Assembly: GCA_019118885.1 (NCBI GenBank)
Contig: DWYB01000060.1
Location: 1-46,893, forward strand
Source of the DNA: Candidatus Mediterraneibacter surreyensis
Lineage (GTDB): Bacteria > Bacillota > Clostridia > Lachnospirales > Lachnospiraceae
DNA length: 46,893 nt
Reading direction: 5' to 3'
How positions within the stretch are numbered: the stretch's first letter is position 1; each line of letters begins with the position of its first letter. Both the position numbers and the translations under genes were made by a program. The notes below the pieces were generated by a model. The model saw nothing but the letters and a program-made list of their open reading frames with translations, was not told where the DNA came from and did no database searches. This document shows, piece after piece, positions 1 through 46,893 of the stretch.

Positions 1-510
1 GTGCTCGTCGTACTGGCGTTCTATGTGATCGCCAGAGTATCCGTTGGAAATACATTCATCGCATGTATGCTGACCATTGTCGGATACTCCATCAACGCGA
101 CGATCGTTATCTTCGACCGTATCCGTGAGGAGCTTAAATTAAACAAGAAAGAAGATCTAAAAGAACTGGTCAACAGATGTATCACACAGACACTGACCAG
201 AAGTATCTATACGAACCTGACTACATTCATCATGGTCGTTGCACTCTACGTACTGGGCGTAAGCTCCATCAAAGAGTTCGCGGCTCCGCTGATGGTGGGT
301 ATCGCCTGCGGCGCATATACATCCGTCTGCATCACAGGCGCCCTGTGGTATGTGATGAAGATTCGTACGGATAAAGCTGCTGCTGCGGCACAGGCGGCTG
401 TCGCTGTAAAGGACGAAGCGGCACAGGCAGATGGAAGTGTAAGTCAAGCTGTGGATGGCGCGGCAGGCAGGAAGTCTAAGAAGAATAAGAAAAAGAAGAG
501 AAAACATTAG
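1..510 (+). CDS. secF: Protein translocase subunit SecF, C-terminal part (5' partial)
   Basis: This is the 3' end of a SecF (or of the SecF half of a SecDF fusion), an inner-membrane Sec accessory protein that uses the proton gradient to help pull exported proteins across the membrane. The frame is open at base 1, so the first GTG is probably internal. The visible part holds the conserved SecF stretch with YSINATIVIFDRIRE (about residues 29-43), followed by further membrane helices containing TRSIYTNLTTF. The last 45 residues are an alanine-rich then lysine-rich cytoplasmic tail ending in a run of K/R. It ends two bases before the GTG of the next gene, so the two may be co-transcribed. Confidence 0.93.
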   Translation: MLVVLAFYVIARVSVGNTFIACMLTIVGYSINATIVIFDRIREELKLNKKEDLKELVNRCITQTLTRSIYTNLTTFIMVVALYVLGVSSIKEFAAPLMVGIACGAYTSVCITGALWYVMKIRTDKAAAAAQAAVAVKDEAAQADGSVSQAVDGAAGRKSKKNKKKKRKH

Positions 511-512
511 AA

Positions 513-2276
513 GTGAGAAAGATTATTCCATATCTTAGAAAGCGGCTCGGCGGAGGTATGCTCTATGAGATACTTGGCGAAATAAAATGGATCCTGAGAT
601 ACAGTATACATTACAAATCCACAGTGATCCTGTTTATACTGCTGGGAGTGTTCAGCACCGCGATGGGGCTGGGAACCGGGATTGTTTCAAAGTATATTAT
701 TGACGCGGTGACAGGTATGGACAGTAAAGCGCTTGTGCCCGCCGCGGTTGGGTTTGTAGCTATGAATCTTTTCCAGATCGCGGGCAATGCATGGTCGTCA
801 AGGATCACCGCTAAAAACCGTATATTGGTCAATCAGGAGATCCGGGAAGAGGTTTTTGCAAAAGTGCTGGCCGCGGATTGGGAGATGCTCTCGGAGTACC
901 ATTCGGGAGATCTTCTGAACAGACTTAATTCCGATGTGAATACAGTCGCGACAAGCGTGCTTGGATGGATTCCTACTTTTATTACCGGTATGGTGCAGTT
1001 TGTCGGTACGTTTTGCCTGATCTTTTATTATGATCCTGCGATGGCGTTTATCGCGCTGGCCAGCGCTCCCGTTACGCTGGCGATGTCTCAGGTGTTGGTG
1101 CGCAGGATGCGAAAACACAATGAAAAGATGCTGAAAGTAAATTCAGACATGATGGCGTTTAATGAAGAAGCTTTTCAGAATCTTCAATATATCAAGTCCT
1201 TCGGACTTATGCAAAAATACAGCGAGCTTTTTTCTGGAAAACAGGAATATTATAAAGAAGTTCAGTTGGATTATAACAAGTTTTCCATTCTGACGTCGTC
1301 GGTTATGTCTGTCGTGGGGATGGGCGTGACGGCAGCGTGTTTCGGATGGGGCGTATACCGGCTGTGGACCGGAGCGATTACATATGGAACCATGACGTTG
1401 TTCCTGCAGCAGGCCGGAAGTCTTTCCTCCGCTTTTTCCAATTTGGTCAATATGGTGCCAGTGGCAGTTGGAGCGGCTACTTCTGCCGGCAGGATCATGG
1501 CGGTCACAGATCTGCCCAAAGAGGAGCGAAAAGATGCCGAAGAAGCGGCTTCCTTTGTCCGGGATGCATCTGAGGGAGAAGGGGTGACGATACGGGCAGA
1601 ACACCTGGACTTCTGGTATCATGGCGGAAACAAAGTGATTTCAGGAGCTTCTTTCTATGTAAAACCCCGCGAGGTGGTGGCTCTGGTAGGCCCATCCGGC
1701 GAGGGAAAGACGACCATGCTGCGGATCCTTCTGGGACTTGTGTGGGCGAAAAAGGGGCATGTGTGGGCAGAGTCGGGAAGAAGAAAGCTGGAGATATCTC
1801 CCAGTACCAGAAAACTTTTTGCCTATGTGCCCCAGGGAAACACCATGATGTCGGGAACGATCCGGGATAATCTCAGGCTTTTAAATTCGGACGTTTCAGA
1901 AGAAGAAATATGGATTGCGCTCAAAGATGTGTGCGCCGACGGATTTGTGAAGGAACTCCCGGAAGGGCTTGACACTTATTTAAAAGAAAGAGGGGGCGGT
2001 TTGTCCGAAGGACAGCTCCAGCGTCTTTCTATCGCCCGGGCAATGATCAGTAACGCACCTGTTCTCCTTCTCGATGAAGCTACGTCTGCATTGGATGTAG
2101 CCACAGAAAGACGGCTTCTCAGGAATATTATGAAATCCGCCCGCAACAAAACATGTATAGTGACGACGCACCGGCCAAGCGTATTGACAATGTGTACAAG
2201 AGTATACCAGATCAGTGACCGGGAAGTTGTTCAGCTTGATGAAACGGGAATTCACAAGATCATGCTGGAATTTTGA
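513..2276 (+). CDS. ABC transporter, fused permease and ATP-binding domains (exporter type)
   Basis: A 587-residue half-transporter of the ABC exporter family, expected to act as a dimer in the cytoplasmic membrane. Residues about 35-320 form the six-helix transmembrane domain. The nucleotide-binding domain follows, with Walker A GPSGEGKTT, Q-loop YVPQGN, signature LSEGQLQRLS, Walker B VLLLDEATSALD and the H-loop in TTHRP. All ATPase motifs are intact. Substrate cannot be read from the sequence; lipids, peptides or drugs are all possible. The start used is a GTG just after secF. An in-frame ATG at 558 is preceded by GGAGG but only one base away, which is too close, so the start is uncertain. 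It ends about 210 bases before the aminotransferase. Confidence 0.9.
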   Translation: MRKIIPYLRKRLGGGMLYEILGEIKWILRYSIHYKSTVILFILLGVFSTAMGLGTGIVSKYIIDAVTGMDSKALVPAAVGFVAMNLFQIAGNAWSSRITAKNRILVNQEIREEVFAKVLAADWEMLSEYHSGDLLNRLNSDVNTVATSVLGWIPTFITGMVQFVGTFCLIFYYDPAMAFIALASAPVTLAMSQVLVRRMRKHNEKMLKVNSDMMAFNEEAFQNLQYIKSFGLMQKYSELFSGKQEYYKEVQLDYNKFSILTSSVMSVVGMGVTAACFGWGVYRLWTGAITYGTMTLFLQQAGSLSSAFSNLVNMVPVAVGAATSAGRIMAVTDLPKEERKDAEEAASFVRDASEGEGVTIRAEHLDFWYHGGNKVISGASFYVKPREVVALVGPSGEGKTTMLRILLGLVWAKKGHVWAESGRRKLEISPSTRKLFAYVPQGNTMMSGTIRDNLRLLNSDVSEEEIWIALKDVCADGFVKELPEGLDTYLKERGGGLSEGQLQRLSIARAMISNAPVLLLDEATSALDVATERRLLRNIMKSARNKTCIVTTHRPSVLTMCTRVYQISDREVVQLDETGIHKIMLEF

Positions 2277-2408
2277 TTATACAGGGAAATGGCAGCTGTA
2301 AGAAAGAATCCGAAAACGAAAATGAATGAATGTGATAGTAGAATTTCATAATAGGGTTCAAAAACAACAAAAAATGGGAATATATGCTTAAAATTATGCA
2401 AGAAAGCA

Positions 2409-2437
2409 TTGACGAAGCGTCATGAATCGTATACAAT
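2409..2437 (+). promoter_or_regulatory. Putative sigma-A promoter of the aminotransferase gene
   Basis: TTGACG at 2409-2414 and TACAAT at 2432-2437 are separated by 17 bases, close to the sigma-A consensus, and lie about 50 bases upstream of the aminotransferase start. The stretch between the ABC transporter and this promoter is AT-rich and shows no gene. Confidence 0.6.
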
Positions 2438-2485
2438 ACCATTCAGTGACTAAAAATAATGAAGAAAGAGTGGAGGAGTCCTGCA

Positions 2486-3772
2486 ATGACTGCATACAAA
2501 GATTTAAGCAGAGAAGAGTTATTGGAACTGAAGAGTGGGCTGGAGGCCCGGTTTACGGAGATCAAGGCAAAAGGCCTGAAGCTGGATATGTCACGCGGCA
2601 AGCCGTCCGCTGAACAGCTGAATCTCTCCATGGAAATGATGGATGTACTGAACAGCAGCGCTGACCTGATCTGTGAAGATGGAGTCGACTGCAGGAATTA
2701 CGGCGGCCTGGATGGGATCGCCGAGGCAAAACAGCTCCTTGCAGATATGATGGAGGTGCCGAAGGATAACGTCATCATCTTCGGAAACTCCAGTCTGAAC
2801 GTAATGTACGATACAGTAGCGCGCGCCATGACGCACGGCGTACTCGGCAGCACGCCATGGTGCAAGCTGGATAAGGTAAAATTCCTCTGCCCGGTACCGG
2901 GATATGACAGACATTTCGGAATCACGGAGCATTTTGGGATCGAGATGATCAACATTCCTATGACTCCTACGGGACCGGATATGGATCTTGTAGAGAAGTA
3001 TGTCAATGAAGATCCGGCTGTAAAGGGAATCTGGTGTGTGCCGAAATATTCCAATCCTCAGGGAATCACATATTCAGATGAGACTGTGTTCCGTTTCGCC
3101 AACCTGAAACCGGCAGCGGAAGATTTCCGTATCTACTGGGATAACGCATACTGCGTACACCACCTGTATGAGGACAAGCAGGATTATCTGATCGAGATCC
3201 TGACAGAGTGTAAAAAAGCAGGCAATCCGGATATGGTATACAAATTCTCATCTACATCAAAGATCACATTCCCGGGTTCCGGTATCGCAGCCCTTGCGGC
3301 GTCCAAAGCGAATCTGGATGAGATCCGCAGCATGATGCAGATGCAGACGATCGGCCACGACAAGGTAAACCAGCTGCGTCATGTAAGATTTTTCAAGGAT
3401 GTTCACGGAATTGTTGAGCATATGAAGAAACACGCAGATATCCTGCGGCCGAAGTTCGAGGCAGTCATCGACGGCCTTGAAAGAGAACTGGGCGGACTTG
3501 AGATCGGTTCCTGGATCAAACCGCTGGGCGGATACTTTATCTCCTTTGATTCTATGGAAGGATGCGCGAAAGCCATTGTCGCAAAGGCGAAAGAGGCCGG
3601 ACTTGTTATGACAGGCGCAGGAGCTACCTATCCGTACGGCAAAGATCCTCACGACAGCAATATCCGTATCGCGCCGTCCTATCCGACGCCGGAAGAACTG
3701 GCTGTAGCTACAGATATCTTCGTGCTGAGCGTCAAACTGGTAAGTATCGACAAGCTTCTTGGCAATCTGTAA
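2486..3772 (+). CDS. PLP-dependent aminotransferase, AspT (class Ic aspartate aminotransferase) type
   Basis: A 428-residue fold-type I PLP enzyme resembling the AspT-like aspartate aminotransferases of actinobacteria and clostridia, which exchange amino groups between aspartate or another amino acid and 2-oxoglutarate. Visible motifs are the N-terminal LDMSRGKPS, which is typical of this subgroup, FGNSSLNVMYD, the cofactor-binding WDNAYCVHHL, and SSTSKITFPGSGIA carrying the probable Schiff-base lysine. The start at 2486 is chosen because GGAGGAG sits seven bases upstream; an in-frame ATG at 2459 lacks a site. The gene has its own promoter and is followed by a strong terminator, so it is probably monocistronic. 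Assignment to the family is firm; the exact amino-acid substrate is not. Confidence 0.88.
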   Translation: MTAYKDLSREELLELKSGLEARFTEIKAKGLKLDMSRGKPSAEQLNLSMEMMDVLNSSADLICEDGVDCRNYGGLDGIAEAKQLLADMMEVPKDNVIIFGNSSLNVMYDTVARAMTHGVLGSTPWCKLDKVKFLCPVPGYDRHFGITEHFGIEMINIPMTPTGPDMDLVEKYVNEDPAVKGIWCVPKYSNPQGITYSDETVFRFANLKPAAEDFRIYWDNAYCVHHLYEDKQDYLIEILTECKKAGNPDMVYKFSSTSKITFPGSGIAALAASKANLDEIRSMMQMQTIGHDKVNQLRHVRFFKDVHGIVEHMKKHADILRPKFEAVIDGLERELGGLEIGSWIKPLGGYFISFDSMEGCAKAIVAKAKEAGLVMTGAGATYPYGKDPHDSNIRIAPSYPTPEELAVATDIFVLSVKLVSIDKLLGNL

Positions 3773-3796
3773 AAATAAAACATATACTGAAAACGG

Positions 3797-3844
3797 AAAA
3801 TCCTCCGCTCAGGTGCACATGTACGGCACAGAGCGGAGGATTTT
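3797..3844. terminator. Bidirectional intrinsic terminator between the aminotransferase and yeiH
   Basis: Perfect 14-base arms (AAAATCCTCCGCTC and its complement) flank a 20-base loop. The right arm ends in a T-run and the left begins with A-run, so it can serve both convergent genes. Confidence 0.85.
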
Positions 3845-3875
3845 TGTCTTGCGTGATTTTTTTATAATCGATTTT

Positions 3876-4883
3876 TTACCATATTCCGAGCACATGCTGC
3901 ATTCCAAGGCTTACGAGAGAGATGCCCAGCCAGCAGCAGAACCCTGTAAAGATCGGCTTTCCGCCGGTTTTTACCAGTTTTATGATATTGGTGTTCAGAC
4001 CGATGGCGGCCATTGCCATGACGATCAGGAACTTGCTCAGCTCTTTGAGCGGATCCGTTACGGCCGCCGGGAGCTGGAATATGGTAGTTACAACGGAAGC
4101 AAGTACAAAGAACAGAACAAAGAAAGGAAAGGATTTCTTCAGGCTGAAAGTGGAACCTTCCGAATTCTTCTCTTTCCTTCCCCGCCAGATGGCAAGGGCC
4201 AGTGTGATCGGTATGATCGCAAGGGTTCTTGTCATTTTTACTATGGCGGCGGATTCCAGTGTGCTGCTGCCATGGATACCATCCCATGCAGTTGCCGCTG
4301 CGGTGACAGAGGACGTGTCGTTGATGGCGGTTCCGGCGAACAGGCCGAATCCTTCGTTGCTTAAGCCCAGCATGGATCCCAGTGTGGGGAAGATAAGGGC
4401 GGCGAGCACATTGAAGAGGAAGATGACGGAGATCGACTGGGCTACTTCTTCGTCATTAGCTTCGATCACAGGAGCTGTGGCCGCGATGGCGCTTCCGCCG
4501 CAGATCGAGGAACCTACGCCTACGAGAATGGCGTTGTTTGTGCGGAGCTTCAGCGCTTTATACAGGATAAACGCTATGATCAGGGAGGTCGCGATCGTGG
4601 AGAGAATGATCGGGAGCGACTGTTTCCCCTTTGCAAGGATCTCTGTCAGGTTCATGCCGAATCCAAGGAACACTACGGCCGCCTGAAGGATTTTCTTTGA
4701 CGTATAGTTAACGCCCGCTGTGAAAGGTTCTTTCTTTGTCAGGATCAGTGTAAGTATCATTCCGATCAGTATGGCGAATACCGGTCCGCCAATGACGGGA
4801 ACCGCCTGTCCGAGAAACCAGGACGGTATTGCGATAATAAGGCAGAGCAGGAGCCCTGCGCCGTTTTTCTTTAAGAAGTTCAT
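3876..4883 (-). CDS. YeiH/YchM-like putative sulfate exporter family membrane protein
   Basis: A 335-residue integral membrane protein of the YeiH family (UPF0324, conserved hypothetical 698), with about ten hydrophobic helices. The sequence shows the family's glycine-rich segments, such as [18 protein letters not shown] in the middle and [19 protein letters not shown] further on. Members are annotated as putative sulfate exporters, but transport activity is poorly established. The start at 4883 is preferred because GGGAGG lies seven bases upstream; a start at 4910 would add nine residues and lacks a site. It is divergent from a LysR regulator at 5293, the same arrangement as yeiH/yeiE in enterobacteria, so the regulator probably controls it. 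A structured repeat lies between them. Confidence 0.85.
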
Positions 4884-4915
4884 TCTTTTTCCTCCCTTGT
4901 TGATTTCCAATACGG

Positions 4916-5070
4916 CAGTTCAGCCGCGCCATTCGTAAAACCGCACTTCGTGCTTATTGCGGCTGACGCCGCTGTTTTACTCATTGACGGGCGCTCAACT
5001 CATCTGAATGCCAGCTGGCGGATTCTTATGCGAGCATAAATCCGTCAGCCGGCATCAGATGGCTGAACTG
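4916..5070. repeat. Structured dispersed repeat, copy 1 (155 bp, CAGTTCAGCC inverted ends)
   Basis: A 155-base element bounded by the inverted repeat CAGTTCAGCC / GGCTGAACTG. The left 88 bases match copy 2 (37224-37378) with five differences and can fold into an outer stem GTAAAAC/GTTTTAC enclosing the hairpins GCAC-TTC-GTGC and GCGGC-TGAC-GCCGC. The right part forms one long hairpin around TTATGC-GA-GCATAA and resembles copy 3 (33806-33884). The 10-mer ATTTCCAATA occurs on both sides, at 4903-4912 and 5074-5083, three bases outside each end, which could be a target-site duplication. No coding potential is seen. It fills most of the 409-base gap between yeiH and the LysR gene; the rest is an AT-rich likely promoter zone at about 5090-5190. 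Confidence 0.8.
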
Positions 5071-5196
5071 TTAATTTCCAATATCTGGCTACGAATCATA
5101 AGATATCATAAAAAATATATAAAATAAAATTATTAATATTTATTTTATCATAAATATATGTTATGATAGTTCCAGGGAGTAGTTCTGTATAGATTT

Positions 5197-5225
5197 GGGC
5201 GGAGCTTTTTTATAAGACTCCGCCC
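5197..5225 (+). promoter_or_regulatory. GC-rich hairpin in the LysR leader
   Basis: GGGCGGAG (5197-5204) and CTCCGCCC (5218-5225) form an eight-base-pair stem about 70 bases before the LysR start. A T-rich stretch follows after GGG, so it could attenuate transcription or end a short transcript. Function is inferred only. Confidence 0.4.
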
Positions 5226-5292
5226 GGGTTTCTTTTATATATTGTTATATATTGTCGTAACATGTGCTGCCGCTGATAAGGGGAGTGAGGTA

Positions 5293-6216
5293 ATGCTTGA
5301 TTTCAGGATGGAGACATTTCTGACGGTTTGTCAGTGCATGAATTTCACACGAGCATCGGAAAAACTGAATATTACACAGCCCGCGGTATCCCAGCATATC
5401 CATTTTCTTGAAAGACACTATAATACGAAGCTTTTCAGATATGAGGGCAAGAAACTGAAGCTGACCGGAGCCGGCGAGATCCTGCGCAATGCATCTCTTA
5501 CCATGATGCACGACGAGATTTCCATGCAGAATCAGATGCAGAAGTCGGAGAAAGAAGAGGAGATCCGGTTCGGGGCTACCAGGACGGTGGGAGATGTACT
5601 CATGGGGAAGATGCTGGAACGTTATCTGAGGGCATATCCCGATGCGAAGATATGCATGATCGTGGAGAACACACAGGAGCTGCTGAAGAGACTTGACGAA
5701 GGAACGATAGATTTCGCGCTTGTAGAAGGCTTTTTTCAGAAAAACGAGTACGATCACCAGAAGTATTCGGATGAAAATTATATTGCGGTCTGCGCGCCGG
5801 ATTATGTTTTCTGCGGACAGCAGGGAGATGCATCCAGAAGGCTGCAGGATGAAGTAAAATCCGGAGAACCGGTGGCTGTTGAGAATCTTTTTCATGAGCG
5901 CCTCCTCGTGCGCGAGGAAGGATCGGGAACCCGGGAGGTGCTGGAACGCTGTCTGGACGCGCAGAATCTGAGTATCCGTGATTTCGGGAAAGTGATGGAG
6001 GTAGGCAGCCTTCAGACCATCAAGGAGTTGACAAAAGCCGGATGCGGTATTACATTTTTATATGAGACCGCTGTGAAAGAAGAGCTGAAAAGCGGAACGC
6101 TGAAGAGGATTGCCCTGAGCGGGCTTGATATTTCTCACGAATTTAATTTTATCTGGAGGCGGGGAAGCATCTATGCCGACAGGTATAAAGAGCTTTTCAG
6201 ACGATTTTCTTCATAG
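5293..6216 (+). CDS. LysR family transcriptional regulator (YeiE/CysB-like context)
   Basis: A 307-residue LysR regulator. The N-terminal winged helix-turn-helix spans about residues 1-60 (FTRASEKLNITQPAVSQHIHF), followed by a linker helix and a two-lobed effector domain from about residue 85. The start at 5293 follows GGGGAGTGAGG at good spacing; an ATG at 5242 would add 17 residues with no site and no family match. It faces the yeiH-like gene across about 410 bases, so it probably regulates that gene. The sufC-like gene follows on the same strand only 47 bases later, so partial co-transcription is possible. The inducer cannot be inferred. Confidence 0.88.
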   Translation: MLDFRMETFLTVCQCMNFTRASEKLNITQPAVSQHIHFLERHYNTKLFRYEGKKLKLTGAGEILRNASLTMMHDEISMQNQMQKSEKEEEIRFGATRTVGDVLMGKMLERYLRAYPDAKICMIVENTQELLKRLDEGTIDFALVEGFFQKNEYDHQKYSDENYIAVCAPDYVFCGQQGDASRRLQDEVKSGEPVAVENLFHERLLVREEGSGTREVLERCLDAQNLSIRDFGKVMEVGSLQTIKELTKAGCGITFLYETAVKEELKSGTLKRIALSGLDISHEFNFIWRRGSIYADRYKELFRRFSS

Positions 6217-6263
6217 CCGGGTTTCATATTACAGATATACAAAGAAGGAAGTGAACGAAAGAA

Positions 6264-7010
6264 ATGTTACAGGTAGAACATTTGTCATATGATGTAGTAG
6301 AAGAAGGAAAGCAGTCCGAGATCTTATCTGATGTCAGCTTTACGGTAAATGACGGAGAGATGCTTGTGATCACCGGTCCAAATGGCGGCGGCAAGTCTAC
6401 CCTTGCCAAACTGCTTATGGGAATCAACAAGGCGACAGGCGGAAGAATCGTTCTGGACGGACAGGATATCACGGATTACACTATCGACGAGCGCGCGAAA
6501 GCGGGAATAGGATTCGCTTTTCAACAGCCGCCGCGTTTCAAGGGAATGACGGTGAGGAGACTGTTATCCCTGGCAGCGGGAAAGACACTGGATGAAAAGA
6601 CCTGCTGTAATCTTCTGAGCAGCGTAGGTCTCTGCGCGATGGAGTATATTGACCGTGAGGCGGATGCAACGCTCTCAGGCGGAGAGATGAAGAGGATCGA
6701 GATCGCTACGGTCCTTGCAAAGCAGCACAAGATTTGCGTATTTGACGAGCCGGAGGCGGGAATTGATCTCTGGAGCTTCTCCATGCTGATCAAGAGGTTT
6801 GAGAAGATCCACAAGGATAAGAAGGAAAGTCTGATCCTGATCTCACATCAGGAGCGGATCATCCAGATGGCGGACCGGATCATGGTCATTTCCGACGGAA
6901 AAGTGGAATCTATCGGCGATGCGAAAGATATCATGCCGACGCTGTTCGGCGAGGAGCTGGATTCCTGCGAGTGCAGGAGACAAAAGGGAGGTGAGCTCTA
7001 TGGAGAATAA
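6264..7010 (+). CDS. sufC: SufC-like Fe-S assembly ATPase (SmsC type)
   Basis: A 248-residue soluble ABC ATPase of the SufC family, which energises Fe-S cluster assembly on a SufB-type scaffold rather than transport. It carries Walker A GPNGGGKST, Q-loop AFQQPPRF, signature LSGGEMKRIEIA (glutamate after the SGG, as in SufC), Walker B ICVFDEPEAGID and a switch histidine in LISHQERI. The gene overlaps the scaffold gene by 11 bases. No sufD, sufS or sufU is adjacent, which matches the minimal two-gene system described as SMS in anaerobes. The sulfur and iron donors must be encoded elsewhere. Confidence 0.9.
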   Translation: MLQVEHLSYDVVEEGKQSEILSDVSFTVNDGEMLVITGPNGGGKSTLAKLLMGINKATGGRIVLDGQDITDYTIDERAKAGIGFAFQQPPRFKGMTVRRLLSLAAGKTLDEKTCCNLLSSVGLCAMEYIDREADATLSGGEMKRIEIATVLAKQHKICVFDEPEAGIDLWSFSMLIKRFEKIHKDKKESLILISHQERIIQMADRIMVISDGKVESIGDAKDIMPTLFGEELDSCECRRQKGGELYGE

Positions 7011-7971
7011 TCAGACAAAAGTACAGAGTACAGAGCCGGGCCAGACAAAAACAGAGCTCGATAAAGTGACGGAAGATGTGTTAAAGGTGATCGACTCCTA
7101 CGGATTTAAGCAGGAGGGCGCCTACAATCTGAGACTTAACGGTATGGCAGTGTGCCATGGCGACAGCCGCCATATCCATATCGTAAAGAAAGAAGATAAG
7201 CCGGGAATTGATATTTATATCAGCGGCGAGGCGAAAGACGAGCAGGTTCATATCCCTGTCGTTATGAGCCAGGAGGGCATGGATGTGGTTTACAATGATT
7301 TCTACATCGAAGACGGCGCCGACGTGACGATCATCGCCGGATGCGGTATCCACGGAGAGGGCTGCTCCGAGACGCGCCACGACGGGATCCATGCGTTCCA
7401 TGTAGGCAAAGGATGCAATGTAAAATATGTGGAGAATCACTACGCGGAAGGGAAAGGAACCGGGCAGAAAGTGCTTAATCCCGTGACAAAGATTTATGTG
7501 GGTGAAGATTCCACCTTTACGCTTGAGACGACCCAGATCAAAGGCGTGGATTCTACGGAACGTGAGAATTATATAGAACTTGCGGACAATGCGAAACTTT
7601 TTGTAACAGAGAAGCTGATGACAGACGGGAATCAGACGGCCATATCCAATATGGACGTGGAGCTCAACGGCGAGAACAGTTCTGCAAGGATCGTATCCCG
7701 CTCTGTAGGAAAGGGTACATCCAGACAGGTGTTCCATCCGAAGGCGATCGGGAGCAACCGCTGCCACGCCCATGTGCAGTGTGATTCTATCATCATGGAT
7801 ACGGCAGAGATCAGTTCCATACCGGAGATCGACGCGAAACATGTGGACGCGCAGATCATTCACGAGGCCGCCATCGGAAGGATTAATGACGAGCAGCTTG
7901 TGAAACTGAGGACATTCGGCCTGAACGAAGAGGAGGCTGAAGCCGTGATCATCGAGAGTTTCCTGAAATAA
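7000..7971 (+). CDS. sufB: SufB/SufD-like Fe-S scaffold protein (SmsB type)
   Basis: A 323-residue SufB/SufD family protein, shorter than classical SufB (about 470-495) because it lacks the long N-terminal region. The C-terminal beta-helix core keeps the residues known to matter in SufB: the cysteine in VQCDS (residue 261) and the His-Glu pair in IIHEAA (288-289), within SSIPEIDAKHVDAQ. It therefore looks like the active scaffold rather than SufD. An acidic N-terminal segment precedes the core. The start at 7000 is chosen because GGGAGGTGA lies just upstream, inside the end of the ATPase gene; translational coupling is likely. A terminator follows immediately. Confidence 0.88.
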   Translation: MENNQTKVQSTEPGQTKTELDKVTEDVLKVIDSYGFKQEGAYNLRLNGMAVCHGDSRHIHIVKKEDKPGIDIYISGEAKDEQVHIPVVMSQEGMDVVYNDFYIEDGADVTIIAGCGIHGEGCSETRHDGIHAFHVGKGCNVKYVENHYAEGKGTGQKVLNPVTKIYVGEDSTFTLETTQIKGVDSTERENYIELADNAKLFVTEKLMTDGNQTAISNMDVELNGENSSARIVSRSVGKGTSRQVFHPKAIGSNRCHAHVQCDSIIMDTAEISSIPEIDAKHVDAQIIHEAAIGRINDEQLVKLRTFGLNEEEAEAVIIESFLK

Positions 7972-7978
7972 ACAGCAG

Positions 7979-8013
7979 ATCCCCTGTAGGTGAGTGATTC
8001 ATCTGCGGGGGAT
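7979..8013. terminator. Terminator between the Fe-S genes and the glycerol operon
   Basis: ATCCCC...GGGGAT arms extend through several G-U pairs into a stem of about 15 pairs with a 4-5-base loop, followed by TTTCTTTT. It overlaps the last codons of the convergent DUF1667 gene. Confidence 0.7.
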
Positions 8014-8361
8014 TTCTTTTGTCGCGATGATATCAATGCCGGTGCCGGCCACATCTTTTACGATCACGTCGCCGATGTTCACCGGCGCTTCCACAGATAT
8101 ATTTTTCAGACAGGCGATACAGTCGAAAATCCTGTCCTTCGGTATATCGGTCTTTGTCTTTACCGACACCACCGGCGAGGCGCCGCCGGTTACCCTGACT
8201 GTAGTGGTGACGGTGCGGACCGGCGCCGTTATCTCCCTGCGGGCGTATTCTTCCCCTCTTTTACATGTATTTCCCGATATATTCGCGATTTCATTTCCGT
8301 CCAGGAGGACCGTGATCCGGCAGCCCAGCGGACAGCAGATGCAGGTCAAATGCTTTTCCAT
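7999..8361 (-). CDS. DUF1667 domain protein of the glycerol-3-phosphate oxidation operon
   Basis: A 120-residue DUF1667 protein. Near the N-terminus it has CICCPLGC and, about 20 residues on, CKRG; a further CIAC occurs near residue 82. These cysteine groups suggest metal or Fe-S binding. In many Firmicutes this family is encoded next to GlpA-like and GlpB-like flavoproteins, where it may replace the GlpC electron-transfer subunit; that role is an inference from context. The gene is last in the minus-strand operon, 11 bases after the flavoprotein gene, and ends inside the bidirectional terminator. Confidence 0.85.
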   Translation of the reverse strand: MEKHLTCICCPLGCRITVLLDGNEIANISGNTCKRGEEYARREITAPVRTVTTTVRVTGGASPVVSVKTKTDIPKDRIFDCIACLKNISVEAPVNIGDVIVKDVAGTGIDIIATKEIPRR

Positions 8362-8372
8362 CAGAGTTCTCC

Positions 8373-9707
8373 TTATATGTGTTCGATTTTCAGCGTGAGC
8401 GCTTCATGCCCGGAGCACTGCATGAGTTTCTGCTTTGATATCCGGATTTCTTCCATTTCGCCGGGAGACATGACAGGCCTTTTCTTCTGGAAGATCCTCT
8501 CTTCTCCGGAATACAGAGTAATCCGGCTGTTCCGGAAGACTCTGTCTACCCGGAAACGCAGTGTGAGGGTTTCGTCTGTCCGGGCGGGATGTATCACGGA
8601 AGGCACTGTGTAGCGGATCCCGTCCGAGAAACGGACGGAGATACACGGGTCATTTCCGTCAGAAAGCGGCCCGATACGCCTGATATAATCAGCGGCGCAT
8701 TTCCCGGCGACGGATGCTTCCTCAGACACATAATCTACCAGATCATGTACATGAAGAACATTTCCGCAGGCGAATACTCCCGGAGAATCCGTCTCAAGGC
8801 TTTCATTTACAAACGGACCGTGAGTGGCAGGGTTCAGCCGGATGCCGAGCTTTTCCGTCAGCTCATTTTCCGGGATCAGGCCGACGGAGAGCAGGAGCGT
8901 GTCGCAGGGATAGTATTCCTCCGTTCCGGGAATTGGTTTGCGGTGTTCATCCACTCTGGCAACGGTAACGCCCTCCACCCGTTCTTTTCCGCGGATGTCG
9001 ATGACCGTATGATTCAGCTTCAAAGGAATCCCGTAGTCGTCCAGACACTGCACGATATTTCGCTTCAGGCCGCCGGAGTAGGGCATGATCTCGACGACAG
9101 CCTTTACCTTTGCTCCCTCAAGAGTCAGTCTTCGCGCCATAATAAGCCCGATGTCTCCGGAGCCGAGGATCACCGCTTCACGGCCGGGCAGGTACCCTTC
9201 CAGATTGACGAGGCGCTGGGCAGTGCCGGCGGAAAAGACGCCTGCAGGTCTGTATCCCGGGATGTTCAGCGCGCCGCGGGGGCGTTCCCTGCATCCCATG
9301 GCAAGGATGACGGCTTTTGCCCCGATTTCGAACAGGCCGTCCGTACGGTTTATAGCGGTTATCTTCCGGACAGGGCTGACGCGGATGCTGTCCGATGCAT
9401 CGCAGTGAGAACTGTCAGTATCGGCCCGGCATGGAGAAGAGACGTCGATGACCATAGTGTTGAGCATATATGGGATCTTCCGTTCTTTGATCAGATTGAT
9501 ATACCGGGCGGCATATTCAGGACCTGTCAGCTCTTCTTTGAAAGTGTGCAGTCCGAAGCCGTTATGGATGCACTGGTTCAGGATACCGCCCAGCTCACGG
9601 TCACGTTCCAGGATAAGGATACTGTCTGCGCCGTGATCCTTTGCAGATGCGGCGGCCGCCAGTCCGGCGGGGCCGCCTCCGATGATAACGATGTCGTATA
9701 TATTCAT
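8373..9707 (-). CDS. FAD-dependent NAD(P) oxidoreductase of the glycerol operon (GlpB-like role)
   Basis: A 444-residue flavoprotein with an N-terminal FAD-binding motif GGGPAGLAAAASAKDHGA, the segment NQCIHNGFGLH, a second nucleotide-binding motif (ILGSGDIGLIMARRL, about residues 183-197) for NAD(P), and a C-terminal FAD motif ending in VFACGNVLHVHDLVDYVS. Proteins of this type accompany GlpA and DUF1667 and probably pass electrons from glycerol-3-phosphate oxidation to another carrier. The last about 80 residues form an extra C-terminal domain. It overlaps the glpA-like gene by four bases, so the two are translationally coupled. Confidence 0.85.
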   Translation of the reverse strand: MNIYDIVIIGGGPAGLAAAASAKDHGADSILILERDRELGGILNQCIHNGFGLHTFKEELTGPEYAARYINLIKERKIPYMLNTMVIDVSSPCRADTDSSHCDASDSIRVSPVRKITAINRTDGLFEIGAKAVILAMGCRERPRGALNIPGYRPAGVFSAGTAQRLVNLEGYLPGREAVILGSGDIGLIMARRLTLEGAKVKAVVEIMPYSGGLKRNIVQCLDDYGIPLKLNHTVIDIRGKERVEGVTVARVDEHRKPIPGTEEYYPCDTLLLSVGLIPENELTEKLGIRLNPATHGPFVNESLETDSPGVFACGNVLHVHDLVDYVSEEASVAGKCAADYIRRIGPLSDGNDPCISVRFSDGIRYTVPSVIHPARTDETLTLRFRVDRVFRNSRITLYSGEERIFQKKRPVMSPGEMEEIRISKQKLMQCSGHEALTLKIEHI

Positions 9708-11164
9708 GAGCGGTCACCTCCTGCCGGATAGCCGGTCTCTTTGTTCAGACCGCTGATAATACGGGAATTCCCGCCGGATTTTGTGATCTCTGTCTTGGAA
9801 ATGCCAAGTTCACGGGAGAGGATCTTCATGACGCCGGGCATACAGAAGCCGGACTGACACCGCCCCATACCGGCGCGGACTCTCCGCTTGACGCCGTCCA
9901 GTGACCGGGCTCCGGGCGAGCGGCGGATCGCGTCGATGATCTCGCCTTCAGAGATCATCTCGCACCGGCAGATGATATTGCCGTACGTCGGATATCTGCG
10001 GATCAGCCGGTTTCTCTCTTCTAAAGTAAGTGTCTGAGGGTTGAGAAAACCCTTTCGCTCTGCTATAAAATCTGTCTTCTGCGCAGGGTGCAGCCTGCCG
10101 CAGATTATCCCTGCAGCCATCTCACCGATTGCCGGGCAGGCCGTAAGCCCCGGAGATTCGATGCCGGCGCAGTCGATGAATCCTTTTGCATCCTCAGGCT
10201 CTCCGATGATGAATTCATGTCCGTCTTCATGGGCGCGCAGTCCGGCAAAAGAGGTGATGACCTTGTTCATGGGAATGTTCTTTACATTCAGATCCGCGCT
10301 TTTTATGATCTGTTCCATTCCTGCACAAGTCGTGTCCGTGCCCTCCCGGTCGTCGATATTAGAAGCGGTAGGTCCGATCAGCAGGTTCCCGTGGATGGTA
10401 GGAGTGACAAGGATGCCTTTCCCCAGCTTCCCGGGCAGGGTGAAGATCGTGTGTCCTACATGGCTGCCGGCGGTGCGGTCCAGGAGACAGTATTCTCCTT
10501 TCCTGGGAGTGATATGGATCTTGCTCTCACTGACCATATTGTGGAAGCGGTCTGCATAGACGCCTGCCGCATTGACTACGATCTTTGTTCTGAAGTTTCC
10601 CTGTTTCGAGACGACCAGCCAGCCGCCGTCAGCTCTGGTTATCCCGGTGACTTCTGTGTCAAAGCAAAATTCCACCCCGTTTGCCGCGGCATTTTCCGCA
10701 AGAGCGATATTGAGCCCGAACGGACATACGATGCCCGCAGACGGAGCATAGAGCGCTGCCACTGCGTCATCGCTGATATTGGGCTCCATCTCTGTCAGTT
10801 CCTTCCGGTTCAGAATGCGCAGATCCTTCACCCCGTTTCTGATTCCTCTTGCCTTCAGTTCCTCCAGGCGGGGCATATCTTCCGGATTCCGGCAGATGAC
10901 AAGCGATCCGGTCCTGCGAAACGGAAAGTCCAGATCTTGGGCCAGCTGTTCCATCAGTTCATTTCCGCGCACGTTCAGCCTGGACATGAGAGTTCCGCTG
11001 GCAGCGTCGTAACCGGCGTGGACGATACCGCTGTTCGCCTTGGAAGTGCCGCAGCACACGTCTTCATCGCGCTCAAGTACACAGATATTCAGTTCATAGC
11101 GGGAGAGTTCCCTTGCAATAGCGGCGCCGGATACGCCGGCTCCGATGATGATCACGTCATACAT
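9704..11164 (-). CDS. glpA: Anaerobic glycerol-3-phosphate dehydrogenase, GlpA-like, with BFD-type Fe-S domain
   Basis: A 486-residue FAD-dependent oxidoreductase. The N-terminus has the dinucleotide-binding motif GAGVSGAAIARELSRY, and the DAO domain runs to about residue 370. A C-terminal BFD-like [2Fe-2S] domain is marked by CRCE and CQSGFC (about residues 395-445). This layout matches GlpA, which oxidises sn-glycerol-3-phosphate to dihydroxyacetone phosphate. It lies 54 bases after glpK and overlaps the next flavoprotein by four bases, so kinase and dehydrogenase steps are made together. A long open frame on the opposite strand is a shadow of this G+C-rich gene. Confidence 0.9.
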   Translation of the reverse strand: MYDVIIIGAGVSGAAIARELSRYELNICVLERDEDVCCGTSKANSGIVHAGYDAASGTLMSRLNVRGNELMEQLAQDLDFPFRRTGSLVICRNPEDMPRLEELKARGIRNGVKDLRILNRKELTEMEPNISDDAVAALYAPSAGIVCPFGLNIALAENAAANGVEFCFDTEVTGITRADGGWLVVSKQGNFRTKIVVNAAGVYADRFHNMVSESKIHITPRKGEYCLLDRTAGSHVGHTIFTLPGKLGKGILVTPTIHGNLLIGPTASNIDDREGTDTTCAGMEQIIKSADLNVKNIPMNKVITSFAGLRAHEDGHEFIIGEPEDAKGFIDCAGIESPGLTACPAIGEMAAGIICGRLHPAQKTDFIAERKGFLNPQTLTLEERNRLIRRYPTYGNIICRCEMISEGEIIDAIRRSPGARSLDGVKRRVRAGMGRCQSGFCMPGVMKILSRELGISKTEITKSGGNSRIISGLNKETGYPAGGDRS

Positions 11165-11218
11165 ACTGCTGTGTTTCCTTTTCTGCTTAAATTACTTCTG
11201 TGAGCCAGATGTGTCCGC

Positions 11219-13191
<1,973 letters not shown>

Positions 13192-13232
13192 AATTATGAC
13201 TACTTCCTTTATTTATGATTTTATCTTATCCA

Positions 13233-13241
13233 ATTATAACA
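13233..13241 (-). promoter_or_regulatory. Putative extended -10 of the ybaK-glpK operon
   Basis: On the minus strand TGTTATAAT, an extended -10 element, ends about 40 bases before the ybaK-like start. No good -35 is visible at the usual distance. A GC-rich imperfect palindrome lies upstream at 13276-13293 and could bind a regulator. Confidence 0.5.
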
Positions 13242-13399
13242 GGTAACGGGCGGCTTGGGTATGAGATTTTGAATTCAGCCGGGAACCGGGCTGTTGCTGC
13301 TGGTTTACATTGCCAGACCGCAATGCTAAAATATATGTGTATTAATTTCTAACATTACAATATCTTTATGGCATATATCAGGAAAAGAGGAAATGAAAC

Positions 13400-14266
13400 A
13401 TGTGGCTTTTCTATGCTATAGGCTCTGCATTTTTTGCCGGAGTGACTTCGATTCTGGCAAAATGCGGGATAAGGAAAACGGACTCTACCGTGGCAACGGC
13501 AGTGCGCACGGTGGTAGTCCTTATCTTTTCGTGGATCATGGTGCTCATATCGGGCTCCTTTGATCAGATTACTTCAATCAGCGGATATACGTTTCTGTTT
13601 CTGGTCCTGTCGGGAGCTGCCACGGGAGCATCCTGGCTGTGTTATTTCAAGGCGCTTCAGACGGGAGATGTCAATAAAGTCGTGCCCATCGATAAATCAA
13701 GCACGGTCCTTACGATCATACTGGCGCTGATCTTTCTGCATGAGGGAATCTCTTTCCCGAAAGCAGTGGCTGTCATTGTTATTGCAGCGGGGATCATGCT
13801 GATGATCGAGAGAAAGGATGTGGAAGAGACGAAGACCACCGGAAAAGGCAGGTGGCTGCTCTATGCGGCGGGCTCGGCTTTCTTTGCCAGCCTGACAGCA
13901 ATTTTGGGAAAAATCGGCATTTCCGGAGTGGAGTCCAATCTGGGAACAGCCATCCGCACGTGCGTTGTGCTCGTCATGGCGTGGGGGATGGTATTTGTCA
14001 CCGGGAAACAGCGGGAAGTCACGCAGATCGGGAAAAAAGAGATGGGATTTATCTGTCTGTCCGGTGTCGCGACAGGGGCATCATGGCTGTGCTATTATCG
14101 TGCGCTTCAGGAGGGACCTGCGAGCATTGTGGCGCCTGTCGACAAGCTGAGTGTATTGGCGACAGTCGTGTTCTCGTATTTTGTATTCGGAGAGAAACTG
14201 GGAAAGAAAGAGGCGCTGGGGCTTGCACTGCTCACCGGCGGTACAGTGGCAATGACGCTGTTATGA
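13400..14266 (+). CDS. EamA/DMT family transporter with strongly repeated halves
   Basis: A 288-residue membrane protein of the drug/metabolite transporter superfamily with about ten helices in two EamA repeats of five. The halves are unusually alike: WLFYAIGSAFFAGVTSIL near residue 2 against WLLYAAGSAFFASLTAIL near residue 151, and GAATGASWLCYFKALQ against GVATGASWLCYYRALQ. Length is normal. Substrate is unknown; relatives export amino acids, nucleotides or drugs. It stands alone between the divergent glycerol operon and the two-component system and has a spacer of about 210 bases before it. Confidence 0.87.
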   Translation: MWLFYAIGSAFFAGVTSILAKCGIRKTDSTVATAVRTVVVLIFSWIMVLISGSFDQITSISGYTFLFLVLSGAATGASWLCYFKALQTGDVNKVVPIDKSSTVLTIILALIFLHEGISFPKAVAVIVIAAGIMLMIERKDVEETKTTGKGRWLLYAAGSAFFASLTAILGKIGISGVESNLGTAIRTCVVLVMAWGMVFVTGKQREVTQIGKKEMGFICLSGVATGASWLCYYRALQEGPASIVAPVDKLSVLATVVFSYFVFGEKLGKKEALGLALLTGGTVAMTLL

Positions 14267-14432
14267 GCAGACGGTCAGATTTTCAGATTCTAATTTTAAC
14301 AATTCAGAAACAAAAGTCAAATAATATGGAAACATAATCCCCTTATAGTATGCTAAGACAAAATACAAAATCAAGAGGTCATTACCTGATCCGGGCCGCT
14401 GTCAGTCGTGCGGAGAAAGTGAGGAAGATAAG

Positions 14433-15104
14433 ATGATACACATTCTTGTAGTAGAAGATGATGACAAATTAAATAAAATTGTCTGCACGTATTTAAACGA
14501 CAGTGGATTTGAGGCAAAAGGATGTTTAAATGCAAGGGATGCTTATGATGAGATGTACAGTCAGCTCTATAATCTGATCATATCTGACATCATGATGCCG
14601 GAGATCGACGGATTTGAGTTCGCCAGGACTGTGAGAAAAGTAAATGAGAGAATCCCAATCCTCTTTATGTCTGCAAAGGACGATCTCCCGTCCAAGCAGC
14701 GGGGATTCCGTCTGGGAATCGACGACTATATGGTAAAGCCGGTCGATCTGGACGAGCTGGTACTCCGTGTGCGCGCTCTTCTGCGCAGGGCAAACATCGA
14801 GACAGAGCGCAAAATCTCTGTCGGCAATCTGACACTGGATGCAGACGGCCTGAGCGCAGAGGTGGACGGAGAAGAGATCAGCCTGACGACACGGGAATTT
14901 AATATCATATATAAGCTGTTATCCTATCCGAAGAAAACATTTTCAAGGGCTCAGCTTATGGATGAATTCTGGGATGTGGACAGTGATGCCAGCCTGCGCG
15001 CGGTGGATGTGTACATGACCAAACTCAGGAGTAAACTGTCCGGCTGTGACGGATTTAAGATCGTGACAGTCCGGGGACTGGGATATAAGGCGGTGCTGCA
15101 ATGA
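14433..15104 (+). CDS. OmpR-family response regulator
   Basis: A 223-residue response regulator with an N-terminal receiver domain (acidic pocket VVEDDD, phospho-acceptor Asp52 in LIISDIMMPE, Thr/Ser in MSAKDD, and Lys in MVKPVD) and a C-terminal winged-helix OmpR/PhoB DNA-binding domain from about residue 128, ending in TVRGLGYKA. It controls transcription after phosphorylation by the kinase encoded next, which it overlaps by four bases. A likely -10 (TATAGTATG region at about 14345) lies upstream without an obvious -35. Target genes cannot be inferred, though autoregulation is common in this family. Confidence 0.93.
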   Translation: MIHILVVEDDDKLNKIVCTYLNDSGFEAKGCLNARDAYDEMYSQLYNLIISDIMMPEIDGFEFARTVRKVNERIPILFMSAKDDLPSKQRGFRLGIDDYMVKPVDLDELVLRVRALLRRANIETERKISVGNLTLDADGLSAEVDGEEISLTTREFNIIYKLLSYPKKTFSRAQLMDEFWDVDSDASLRAVDVYMTKLRSKLSGCDGFKIVTVRGLGYKAVLQ

Positions 15105-16192
15105 GTGGAAAAAACGGGCAGCGCATCATAAAGGACAGTCTCTTTCCTATCTCACTGTTTGCAATCTATTTGGGCGTACTGCTTTTGATGTCTGGCCTTC
15201 ATGTGGGCCTGGTCGTGCTCATGAACAAAATGGGATGGAACGGATATGTGCAGACTATTGTTCCGATCATTTACTGGGGCTGTGTGGCGTCAGGTCTGAC
15301 GTTATTTACCAGAAAGAAGATGAAAGACACTTACGAGAAACCTCTCCATATGCTGGCTGAAGCGACGGAACAGGTGGCAAACGGAGATTTTTCTGTGTAT
15401 ATTCCGACGATCCATACATCCGACAGACTGGATTATCTGGACGTCATGATTCTGGATTTCAATAAGATGGTGGAAGAGCTTGGGAGTGTAGAGACGCTGA
15501 AAACGGATTTCGTCTCGAATGTCTCCCATGAGATGAAGACGCCGATCGCGATCATCAAGAATTATGCGGAACTGCTCCAGACCGGGAAAGGAACGGAAGA
15601 AGAACGGCTGGAGTATGCGCAGAATATCGAAGAAGCGGCAGGTCGGTTGTCCGCGCTGATCAGCAATATCCTGCGTCTGAACAAACTGGAGCATCAGCAG
15701 ATTGACCCGGAGATCGAGTCCTATGATCTGTACGGCCAGCTTGAAGAGTGTATTCTGAACTACGAAGAAATGTGGGATGAAAAAGACCTGGATCTGGAAG
15801 TAGATCTGGAGGAAAAGACAGTCGTAGATGCGGATAAGAGCCTGATGGAATTGGTGTGGAACAATCTTCTCTCCAATGCGATCAAGTTTACAGAGCCCGG
15901 CGGGAGAGTGGCGGTCCGGCAGACTTCTTCCGACGGATATGCAGTGGTGGAAGTGACAGATACGGGATGCGGTATGAGCAGGGAGAGTATCCGTCACATT
16001 TTTGATAAGTTCTATCAGGGGGATACTTCACATTCCAAAGAAGGCAACGGGCTCGGGCTTGCTCTTGTCAGACGGATTCTTATATTGATGAACGGAGAAA
16101 TCAGCGTTGTCAGCGAAGCGGGCAGAGGGAGTACATTTACGGTAAAGATCCCGGCAGCAGGGGGAATACAGGAAATAGATCAAAGGAAGTGA
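15101..16192 (+). CDS. Sensor histidine kinase (HAMP, HisKA, HATPase)
   Basis: A 363-residue membrane kinase. Two membrane helices span about residues 12-40 and 50-69, with only a short loop between them, so it likely senses a signal at or within the membrane. A HAMP domain follows (LHMLAEATEQVANGDF), then the HisKA domain with the phosphorylated His143 in VSNVSHEMKTP. The catalytic ATPase domain shows NNLLSNAIKF (N box), DTGCGM (G1), FDKFYQGD (F box) and GNGLGLAL (G2). All catalytic motifs are intact. It forms a pair with the overlapping response regulator. Confidence 0.93.
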   Translation: MSGKNGQRIIKDSLFPISLFAIYLGVLLLMSGLHVGLVVLMNKMGWNGYVQTIVPIIYWGCVASGLTLFTRKKMKDTYEKPLHMLAEATEQVANGDFSVYIPTIHTSDRLDYLDVMILDFNKMVEELGSVETLKTDFVSNVSHEMKTPIAIIKNYAELLQTGKGTEEERLEYAQNIEEAAGRLSALISNILRLNKLEHQQIDPEIESYDLYGQLEECILNYEEMWDEKDLDLEVDLEEKTVVDADKSLMELVWNNLLSNAIKFTEPGGRVAVRQTSSDGYAVVEVTDTGCGMSRESIRHIFDKFYQGDTSHSKEGNGLGLALVRRILILMNGEISVVSEAGRGSTFTVKIPAAGGIQEIDQRK

Positions 16193-16196
16193 TCAA

Positions 16197-16766
16197 ATGG
16201 AAAAGACAAAGAGAAGGAACGGAAGTTTTATCGCGTTTGAATATAAGGAAGTGGTCGCGGATATCGCGCAGGCGTCTTTTCTCATAGACGGATATGAAAA
16301 TTTCGGCTGGGAGATCGATGAAAATGTAATGCCGGATACGACGGAAAGGTATTCTGTGAAGAAAGGGGAACACCAGCACAAAAAGGTCGTGATCCGGATG
16401 AAGCGCGACCGCAAGATCCTCAATAAAATGGAGCTGACCAGGCTCCAGAGAAATTTTGAAGCATGCGTTGCGGAGATTGGGAATCTGGAGAAAGAAAAGA
16501 CCTCCCGTCCGTCCGTACTTGCGTTGACTATAGGAATCCTTGGGACAGCGTTTATGGCGGGAGCGACATTTGCAGTGACGGCACAGCCGCCCCAGATCCT
16601 GTTATGTATTATTCTGGCGATACCGGGATTCCTCGGCTGGATCCTTCCGTATTTCCTGTACAAAACAGGCGTCAGAAAGCAGACAGAGAAGATAACGCCA
16701 TTGATCGAAGAAAAGTACGATGAGATCTATGAAATCTGCGAGAAAGGGAATAAATTATTGAACTAG
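16197..16766 (+). CDS. Hypothetical protein with two membrane helices, two-component operon
   Basis: A 189-residue protein with no family I recognise. Residues 1-100 are charged and look soluble, with a basic segment VIRMKRDRKILNKMEL; two hydrophobic helices follow at about 107-128 and 135-156, then a charged C-terminal tail. It starts four bases after the kinase stop with AAAGGAAG upstream, so it is the third gene of the operon and could be a target or accessory of the two-component pair. That link is inference. Its end abuts a strong terminator. Confidence 0.75.
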   Translation: MEKTKRRNGSFIAFEYKEVVADIAQASFLIDGYENFGWEIDENVMPDTTERYSVKKGEHQHKKVVIRMKRDRKILNKMELTRLQRNFEACVAEIGNLEKEKTSRPSVLALTIGILGTAFMAGATFAVTAQPPQILLCIILAIPGFLGWILPYFLYKTGVRKQTEKITPLIEEKYDEIYEICEKGNKLLN

Positions 16767-16810
16767 AAAGATGGGACCTGAAGCTTTACAGCTCCAGGTC
16801 CCATCTTTCT
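16765..16810. terminator. Bidirectional terminator
   Basis: Perfect 16-base arms (AGAAAGATGGGACCTG and complement) flank a 14-base loop. The hairpin lies between the hypothetical membrane gene and the convergent MarR-GNAT gene and overlaps the last codons of the latter. Confidence 0.85.
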
Positions 16811-17697
16811 TCTACAACTCCTTCACCCCATTCGGATTTATTCCGGCTCCACACTTTATAAAACCCGTGTGTTTCATAGACATGTCTTGCCACTACCTGT
16901 GCTGTGATGGTCAGGAGAAATACTTTTTTATAGCCTTTTTCCCGGCAGAAATCGAGCGCCAGATCAATAAGCCGGTTTCCGTATCCTCGTCTGCGCATCT
17001 CCGGTTCCAGCATGAAGAAACGGAGCTGTGCGGTATCGTCGCCCGCTTTCGCGACGGCGATGCTGCCTGCGGGAACGCCGTTGCACTCCAGGATGTTCAG
17101 ACAGTCAGTCGCGGGATTATATTTATCTGCAAATTCATATACGATCCGGTCCACATACGCGGAAAAAACGTCAGAGAGATGGCGCTCCGCATAATAAAGC
17201 GTCTTGTGGCGGGAAATCACGTACTCGATATCGCTCTGTGCAAAGGGACGGATCGTGATCACGTCGTTGGCGTCAGAGAGCTTGTTGCGGATCATGATCA
17301 TGGCATTCAGGACGGACTGCTGATCCTCATCGTTGAGTTTCCCGAAGATATTGCGGATCTGAGCGCTCTGGATATCGCTGAGACGGTTGAATTCTTTTCG
17401 GCCTTCCTCTGTCAGCCGGATGTAGCGTACACGGCTGTCCGTCTTTGACAATGTCTTTTCAATCAGCCCTTTCTTTTCAAACTTTGCGATCATCCGGCTC
17501 ATATAGCTGCGGTCGATATGAAGCTGCTGTGTCAGGATATTTGCCGTGCATCGCTCTGCCTTACTGATCTCCAGCAGAACGTCCTTTTCCGTCAGGGAAT
17601 AACCTGCGTCAAGGATCGCGCTGTCGATCCGTTTGCACAGATACAGGTAGACTTTATTAAATCCCTGCACATCTGCGATCTGATCTGATGTAAACAT
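16786..17697 (-). CDS. Fused MarR regulator and GNAT acetyltransferase
   Basis: A 303-residue two-domain protein. Residues about 1-145 are a MarR winged helix-turn-helix (TANILTQQLHIDRSYMSRMIAKF, then the wing RVRYIRLTEEGRKEF). Residues about 150-303 are a GNAT acetyltransferase with the acetyl-CoA-binding stretch MRRRGYGNRLIDLAL (R-x-x-G-x-G type) and late ARHVYETHGF. Such bifunctional proteins are known in bacteria. It lies 57 bases after an EamA transporter gene on the same strand and may regulate it. The acetylated substrate is unknown. The nearest Shine-Dalgarno-like sequence is weak or distant, so translation may be poor. Confidence 0.88.
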   Translation of the reverse strand: MFTSDQIADVQGFNKVYLYLCKRIDSAILDAGYSLTEKDVLLEISKAERCTANILTQQLHIDRSYMSRMIAKFEKKGLIEKTLSKTDSRVRYIRLTEEGRKEFNRLSDIQSAQIRNIFGKLNDEDQQSVLNAMIMIRNKLSDANDVITIRPFAQSDIEYVISRHKTLYYAERHLSDVFSAYVDRIVYEFADKYNPATDCLNILECNGVPAGSIAVAKAGDDTAQLRFFMLEPEMRRRGYGNRLIDLALDFCREKGYKKVFLLTITAQVVARHVYETHGFYKVWSRNKSEWGEGVVEERWDLEL

Positions 17698-17754
17698 TTT
17701 GTTGCTTCATTCCTTTCCTGAAATCTCTTTTTTCTGTCCGCGTATCATGTCTGT

Positions 17755-18708
17755 CTATGCGTTCTTTTCGTTCCACAGAGTAAATCCGAGTATCAATATA
17801 CCGCCGATCAGCTGCATGATTGTCATGCTTTCTCCGAGAATGAGGACGGAGACGATAACGGCCACCAGAGGATCGATGTAACTTAGGATTGCGGCTTCCT
17901 GTCCGGGCAGATCCTTCAGCGCGGAGAAATACATACAGTAGGTAACGCCTGTGTGGATCAGTCCTACGATCAGCAGGCATACCCAGCCGACTGTGTTCAG
18001 CGTAGATAAGTTCACTCCGTCTGTGCATCCTACATACGGGACGAGGATGATGATGGCGGCAAAGAACTGAAGCAGTGTGCGGTGGATACCGGCTACATTT
18101 TTGATAAATTTATTGAGCAGGATGACCGTTGCATAGAAGACCGCGGCGCCAAGGCCGAACAGGATTCCAATCAGGTCGTTCCCGCCCTGGCTTAAGTTGT
18201 TTACCCCGATGATCATGACTAATCCCAGTGTGGACATGCAGAAGCAGATGATCTGCTTTGCCGTCAGCTTTTCCCGGAACAGAAACGGCGATACTATGGT
18301 TACGATCACCGGAGCGAAGTAGTAGCTCAGTGTAGCTGCCGAGATCGTTGTATACCGGTAGGCCTGAAAGAGCAGGATCCAGTTGATTCCCATAGCCACG
18401 CCGGACGCCAGCAGGAGAGGAATATCCCTGCGGATACTCTTCAGGTCGATCTTCTGCCTGGTGACGGCCAGATAGATGATGATAAGGCCCGCCGCCAGGA
18501 TGGCGCGGTAGAGTGCCAGTTCCCCGGAACTTAAAGGAATATATCTGGTGAAGAGCCCCAGCGTTCCGAAGATCGCCATGGATACGCTGAGCATGAGCTT
18601 CGGGCGCATCTCGCCTTTTGCAGTTTCTTTTGATTTTCCGGCCGGCTTTCCGTCGGCAGAAGGATTTATCCTGACTGAATTTACGTTTTCATTCATACTT
18701 TCTTCCAT
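17755..18708 (-). CDS. EamA/DMT family transporter
   Basis: A 317-residue membrane protein of the drug/metabolite transporter superfamily with ten predicted helices after a polar N-terminal tail of about 30 residues. Typical segments are the first-half FTRYIPLSSGELALYRAIL and the second-half end LSYIDPLVAVIVSVLILGE. It differs from the EamA protein at 13400 in that the halves are not obviously alike. Export of a metabolite or drug is likely. The start at 18708 follows AGGAGA at seven bases; a clear sigma-A promoter lies upstream. The downstream MarR-GNAT gene is probably in the same transcript. Confidence 0.88.
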   Translation of the reverse strand: MEESMNENVNSVRINPSADGKPAGKSKETAKGEMRPKLMLSVSMAIFGTLGLFTRYIPLSSGELALYRAILAAGLIIIYLAVTRQKIDLKSIRRDIPLLLASGVAMGINWILLFQAYRYTTISAATLSYYFAPVIVTIVSPFLFREKLTAKQIICFCMSTLGLVMIIGVNNLSQGGNDLIGILFGLGAAVFYATVILLNKFIKNVAGIHRTLLQFFAAIIILVPYVGCTDGVNLSTLNTVGWVCLLIVGLIHTGVTYCMYFSALKDLPGQEAAILSYIDPLVAVIVSVLILGESMTIMQLIGGILILGFTLWNEKNA

Positions 18709-18741
18709 CTTGATGTCTCCTGTTTTAGTACGATAATTTGC

Positions 18742-18789
18742 GGACTCTGTCCATTTTTATAGGATAATGTATTTTGTGGACTCTGTCAA
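18742..18789 (-). promoter_or_regulatory. Sigma-A promoter and repeated box of the EamA/MarR-GNAT unit
   Basis: Read on the minus strand, TTGACA (18784-18789) and TATCCT (18761-18766) are 17 bases apart. The 10-mer GGACTCTGTC (plus-strand reading) occurs at 18742-18751 and 18778-18787, one copy over the -35 and one near the expected start site, which would suit repressor binding. Confidence 0.65.
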
Positions 18790-18854
18790 CAAAATATAAC
18801 AAATGCATGATTTAAACCTGCATGATTTAAATATGGAAAAGAGCTATGTAACTA

Positions 18855-18883
18855 TTGACATTACAACATTAAGGTGATATTCT
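18855..18883 (+). promoter_or_regulatory. Sigma-A promoter of the macrodomain-sirtuin operon
   Basis: TTGACA at 18855-18860 and TATTCT at 18878-18883 are exactly 17 bases apart, about 105 bases before the macrodomain start. A pair of 13-base direct repeats TGCATGATTTAAA lies just upstream at about 18800-18835. Confidence 0.7.
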
Positions 18884-18895
18884 GACAATGCAAGA

Positions 18896-18914
18896 TGTAA
18901 TGATTGATATTACA
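18896..18914 (+). promoter_or_regulatory. Inverted repeat, putative Rrf2 operator
   Basis: TGTAAT and ATTACA are separated by seven bases, directly downstream of the operon promoter. A similar ATTACA box overlaps the spacer of that promoter (ACATTACAAC). The operon encodes an Rrf2 regulator, so autoregulation here is a reasonable inference. Confidence 0.5.
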
Positions 18915-18988
18915 ATGATGCCGGCGGACAGCCGTTCGGAAAGGCTGCGTGCAGGCGGCTGACAGCCGGAGATCAGGAGGCGGAGGAT

Positions 18989-19870
18989 ATGGCGATTTGG
19001 ACGTCAAATAGAAAAGAATCAGACAAAAATACAGATCAGTCCCACAAGAAACAGGAGGAGAGGCTTGACTATCTTCTCCATGAGTTCAAGGAGGATTCCG
19101 TTCAGTACAGAGATCTGGAAACCGGGGATGACTATGACGAAAAACGGAAATATCTCCGGTCTCTTATGAATATCCGCATGCCGGGACCGATGGATGAGAA
19201 TGTGGTGAGGGTTCAGGATGAATTCCTTGCCGAAGAGGCGAGAGAAAAAGGAATTGTGGAGCTTAAGGATATAACCACAGCGGCGGAACAATACGGAAGC
19301 AGCCATCCTCATGCGGATAAGATTTCTGTCTGGCAGGGGGATATCACCAGACTGCATGTGGGAGCCATCGTCAATGCGGCGAACTCCCAGATGCTGGGGT
19401 GTTTCGTGCCATGTCACGGATGCATTGACAATGCCATCCACAGCGCGGCGGGAATTGAACTGCGTGAAGCGTGCAGTCATTATATGAACCGGAAGCGGAT
19501 GCAGTACGGCCGCCGTTATGAGGAGCCCACAGGGCAGGCGGCCCTGACAGAAGGATATAATCTCCCCGCAGAATATGTGATCCACACAGTGGGTCCGATC
19601 GTGGGAGGATATCTGGATCAGAAGTTGAGGAATGACTTAAAGAACTGCTATCTGAATGTATTGAAATGCTGTGTGGAACATAAGATCCGCTCCGTGGCAT
19701 TCTGCTGCATCAGTACAGGAGAATTTCATTTCCCAAATGATGAGGCGGCGAAGATCGCGGTGAAGACTGTGATGGAATTCTTAAATGAGCACAGTGGGGA
19801 GTTTGACAGAGTTATTTTTAATGTATTCAAAGATATAGATAAAGAACTGTATGAGAACGAACTGAGATAA
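18989..19870 (+). CDS. Zinc-type macrodomain protein, probable protein-ADP-ribose hydrolase
   Basis: A 293-residue protein. Residues 1-110 form a charged N-terminal helical region; the macrodomain runs from about 112. It shows QGDITRLHVGAIVNAANS (NAAN at 129-132) and GCFVPCHGCIDNAIH at 137-151, the cysteine/histidine signature of the zinc-containing macrodomains of Firmicutes that remove mono-ADP-ribose from proteins, plus the late CISTGEFHFP loop. In streptococci and staphylococci such enzymes are encoded beside class M sirtuins that attach ADP-ribose. Here the sirtuin lies two genes downstream, supporting an add/remove pair. The start follows GGAGGCGGAGG. Confidence 0.9.
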   Translation: MAIWTSNRKESDKNTDQSHKKQEERLDYLLHEFKEDSVQYRDLETGDDYDEKRKYLRSLMNIRMPGPMDENVVRVQDEFLAEEAREKGIVELKDITTAAEQYGSSHPHADKISVWQGDITRLHVGAIVNAANSQMLGCFVPCHGCIDNAIHSAAGIELREACSHYMNRKRMQYGRRYEEPTGQAALTEGYNLPAEYVIHTVGPIVGGYLDQKLRNDLKNCYLNVLKCCVEHKIRSVAFCCISTGEFHFPNDEAAKIAVKTVMEFLNEHSGEFDRVIFNVFKDIDKELYENELR

Positions 19871-19912
19871 CACGGCATACAGCTGCTGATCGTGGAAAGG
19901 AGATTGAGATTT

Positions 19913-20356
19913 ATGCAGATATCAAGCAGATTTACCATTGCGATCCATATGCTGACATGTATGGAGACGTTTAAAGAGGAATATAAGATAACCAGTGATT
20001 TTCTAGCTTCCAGCATCAATGTGAATCCTGTCATCATCCGCCGGATCCTGTCCCAGCTGAAAGACGCGGGGCTGATCGAGGTAAAGAGAGGAACAGGCGG
20101 GGCTGCCATCATACAGCCGCCGGAGAAGATCACGTTTCTGGATGTCTACCGGGCTGTGGAATGCATAGAGGAGAATACGCTGTTTCATTTCCATGAGAAC
20201 CCGAATCCGGACTGTCCGGTAGGGAGAAATATCCACAATATACTGGATGACAAGCTGATCCGGGTGCAGGAAGCGATGGAGCGGGAATTAAAGGCTATCA
20301 CGCTGGCGGATGTGATGGATGATCTGGAAAAAATCCTGAGAGGAGGAAAGCAATAA
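19913..20356 (+). CDS. Rrf2 family transcriptional regulator
   Basis: A 147-residue Rrf2 regulator. The N-terminal winged helix-turn-helix is clear (MQISSRFTIAIHMLTCM, then VNPVIIRRILSQLKDAGLI with the wing VKRGTGGA). The C-terminal part has a single cysteine in NPDCPVGRNI rather than the three spaced cysteines that hold an Fe-S cluster in IscR, so it resembles YwnA-type members. The start at 19913 has AAGGAG about ten bases upstream; an upstream in-frame start at 19892 is less likely. It sits between macrodomain and sirtuin genes and its last base overlaps the sirtuin ATG. It probably controls this operon. Confidence 0.88.
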   Translation: MQISSRFTIAIHMLTCMETFKEEYKITSDFLASSINVNPVIIRRILSQLKDAGLIEVKRGTGGAAIIQPPEKITFLDVYRAVECIEENTLFHFHENPNPDCPVGRNIHNILDDKLIRVQEAMERELKAITLADVMDDLEKILRGGKQ

Positions 20357-21225
20357 TGTTTTCCGGGCTGTTTAAGCAGAAAAAAACAGAGACATATAAC
20401 GATAAGATTGCCCGTCTGAAAGAGGCTCTTGAGGAGGCGGACGTTGTACTCGTCGGCGCGGGAGCAGGTCTTTCCACATCGGCAGGTTTTGTATATGACG
20501 GGGAACGTTTTCAGAAATATTTCGGGGACTTTAAAGAAAAATACGGTTTTCAGGATATGTATTCCGGCGGATTTTATCCTTATGATACACTGGAAGAACA
20601 CTGGGCGTACTGGAGCCGCTATATCTGGATCAACCGTTATGCAGACGCCCCGAAACCGGTATATGACGAGCTGTTTGAACTTGTAAAGGATAAAGATTAT
20701 TTCGTCCTGACGACTAATGTAGACCACTGTTTCCAGAAAGCAGGATTTGACAAGAAAAGGCTTTTCTATACGCAGGGAGATTACGGACTGTTCCAGTGCT
20801 CGGAACCGTGCTGCCAGAAGACATGGGATAACGAAGATACGGTCAGGCAGATGGTGGAGCAGCAGAAGGATATGCGTATTCCGTCTGAACTGGTGCCGCA
20901 TTGTCCGAACTGCGGAAAACCCATGTCCATGAACCTTCGGGCCGACGATACATTTGTGCAGGATGAGGGATGGTACGCCGCGTCAGAGCGGTATTCAGAA
21001 TTTGTGAGACGGCATCAGGGCATGAAAACGCTCTATCTGGAGCTGGGAGTAGGGTATAATACACCCGGTATCATCAAGTATCCATTCTGGCAGGCGACAT
21101 ATCGGGATCCGAAGGCAACATATGCATGCATCAATTACGGGGATGCGGCGGCGCCGAAAGAGATTGCGGAGCGGTCGATCTGTATAGATGGGGATATTGG
21201 AGAAGTTCTGGAGAAAATCAGATAG
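20356..21225 (+). CDS. Class M-like sirtuin (SIR2 family, probable protein ADP-ribosyltransferase)
   Basis: A 289-residue SIR2 protein. The NAD-binding loop reads GAGAGLSTSAGF (34-45) rather than the deacetylase GAGxSxxSGIPDFR. TTNVDHCFQKAG (119-130) matches the T-Q-N-I-D region, and at the position of the catalytic histidine the sequence is FYTQGDYG, with Gln140. Replacement of that histidine by Gln is typical of class M sirtuins (SirTM), which ADP-ribosylate rather than deacetylate. A zinc-ribbon-like set follows: CSEPCC and CPNCGKPM. Unlike known SirTM operons, no GcvH-L or lipoate ligase gene is adjacent. It starts on a TAATG overlap with the Rrf2 gene and has AGGAGG upstream. Confidence 0.88.
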   Translation: MFSGLFKQKKTETYNDKIARLKEALEEADVVLVGAGAGLSTSAGFVYDGERFQKYFGDFKEKYGFQDMYSGGFYPYDTLEEHWAYWSRYIWINRYADAPKPVYDELFELVKDKDYFVLTTNVDHCFQKAGFDKKRLFYTQGDYGLFQCSEPCCQKTWDNEDTVRQMVEQQKDMRIPSELVPHCPNCGKPMSMNLRADDTFVQDEGWYAASERYSEFVRRHQGMKTLYLELGVGYNTPGIIKYPFWQATYRDPKATYACINYGDAAAPKEIAERSICIDGDIGEVLEKIR

Positions 21226-21240
21226 AAGGAGCGTGAATAT

Positions 21241-22116
21241 ATGCATGACATCTGGAATCCGTGGCACGGCTGCAGGAAGTGCTCGGAGGGGTGCGAAAAC
21301 TGTTATATGTATTTCCTCGACCGGATGCGGGAGCAGGATGGAAGCCGGATCTACCGGACGAAGAACGGATTCCGCTATCCGCTGTCTAAGGACCGGCAGG
21401 GAAAATACAAGGTAAAAAGCGGGGAGATGATCCGGGTCTGCATGACCTCGGATTTTTTTCTTGAAGAGGCGGATCCGTGGAGAAACGAGGCATGGTCAGT
21501 CATGCGGGAGAGAAAAGATGTGAAGTTTTTTCTTCTGACGAAGCGTCCGGAACGTGTATCCTCCTGCCTGCCCTATGACTGGGGAGAAGGATGGCAGAAC
21601 GTATTCTTCAATGTGACCTGCGAGAACCAGAGGCGGGCGGATGAGAGAATCCCGCTCCTGTTTGAGCTTCCATTTAAGCATAAGGGAATTATGACAGCTC
21701 CGCTGATCGGCCCGGTAGATATCGGTAAATATCTGGCGAAAGGGCAGATTGAGCAGGTGATATGTGGCGGTGAGAATTATGACGGGTCTCGGCTGTGCCG
21801 CTATGAGTGGGTGAAGCTCTTAAGTGACCAGTGCAGAAAATACGACGTTACGTTTAATTTTATCGAGACGGGAACCTGTTTCGCGGTCGGAGAAAAGGTA
21901 TACCGTATTCCGGATAAGCGGACACAGTCCCGGCAGGCGTTCAGGTCTGGGCTGAATTATAAAGGGAAAGAGATCCATTTCCACCTGACGGATGAATGGG
22001 GATACGACATCCCTGAGGAAGAACTCTACGTTCCCCATTATCATCCGGTTACATGTACGGAATGTTCCAACCGTCTGACGTGCAACGGATGTTCGGACTG
22101 CGGGAAGTGCGGGTAA
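21241..22116 (+). CDS. DUF5131 (phage Gp37/Gp68-like) protein with cysteine-rich ends
   Basis: A 291-residue protein of the DUF5131 family, also called phage Gp37/Gp68-like. The N-terminus reads IWNPWHGCRKCSEGCENCY with cysteines at 11, 14, 18 and 21, a cluster-binding-like set reminiscent of radical SAM proteins. The middle has FFLLTKRPER and LIGPVDIGKYL, family features. The last 20 residues carry six further cysteines (272, 275, 281, 284, 287, 290), suggesting a second metal or Fe-S site. It starts 15 bases after the sirtuin gene with AAGGAGCG upstream, so it is the fourth gene of the operon. Its chemistry is unknown to me; a link to ADP-ribosylation is inferred from position only. Confidence 0.82.
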   Translation: MHDIWNPWHGCRKCSEGCENCYMYFLDRMREQDGSRIYRTKNGFRYPLSKDRQGKYKVKSGEMIRVCMTSDFFLEEADPWRNEAWSVMRERKDVKFFLLTKRPERVSSCLPYDWGEGWQNVFFNVTCENQRRADERIPLLFELPFKHKGIMTAPLIGPVDIGKYLAKGQIEQVICGGENYDGSRLCRYEWVKLLSDQCRKYDVTFNFIETGTCFAVGEKVYRIPDKRTQSRQAFRSGLNYKGKEIHFHLTDEWGYDIPEEELYVPHYHPVTCTECSNRLTCNGCSDCGKCG

Positions 22117-22238
22117 GCAGATACACCATCTTGCAAGGAAAGGACATCTGCTGAAAAAGAGATTAAAAAATATCAGGTTGAATGTACGGGAATACAGTGA
22201 TAATCTATTAGAAGCGACGTTTTTGGAGGGGTAAAGAT

Positions 22239-23039
22239 ATGCAGACTAGATCAAAGATGCTGAAAAAAGCTTTTACCACTGCATTCCCTTATACAATACC
22301 GATCTTTGCCGGATTCTGGTTTCTTGGGATTACATACGGCATTTATATGAATGTTTCAGGATTCAGTTTCTGGTATCCGATGCTGATGAGCATTACCATA
22401 TTTGCGGGATCCATAGAGTTTGTGACTGTCAATATGCTACTGGGGGCGTTTAATCCGCTGCAGGCTTTTGCCATGACTCTGATGATCAATGCGAGGCATC
22501 TGTTCTATGGGATTTCCATGCTGGACAAGTTCCGTGGCGTGGGACGCAAGAAATTCTATCTGATCTTCGGAATGTGTGACGAGAGCTTTTCCATAAACTA
22601 TACCGCGGATATTCCGGAAGATGTTGACCGGGGATGGTTTATGTTTTTTGTTACGCTTCTGAACCATTTTTACTGGTTCTCAGGCGCGACGCTTGGAGGA
22701 ATCTTCGGTTCGCTGATCCATTTCAACACGGAAGGGCTGGAATTTGTTATGACTGCTATGTTCGTGGTAATTTTTATGGAGCAGTGGCTCAAAGAAAAGA
22801 ATCATACGAGTTCGATTCTGGGGCTTATTATTTCACTTATCTGCCTTATTGCTTTCGGAGCGGATAACTTTATCATACCGGCGATGCTGGCGATCCTTGC
22901 GGTGCTGTCACTGCTGAGAAGACCGCTTGAAGCCGGCGGGGCAGCAGATGACGACAACGGGAACAGTGCTGATTCAGATGGTTCCGGACAGCACAGAATG
23001 GAAATCGGTGAATCCGGGAGAGGAGGAGAGGCACAGTGA
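22239..23039 (+). CDS. azlC: AzlC-family branched-chain amino acid exporter subunit
   Basis: A 266-residue membrane protein of the AzlC family. AzlC with AzlD exports branched-chain amino acids and analogues. The sequence shows the conserved early [21 protein letters not shown], the segment [15 protein letters not shown] and [14 protein letters not shown]. About seven helices are predicted. The last 35 residues are polar and rich in D, S and G, an unusual tail. GGAGGGG precedes the ATG by eight bases. The stop overlaps the GTG start of azlD by four bases (GTGA). Confidence 0.92.
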
Positions 23040-23362
23040 CTTTGACACAACAGATCATAACAGTTGCAATGGTAGTGCTCGGCACGGCGGTGCCCCGCTT
23101 TCTGCCCTTTCTTATCTTCCCGGCAGGGAAGCAGACGCCGAAATATGTACAGTATCTTGGGAAAGTGCTTCCGGCAGCAGTGTTCGGCCTGCTGGTCATC
23201 TACTGTCTGAAGGATGTGAGCGTTTTTACCGGAAGCCACGGCATACCGGAGCTGATCTCGATCATACTTGTGATCCTGCTCCATGTGTGGAAACGGCAGA
23301 TGCTCCTGTCTATTGCAGGAGGGACGGTGTGCTATATGCTGCTTGTGCAGATGGTGTTTTGA
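23036..23362 (+). CDS. azlD: AzlD-family branched-chain amino acid exporter subunit
   Basis: A 108-residue membrane protein of the AzlD family, small partner of AzlC. Four hydrophobic helices are visible; the segment [16 protein letters not shown] is characteristic, with the arginine-proline in the first loop. It starts at GTG 23036 inside the end of azlC, with GGAGGAGAGG upstream, so translation is coupled. Confidence 0.92.
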
Positions 23363-23404
23363 TTAGCATTTTAATAATTTCAAAGAAAAAAGAATAAGGT
23401 GCGG

Positions 23405-23615
23405 ATGCTTCAGCTGAGTCTGAAAGTCATTACGTATATTATTGCCCTCGTTTCTTCTGCGATGTCTATGGTCAACGCAGTGTACGAGGGCGTTTTTTAT
23501 CAGAATCACAGGATAGATGAGCCGCTCTGCGTGGTTAGATATCGAGGATGTCTACGACCTGATCCTGGAGGGAGTTTCTGTGTTGCAGGGTAAGCGTTTA
23601 CCTAAAGAAAGTTAG
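23405..23615 (+). pseudogene. Small frameshifted reading frame, possibly a gene remnant
   Basis: From ATG 23405 a frame reads a hydrophobic helix (VITYIIALVSSAMSM) then VYEGVFYQNHRIDEP. At about 23523 the sensible continuation moves to another frame, giving AWLDIEDVYDLILEGVSV and a TAG at 23613-23615. The second part could instead be a 32-residue ORF from ATG 23517. I do not recognise a family. GCCCTCGT (23444-23451) and ACGAGGGC (23484-23491), followed by GTTTTTT, could also make this a terminator region for azlCD. The rest of the 377-base gap to the binding-protein gene is AT-rich promoter DNA. Confidence 0.25.
23589..23602. promoter_or_regulatory. LacI/CcpA-type operator (cre-like)
   Basis: GGTAAGCGTTTACC is a near-palindrome with the central CG typical of LacI-family and CcpA operators. 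It lies about 140 bases before the binding-protein gene of a sugar locus that also encodes a LacI regulator. Which protein binds is unknown. Confidence 0.55.
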
Positions 23616-23738
23616 CAAAATCACTAAAAAATATTGTTAGATATATGGTTTTATGTTAAAAAGTACATAAATAATATCTGATATATATCTGATAAAAAAG
23701 TAACAGGAAAATATTTTACACGGTCAGGAGGAAACAGG

Positions 23739-24995
23739 ATGAAAAAGAGAATAGCATTACTTCTGTGTACTACAATGGCAATAGGCATGCTGTCGGGGTG
23801 CGGTGGAAATAATAACGCTAATAATACGGCAGACGGGAATTCGGACGATAAGAAGTCAGGTGAGACCCAGGAAATCAGTATTTGGCATGATGGCGATGAG
23901 GCGATTATGCAGGTCATACAGGATCAGGTGAATGAGGAACTTAATGGAGAAAATATCACTGTAAAGTTTGAGAAGAAGACCGGACTTACAGATCAGATCA
24001 AATTATATGGAAATGACTCGGAAAATGGGCCGGATATGTATATGTACGCGCATGATTCTCTTGGAACTTTTGTGGAAATGGGTGTCCTTTCACCGATCAC
24101 AGATGTAGTCGGCGAGGATGCGTATCAGAACATGCTGCCGATGACATTGGAGGCCGGACAATATAAAGGAGAACAGTATTTGCTGCCCATATATTATGAA
24201 ACACTGCTTTTTATGTATAATAAAGATCTTTGGGAAGGTGAAGTCCCCAATACGACGGAAGAACTTTACGAATATATGACCGCACATACAGATACGGATG
24301 CAGGTACATATGCTTTGGTCAATCAGCACTCTACGGCTTATAATGTGGCTCCTGTGATCAATGGATTTGGCGGATATATCATTGATGAAAATGCAAAGCC
24401 GGGATTGAATAACGAAAAGACGAAAGAAGCAATCGAGTATAACAAAAAATTTGCGGATCTGGAGGCGGATGGAGATTACAATACAATTACCACACTTTTT
24501 AATGAAGGGAAAGCGGCCGCAATTATCGGAGGACCATGGCTGGTGTCTGGAATCAAGGATGCCGGGATAGATTTGGGAATTAAATCTCTTGCTGAATTTG
24601 AACTGCCGAATGGAAATACACTGAAGCCTTATTCCGGTGTACAGGGGATTGGCGTGATGAAACATGCGGCAGAGTCAAAGAAAGATGCGTTAGAAAAGGT
24701 ATTTACAGCGTTGGCAGATCCCAAAGTTGGTATTGCGCTTGCTGAGCAGTCAAATTGTGCTCCGGCAAATCAGCTCTCCTATGAGGATGAAGCGGTTGCG
24801 GAAAATGAAATGATCACTGCCATGAAATCTACTGCGGAAGTGGCAATTCCGATGCCAAATATCCCGGAAATGAGCGTGATGTGGGGACCGGCGGAATCAC
24901 TTTTGGCGGCTGTTAATAAATCAGGAGAAGATATTGACGCAGCGGCGGATCAGTATCAGCAGGAAGCAGAAACAGCGATTGCTGATATGCAATAA
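23739..24995 (+). CDS. Sugar ABC transporter binding lipoprotein, MalE-like
   Basis: A 418-residue family 1 extracellular solute-binding protein. The N-terminus is a lipoprotein signal with lipobox LSGC (Cys at about residue 22), followed by a flexible N/D/G-rich linker; the mature protein is anchored outside the membrane. The MalE-like fold shows ISIWHDGDEA near the start and EGKAAAIIGGPWLVSGIKDAG, the latter typical of maltodextrin-binding proteins. With two permeases and a GH13 enzyme downstream, the ligand is probably a maltodextrin or related alpha-glucan. AGGAGG precedes the ATG. No ATPase gene is in the operon, so a shared MsmX-like ATPase must serve it. Confidence 0.92.
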   Translation: MKKRIALLLCTTMAIGMLSGCGGNNNANNTADGNSDDKKSGETQEISIWHDGDEAIMQVIQDQVNEELNGENITVKFEKKTGLTDQIKLYGNDSENGPDMYMYAHDSLGTFVEMGVLSPITDVVGEDAYQNMLPMTLEAGQYKGEQYLLPIYYETLLFMYNKDLWEGEVPNTTEELYEYMTAHTDTDAGTYALVNQHSTAYNVAPVINGFGGYIIDENAKPGLNNEKTKEAIEYNKKFADLEADGDYNTITTLFNEGKAAAIIGGPWLVSGIKDAGIDLGIKSLAEFELPNGNTLKPYSGVQGIGVMKHAAESKKDALEKVFTALADPKVGIALAEQSNCAPANQLSYEDEAVAENEMITAMKSTAEVAIPMPNIPEMSVMWGPAESLLAAVNKSGEDIDAAADQYQQEAETAIADMQ

Positions 24996-25006
24996 CGAAA
25001 ATGTGG

Positions 25007-25052
25007 AGGAAGGCTGCAAGGCGGGAACAGCTGCCTTTTGGCCTTCCTTTTT
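25007..25052 (+). terminator. Attenuator-like hairpin between binding-protein and permease genes
   Basis: AGGAAGGC (25007-25014) pairs with GCCTTCCT (25041-25048), with an inner AAGGC/GCCTT stem, followed by T-run. Such partial terminators commonly let the binding protein be made in excess over the permeases. Confidence 0.7.
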
Positions 25053-25073
25053 GCAAGATGAGGAGATATAGCA

Positions 25074-25958
25074 ATGAAGAAGAAAAATAGATTCCTTCCA
25101 TGGAAATACGGAATGCCGGCATTGATCCTGGTGGGGATAATCGTAGTATTCCCTATTCTTTACACGGGATATATTTCTTTGACGAATATGAATATGTATC
25201 ACTGGAACGACTATCGTATTATCGGACTGGAGAATTTTCAGAGGGCACTGACAAAAGTAGATTCAGGGTTTCTTTCTGCACTGGTAACTACGATTGTCTG
25301 GACCGTTTTGAATATGGTAATACAGATTGTAGTGGCATATTTCCTTGCGCTTGGGCTGAATGTAAAAGGGTTAAGGCTGGCAAGAGTATATAAAACACTT
25401 CTGATGTTTCCATGGGCTATGCCGGCATATGTATCAATTTTGTTATGGCGAGTCGGCATGTTTAATACAGAGTTTGGATTTCTTAATAAATTGTTGTCTG
25501 CAATGGGAATGCAAAAGTTGAATTTCCTGTCGGAGAATGTTCCTGCGTTTATTTCTTGTATGGTTCTGAATCTGTGGATGGCGCTCCCCTTTATGATCAT
25601 GATGATGGACAGCGCCTTACAAAGTGTGGATAAGAGTTATTATGAAAGCGCAAAACTTGATGGGGCAGGATTTTGGACGCAGAATTGGTACATTACAATA
25701 CCGGCTGTTAAACCGGTTCTTGCTCCGGCTATTATTATGACAACTTTTACAACATTTAAACAGTTTGATATTGTATATCTGTTGACAATGCAGAAAGGAT
25801 CTCTTTCAGGGGCTACACTCCAAACAGTGATTACTTATGCTCACCAAAATGCTTTTGTGTCCAATAATTATGGGTTGTCTTCTGCAGTATCGATTATTAT
25901 CTTTTTGTTTATTATTGTATTTTCTGTTTTTACAAATAAGGGGGTGAAAGATGCATGA
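25074..25958 (+). CDS. Sugar ABC transporter permease, MalF-like
   Basis: A 294-residue inner-membrane permease with six main helices. The ATPase-coupling EAA motif reads YYESAKLDGAGFWTQNWYIT, ending in IPAVKP, near residue 190-210. It lacks the long extra loop of E. coli MalF, as is usual in Firmicutes. It follows GAGGAG and overlaps the next permease by four bases (ATGA). Confidence 0.92.
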   Translation: MKKKNRFLPWKYGMPALILVGIIVVFPILYTGYISLTNMNMYHWNDYRIIGLENFQRALTKVDSGFLSALVTTIVWTVLNMVIQIVVAYFLALGLNVKGLRLARVYKTLLMFPWAMPAYVSILLWRVGMFNTEFGFLNKLLSAMGMQKLNFLSENVPAFISCMVLNLWMALPFMIMMMDSALQSVDKSYYESAKLDGAGFWTQNWYITIPAVKPVLAPAIIMTTFTTFKQFDIVYLLTMQKGSLSGATLQTVITYAHQNAFVSNNYGLSSAVSIIIFLFIIVFSVFTNKGVKDA

Positions 25959-26803
25959 AGCACTGGAAAAAGGTGAAGTACTTTAGCGGGCTTACTATAT
26001 TAAATATATTTTTTATTATAATCTGTCTGGTGACTCTGACGCCTATTCTCTATGCCCTGACTCTTTCGTTCAGCGGATCCGGCGGAGCGTTAAACTCAGG
26101 ATTGTCTTTTATCCCGGAAACGCCAACATTGGAGAACTACCGGGTAATCCTGGTAGATGAGCCCTTTTTGCTTTGGTTGAAAAACTCTGTAATACTTAGT
26201 GTGGGAACAATGGTAGTTGCAATGGGAACGGCTGTAACAGCGGCATACGCTTTCTCCAGATACAGGTTTCGTGGGAGAAAAGCTGTACTCCAGGTTCTGC
26301 TGATCTTAAATGCTTTCCCGCAGATTTTGTCCATGTTTGCCATTTTTCGCCTGTTCCGGACATTTCATTTATTGAATTCATATATCGGACTTATCATTGT
26401 TTATGCCGGAAGTATGTGTATATTCAGTATATGGAATATGAAAGGGTATTTTGATACGATACCAGTGGAGATAGAAGAAGCGGCACAAATCGACGGAGCC
26501 AGCGGAAAACAGATTCTGACAAGGATTGTTTTGCCTTTGGCGAGACCGGCGATAATCGTTACCGCAGTAATGGTATTGATTTATGTATGGAATGAGTATC
26601 TGTTTTCGACTACATTTATGATGAACGAAAACAGCTACACTTTGGCAGGCGGTCTGTATCAGTTACAGTCTAATGATTACAGCAGAAGCTGGCCTTTATT
26701 TTCAGCAGCGTCTATTCTTGTATCCATCCCTATTCTGATTATATTCTTCTGTATACAGAAATATATGGTGTCAGGGCTCACAGCAGGAGGTGTGAAAGGA
26801 TGA
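25955..26803 (+). CDS. Sugar ABC transporter permease, MalG-like
   Basis: A 282-residue permease, the second half of the membrane channel. The EAA motif is EIEEAAQIDGASGKQILTRI followed by VLPLARPAI, and the C-terminus VSGLTAGGVKG is the typical MalG end. Four-base overlaps with both neighbours point to tight translational coupling. Confidence 0.93.
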   Translation: MKHWKKVKYFSGLTILNIFFIIICLVTLTPILYALTLSFSGSGGALNSGLSFIPETPTLENYRVILVDEPFLLWLKNSVILSVGTMVVAMGTAVTAAYAFSRYRFRGRKAVLQVLLILNAFPQILSMFAIFRLFRTFHLLNSYIGLIIVYAGSMCIFSIWNMKGYFDTIPVEIEEAAQIDGASGKQILTRIVLPLARPAIIVTAVMVLIYVWNEYLFSTTFMMNENSYTLAGGLYQLQSNDYSRSWPLFSAASILVSIPILIIFFCIQKYMVSGLTAGGVKG

Positions 26804-28569
26804 AGCAGACAGAAAAAATAAATCGGGCGGCAATCCTGCACATACCTTTATCTCAGTACGCCTATGCCACATCTGAATATGAGATTACAATCCGGTTACG
26901 AGCTAAAAAGGGAGATCTGAGTAAATGCATACTTTACATAGCAGATCGAGTCTGCAGGACAACCCCTGTTTGTTTCTCGGAAAATTCTATGCGAATCTGT
27001 GCTGTGGATGAATACTTTGATTACTATGAGGCTGATTTGAAGCTCCCTTATAACCGGATTTGCTATTATTTTAAGTTAGAAAAAGGGGAGGAATGGGTAT
27101 ATTACTATGCAGATCGTTTCACGAAAGAGCTTCCGGATCGTATCATTGATGGGAAAATAATAGATGGAAGAAGTGAATATTACCAATATCCATTTATACT
27201 GAGAAGTGAGATTCCGGATGTTCCGGCATGGTTTAAATGTGCTGTTGTTTACAATATTTTCCCGGATAGTTTTGCGAACGGAAAGAAATCTATACAGCCG
27301 GAAAGAAAAGAACGAATGCTGGAAAACGGTACCCGTGTGAAAGGAAGGATCGGGGGAACTTTGAGGGGAATTACAGATAATCTGGATTATATAAAAGGAA
27401 TGGGGATTAACTGTATTTACCTAAATCCCATTTTCACTGCCGGGGAATATCATAAATATGATGTGATTGATTACTATCATATAGACCCTTGTTTCGGAAC
27501 GGAAAAAGATTTCCAACAACTGGTGGAGTGTATACATGAAAAGGAAATGCGGATTGTGATAGACGGGGTATTCAATCACTGCAGCTGGCGTTTTTTTGCC
27601 TTTGAAGATGTGGTGGAAAACGGGGAAAAATCCCGGTATAAAAACTGGTTCTACGATTTGAATTTTCCGGTAAAACGGCCAGATGATCCGAATCAAATGC
27701 CGGACTACGCCTGTTTTGCATATGAGCGTAAGATGCCTAAACTCAATACATCAAACCGGGAAGTACAGCTTTATTTTGCAGACGTAGGAACATATTGGAT
27801 TGAGAAGTATCATGTGGATGGATGGAGGCTGGACGTAGCAAATGAAATCAGCCGGGAATTTTGGAAAACATTTCGGGATGCGGTGAAAGCAGCGGATCCG
27901 GAAACGATTCTGATCGGTGAAGTATGGGAGAATGCACAGACCTGGCTGAGAGGTGATGCTTTTGATTCTACGATGAATTATGAGTTCCGCAGAATCTGCA
28001 CGGATTATTTAACTGTGGAAAGACCAGACGGACTGATGGCGGCATATGAATTTGAGAAAATGAGGATGAGGTATCCGGATAATATAGTGAGAGGACAGCT
28101 GAATCTGCTGGATAGCCATGATGTTCCCCGGTTTCTGTCTATGTGCCACGGAGATTTGGGATTATGGAAATTGGGATGTATCCTGCTTATGTTGATGCCG
28201 GGAGTGCCCAGCCTGTTCTATGGAGATGAATGTGCGGTTGAAGGAATTTTAGAGGAGGAGTACCGGCAGCCTATGCCTTGGAACAGGAAAGATACCATAT
28301 ATAGTTTTATCCGGGAACTGGTGTCAGTCCGGAATAATTATATAGATGGAAAGACAGGGTATACGCCTTTATGGGAGATGATTCATGATGGAGTATTTGC
28401 ATTTTTGCGGAATGATATAAAATGGAGTTTGAAAATAATTGTTAATGCAGGAACAGACTCTGTCTGCTGTCCGGTCTTACCGGAGGAAAGTGTATTGATG
28501 ATGTCTGAAAAAGAAAACAGTGATACTATTAGTGGAAAAGGATATAGGATTACGTTGGAAAGACAATAA
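26800..28569 (+). CDS. GH13 alpha-glycosidase, neopullulanase/cyclomaltodextrinase type
   Basis: A 589-residue cytoplasmic glycoside hydrolase of family 13, with an N-terminal CBM34-like beta domain (about residues 1-130) as in neopullulanases and maltogenic amylases. The catalytic barrel shows region I VIDGVFNH, region II GWRLDVANE with the nucleophile Asp, region III ILIGEVW with the acid/base Glu, and region IV LLDSHD with the third Asp. It should hydrolyse imported maltodextrins, cyclodextrins or pullulan fragments. There is no signal peptide. It overlaps the malG-like gene by four bases and is followed by a terminator. Confidence 0.93.
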   Translation: MKQTEKINRAAILHIPLSQYAYATSEYEITIRLRAKKGDLSKCILYIADRVCRTTPVCFSENSMRICAVDEYFDYYEADLKLPYNRICYYFKLEKGEEWVYYYADRFTKELPDRIIDGKIIDGRSEYYQYPFILRSEIPDVPAWFKCAVVYNIFPDSFANGKKSIQPERKERMLENGTRVKGRIGGTLRGITDNLDYIKGMGINCIYLNPIFTAGEYHKYDVIDYYHIDPCFGTEKDFQQLVECIHEKEMRIVIDGVFNHCSWRFFAFEDVVENGEKSRYKNWFYDLNFPVKRPDDPNQMPDYACFAYERKMPKLNTSNREVQLYFADVGTYWIEKYHVDGWRLDVANEISREFWKTFRDAVKAADPETILIGEVWENAQTWLRGDAFDSTMNYEFRRICTDYLTVERPDGLMAAYEFEKMRMRYPDNIVRGQLNLLDSHDVPRFLSMCHGDLGLWKLGCILLMLMPGVPSLFYGDECAVEGILEEEYRQPMPWNRKDTIYSFIRELVSVRNNYIDGKTGYTPLWEMIHDGVFAFLRNDIKWSLKIIVNAGTDSVCCPVLPEESVLMMSEKENSDTISGKGYRITLERQ

Positions 28570-28595
28570 GATGCGAGAGTGTGACACCAGGATTA

Positions 28596-28631
28596 AAGAA
28601 TGACGCAGGAAAGAAATACTGCGTCATTCTT
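28596..28631. terminator. Bidirectional terminator between GH13 and LacI genes
   Basis: Perfect 13-base arms AAGAATGACGCAG and complement around a 10-base loop, between convergent genes. Confidence 0.8.
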
Positions 28632-28657
28632 CTGGCTGTTCTACATTTTTGCCATGA

Positions 28658-29689
28658 TCATACGATGTCTTTCTTTATATTACGTGTAGATGCCCTGACG
28701 ATTAGTTCAGGAACCGTGGTAAAAGATTGCATGCTGAGATTTGGATTTTTAATTTTCTTAATCAATATTTCCGCTGCCTGCTGCCCCATTTTATTTACGT
28801 TTATATCTACAACTGTTAAAGGGGGATCAATCAATTGCGACAGGGGATAATCGTCAAAGGTGATCAGGCCGATATCATCAGGGATTTTCATGCCGCGTTT
28901 ACGAATCGCGGATGCAGCTCCCATCGCAATATTATTATCTTCGCATATTACAGCGTCAGGAAGGAAACTTCCCCTGAGTAGTTCCTCCATCATTTCGTAA
29001 CCGCTTTGTTTGCTGTACGTGCCATATTTAATAGCGGAACCCGGCACATCCAGTTTGAAAATGTGCATAGAAGAAATAAAACCTTTTAATCTGTGCCTGG
29101 ATATTTCGTCTGTCTGCGGGCCTCCGATAAAAGCAATATGAGTGTATCCGCATTTCATCAGGTATTTTGCAGCCAGATGTCCGGAAACATGATTATTAAT
29201 ATCAATCCAACAGGCCGTATTGGTAAAAGGCGGCCTGCCAATGATCACATGAGGAAATCCGGTTCTCACCAGAAGATCCACCAGGGGCCGGGATGTGGCG
29301 GAACCGTGGATCAGAATACCATCCGCTGCTTTTCTGCCAATAATCTCAGTAGTTTCCTGGTAAGCAGAATCTTTATCTGATACCCCCAGAAAACTGAAAT
29401 TTAACTTTTTTTTATGAATAATGTTCTGAGCCCCGCACATGATTTCAAACATATGCGGATTATGGAATGCGGTGAGCGGTTCTGTGACAGCTAAAAAAAT
29501 AATATTTTCCGAATGCTCCCGGGCAAAATTGCTGGCTTGTGCATTTGGATGATAGTTGAGTCTTTTTATTACTTCCAGAACACGACATCTTGTAGACTCA
29601 GATATGGAAGGTTTCCCATTGATAACCTTTGATACAGTGGCAATAGATACACCGGCTTCTCTTGCAACATCTTTAATTGTCAGTGACAT
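28658..29689 (-). CDS. LacI family transcriptional regulator, probable maltodextrin locus repressor
   Basis: A 343-residue LacI/GalR regulator. The N-terminal helix-turn-helix is TIKDVAREAGVSIATVSKVI with the hinge helix around NYHPNAQAS; a periplasmic-binding-protein-like effector domain follows (about 60-343). It is convergent with the sugar operon and the cre-like site at 23589 is a candidate target. AGGAA lies nine bases upstream of the ATG. A TetR gene precedes it by 19 bases on the same strand, so the two regulators may share a transcript. Confidence 0.92.
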   Translation of the reverse strand: MSLTIKDVAREAGVSIATVSKVINGKPSISESTRCRVLEVIKRLNYHPNAQASNFAREHSENIIFLAVTEPLTAFHNPHMFEIMCGAQNIIHKKKLNFSFLGVSDKDSAYQETTEIIGRKAADGILIHGSATSRPLVDLLVRTGFPHVIIGRPPFTNTACWIDINNHVSGHLAAKYLMKCGYTHIAFIGGPQTDEISRHRLKGFISSMHIFKLDVPGSAIKYGTYSKQSGYEMMEELLRGSFLPDAVICEDNNIAMGAASAIRKRGMKIPDDIGLITFDDYPLSQLIDPPLTVVDINVNKMGQQAAEILIKKIKNPNLSMQSFTTVPELIVRASTRNIKKDIV

Positions 29690-29708
29690 TTTATGTTCCT
29701 TCTTTAAT

Positions 29709-30224
29709 TCAATGTAATTGATTTTTCCCCAAAGTCTCTACCATTTGTTCGGGTGATTCTTTGTAACCGCGCAGGATCCATGCATTTACAATACCGTAAA
29801 GAGCATAGGCGGTACCGTTTCGTTTATAGTAGGTAATTATATCTTCTTCCTGTTTTCCGGAAACTAAGGTTTTCAGATAGACATCCAGCAGCACCTTTTG
29901 ATGGCCGGTTCGATACAGGATGTCGTTGATATCCCGAATATAAAGGCAAAATTCGAAAAACGTATGCATAGTCTTGTTCAGATCCGCCTGATAATCCGTA
30001 ATATGGCTCTTTTCTGAAAAGCGGTTCCATAAGCATAATATTTTGAATACCAGAACTTCGTCCTTTGTTTTGAAGTAACGGAAATAGGTGGAGCGGCCGA
30101 CATCCGCTTTAGCCGTCATTTCTTCAATACTGATCTTTTCCATGGGTTTTTCCTTCATCAATTCCAAAAGAGCTGTCCCCATACACTCCTTCAGATATTC
30201 TGTTGTGGCTGTTGATCTGCGCAT
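29709..30224 (-). CDS. TetR family transcriptional regulator
   Basis: A 171-residue TetR-type regulator. The N-terminal DNA-binding domain shows ISIEEMTAKADVGRSTYFRYFKTKDE (split: the turn VGRSTYFRYF is the recognition part). The C-terminal ligand domain is divergent. The start at 30224 follows AAAGGAG by eight bases; a GTG at 30233 lies inside that site and is rejected. It is divergent from the plsY-like operon across about 250 bases holding several palindromes, so it probably represses that operon and itself. Confidence 0.85.
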   Translation of the reverse strand: MRRSTATTEYLKECMGTALLELMKEKPMEKISIEEMTAKADVGRSTYFRYFKTKDEVLVFKILCLWNRFSEKSHITDYQADLNKTMHTFFEFCLYIRDINDILYRTGHQKVLLDVYLKTLVSGKQEEDIITYYKRNGTAYALYGIVNAWILRGYKESPEQMVETLGKNQLH

Positions 30225-30263
30225 AAAAAGCACTCCTTTAAGGAATTTTAAATATTATACAAA

Positions 30264-30317
30264 TGAAACAAATTTAAAAAATAGTTTCTTTGAAACCAAA
30301 GCAGACATATTGTTTCA
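30264..30317. promoter_or_regulatory. Concentric palindromes upstream of the TetR gene, putative operator
   Basis: TGAAACAA (30264-30271) and TTGTTTCA (30310-30317) are inverted arms centred almost exactly on an inner palindrome GTTTCTTTGAAAC (30284-30296). The shared GTTTC/GAAAC word suggests several binding sites of one dimeric regulator, most simply the adjacent TetR protein. Confidence 0.55.
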
Positions 30318-30365
30318 CTTTTTGATAACGCTTGATTTCTATTAAAGCTATGATATTATATCTTG

Positions 30366-30383
30366 ATGATACTTTAGTATCAT
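30366..30383. promoter_or_regulatory. 18-bp palindrome upstream of plsY-like gene
   Basis: ATGATAC-TTTA-GTATCAT is a perfect palindrome with a four-base centre, about 95 bases before the plsY-like start. It differs from the GTTTC palindromes nearby, so a second regulator may act here. Confidence 0.5.
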
Positions 30384-30477
30384 TCATACTAACATTCCTT
30401 ATTTGAACTGTCAACATAATCGGTGATGACAGCCCATAATAAGTGGAAAGTTTGTGAAAAAGAGGAGGGAATATCAA

Positions 30478-31125
30478 ATGCTTCGAACAGTATTATTTAT
30501 CTGTATGGGTTATTTGTCCGGAAGTGTGTTATATGCCTTGGTTTTCGCAAAAATATTCCAAAAAGGGGATATCCTTGAACAAAGCAGCGATCACAATCCC
30601 GGAACGGCAAACGCCTTTATGTACGGCGGATTCTGGTGCGGCTTATTTACACTGCTGTTTGATGTGCTCAAAGGATTTTTCCCGGTGTATCTGTTTATGC
30701 GATATGGGAATGCAGTTGAAGCCGGTCCTTTTACAACGGCTCTTGCAATAGCGGCTCCGGTGATCGGACACACTTTTCCGGTATTTTATGGATTTCGTGG
30801 AGGCAAGGGGATCGCTGTTACATTCGGATGCCTTGCAGGACTTGTCCCTGCACTGGAGGCATTTTGGGTACTGGTGTTCTTCTTTATTGGTTTTTCGACT
30901 GTATTGCAGATTTCACCCCATTTCTACCGGACGATCTTTTCTTATGCGTTTTCTCTCTTGATCATGTTCAGGGAAATAGGCAATCCGGCTGTAGTCTGGG
31001 GATTTTCCCTTATCACTGCCGTTGTATTAATACGTATGTTTACCAGTAAAGAGGAACGAAAATGTCTGGAGGTGAAATTGCTTGGATGCTCTCATACTCT
31101 CATGTGGGACAGGAGGCGGACATAA
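30478..31125 (+). CDS. Divergent PlsY-like glycerol-3-phosphate acyltransferase
   Basis: A 215-residue membrane protein of the PlsY family, which transfers acyl groups from acyl-phosphate to glycerol-3-phosphate. About five helices are seen. The third motif is well kept (GHTFPVFYGFRGGKGIAVTFG), but the second reads DHNPGTANAF where canonical PlsY has a GSGNxGATN sequence, so this is probably a paralogue rather than the housekeeping enzyme. The start at 30478 follows GAGGAGGG; the frame upstream to GTG 30454 is rejected. The final 44 bases overlap the next gene, and the basic tail WDRRRT is encoded there. Confidence 0.85.
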   Translation: MLRTVLFICMGYLSGSVLYALVFAKIFQKGDILEQSSDHNPGTANAFMYGGFWCGLFTLLFDVLKGFFPVYLFMRYGNAVEAGPFTTALAIAAPVIGHTFPVFYGFRGGKGIAVTFGCLAGLVPALEAFWVLVFFFIGFSTVLQISPHFYRTIFSYAFSLLIMFREIGNPAVVWGFSLITAVVLIRMFTSKEERKCLEVKLLGCSHTLMWDRRRT

Positions 31126-32239
31126 CGCTGCGGCGTCTGCGATCGTGGAAGAACTCACACGCCGCGGTCACCGGGCGGTGATGCTCAATCCATACATGCT
31201 GCACAGCAGACGTCTGGCTGAAAAAATTGACAGTCTATATATAAAAGCCGCTCAAAAAGCGCCGACTGCATTTGGAGCAGTTTACAGCGCCGGAGAGTTA
31301 TACAGAAGGCTTCCTTTTCGATCTCCTGTATATTTTGTCAATTACAGTATGGTTCCTCTCATGGAGGAGTACCTGACCCGGAAACATTTTGATATCATAA
31401 TTACAACTCATTTATTTCCGGCGGAAATATTAACCTGTATGAAGAAAAAAGGAATCCATATTCCAAAGACTATTTTTATTGCCACGGACTATACCTGTAT
31501 CCCGTTTACAGAGGAAACGGAGTGTGACGCTTACATTATCCCGTCCGATAAACTGAAAGCAGTGTTCACAGCCCGCGGTCTGCCCGGCGAAAAGCTCTAC
31601 CCGCTGGGCATACCTGTAAGCAGAAGCTTTTCTAAAAAAGAGGACAGACAGACCGCCTGTAAGCGGCTGGGACTTGACCCGGATAAAAGATATGTTCTGG
31701 CGGCCGGAGGCAGTATGGGCGGCGGGAAAGTGAAAAAAATCATTCAGACTCTTGCTGATGAAATTGCCGGACGCAAGGACACGAAGTTGATCGTTATATG
31801 CGGTTCCAACAAACGGATGCATGATGAACTGGTCCGAAAGGCTCTGCCCGGTGTTAAGGTGATAGGTTTTACATCAGATATGGCCGAGTATATGAAAGCG
31901 GCGGATCTGTTTGTCACAAAACCCGGCGGTCTGTCGTCTACAGAAGCTGCCGTATGCGGGATCCCAATGATACATGTCGCGTCCATTCCGGGATGTGAAA
32001 CATACAACGCCAGATTTTTCAGCGGCTGCGGGATGAGCCGGTTCTGTCACACATCAAAACGTGAACTGGCGGAAGCGTTAAAAATACTGGACAGCAAAAC
32101 AGAGTGTGACACAATGGTCAGGAAACAGCGGAAGCTGATCCGACCGGACTCGGCAGGGAAGATCAGCGACTTTGCGGAAAAGATGGCTGCGTCTGCTGCA
32201 TCTGTTACAGTAAATGTCCTCAGAAGTGTATCGATATGA
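31082..32239 (+). CDS. Glycolipid glycosyltransferase, MGDG synthase/UgtP-like (GT28), TTG start
   Basis: A 385-residue glycosyltransferase. The N-terminus LILSCGTGGGHNAAASAIVEEL matches the MGDG synthase N-terminal domain (acceptor binding), and the C-terminal GT-B half shows AAGGSMGGGKV and LFVTKPGGLSSTEAAVCGIP, the nucleotide-sugar site. It probably adds sugar to diacylglycerol. The start must be TTG 31082: an in-frame TGA lies just upstream, GGAGG is nine bases away, and later starts would cut the motif. It overlaps the plsY-like gene by 44 bases and the mini-ferredoxin ORF by four. The three genes thus form one lipid-related unit. Confidence 0.88.
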   Translation: MDALILSCGTGGGHNAAASAIVEELTRRGHRAVMLNPYMLHSRRLAEKIDSLYIKAAQKAPTAFGAVYSAGELYRRLPFRSPVYFVNYSMVPLMEEYLTRKHFDIIITTHLFPAEILTCMKKKGIHIPKTIFIATDYTCIPFTEETECDAYIIPSDKLKAVFTARGLPGEKLYPLGIPVSRSFSKKEDRQTACKRLGLDPDKRYVLAAGGSMGGGKVKKIIQTLADEIAGRKDTKLIVICGSNKRMHDELVRKALPGVKVIGFTSDMAEYMKAADLFVTKPGGLSSTEAAVCGIPMIHVASIPGCETYNARFFSGCGMSRFCHTSKRELAEALKILDSKTECDTMVRKQRKLIRPDSAGKISDFAEKMAASAASVTVNVLRSVSI

Positions 32240-32331
32240 CCGCAAAACCATTTGTCATTCAACAGGAGCACTGCCTGCACTGCGGGAACTGTATGGAGGT
32301 ATGCCCGTTTGGAGCTGTAGTTAGGAGTTGA
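32236..32331 (+). CDS. 31-residue single-cluster ferredoxin-like ORF
   Basis: ATG 32236 overlaps the TGA of the glycosyltransferase (ATGA) and opens a 31-codon frame ending in TGA 32329-32331. The product has cysteines at 13, 16, 19 and 23 in CLHCGNCMEVCP, a complete motif for one [4Fe-4S] cluster, followed by only eight residues. This is half the size of a normal bacterial 2[4Fe-4S] ferredoxin, so it is either a genuine mini-protein or the start of a truncated ferredoxin-domain gene. A strong terminator follows 35 bases later, which would suit a natural operon end. Confidence 0.5.
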   Translation: MTAKPFVIQQEHCLHCGNCMEVCPFGAVVRS

Positions 32332-32366
32332 GCTGGAATCCTCTCCGATATACCGAAAATATGAAC

Positions 32367-32408
32367 AAAGATACAGCCCCGCCGGGTCAATGGCGGGGCT
32401 GTATCTTT
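32367..32408 (+). terminator. Strong terminator after the lipid operon
   Basis: Perfect 17-base arms AAAGATACAGCCCCGCC and complement with an eight-base loop; ends with TTT. It can act in both directions. Confidence 0.85.
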
Positions 32409-32461
32409 GCCGGTCTCGGTTCAGTTGTTTTCACCGATTCCCATAGTTTTCACTGCAATGG

Positions 32462-32701
32462 TCAGTCGAGATAATTGCCGACCGGAGTGGAATTGTACTG
32501 TTTGATTATTTTTATCATGATAGAACCGTCCGGCTGCTCAGTTTCCTCTACGATCTTGTACTGAGTATGCTTATTGTCCAGTCCTTTTTTGTATTGCGCA
32601 ACTTCTTGCTTTACTAAAGATACGGCGTAATCGTGTCCGATATCCTCCTTCAGCATAAAGTGGAGAGTCTGGCAGATACATGCTGCTTTTACACGTTTCA
32701 T
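32462..32701 (-). CDS. Small conserved-looking hypothetical protein
   Basis: A 79-residue protein I cannot assign to a named family. It begins MKRVKAACICQTLHFMLK and has a mixed charged body with IVEETEQPDGSIMIKIIKQYN near the end, suggesting a small alpha/beta fold. GAGAGG precedes the ATG by about seven bases, which supports translation. It stands alone between a terminator and the Rpn-like gene. Confidence 0.65.
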   Translation of the reverse strand: MKRVKAACICQTLHFMLKEDIGHDYAVSLVKQEVAQYKKGLDNKHTQYKIVEETEQPDGSIMIKIIKQYNSTPVGNYLD

Positions 32702-32820
32702 TTTTTAACCTCTCTTTCTGAAAATAAAACGTGCAGCCCATGCACAACCGGAATTACGCATGAAAGCTACACGTTGTAAATTAATTATAATTCTGATTTT
32801 TTTAAATTTCAAAGAGAAAT

Positions 32821-33555
32821 TTATTTTTCCTGTCCGAGCAGCTCCCTTATCTGTTCTGCAGGGAGATTACATCTGGCTGATATCTCATCTATAGTTTTGC
32901 CCTCGCGAAAGAGTCTGAAAATCGTCTCTGCAAGCTTCAATCCGGAAGCCTGACCTTCCTCCCAGGCTTCTTCCCGTTCCTGTCTGATATGTTTCTCCTG
33001 ATCATATTCAAAAATGCTCATCGCTTTCGCCTCCGCTCTGTGCTTCGTCAGGAAATCCTTCAGGACATTTTCTGCAATACACTCATCGATCGCCTTCTCC
33101 ACTGCTTCCAGTTCCAGTTTCGGGTTCTCCACCTTTATCCTGTACATATCCGACAGCCTCAGAGGCGTCTCCTCCGGCATATTTTTTTCTCCATTGTAAA
33201 AGATAACAAACTCCGGCGGAGGAATCTGCACGACCTTGGTTCCGTACAGGTTCTCGTTCCTCGTCATTCCCGCATAAAGCTGGGAAATATAAATAAGGAA
33301 ACGAAGCGGAAGGTTCGGATTGTACGTGGACTGATGCTCATACAGGGAAAGTCTCCCGTCAATCAAAAATGACAGATCGTTTTTCATCGACATATAAACA
33401 GCATTCTCAAGTGTATTGATTTCCAATAGTTCCGGGTCTGTGTAGTTCTTTCCTGTCATCGCATTGTACAGTTCCAGCAGGTTTTTCTTGTCTTCGAATA
33501 CCATGATAAACACAGTGGATTTAAAGGTTCTGTTTACAGTTGTTTCATTTGCCAT
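32821..33555 (-). CDS. Rpn/PD-(D/E)XK nuclease family protein
   Basis: A 244-residue protein of the Rpn family (often annotated as transposase-like PDDEXK nuclease). The nuclease core is marked by DLSFLIDGRLSLYEHQST, where the Asp and the E-x-Q form the metal-binding set. The C-terminal 60 residues are helical and charged, ending in a small helix-turn-helix-like KTIDEISARCNLPAEQIREL. Rpn proteins cleave DNA and promote recombination, and some act as phage-defence toxins. There is no partner gene and no terminal repeats, so it is not a full mobile element. AAAGGAGG precedes the ATG. Confidence 0.85.
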   Translation of the reverse strand: MANETTVNRTFKSTVFIMVFEDKKNLLELYNAMTGKNYTDPELLEINTLENAVYMSMKNDLSFLIDGRLSLYEHQSTYNPNLPLRFLIYISQLYAGMTRNENLYGTKVVQIPPPEFVIFYNGEKNMPEETPLRLSDMYRIKVENPKLELEAVEKAIDECIAENVLKDFLTKHRAEAKAMSIFEYDQEKHIRQEREEAWEEGQASGLKLAETIFRLFREGKTIDEISARCNLPAEQIRELLGQEK

Positions 33556-33805
33556 ATGTCAGCCTCCTTTTTCTGTTGTAGTGCAAAGAGGCTTTTTCTC
33601 TTTCTTCTTTTCCGGAAACCTCTCTGCTATATCAATTGGGAATAAAAGCATCGAGATTTTCCTGAATGTAATTAGAAATGATGAAATGGCGAAATGCCTT
33701 TTCGAAATAAAAACATGCTGGAATGTATTAATGCTTTGGGTATATCATAGCACAGGATTGACCGGGATGCCATATGAAACTTTTTGAATATCAGATATAA
33801 TATAA

Positions 33806-33884
33806 CAGTTCAGCTCATCTGATTATCGGTCGCCGGATTCTTAAGCAAGCATAAATCCGTCTCCTGATATCAGACAGCTGAACT
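33806..33884. repeat. Structured dispersed repeat, copy 3 (short form, about 80 bp)
   Basis: Bounded by CAGTTCAGCT / AGCTGAACT. Its interior (around GCCGGATTCTTAAGCAAGC and ATAAATCCGTC) matches the right half of copy 1 at 4916-5070, while the 88-base left module of copies 1 and 2 is absent. It can fold into one long hairpin. It lies in the 381-base gap between the Rpn and aldo/keto reductase genes; the rest of that gap shows no gene. Confidence 0.72.
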
Positions 33885-33936
33885 ATTACGATAAGTTCTA
33901 CATTGCCCTTTTTGGGTAAATTCGACTGTACAATGC

Positions 33937-34776
33937 CTATACAAGCGTCATAAACCACTCAACAGTCGCCGGATCATAGTGGGAGAAGAACAGGCTCTTT
34001 CCAGTATCCAACGCCTCGATCTCTTTCATCTCCTCATCGGTCAGGGAGAAGTCAAAGATGTTGAAGTTTTCTTCCATACGGTTCTTGTGTGTAGACTTCG
34101 GGATCAGCACCACATCGCTCTGAAGAAGGAAACGAAGCGCTGTCTGGGCAACAGATTTGTCGTATTTTTCACCGATCTTTTTCAGTACCGGATTGTTGAA
34201 ATAGTCGTTCTTGCCTTCTGCAAAAGGTCCCCATGACATGATCCGGGTTCCGTTCTTTTTCATATATTCTTTTGCAACCTTCTGCTGCTGGAACACATGA
34301 GTCTCCACCTGGTTTACAGCCGGTTTGATCCGGGAGAAATGGAAGATATCGAGATAACGGTCCGGATAGAAGTTGGACACACCGATGGCGCGTACCTTGC
34401 CCTCATCGTAAGCCTCTTCCATTGCGCGGTAAGTTCCGTAGTAATCACCGAAAGGCTGATGGATCAGGAGCAGATCGATATAATTCGTCTGCAGCTTTTT
34501 CAGAGATTCTTCGATAGAAGCTTTCGCTTTCTCATATCCTGCGTTTGAGATCCATACCTTTGTCGTGATGAAAAACTCTTCTCTTGGAAGTTCGCATTTT
34601 TTCAGTGCGTTTCCGACTCCTTCTTCGTTGCCGTACGCCTGAGCGGTATCAATGCTTCGGTAGCCTGTTTCGATTGCTTCCAGTACGCAGCGCTCTGTCT
34701 CCTCCGGCGGTGTCTGATATACTCCGTATCCTAATTTCGGCATTTTGACGCCATTGTTTAATGTAACATATTCCAT
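33937..34776 (-). CDS. Aldo/keto reductase
   Basis: A 279-residue NADPH-dependent aldo/keto reductase. The barrel motifs are clear: GYRSIDTAQAYGNEEGVG with the active-site Asp and Tyr, Lys in FITTKVWISN, LLIHQPFGDYYG with the His, and late LIPKSTHKNRMEENFNIFDF for cofactor binding. The full Asp-Tyr-Lys-His tetrad is present. Related clostridial enzymes reduce small aldehydes such as methylglyoxal or glyoxal. The start at 34776 follows AGGAGGT; an upstream ATG at 34806 is rejected. A divergent LysR gene is likely its regulator. Confidence 0.9.
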   Translation of the reverse strand: MEYVTLNNGVKMPKLGYGVYQTPPEETERCVLEAIETGYRSIDTAQAYGNEEGVGNALKKCELPREEFFITTKVWISNAGYEKAKASIEESLKKLQTNYIDLLLIHQPFGDYYGTYRAMEEAYDEGKVRAIGVSNFYPDRYLDIFHFSRIKPAVNQVETHVFQQQKVAKEYMKKNGTRIMSWGPFAEGKNDYFNNPVLKKIGEKYDKSVAQTALRFLLQSDVVLIPKSTHKNRMEENFNIFDFSLTDEEMKEIEALDTGKSLFFSHYDPATVEWFMTLV

Positions 34777-34895
34777 GATAAATACCTCCTGTCTGACTTT
34801 TTTCATTTATAAGTTTACAGCCGAAGTGAAAAAAAGTACAATAAGAATACAGGAATCCAGATTCCTGAAAATGAATAGCGAAAGGGCGAGAGAGT

Positions 34896-35753
34896 ATGTT
34901 GGATTTACTGGAACTGGAGCAGCTTGCTGCATTTGCAGAATACGGGACATTATCGAAAGCTGCAGAAAAACTGAATATTTCACAGCCTACGATCACAAGG
35001 ACAATGCAGCATCTGGAGGATGAATTCGGAGTGCCGTTGTTTGAACGAAGCAAGAATCACATTGCGCTGAATGAAACAGGAAGACGGGCTGTCGGTTATG
35101 CCGGACAACTTTTAAAAGACGCAGAGAAAGCAGTGGAAGACGTCCGGGCGTTTGACCGGAGCCTGCATACGATCACGGTCAGTTCCTGTGCGCCCGCTCC
35201 GCTGTGGCGTCTGCTCCCCATGCTGTCGGATACATTTCCGGATATGACGCTCTCATCCTCCATTAAAAATACAGCATCGGTTCTGGAAGATATGCGATCC
35301 GGACACTGCCTGCTGGCAGTTCTTCCGGATATGCCCGAAGAAGGGAGCCTTCCGGCAACGTACCGCAGCCTTCCTTATATGAAAGAAAATCTGGCAGTGT
35401 GTGTTCCGCCTTCCCATGCGCTTGCCGGGTATAAAGAACTCTCCTTTGAAGTACTCAACGGATATAATTTTCTGCTGGGCACAAGGCTGGGATTCTGGGA
35501 TGATCTGTGCCGGGAGAAAATGCCGGCTTCAAGATTCCTGGTACAGACGGATCAGTTTACGATGCAGGAACTGGTCCGGGAATCTTCTCTTCCCTGCTTT
35601 GTGACGGATGTTGCCGTATATGATGAAAAAACTTACAGAGACAGGATTACCATACCGATCGCAGATCAAGAAGCGAGAGTTACATTTCATATAGTATACG
35701 ACGGGGCGGATAAAAAATATGCCGGAACATTTGCACAGCTTTTTAATTCCTGA
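34896..35753 (+). CDS. LysR family transcriptional regulator
   Basis: A 285-residue LysR regulator. The helix-turn-helix is GTLSKAAEKLNISQPTITRT, followed by a linker and an effector domain from about residue 85. The only Shine-Dalgarno-like sequence upstream is GGGCGAGAGAG. The gene is divergent from the aldo/keto reductase with 119 bases between starts, the classical arrangement for a LysR and its target. Inducer unknown. Confidence 0.9.
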   Translation: MLDLLELEQLAAFAEYGTLSKAAEKLNISQPTITRTMQHLEDEFGVPLFERSKNHIALNETGRRAVGYAGQLLKDAEKAVEDVRAFDRSLHTITVSSCAPAPLWRLLPMLSDTFPDMTLSSSIKNTASVLEDMRSGHCLLAVLPDMPEEGSLPATYRSLPYMKENLAVCVPPSHALAGYKELSFEVLNGYNFLLGTRLGFWDDLCREKMPASRFLVQTDQFTMQELVRESSLPCFVTDVAVYDEKTYRDRITIPIADQEARVTFHIVYDGADKKYAGTFAQLFNS

Positions 35754-35889
35754 TCGGGGCAGAACAATTTGGCCTTTAGCCGTCTTTTAATCTTTCAGAA
35801 ACAAAACAGAAACGCTTCTTCAACATTGAGAGGATATCCTTTATACCGTCGAAAGGAAATAAAGATCATAGAAAGAAGGAGCAAAGCAA

Positions 35890-36153
35890 ATGGCAAAATC
35901 AAAACTTGTAAAAGCAAATGAAAAAATTGCCGATGCAGTGGTCGGCGGTTACAGGAAAATCGAGGAAGGGGTAGTCGGAGGATACAAGAAGATTGAAAAC
36001 GGTGCAGTAAACGGATTTACAAAAATTACTGACTCCTTTGTAGACCAGTTCCTGACAAAAGACGGAGAGACCGTCGAGGAAGCAAAAGCGAGACTGGAAG
36101 CAGAACAGAAAGAAAGAGAAGAAAAGAAAACAGCAAAGGCGGAGGAAATATAA
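35890..36153 (+). CDS. Small protein with tandem GGYxKIExG repeats
   Basis: An 87-residue hydrophilic protein. Between about residues 17 and 47 it has three imperfect 11-residue repeats: VVGGYRKIEEG, VVGGYKKIENG and AVNGFTKITDS. A charged helix rich in E and K follows. The 11-residue period suggests an amphipathic helix that could lie on a membrane. AAGGAG precedes the ATG. The membrane protein gene begins two bases after its stop, so the two are coupled and may work together. I do not recognise an established function. Confidence 0.7.
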   Translation: MAKSKLVKANEKIADAVVGGYRKIEEGVVGGYKKIENGAVNGFTKITDSFVDQFLTKDGETVEEAKARLEAEQKEREEKKTAKAEEI

Positions 36154-36155
36154 TA

Positions 36156-36524
36156 ATGAAAAAGAGTACATTTGTCGCAATGATTTTAGGAACAATCGGA
36201 GGTATATTATTTGCACTTGGCATGTGCATGGCACTGATCCCGGAGTGGAACGCATTCCGGCCCGGGGTTGTCATGGGGGTGATCGGTGCGTTCGTGCTTC
36301 TGGTCATGGTAATTGTCTGGCGGAAGATGGAAAATAAAAATCCAATCCGGCCGTCAGGAAAGATGATAGGAACAGTACTTCTTGGGATCATCGGAGCACT
36401 TCTTCTGGGTGTCGGTATGTGTCTGACTATGGTATGGAGCAATATGATCATGGGAATCGTGATCGGTATCGTAGGGATTGTCGTACTGTTGTGCCTGATT
36501 CCGCTGACAAAAGGATTGAAATAG
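36156..36524 (+). CDS. Small four-helix membrane protein
   Basis: A 122-residue protein with four hydrophobic segments arranged as two similar pairs: GTIGGILFALGMCMALI near residue 12 and GIIGALLLGVGMCLTMV near residue 78. Each pair is followed by a second helix, so the protein looks like an internal duplication. The ribosome binding site GGAGG lies in the end of the preceding gene. Function unknown; it probably forms a membrane unit with the repeat protein. Confidence 0.7.
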   Translation: MKKSTFVAMILGTIGGILFALGMCMALIPEWNAFRPGVVMGVIGAFVLLVMVIVWRKMENKNPIRPSGKMIGTVLLGIIGALLLGVGMCLTMVWSNMIMGIVIGIVGIVVLLCLIPLTKGLK

Positions 36525-36531
36525 TACATTT

Positions 36532-36610
36532 AGGGACAGGGCAAACCGCGGTTGGGGACGTAGTAAAATCCGATTTTACTACGTCCCCAACCGCGGTTTG
36601 CCCTGTCCCT
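36532..36610. repeat. Perfect palindrome with 39-bp arms
   Basis: Arms at 36532-36570 and 36572-36610 are perfectly complementary around a single C. Each contains GGGACAGGGC, CCGCGG and GTAGTAAAATC. It sits between the stop of the small membrane protein gene (36524) and the stop of the convergent HxlR gene (36613), so it can end transcription from both sides. Its length and GC-rich core exceed a normal terminator, suggesting an inserted palindromic element. Confidence 0.85.
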
Positions 36611-36612
36611 TT

Positions 36613-36951
36613 TTACGCATTCTTCGCCTTATATTCCAGTCCCCAGTCCTGCATAGCGTCAAGAATAGGCTTGAGGCTCTGCCCCAGTTCGGTCAGGGAG
36701 TATTCTACCCGGGGCGGAACTTCCGCATAAACCTTGCGGTTGACAAGACCGCTGCTTTCCATATCCCTCAGCTGTGCGGTCAGTACTTTCTGTGAGACGT
36801 TCCCGATAGATTTTTTCAGTTCGCCGAAGCGTTTGGTGCCGGGGAGAAGATCTCTCAGGATCAGGACTTTCCATTTGTCGCCAATGAGCGTCAGTGTCGT
36901 TTCGACCGGACACGCGGGCAGATCTTTCTTAACCGCTGCCTGATTTGCCAT
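36613..36951 (-). CDS. HxlR family transcriptional regulator
   Basis: A 112-residue winged-helix regulator of the HxlR type. It has the conserved cysteine in CPVETTLTLIGDKWKVLILR, then FGELKKSIGNVSQKVLTAQL and the wing PPRVEYSLTELG. Members often sense redox or electrophile stress through that cysteine. AGGAGG lies eight bases before the ATG. The target is unclear; the divergent flavin-binding fusion gene at 37419 is a candidate. Confidence 0.9.
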   Translation of the reverse strand: MANQAAVKKDLPACPVETTLTLIGDKWKVLILRDLLPGTKRFGELKKSIGNVSQKVLTAQLRDMESSGLVNRKVYAEVPPRVEYSLTELGQSLKPILDAMQDWGLEYKAKNA

Positions 36952-37012
36952 AACAATTCCTCCTGTCTGTAAAGTGGATATCTGATATCCGTTCCTATGT
37001 TCCTATATTATT

Positions 37013-37041
37013 GCTCAGCATATCTGATGTCTGAACTGTTG
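37013..37041. repeat. Degenerate end of the CAGTTCAG repeat family
   Basis: About 29 bases end in GTCTGAACTGTTGC and contain ATATCTGAT, resembling an inverted terminus of the dispersed repeat. Only one end is visible, so this is a tentative fragment. Confidence 0.3.
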
Positions 37042-37223
37042 CACTACAGACATTATACTCTCCTCGGTTATATTATTACAATAGTGAAAAACATTATAAA
37101 TTCGCAATAGTATCCTTTAGGTAACTACAGCACAAAAAAGTGCTTACTTTACATTAGATACTATGAAAATTATAATGCACTCAGAAGCTGAAAATAAGAC
37201 TGATTGAGACTTTCAAGTGGTGA

Positions 37224-37378
37224 CAGTTCAGCCGTGCCATTCGTAAAACCGCACTTCGTGCTTACTGCGGCTGCCGCCGCTGTTTTACTCATTGACAGGC
37301 GCTCAGCTCATGGAACAGTCCACTCGAAAAATCATGCTCGCATGATTTTCTCTCCTGGTCAGCTCCATGGCTGAACTG
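37224..37378. repeat. Structured dispersed repeat, copy 2 (155 bp)
   Basis: Exactly 155 bases between CAGTTCAGCC and GGCTGAACTG. The left 88 bases match copy 1 with five differences and keep the stems GTAAAAC/GTTTTAC, GCAC/GTGC and GCGGC/GCCGC. The right part differs fully in sequence from copy 1 (it centres on AAATCATGC-TCGC-ATGATTT) yet still forms a hairpin. No direct repeat flanks it. It occupies much of the 467-base gap before the flavin-ferredoxin gene, ending 40 bases before that start; the other part of the gap is AT-rich and without a gene. Confidence 0.8.
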
Positions 37379-37418
37379 TAATAGAATAATAAGGAAAAAC
37401 ATTTAGGAGGAGAGAACA

Positions 37419-38030
37419 GTGGATGCACAGAAATGTCTTCGGATTTTAAGAGATGTCAAAGATGTAGCTTTTGCCACAGCAGATGAGAATGGGATGCCTC
37501 ATGTCCGGATCATCGATGTGATGCTGGTGGAAGATGGAAAACTTTACTTCTGTACAGCAAGGGGAAAGGATTTCTACCGGCAGATTACAGAAAATCCTCA
37601 CACAGAGATCACGGGGATGAACCGGAACTATCAGATGGTGCGTCTCTCGGGAAAAGTAAAGAGGCTGCCGGAACAGAAGAAATGGATTGACCGGATCTTT
37701 GAGGCAAATCCGTCTATGAAGGACGTCTATCCGGGAGAGAGCAGATATATTCTGGAACCTTTCTGTATTGAAGACGGACAGATTGAATTTTTTGATCTTG
37801 GAAAGACTCCCATATACAGAGAGAGCTTTACGATCGGAACGGTAAAAGCCCCGCAGAAAGGATTTGATATCACAGATGCCTGTATCGGATGCGGCAAATG
37901 TCAGAGAACCTGCCCGCAGCAGTGTATTTCGGAGGGAACACCGTTTGAGATCAGTCAGGAACGCTGTCTGCACTGCGGATTATGTTATGAAAACTGTCCG
38001 GTAAGGGCAATTATAAGAAGGGGTGAGTAA
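37419..38030 (+). CDS. Pyridoxamine-5'-phosphate-oxidase-like flavin domain fused to a 2[4Fe-4S] ferredoxin
   Basis: A 203-residue fusion. Residues about 1-140 are a split-barrel flavin-binding domain of the PNPOx type (FATADENGMPHVRIIDVMLV and LYFCTARGKDFY). Residues about 147-203 are a ferredoxin with two full cluster motifs, CIGCGKCQRTCP and CLHCGLCYENCP. It probably shuttles electrons between ferredoxin-like donors and a flavin, as a soluble reductase; the substrate is unknown. The start is GTG 37419, with AGGAGGAG seven bases upstream. It ends three bases before the transporter gene, which may share its transcript. Confidence 0.87.
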   Translation: MDAQKCLRILRDVKDVAFATADENGMPHVRIIDVMLVEDGKLYFCTARGKDFYRQITENPHTEITGMNRNYQMVRLSGKVKRLPEQKKWIDRIFEANPSMKDVYPGESRYILEPFCIEDGQIEFFDLGKTPIYRESFTIGTVKAPQKGFDITDACIGCGKCQRTCPQQCISEGTPFEISQERCLHCGLCYENCPVRAIIRRGE

Positions 38031-38033
38031 AAA

Positions 38034-39578
38034 ATGATAAAAGAAATATGGACACTGCTTACTGAAAGAACTGGCTTTTTTGCCGGGCTTCTTCTGGAAC
38101 ATCTGCAGATATCCCTGTTTGCCATTGTGATCGCGATCCTTGCAGGCGGTCTGGCAGGAATCCTGATCAGCGAGTTCCAGAGGACGGCGAAACTCGCGCT
38201 GGCGGTCATCAACTTCCTGTATACGATCCCGTCAATCTCCATGCTGGGATTCCTGATCCCGTTTTCCGGCGTTGGCAATGCCACGGCAGTCATTGCCCTT
38301 ACTATATATGCCCTGCTTCCCATGGTGAGAAACACACATACGGGAATGGTCAATGTGGATCCGGCCATCCTTGAGGCGGCAAAAGGTATGGGAAGCACCC
38401 GGACGCAGATCCTTTTTAAGATCAAACTCCCTCTTGCTATGCCGGTGATCATGTCCGGGATCCGCAGCATGGTGACAATGACCATCGCCCTCGCGGGTAT
38501 CGCATCGTTTATCGGTGCCGGCGGTCTCGGCGTTGCGATCTACCGGGGGATCACGACAAACAACAGCGCTATGACCATGACGGGAAGTCTGCTGATCGCA
38601 GTTCTGGCTCTTGTTGTGGACTTCCTTCTCGGATTCATTGAACGCCGCATGAAGATGCGCAGTGCAAAAGCGAAGAAGACAAACCATTTCATGGCCGCAG
38701 CGGCAGCGGTAATAATCTGTATTGCCCTTGTGATAACCGGTGTGTTCCGGACGCGCACGGGCGAGACGATACACATTGCCACAAAACCGATGACGGAGCA
38801 GTATGTATTGGGAGAAATGCTGAAGATCCTGATCGAGCAGGATACGGATCTGAATGTAGAGTTGACTCAGGGCATGGGCGGAGGAACGTCAAATATCCAG
38901 CCGGCCATGGAGAGCGGAGAGTTTGATCTTTACCCGGAATATACCGGTACAGGCTGGAATATGGTACTGAAGAATGAAGAACTGTACACGGAAGATCTTT
39001 TCGGAGAACTCCAGAAGGAATATGAGGACAATTATTCTATGGAGTGGGTCGGTATGTACGGCTTCAATAACACATATGGCATGGTTGTGCGAAAAGATAT
39101 CGCCGAGCAGTACGACCTGCACACGTATTCTGATCTGGCGGCAGTTGCGGATTAGCTTGTTTTCGGGGCGGAATATGATTTCTTCGAGCGGGAGGACGGA
39201 TATGATGCGCTCTGCGATACTTACGGGCTGAATTTTAAAGAGACGATGGATCTAGACATCGGACTGAAATATCAGGCGCTCGAACAGGGACAGATCGACG
39301 TCATGGTCGTATTTACGACAGACGGCCAGCTGTCCGCCGCAGACGTGACAGTACTGGAGGATGATAAACAGTTCTATCCGTCCTACCTCTGCGGAAATGT
39401 AGTGCGCAGTGAAGTGCTGAAGGAGCATCCGGAGCTGAATGAGGTGTTTGACAAAATGACCGGGCTGATCACGGACAGTGATATGGCGAAGATGAATTAT
39501 GAAGTGGAGACAGAGGGCAGAGAGCCAGAAGATGTAGCTGAAGCGTATCTGGATTCCCACGGATTATTAGAGAAATAA
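38034..39578 (+). pseudogene. OpuC/EgtU-like ABC permease-binding protein fusion, interrupted by an in-frame TAG
   Basis: Frame 38034-39578 encodes 514 residues of a permease fused to a substrate-binding domain, except for TAG at codon 374 (39153-39155). Residues 1-215 form the permease (EAAKGMGSTRTQILFKIKLP is the ATPase-coupling loop), a helix follows at about 222-240, and the binding domain runs from about 243. On both sides of the stop the sequence is family-like: SDLAAVAD then LVFGAEYDFFERED in the same frame. One base change (for example CAG to TAG) explains it. Relatives import glycine betaine, choline or, for EgtU, ergothioneine. Without readthrough, the product would lack part of the ligand site. 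Confidence 0.85.
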
Positions 39579-39594
39579 ATGAGGAGGCAGAACC

Positions 39595-40389
39595 ATGCAG
39601 ACAATGATTGAATTCCGTCATGTAAAGAAAGCTTACGGGGATAAAGTCATATTGAAAGATTTTAATCTCTCTGTTGAGAAAGGAGAGTTTGTGACAATCA
39701 TCGGGTCTTCCGGATGCGGTAAGACAACTGTCCTTAAGATGGTCAACGGACTTCTGGAACCTGCGGAGGGGGACATTCTCGTAGAAGGAGTGAGTATCCG
39801 GGAGAAAGACCAGACACAGCTGAGGAGAAATATCGGTTATGCGATCCAGGGAAGCGTACTGTTCCCCCATATGACTGTAGAGCAGAATATAGCGTATGTT
39901 CCGAATCTGCTGAATAAGAGAGAAAAAAAGAAGACGAGAGACGCGGTCAGCAAATGGATGAAGATTGTAGGGCTGGATGAAGAGATGAGAGAACGCTATC
40001 CGGCAGAACTCTCAGGCGGCCAGCAGCAGAGAGTGGGGATCGCCCGCGCTCTGGCGGCTTCTCCGGAGATCCTTCTCATGGATGAACCCTTCGGAGCGGT
40101 AGATGAGATCACCCGCGCCCAGCTCCAGACAGAGCTTCATCAGATTTATGAAAAGACAGGGATCACGGTGATGTTTGTGACCCATGATATTTCTGAAGCG
40201 TTAAAACTGGGGACGAAAGTACTGGTCATGGATCAGGGGGAGATCCGGCAGTATGCACCACCGAAAGAACTCCTGCACCATCCGGCTGATGAATTTGTCA
40301 GCAGACTGGTAGAGCAGGAGCGGCGGCTGTGCCATCTTCCGGACGACCGTCTGGAAGAATGCGAGTATAGCGGCGCGGGAGCAAAGTAA
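39595..40389 (+). CDS. OpuC/EgtV-like ABC transporter ATP-binding protein
   Basis: A 264-residue ATPase for the preceding permease. Motifs are Walker [11 protein letters not shown]-loop [14 protein letters not shown], signature [15 protein letters not shown], Walker [17 protein letters not shown] and H-loop FVTHDISEA. It ends soon after the ATPase core and has no CBS domains, unlike OpuCA of Bacillus. AGGAGG precedes the ATG, 17 bases after the permease frame. The gene is intact although its partner has a stop codon. Confidence 0.92.
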
Positions 40390-40390
40390 A

Positions 40391-40422
40391 ACGCGGCGGC
40401 GCCAAATACAGCACCGCCGCGT
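40391..40422. terminator. GC-rich terminator-like hairpin
   Basis: ACGCGGCGG and CCGCCGCGT are perfect arms around 14 bases between the convergent transporter and DAHP synthase genes. No T-run follows, so termination may be Rho-dependent or partial. Confidence 0.6.
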
Positions 40423-40478
40423 CTGTCGGTACGCGCTACGTTTACGGAGAATGCGCAAATATAACACTGCAGTATTTA

Positions 40479-41510
40479 TCAGCACTGCTCCGCAATTGTG
40501 TACAGCAGTTTCTCTGTGTCCTCCCAGCCGAGGCACGGGTCAGTGATAGATTTTCCGTATACATGGCTGGTTCCGATCTGCTGGCATCCCTCTACAAGGT
40601 AGCTTTCAATCATGACGCCCTTGACAAGTTTCCGGATATCTTCATCGATCCGGCGGCTGTGCAGGATCTCTTTAACAATGCGGATCTGCTGCTCATATTT
40701 CTTGCCGGAGTTGGAATGGTTGGCGTCGATGAGGACGGCCGGGTTCTGCAGATTTCTTTCTTCATATTTTTCCAGAAGAAGCTGGATGTCTTCATAGTGA
40801 TAGTTGGGGATCGTGTTCCCGTGTTTGTTTACGGCCCCTCTGAGGATCGTGTGGGTAAGCGGATTGCCTTCCGTACGTACTTCCCAGCCTCTGGAGATGA
40901 AATCATGTCCGCCCTGTGCCGCGACAACGGAGTTGAGCATAACGGAAAAGTCTCCGCTGGTGGGGTTCTTCATACCCACAGGGATATCCAGACCGCTGAC
41001 CATCAGACGGTGCTCCTGATTTTCCACGGAGCGGGCGCCGATGGCTACATAGGAGAGGATGTCGGAGAGATAATGCCAGTTGTCCGGGTAGAGCATCTCA
41101 TCCGCAGCAGTAAGTCCGGTCTCTGAGATGGAGCGGATATGCATATGGCGGATCGCAAGGATGCCTGCAAGGATGTCCGGCTTTGCCTCCGGATCCGGCT
41201 GGTGGAGCATTCCTTTATATCCTTCGCCTGTCGTACGGGGTTTATTTGTATAGATACGGGGAACAAGCACAAGGCGGTCTGCAACCTTTTCCTGCACTTT
41301 TGCAAGACGGTTCGTGTATTCACATACAGCGTTTTCGTTGTCGGCCGAGCAGGGGCCTACGATCACGAGAAACTTATCGGATTCTCCTGTGATCACGTCA
41401 CGGATAAGCTTGTCGCGTCCGGCTTTTATTTTTTTCATTTCTTCGGACATGGGTTCCAGTGCTTTGATCTCGTCCGGAGAAGGCAGTTGTCTGATAAATG
41501 TAAAACTCAT
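40479..41510 (-). CDS. 3-deoxy-7-phosphoheptulonate (DAHP) synthase, class I
   Basis: A 343-residue enzyme that joins phosphoenolpyruvate and erythrose-4-phosphate, the first step of aromatic amino acid synthesis. It has the class I signatures LVIVGPCSADNENAV, KPRTTGEGYKGMLHQPDP, GARSVENQEHRLMVSGL, PVGMKNPTSGDFSVMLN, and LIDANHSNSGK with metal-binding residues. Length and motifs match the AroF/G/H type; feedback specificity cannot be told. The gene seems to stand alone, with no leader peptide or attenuator recognised upstream. Confidence 0.95.
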   Translation of the reverse strand: MSFTFIRQLPSPDEIKALEPMSEEMKKIKAGRDKLIRDVITGESDKFLVIVGPCSADNENAVCEYTNRLAKVQEKVADRLVLVPRIYTNKPRTTGEGYKGMLHQPDPEAKPDILAGILAIRHMHIRSISETGLTAADEMLYPDNWHYLSDILSYVAIGARSVENQEHRLMVSGLDIPVGMKNPTSGDFSVMLNSVVAAQGGHDFISRGWEVRTEGNPLTHTILRGAVNKHGNTIPNYHYEDIQLLLEKYEERNLQNPAVLIDANHSNSGKKYEQQIRIVKEILHSRRIDEDIRKLVKGVMIESYLVEGCQQIGTSHVYGKSITDPCLGWEDTEKLLYTIAEQC

Positions 41511-41623
41511 TGTATTTTCCCTCTGTATTTCTTATTTTTGTTCATCGGTGGATCGGCTGATTCCAACGGACAAATTATAATACAGAGAAAAAAGATTGTC
41601 GAGACTTCTTTTATAAATTGTAG

Positions 41624-41645
41624 CAGTTCAGCCTTTCCATTCGCA
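41624..41645. repeat. Fragment of the CAGTTCAGCC repeat family
   Basis: CAGTTCAGCCTTTCCATTCG at 41624-41643 matches the left end of copies 1 and 2 apart from three positions, then diverges. It looks like a truncated copy between the DAHP synthase and ATP-grasp genes. Confidence 0.55.
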
Positions 41646-41695
41646 AAAAAATGCGTGACAGATGAGAAAAAAACGTTTATATTAACTCCCATAGC

Positions 41696-41837
41696 AAGGG
41701 CGCTTGATCATTTGGTCAGGTGCCCTTTTTACATATATTCTAATATAAGACCGTCCTTAGACGGTCAGGAGACAAAGGCGTTTCTTCTGCGTAATGCAGC
41801 GGAGCGTCTTTTTTATTTGGTCAGGAGGAAACATGGT
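41696..41837 (+). promoter_or_regulatory. Leader with three hairpins and repeated GGTCAGG before the ATP-grasp gene
   Basis: Three elements follow one another: AAGGGC/GCCCTT with T-run (41696-41730), a perfect GACCGTC/GACGGTC hairpin (41749-41766), and an imperfect hairpin closed by AGAC/GTCT with CTGC/GCAG and six Ts (41770-41814). GGTCAGG occurs at 41714, 41763 and 41819, the last joined to the AGGAGG site. This looks like an attenuated or otherwise regulated leader. The rest of the 327-base gap holds a repeat fragment and AT-rich DNA. Confidence 0.45.
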
Positions 41838-43160
41838 ATGAGAGAACTGGTAGAACACACAGAAGGAATCAACCGGCTGATGGCGCGCTATGGCGTCAAA
41901 TTCGGGATTTATAAAGGCGGTGAATTCCATGAGCAGCTCTTTCCGTTTGACGCGATCCCGAGGGTCATCACACATGATGATTTTCAGCAGCTTGAAAAAG
42001 GGCTGATCCAGCGGGTGGACGCATTGAATCTGTTTCTGAATGATATATACGGAGACAAGAAAATCATAAAAGACGGCGTCATACCGGAAGAATTTGTATT
42101 TATATCCTCGGGGTATCTTCCGCAGTGCGAGGGCATCACGCCGCCGAAAAACATATACAGCCATATATCAGGCATTGATCTGGTGCTTGGAAAAGACGGA
42201 GAGTGGTACATACTGGAGGATAACTTGCGGATCCCTTCCGGCGCGTCTTATCCCATGATCGCCAGAGAAATCTGCAGAAGAGTATCTCCTGCAACATTCA
42301 GCAACAACTCTGTGGTGGATAACAGGAACTATGCGGCCATGCTGCGGCAGACTATGGACTGGGTGAACACCGGAGGAATTCCGGTCATCATGACGCCGGG
42401 ACGATACAATGCGGCGTATTTCGAACACTCCTATCTGGCGGAGCGTACAGGCAGCGAGCTTGCCACCTGTACGGATCTGTTCGTGGAAAATAATTATCTG
42501 TATTACAAAGATTACCGGGAAAAGAAGCAGAAAGTGGGAGTGATCTACCGGAGGATTTCGGATGAATATCTGGATCCCATGACATTTAATCCGGAATCAC
42601 TGATTGGAATCCCGAATATTATGGACGTGTACCGCAGCGGCAACGTTGCGATTGTAAACGCCCCGGGAAACGGAGTGGCTGACGACAAGGGAATCTATTA
42701 CTTCGTCCCGAAGATGATCCGCTATTATCTGGATCAGGAGCCGGTTCTGAAAAATGCGCCGACTTATCTGCCGTTCTACGATGAGGACAGAAAATACGTG
42801 CTCGATAATCTGGAGAAGCTGGTTATCAAAGATGTGGCGGAAGCCGGAGGCTACGGCGTAATCTTCGGAAATGAGCTGAGCAGTGAGAAGCTCTCGGAGA
42901 TGAAGAGACTGATCGAGAAAGAATCCAGACGTTTCATTGCTCAGGAGGTCGTTGATTTTCAGGATATGGAAGTCATGGAGGGAGAGGACAGAGTGCTCCG
43001 CAAAGCTGATCTCCGCGCGTTCGTCCTGTCGGGCGAGACTACGAGAGTATGGCCCAGCGGCCTTACGAGATTTTCGAGAAATGCGGATTCATTTGTGGTG
43101 AATTCATCACAGGGAGGAGGATTTAAAGATACATGGGTATTATCTCAATGGAAAAAGTAG
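41838..43160 (+). CDS. Circularly permuted type 2 ATP-grasp protein (DUF404/DUF407 type)
   Basis: A 440-residue protein of the circularly permuted ATP-grasp family, predicted amidoligases that make peptide-like bonds. Seen are the N-terminal YGVKFGIYKGGE, the LILEDNLRIPSGASYP-like stretch (YILEDNLRIPSGASYP, about residue 124), VIYRRISDEYLDP, VANAPGNG-like IVNAPGNGVADDKG, and LVIKDVAEAGGYGV. The C-terminus SSQGGGFKDTWVL is typical. The start at 41838 has AGGAGG nine bases before it; the open frame further upstream runs over the DAHP synthase antisense strand and is not coding. With alpha-E and transglutaminase genes next, this is the known amidoligase neighbourhood. Confidence 0.92.
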   Translation: MRELVEHTEGINRLMARYGVKFGIYKGGEFHEQLFPFDAIPRVITHDDFQQLEKGLIQRVDALNLFLNDIYGDKKIIKDGVIPEEFVFISSGYLPQCEGITPPKNIYSHISGIDLVLGKDGEWYILEDNLRIPSGASYPMIAREICRRVSPATFSNNSVVDNRNYAAMLRQTMDWVNTGGIPVIMTPGRYNAAYFEHSYLAERTGSELATCTDLFVENNYLYYKDYREKKQKVGVIYRRISDEYLDPMTFNPESLIGIPNIMDVYRSGNVAIVNAPGNGVADDKGIYYFVPKMIRYYLDQEPVLKNAPTYLPFYDEDRKYVLDNLEKLVIKDVAEAGGYGVIFGNELSSEKLSEMKRLIEKESRRFIAQEVVDFQDMEVMEGEDRVLRKADLRAFVLSGETTRVWPSGLTRFSRNADSFVVNSSQGGGFKDTWVLSQWKK

Positions 43161-43807
43161 ATCATCTGTACTGGCTCGGACGCTATACAGAGAGAGTTTA
43201 TACAACACTTCGGATGTTCTTTCATATCTATGACAAGATGATCGAGCAGCCGGAAGGCATTTATGCGAAATACTGTGAAAGACTGAATATACCGAATATC
43301 TATACGTCCAACCGGCAGTTTGTGCGGTCATATCTTTTCGGGGAGGACAATCCGGATCCTGTGCTTTCCAACATGAAACGGGCGTATGACAATGCCGTGG
43401 TACTCCGTGATGAGCTGAGCAGTACGGTGCTGTCTTACGTACAGCTTGCGCTGGATACATTTGAGTCGTGCAGGAAGACGACGGCTCCGCTTCTGGAGCT
43501 GCAGCAGGTTATCGATTATCTCCTTGCATTCTGGGGCGGGGCTGACGACTATGTGGAGCAGGAGGACTGCCGCAATATCCTCAAATGCGGTAAATATGTA
43601 GAGCGGCTCGACCTCTGTATCCGGCTGGATTATCACACGAAAGATCTGGAAAAAGAGTATCGAAAGCTTTGCAACAGGCTGGAAAAGACAAACCTGATTT
43701 ATCATCAGGCAAGTCTGGACCGTCTGGAAGAGATCATATTCCGGGAGGAACATCCGGAACAGCACTACCGGGAAGCACTCGGCTGTCTGGGGTGTCTGTT
43801 CACATAG
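43133..43807 (+). CDS. Alpha-E domain protein (DUF403)
   Basis: A 224-residue all-helical alpha-E protein, which regularly accompanies circularly permuted ATP-grasp enzymes and may act with them as partner. The start region EKVDHLYWLGRYTERVYTTL is diagnostic. It overlaps the ATP-grasp gene by 28 bases and has GGAGGAGG 12 bases upstream of ATG 43133. Helices rich in Y, D and E follow with no membrane segments. It is shorter than the about 310 residues common in proteobacteria. Confidence 0.88.
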   Translation: MGIISMEKVDHLYWLGRYTERVYTTLRMFFHIYDKMIEQPEGIYAKYCERLNIPNIYTSNRQFVRSYLFGEDNPDPVLSNMKRAYDNAVVLRDELSSTVLSYVQLALDTFESCRKTTAPLLELQQVIDYLLAFWGGADDYVEQEDCRNILKCGKYVERLDLCIRLDYHTKDLEKEYRKLCNRLEKTNLIYHQASLDRLEEIIFREEHPEQHYREALGCLGCLFT

Positions 43808-43817
43808 AGACTTTATT

Positions 43818-44593
43818 ATGAGAAAACTAAAATTTGAGTACAGTATGGAACTGAAATTTTCATCTCCGGTGAGTAGCCATTCTTTTGCACTGCGCTGCGT
43901 CCCCGGGGATTCTTTGCGGCAGAAGATCGTGCTGACTAAATGCCGTGTAAGTCCTGCCGACTATACAAGCACGTCCAGAGACGGGTTCGGGAACCTGAAG
44001 ATCAGCGGAGGCTGCCGGAAACCGCATGATACTTTCGGCTATCATGTCGCGGGAACAGCCGTTGTACAGGGGATGACCGTTCAGAAATGCCCTCTTCATC
44101 CTATGTACAGGTATCCCACAAAGTATACAAAGTGCGGTCACGGACTCACTGAATTTACAGAGAAAGTAATGCGGGAATGCACAGTACAGGGGGCAGAGAC
44201 CGCCATGGAGAGGGCGGTGTGCGCCATGCATTATCTGTACGCCCATTTTCGATATGCTTCCGGGGTGACAGATATCAGGACGACTGCAGAGGAGGCGCTT
44301 GCTCTGGGAGAAGGAGTCTGTCAGGACTATGCCCATATCATGATCGCGGTGATGCGGCGGCTGGGAATTATATCGATGATTACTATATCAAGCTCGCCCA
44401 CGGGCGGGATTACGCAGACTGCGTAGTTGACAAAGGAATCTTTCTGGGAAATGCATCCCAGGAACAGAAAATATATGTGAATGTGGAGGAAATCAGTGAT
44501 GGTAGAGACAGTAGTGTCAATGGAACTGCCGGTAGACGAGAAACTGACGATCCGGAAAAATCGGATCATGCCGGCACATCCCACAGGGGATGA
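43818..44593 (+). pseudogene. Transglutaminase-like gene with internal deletion and frameshift
   Basis: The first frame (43818-44426) keeps the N-terminal domain and the catalytic-cysteine loop GEGVCQDYAHIM (Cys168), but runs out of family-like sequence after RRLG at about 44364. Directly there, another frame (ending at 44593) supplies the usual family C-terminus NYIDDYYIKLAHGRDYADC, then KGIFLGNASQEQ. The stretch that would hold SHAW (catalytic His) and DPTN (catalytic Asp), about 50 residues in relatives, is missing. The product cannot be an active transglutaminase. Neighbouring cluster genes are intact. Confidence 0.8.
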
Positions 44594-45476
44594 AAAGAGG
44601 ATCGCGATCGTGACGGGAACTCATGGAGATGAGCTGGAAGGACAGTTCGTATGTTATGAGCTCCTCAGAAGGCTGAAGGCAGAACCAGGGTATCTGAAAG
44701 GAATCGTGGACGTCTATCCGGCGCTCAATCCTCTGGGGATCGATTCGATCACGAGGGGAATCCCTATGTTTGATCTGGATATGAACCGGATCTTTCCGGG
44801 CAACGCGGAGGGCCCCATGATGGAATCTGTCGTATACGGGCTCATGGAAGATTTAAAAGGCGCGGATCTGTGCGTGGATATCCATGCCAGCAATATCTTC
44901 CTGATGGAGCTGCCTCAGGTGCGGATCAATGAGCTGACGGCGGAAACCCTTGTCCCGCTTGCCAGGAAGATCAATGTGGATTTTGTGTGGGTCCACGCGT
45001 CGGCCACGGTGTTAGAGTCCACTCTCGCCTACAGTCTGAACAGTATCGGAACGCCCACGCTGGTCGTTGAGATGGGTGTGGGTATGCGGATCACAAAGAA
45101 ATACGGATATCAGCTCGTGGAAGGCATCCTGAATGTGATGAAAGAGCTGGGAGTCTGGGAAGGCGAAGTGGAAGAAGTTCGGGAGCCTATTGTATCTACG
45201 GATCGTGAAGTGGGATATCTGAACGCGGACAGCGCCGGAATCTATGTACCCCATGTAAAGATCGGTGAGCAGGTGGAAGAAGGAGCGCTCCTTGGAGAGA
45301 TCTTAAATCCTCTGACCGGGGATGTGGAGCAGTCGGTGACAGCGCCGATCCCGGGGCTTGTATTTACGAGGAGAGAGTATCCGGTTGTCTACAGCGGTTC
45401 ACTGCTGGGAAGGATACTGGGAAGCAGAGAAAAAGAAGAGGAGGCGGATGACAATGCGGAAGACGGAAATATATAA
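44499..45476 (+). CDS. M14-family AstE/AspA-like zinc hydrolase, complete active site
   Basis: A 325-residue protein of the succinylglutamate desuccinylase/aspartoacylase branch of family M14. Zinc ligands are His42 and Glu45 in TGTHGDELEGQ and His129 in CVDIHAS; the substrate arginine lies in FDLDMNRIFPG and a probable catalytic Glu in TLVVEMGVG. It likely cleaves an amide or amino-acyl bond in the cytoplasm, perhaps on products of the ATP-grasp amidoligase. The start at 44499 follows GGAGGA by nine bases. A C-terminal beta domain (lipoyl-like) ends the protein. It overlaps the next gene by 23 bases. Confidence 0.88.
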   Translation: MVETVVSMELPVDEKLTIRKNRIMPAHPTGDEKRIAIVTGTHGDELEGQFVCYELLRRLKAEPGYLKGIVDVYPALNPLGIDSITRGIPMFDLDMNRIFPGNAEGPMMESVVYGLMEDLKGADLCVDIHASNIFLMELPQVRINELTAETLVPLARKINVDFVWVHASATVLESTLAYSLNSIGTPTLVVEMGVGMRITKKYGYQLVEGILNVMKELGVWEGEVEEVREPIVSTDREVGYLNADSAGIYVPHVKIGEQVEEGALLGEILNPLTGDVEQSVTAPIPGLVFTRREYPVVYSGSLLGRILGSREKEEEADDNAEDGNI

Positions 45477-46389
45477 GCTGGGATCCCCGTACAGGGAAGA
45501 TCTCACGATCAGTGGTTATACCTTCGGACACGGGCGCAAATCGGCGTGTATCGTGGGGAGTATCCGGGGAAATGAAGTGCAGCAGCTCTATGTCTGCTCC
45601 CAGATCGTAAGGAAACTGGAAGAACTTGAGGCGTCTCACGCCATTGCTTCCGGCAAGGAGATCCTTGTGGTACCTTCTGTCAACCATCATGCCATGAACA
45701 TCGGCAAGAGATTCTGGCCGGTGGACAATACGGACATCAACCGGATGTTTCCGGGATACGATCAGGGAGAGACGACACAGAGAATTGCGGACGGCGTATT
45801 CCGGACGGTAAAAGATTATGACTACGGTATACAGTTTGCAAGTTTCTATATGCCGGGAGATTTTATCCCTCATGTCCGCATGATGGACACGGGCAGGCAG
45901 AACACAAGTCTTGCCGGTCTGTTCGGACTGCCCTATGTAGTGGTGAGAAAGCCCCGGCCCATTGATACGACAACACTGAACTATAACTGGCAGATCTGGG
46001 ATACCAATGCATTTTCCCTGTATACGACAGAAACAGATTTTATCGATGAAGTATCTGCCCGGCAGGCAGTATCCGCAGTACTGCGTTTCCTGACCAGAAT
46101 GGGGATATTAAAATACAACAGCCATAACGGCTATATCTCTACGGTGATCGGCGAGGAAGAACTGGCGTCCGTGCGGACAGCTTCAGGCGGCATATACAGG
46201 AGATTATGCCATCCCGGAGATGAAGTGCGGATGGGAACGCCCCTTGCCGAGATCGTCCATCCCTATGAGGGAAATGTGATCTCTACAGTGCTTTCCCCGA
46301 CAGAAGGAATCGTGTTTTTCACACATAAGAAACCGCTTGTGACAGAAAATGAAGTGATCTGTAAGATCATACGCAGACTGCATGCGTAA
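45454..46389 (+). CDS. AstE/AspA-like paralogue lacking zinc ligands
   Basis: A 311-residue protein related to the gene before it. The first zinc motif reads GSIRGNEVQQ, with Arg38 where the other protein has His, though Glu41 remains. The equivalent of the DIH motif is IQFAS (126-130), with no His. DINRMFPG (substrate Arg) is kept. It is probably not a standard zinc hydrolase; it may bind the same ligand or pair with the active paralogue. The start at 45454 has AGGAGG nine bases upstream; ATG 45448 is too close. It is the last gene of the cluster. Confidence 0.85.
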   Translation: MRKTEIYKLGSPYREDLTISGYTFGHGRKSACIVGSIRGNEVQQLYVCSQIVRKLEELEASHAIASGKEILVVPSVNHHAMNIGKRFWPVDNTDINRMFPGYDQGETTQRIADGVFRTVKDYDYGIQFASFYMPGDFIPHVRMMDTGRQNTSLAGLFGLPYVVVRKPRPIDTTTLNYNWQIWDTNAFSLYTTETDFIDEVSARQAVSAVLRFLTRMGILKYNSHNGYISTVIGEEELASVRTASGGIYRRLCHPGDEVRMGTPLAEIVHPYEGNVISTVLSPTEGIVFFTHKKPLVTENEVICKIIRRLHA

Positions 46390-46434
46390 TGCTTTTTCAC
46401 ACTATGCATGCAGCGGAACAGTATCGGTCGCACA

Positions 46435-46683
46435 TTAATACTGCGGTCCCATTATCTGGACAGCGGAAGAACCTGCGGGGAAACTGCCGCTGTCCTTATC
46501 TATACTGATAAAGCCGCTCAGGAAGAGTATCGAAGTAAAGGTAAGTACGGCTATGACCACAAACAGACATACATATAAGAATCTGCTGCGGCTGTGTTTC
46601 CTGTTCTCTTTTCTCTCATGCGAAACATTTCCTGAATCGGACGGCGTATCAGGCTGATCCGACTGATAAACATAATTGCTCAC
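46435..46683 (-). CDS. Small single-pass membrane protein, hypothetical
   Basis: An 82-residue protein with a polar, Ser/Asp/Lys-rich N-terminal half, one hydrophobic helix (about residues 36-58, FLYVCLFVVIAVLTFTSILF), and a short C-terminal tail likely outside the membrane. GTG 46683 is taken as start since GGAGGA lies seven bases upstream; ATG 46713 lies ahead of that site. No family recognised. Beyond it, 46684-46893 is AT-rich with no supported gene. Confidence 0.6.
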   Translation of the reverse strand: MSNYVYQSDQPDTPSDSGNVSHERKENRKHSRSRFLYVCLFVVIAVLTFTSILFLSGFISIDKDSGSFPAGSSAVQIMGPQY

Positions 46684-46893
46684 AACGCACTCCTCCTTTC
46701 TTTTATAAAACAATATAGAGTCCAGCTAAGAAATGTCAAGAGGTGATATGAAAAAAAGTTATAATTTTTACAGTAGTGAAAAAGGGTAACCTTAACAGAC
46801 CATTCCGCTATATTGGATTGGCTGCGAACTAAATATTGAGAGTGCCGTGTTGATTATGCGGCTTTCCGTATCTTGTCTGGATGCTCTGCGGCA

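Follow-up and report, generated by a model that had tools for sequence, protein, structure and literature searches.

The window analysed here, a stretch of 46,893 nucleotides, carries four packed genes on the forward strand. Together they supply the writer and the eraser of a protein tag of known type, probably along with its regulator, and the set looks like what is left of a larger redox-linked operon after shrinkage. The genes encode a Zn-macrodomain protein (the eraser; 18989..19870, 293 aa), an Rrf2 regulator resembling YwnA and HypR (19913..20356), a class M sirtuin or SirTM (the writer; 20356..21225, 289 aa) and a long-form DUF5131 protein (21241..22116). All four ORFs are present and, as calculated from their coordinates, they are separated by 42 nt, a 1-nt overlap and 15 nt, so the tight packing reported in a preliminary description of this DNA is confirmed. 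The azlC and azlD genes that follow (22239..23362, forward strand) are the usual 3' neighbours of DUF5131 in the genus and are not thought to be part of the tag system. A profile scan of five flanking genes identified them as MarR-GNAT, EamA, AzlC, AzlD and SBP. Nothing that we recognised as this sirtuin, macrodomain, Rrf2 and DUF5131 arrangement appeared in the open-licence literature searched.

We consider it reasonably probable that the locus works as a stress-inducible, reversible mono-ADP-ribosylation switch, placed on an operon derived by deletion and acting on a non-lipoyl target. SirTM would move ADP-ribose from NAD+ onto a protein and the Zn-macrodomain would take it off again, while the Rrf2 protein would repress the operon through both promoter palindromes and be released under redox or electrophile stress. 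DUF5131 would be an accessory or a passenger, a role that we rate as probable as part of this explanation only. The target would not be a lipoyl carrier but most likely a redox protein (flavin or Fe-S) acting in trans, because redox genes accompany SirTM across the Clostridia; against the explanation as a whole, those redox neighbours are gone from the operon of the window itself.

Based on its family motifs, the sirtuin is a putative protein ADP-ribosyltransferase that would lack deacylase activity. It matches the solved structure 5a3a (E 3e-70) and carries Gln140-Gly141 in place of the HG motif, a replacement that is invariant in 22 aligned relatives and agrees with the earlier observation of Gln at the position of the catalytic His. 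Asn118, Arg192, GVGx[NT]TP and linkage to a Zn-macrodomain gene characterise the family, the first three being given in the 2015 description (PMC4518038); their equivalents here are Asn121, Arg195 and GVGYNTP, and the macrodomain gene lies in the same cluster with only rrf2 in between. The macrodomain protein matches PF01661 (E 1e-36) and scores 306.6 bits against NF003163 (cut-off 272); its best solved relatives are 8rsi, 5kiv, 8rsl and 8rsm. In PMC11490716, 8rsi, 8rsl and 8rsm are named Zn-Macros, 5kiv is an earlier structure from S. aureus, and the marks of the group are a Cx4HxC Zn-loop and NAAN. Both were found in the window protein, the loop as CFVPCHGC from residue 138 and NAAN at residue 129, which bears out the zinc-type signature claimed before. 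The N-terminal extension, a three-helix bundle in Zn-Macros, is matched at the sequence level only, the alignments beginning at residue 22 with 8rsi and at residue 19 with 5kiv. By these motifs the protein would be a Zn-dependent ADP-ribosyl hydrolase.

The preliminary description had also remarked on the missing lipoyl partners, and their absence holds for both the operon and the assembled genome, which is about 90% complete: GcvH (PF01597) had no match, and the only PF03099 (BPL/LplA/LipB) match is BirA-like and not LplA2 or another lipoate ligase. Lipoyl genes lying elsewhere in the assembly were thereby rejected. That this sets the operon apart is, however, not borne out. SirTM/macrodomain operons without lipoyl genes, those of Lachnospiraceae included, have been known since 2015, when independent SirTM operons were described and this family was named (PMC4518038). 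Of the 47 family genomes with a GcvH above 100 bits, none has the GcvH and SirTM genes less than 100 kb apart among the matches listed (compared by eye). The locus resembles the independent SirTM/Zn-Macro operons, as portrayed in PMC4518038 and PMC11490716, in that both proteins carry the family motifs and are encoded in one cluster. It differs from them in having rrf2 between the two genes, DUF5131 after them and paired palindromes before them, and in drawing its partners from different SirTM and macrodomain lineages. With the extended lipoyl operon (GcvH-L, LplA2, OYE, LLM) known from Lactobacillales and Staphylococcaceae it shares the writer and the eraser, and in relatives of the window there are flavin redox genes nearby, although these genes belong to other families; yet GcvH and lipoate ligase were not found in the assembly, and OYE and LLM were absent among the five flanking genes scanned. 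Since a SirTM/Zn-Macro pair is present, reversible ADP-ribosylation is probable. The proposal of a variant system of this type thus stands as regards a writer and eraser pair lacking a lipoyl partner, but not as regards DUF5131 replacing the lipoyl target.

Upstream of the macrodomain gene we located a sigma-70-type promoter (18855..18883, forward strand) with TTGACA at 18855-18860, a 17-nt spacer and TATTCT at 18878-18883. Its hexamers match the consensus at 10 of 12 positions, in accordance with the promoter claimed previously, although such patterns alone are common in the scanned stretch (9, versus a mean of 5.6 and sd of 2.3 in shuffles). The inverted repeat of the preliminary description turned out to be two perfect palindromes of the form TGTAAY-N7-RTTACA, both probable operators: TGTAACTATTGACATTACA (18847..18865), which overlaps the -35 hexamer, and TGTAATGATTGATATTACA (18896..18914), 49 bp further on. 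The chance expectation for the window is 0.02 matches. The first is identical in sequence in G328, G345 and G348, and the 49-bp pairing occurs in these three genomes and in G338. Over 2.07 Mb of locus sequence the palindrome was found 55 times (some places counted twice), whereas the spacer lengths 4, 5, 6, 8, 9, 10 and 11 together gave one occurrence. At 27 of 35 operator places, one of the following genes starts no more than about 260 nt away: macro, rrf2, sir, NAD-binding, PNPOxFd or hxlR. This count is biased by the choice of loci for SirTM or macrodomain genes. These palindromes, paired 49 bp apart and recurring in relatives close to the genes for Rrf2, macrodomain and SirTM, are new and suggest a way toward finding the inducing signal.

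The Rrf2 gene starts at ATG 19913, preceded by AAAGGAG (seen by eye), although an alternative GTG at 19892 would give a longer frame with the same end at 20356. The protein belongs to PF02082, has cysteines at positions 16, 84 and 101, and its nearest solved structures are 1ylf and YwnA (1xd7). The NAD-binding (PF13460) gene that adjoins rrf2 in some relatives is a further likeness to the YwnA/HypR group; the score against HypR (NF041852), in contrast, is 60 bits and falls under the curated cut-off of 180. Matches to the RrpA and RrpB models also remained under their curated cut-offs, and redox sensing is therefore suggested by distant kin. We scored the palindrome in the stretches upstream of 24 Rrf2 genes, leaving out L075 and L204, which lie at a locus end. 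Among the 22 usable genes, eight (L073, L136, L144, L159, L014, L216, L214 and L111) had a palindrome with 0-2 mismatches starting 62-68 nt 5' of rrf2. Others had it at different distances (L213, 1 mismatch at 32 nt; L203, 2 at 110 nt; L125, 1 at 104 nt), and there were 3-6 mismatches in the window, L062, L072, L200, L025, L009, L207, L133, L145, L131 and L142. These results run against simple autoregulation. In the window, the poor palindrome just before rrf2 is consistent with an operon read from the promoter 5' of the macrodomain gene.

Searches of relatives revealed a larger operon in Clostridia, not recognised before, that encodes HxlR, an ACGX-repeat peptide, a radical-SAM maturase, a nitroreductase, a flavin-ferredoxin protein, a macrodomain protein and SirTM. 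We examined the best 80 of at least 565 SirTM loci, 58 of which extend 4.6 kb or more upstream and 61 of which extend 3 kb or more downstream, many stopping at contig ends. Neighbours from -5 to +4 kb were counted in 78 of them (L122 and L154 had no called SirTM) after single-linkage clustering of the ORFs, each cluster being named from one representative. A macrodomain gene was present in 58 loci, starting at a median of 724 nt upstream of SirTM, followed in frequency by HxlR (34), PNPOx-ferredoxin (28), nitroreductase (21), rSAM_ACGX (19) and Rrf2 (9). The peptide and its maturase share the same 19 of the 80 best loci. Of the 36 rSAM_ACGX genes that exceed the cut-off in 299 family genomes, at least 20 have a listed SirTM no further than 5 kb away, 18 of them on the same strand, versus about 0.1 expected if one SirTM per 3 Mb were placed at random. 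The repeats of the peptide are rich in Cys and in Asp/Glu. The ACGX system (the TIGR04340 radical SAM/SPASM protein and the TIGR04341 peptide), for which we found no paper in the open-licence literature searched, also occurs in the DUF5131 locus of genus relatives, with the peptide present in G307, G312 and G313, and the window differs in having neither gene. Its presence here was considered and rejected: the window contains no ACGX ORF, and the four matches of the genome to TIGR04340 (best E 7e-10, with a protein match of 25 bits) include no maturase over the cut-off among the matches listed.

Phylogenetic trees were built from the top 20 SirTM and macrodomain pairs, 22 random pairs and L099, leaving out matches shorter than 190 residues; one place in G133 carried three locus ids and two of these were dropped beforehand. 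The SirTM of the window falls in one clade, A (100/99), and the window-type macrodomains group with those of G307 and G323 (100/99), whose adjoining SirTM belongs to another, B. Identity to the window macrodomain is 62-88% in the seven B-clade pairs and at most 60% in A-clade pairs outside the window type. By trees, synteny and promoter homology the window thus joins an A-clade writer to an eraser whose closest relatives in the genus have B-clade writers as partners, a combination that is new. Against the explanation, macrodomain clades have exchanged the SirTM they pair with on more than one occasion (L026, L096, L213-L216). This natural cross-pairing offers a test of whether substrate specificity resides in the writer or in the eraser. 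The mismatch would be explained by two deletions in a longer locus, which is the direction of change that we infer. That locus, partly decayed in G313, G323 and G307 of the same genus, would have run from the promoter through B-clade SirTM, macrodomain, Rrf2, in some cases HxlR, and ACGX peptide to maturase, nitroreductase, PNPOx/ferredoxin, A-clade SirTM, DUF5131 and azlCD. One deletion would have taken out the B-clade SirTM, bringing the macrodomain gene next to the promoter, and another the stretch between rrf2 and the A-clade SirTM, leaving the eraser of one system joined to the writer of another. The promoter region of the window can be aligned with the beginning of the sir'-Macro-Rrf2 operon in G307, with 65 of 79 columns identical among these two, G345 and G348, and a series of arrangements is seen across the genus genomes.

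DUF5131 matches PF07505 (E 6e-39) and contains C11-x6-C18-x2-C21 and a C-terminal Cys cluster. A radical-SAM barrel fold was obtained for its model when a second aligner was run on Foldseek's own candidates; Foldseek alone returned no significant match, and the sequences of solved structures gave none up to E 1. By this predicted fold the protein would be a radical-SAM enzyme. We aligned 29 proteins from 38 loci, leaving out four near-copies; L052, L057 and L060 have internal stops, and L043 and L048 continue as part of longer frames. The invariant motif is CX6CX2C, and Cys14, which would make it a canonical CX3CX2C, is present in 13 of the 14 long-form sequences aligned and in L041 but missing in L040 (from G050) and the other short forms. 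DUF5131 occurs in 21 of 58 genus genomes (one weak match left out), in 16 of them with azlC within 3 kb on its 3' side. An intact SirTM lies directly 5' in four (G000, G345, G348 and G349), and SirTM or its remnants in nine. No intact SirTM is visible upstream in 15 of the 21, a contig end being near in some. Among the 21, the contig reaches less than 1.2 kb upstream of the gene in G343, G319 and G301, and it stops shortly after the gene in G305, G331 and G344. Outside the genus, SirTM and macrodomain genes adjoin a long-form DUF5131 in one of nine family genomes, G050, in the order SirTM-DUF5131-Macro.

It is improbable that DUF5131 replaces GcvH-L as a SirTM substrate reversed by the macrodomain, as had been proposed. 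It closes the cluster, beginning 15 nt downstream of SirTM, and the order in G050, together with SirTM or remnants 5' in 9 of 21 genomes, speaks in favour of some link, that order hinting that DUF5131 may matter beyond a passenger role. However, it appears in just one of the 80 best SirTM loci, is mostly an azlCD neighbour in the genus, keeps its cysteine motifs unchanged in relatives lacking SirTM, and would be an enzyme rather than a carrier protein. Redox proteins or the ACGX peptide, the latter a possible target newly put forward here, would be better candidates across the family, and the recurrent operon of peptide, maturase, nitroreductase and flavin-ferredoxin protein provides a short, directly testable list. 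One tentative and rather doubtful extension would make SirTM and Zn-Macro of Clostridia part of an ACGX-centred redox operon, with the ACGX repeats or the flavin/ferredoxin protein as target in the role of GcvH-L; the window, a coupling made by deletion, would then be a natural experiment joining the writer of that operon to the eraser of a second SirTM system. It is likewise rather unlikely that in the full operon SirTM targets the ACGX peptide or the enzymes that mature it, the system in the window being a relic deprived of its substrate. The shared 19 loci, the proximity to rSAM_ACGX and the peptide in this locus of genus relatives favour such a link, but no ACGX ORF was detected in 61 of the 80 best loci (41 of them among the 58 loci that extend 4.6 kb or more upstream), 16 of the 36 maturase genes lie away from SirTM among the matches listed, and the writer and eraser frames of the window are intact in spite of the missing ACGX genes.

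A role of DUF5131 and SirTM in an anti-phage conflict system seems hardly credible. DUF5131 does match PADLOC PDC-M30B (2e-29) and PDC-M41B (7e-29), the PDC label denoting candidate families; up to E 0.01, however, the macrodomain and the sirtuin were unmatched in PADLOC and Rrf2 matched weakly (E 0.007 to 0.01), while the scanned flanking genes are metabolic or transport genes and the recurrent SirTM context is redox. Very unlikely, too, is a purely accidental clustering of four functionally unrelated genes. They are contiguous in only three of 58 genus genomes (G000, G345 and G348) and DUF5131 mostly lacks SirTM, so the expectation that relatives keep all four together is largely contradicted. 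Yet the macrodomain, Rrf2 and SirTM genes stay together in these three genomes and in G328 and G338, all with the same paired palindromes, and the macrodomain cluster recurs just upstream of SirTM in most of the best loci, as counted above.

Positions 18847-22116 of the window comprise a promoter, two palindromes at it, and four genes that run in the same direction, encoding a Zn-macrodomain protein (Zn-Macro, the eraser), an Rrf2 regulator, a class M sirtuin (SirTM, the writer) and a DUF5131 protein. The gene cluster, promoter and inverted repeat announced in the preliminary description were all found, the repeat being two palindromes. Zn-Macro has both the Cx4HxC Zn-loop and NAAN, and SirTM has Asn121, Gln140, Arg195 and GVGYNTP, family features as given in passages of PMC11490716 and PMC4518038. 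Based on these features and on strong sequence matches of the macrodomain to solved Zn-Macros and of the sirtuin to SirTM 5a3a, the cluster is, judged by sequence, a genuine SirTM/Zn-Macro system. That description also took the missing lipoyl partners as a sign of a possible variant ADP-ribosylation system. No GcvH match was found in the window's assembled genome, and its sole BPL/LplA/LipB match, searched for as lipoate ligase, was BirA-like. Such a lack is ordinary for a SirTM/Zn-Macro system of this family and marks no special trait: among 299 family genomes SirTM matches, weak and partial ones counted, occurred in 218 and GcvH above cut-off in 103 (47 with a match above 100 bits, the remainder with only short matches below 30 bits). 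Among the matches listed, which do not include the SirTM place of genome G178, no strong GcvH was within 100 kb of SirTM when places were compared by eye, and independent SirTM operons, Lachnospiraceae among them, were already known in 2015 (a passage of PMC4518038).

The stronger finding comes from beyond the window and concerns an operon of redox and ACGX-peptide genes that surrounds SirTM in Clostridia. ORFs were clustered from -5 to +4 kb in 78 loci with a called SirTM, from the best 80 of at least 565. Zn-Macro was near SirTM in 58 of the 78 (median start 724 nt upstream), a divergent HxlR in 34, a PNPOx-fold plus 2[4Fe-4S] ferredoxin protein in 28, a nitroreductase in 21, a radical-SAM/SPASM protein in 19, Rrf2 in nine and a NAD-binding PF13460 protein in five. 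The radical-SAM cluster representative is rSAM_ACGX (TIGR04340; 576 bits vs a cut-off of 400), and its locus encodes a peptide matching the ACGX-repeat peptide TIGR04341 (87.7 bits vs 28); ACGX ORFs occurred in 19 of the 80 loci, the identical 19 that carry the maturase cluster. The order is HxlR (divergent), ACGX, rSAM, nitroreductase, PNPOx-ferredoxin, Macro and SirTM, and eight loci (L110, L111, L113, L124, L130, L155, L158 and L169) have every member from ACGX to SirTM in place; in L111 Rrf2 replaces HxlR. Above the cut-off, rSAM_ACGX was found at 36 places in 35 of the 299 genomes; at least 20 places were within 5 kb of SirTM, at least 18 on the same strand, against about 0.1 expected by chance assuming one SirTM per 3 Mb and random placement. 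No mention of this link was found in the open-licence papers searched. The operon supplies testable candidate targets of SirTM.

Within the genus the arrangements form a series. In genome G313 the locus runs from a B-type SirTM remnant through Macro, Rrf2, HxlR, ACGX, rSAM, a broken nitroreductase, PNPOx-ferredoxin, an A-type SirTM, an ATPase, a SirTM remnant and DUF5131 to azlCD (A and B being two SirTM lineages); G323 and G307 show decayed forms of it, and in G312 the ACGX operon directly precedes DUF5131, without SirTM at that place. Macro-Rrf2-SirTM-DUF5131 is the order in the window, G345 and G348, G328 shares it but for the ATPase ahead of DUF5131, and G338 has Macro-Rrf2-SirTM in a genome without DUF5131. 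In several members of the genus, SirTM and DUF5131 are separated by AAA ATPase genes, which fall into two sequence types (L073 4646-5941, matching AAA_14 and DUF4143; L075 4505-5779; L218 6970-7290), as if this gap were an insertion point.

The window arrangement is unusual: from sequence comparison it is probably a rearranged derivative, in which the partners belong to two lineages and a recurrent paired palindrome precedes them. The promoter region of the window, G345 and G348 aligns with the start of the G307 sir'-Macro-Rrf2 operon (65 of 79 columns identical in all four rows), so a B-type SirTM seems to have been dropped between promoter and Macro. The trees agree: the window Macro and its counterparts in G345 and G348 cluster with the G307 and G323 Macros (100/99), which adjoin B-type SirTMs, and the window SirTM falls in the A clade, separate from every B type (100/99). 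Among 96 adjacent pairs, the seven of B type have Macros 62-88% identical to the window Macro, and A-type pairs outside the window type have Macros at most 60% identical to it. Window-type Macros (at least 75% identity) occupy 23 places in the genus: seven immediately follow a SirTM of 44-50% identity, two of these partial, taken as B type (confirmed by the tree for G307 and G323), and five are one gene ahead of an A-type SirTM. Partner changes are seen elsewhere in the Macro tree too (L026, L096, L213-L216).

The only two copies of the palindrome TGTAAY-N7-RTTACA in the window (0.02 expected) are 49 bp apart, one overlapping the -35 hexamer and the other starting 12 bp past the -10. In 2.07 Mb of loci, some places counted twice, the motif appeared 55 times at spacer 7, once at spacer 4 and never at spacers 5, 6, 8, 9, 10 or 11, and 19 pairs 41-49 bp apart were listed, the window's among them. 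In loci chosen for SirTM or Macro content, 27 of 35 operator places were no more than about 260 nt away from where a gene starts, counting macro (10), rrf2 (7), NAD-binding (4), sir (3), PNPOxFd (2) and hxlR (1) genes. A palindrome with 0-2 mismatches starts 62-68 nt before rrf2 in eight of 22 usable Rrf2 stretches. The simplest reading is that the palindromes are putative Rrf2 binding sites. Pairs also occur near the start of NAD-binding PF13460-type genes (L217 6499-6566, L070 7019-7086, L025 3069-3136, L200 863-930), which suggests a small regulon.

In another genus (G050), SirTM, DUF5131 and Macro share one cluster (L099 6061-8737); upstream of it lie HxlR and a pair of related ferredoxin-type proteins, of which the one scanned is QueG-like, below cut-off. 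Divergent SirTM-like genes, 34-39% to the window SirTM, stand two or three in tandem at G351:C60, G340:C36, G311:C9, G343:C70, G345:C52, G355:C100 and G349:C18 (genome:contig). The window also encodes kin of two SirTM-operon proteins, a second HxlR-like regulator (36613-36951, minus strand, 55% to the yardstick) and a PNPOx-like plus 2[4Fe-4S] ferredoxin protein (37419-38030, plus strand, 43% to the yardstick), the latter followed by genes that, read by eye, resemble an osmoprotectant-type ABC transporter.
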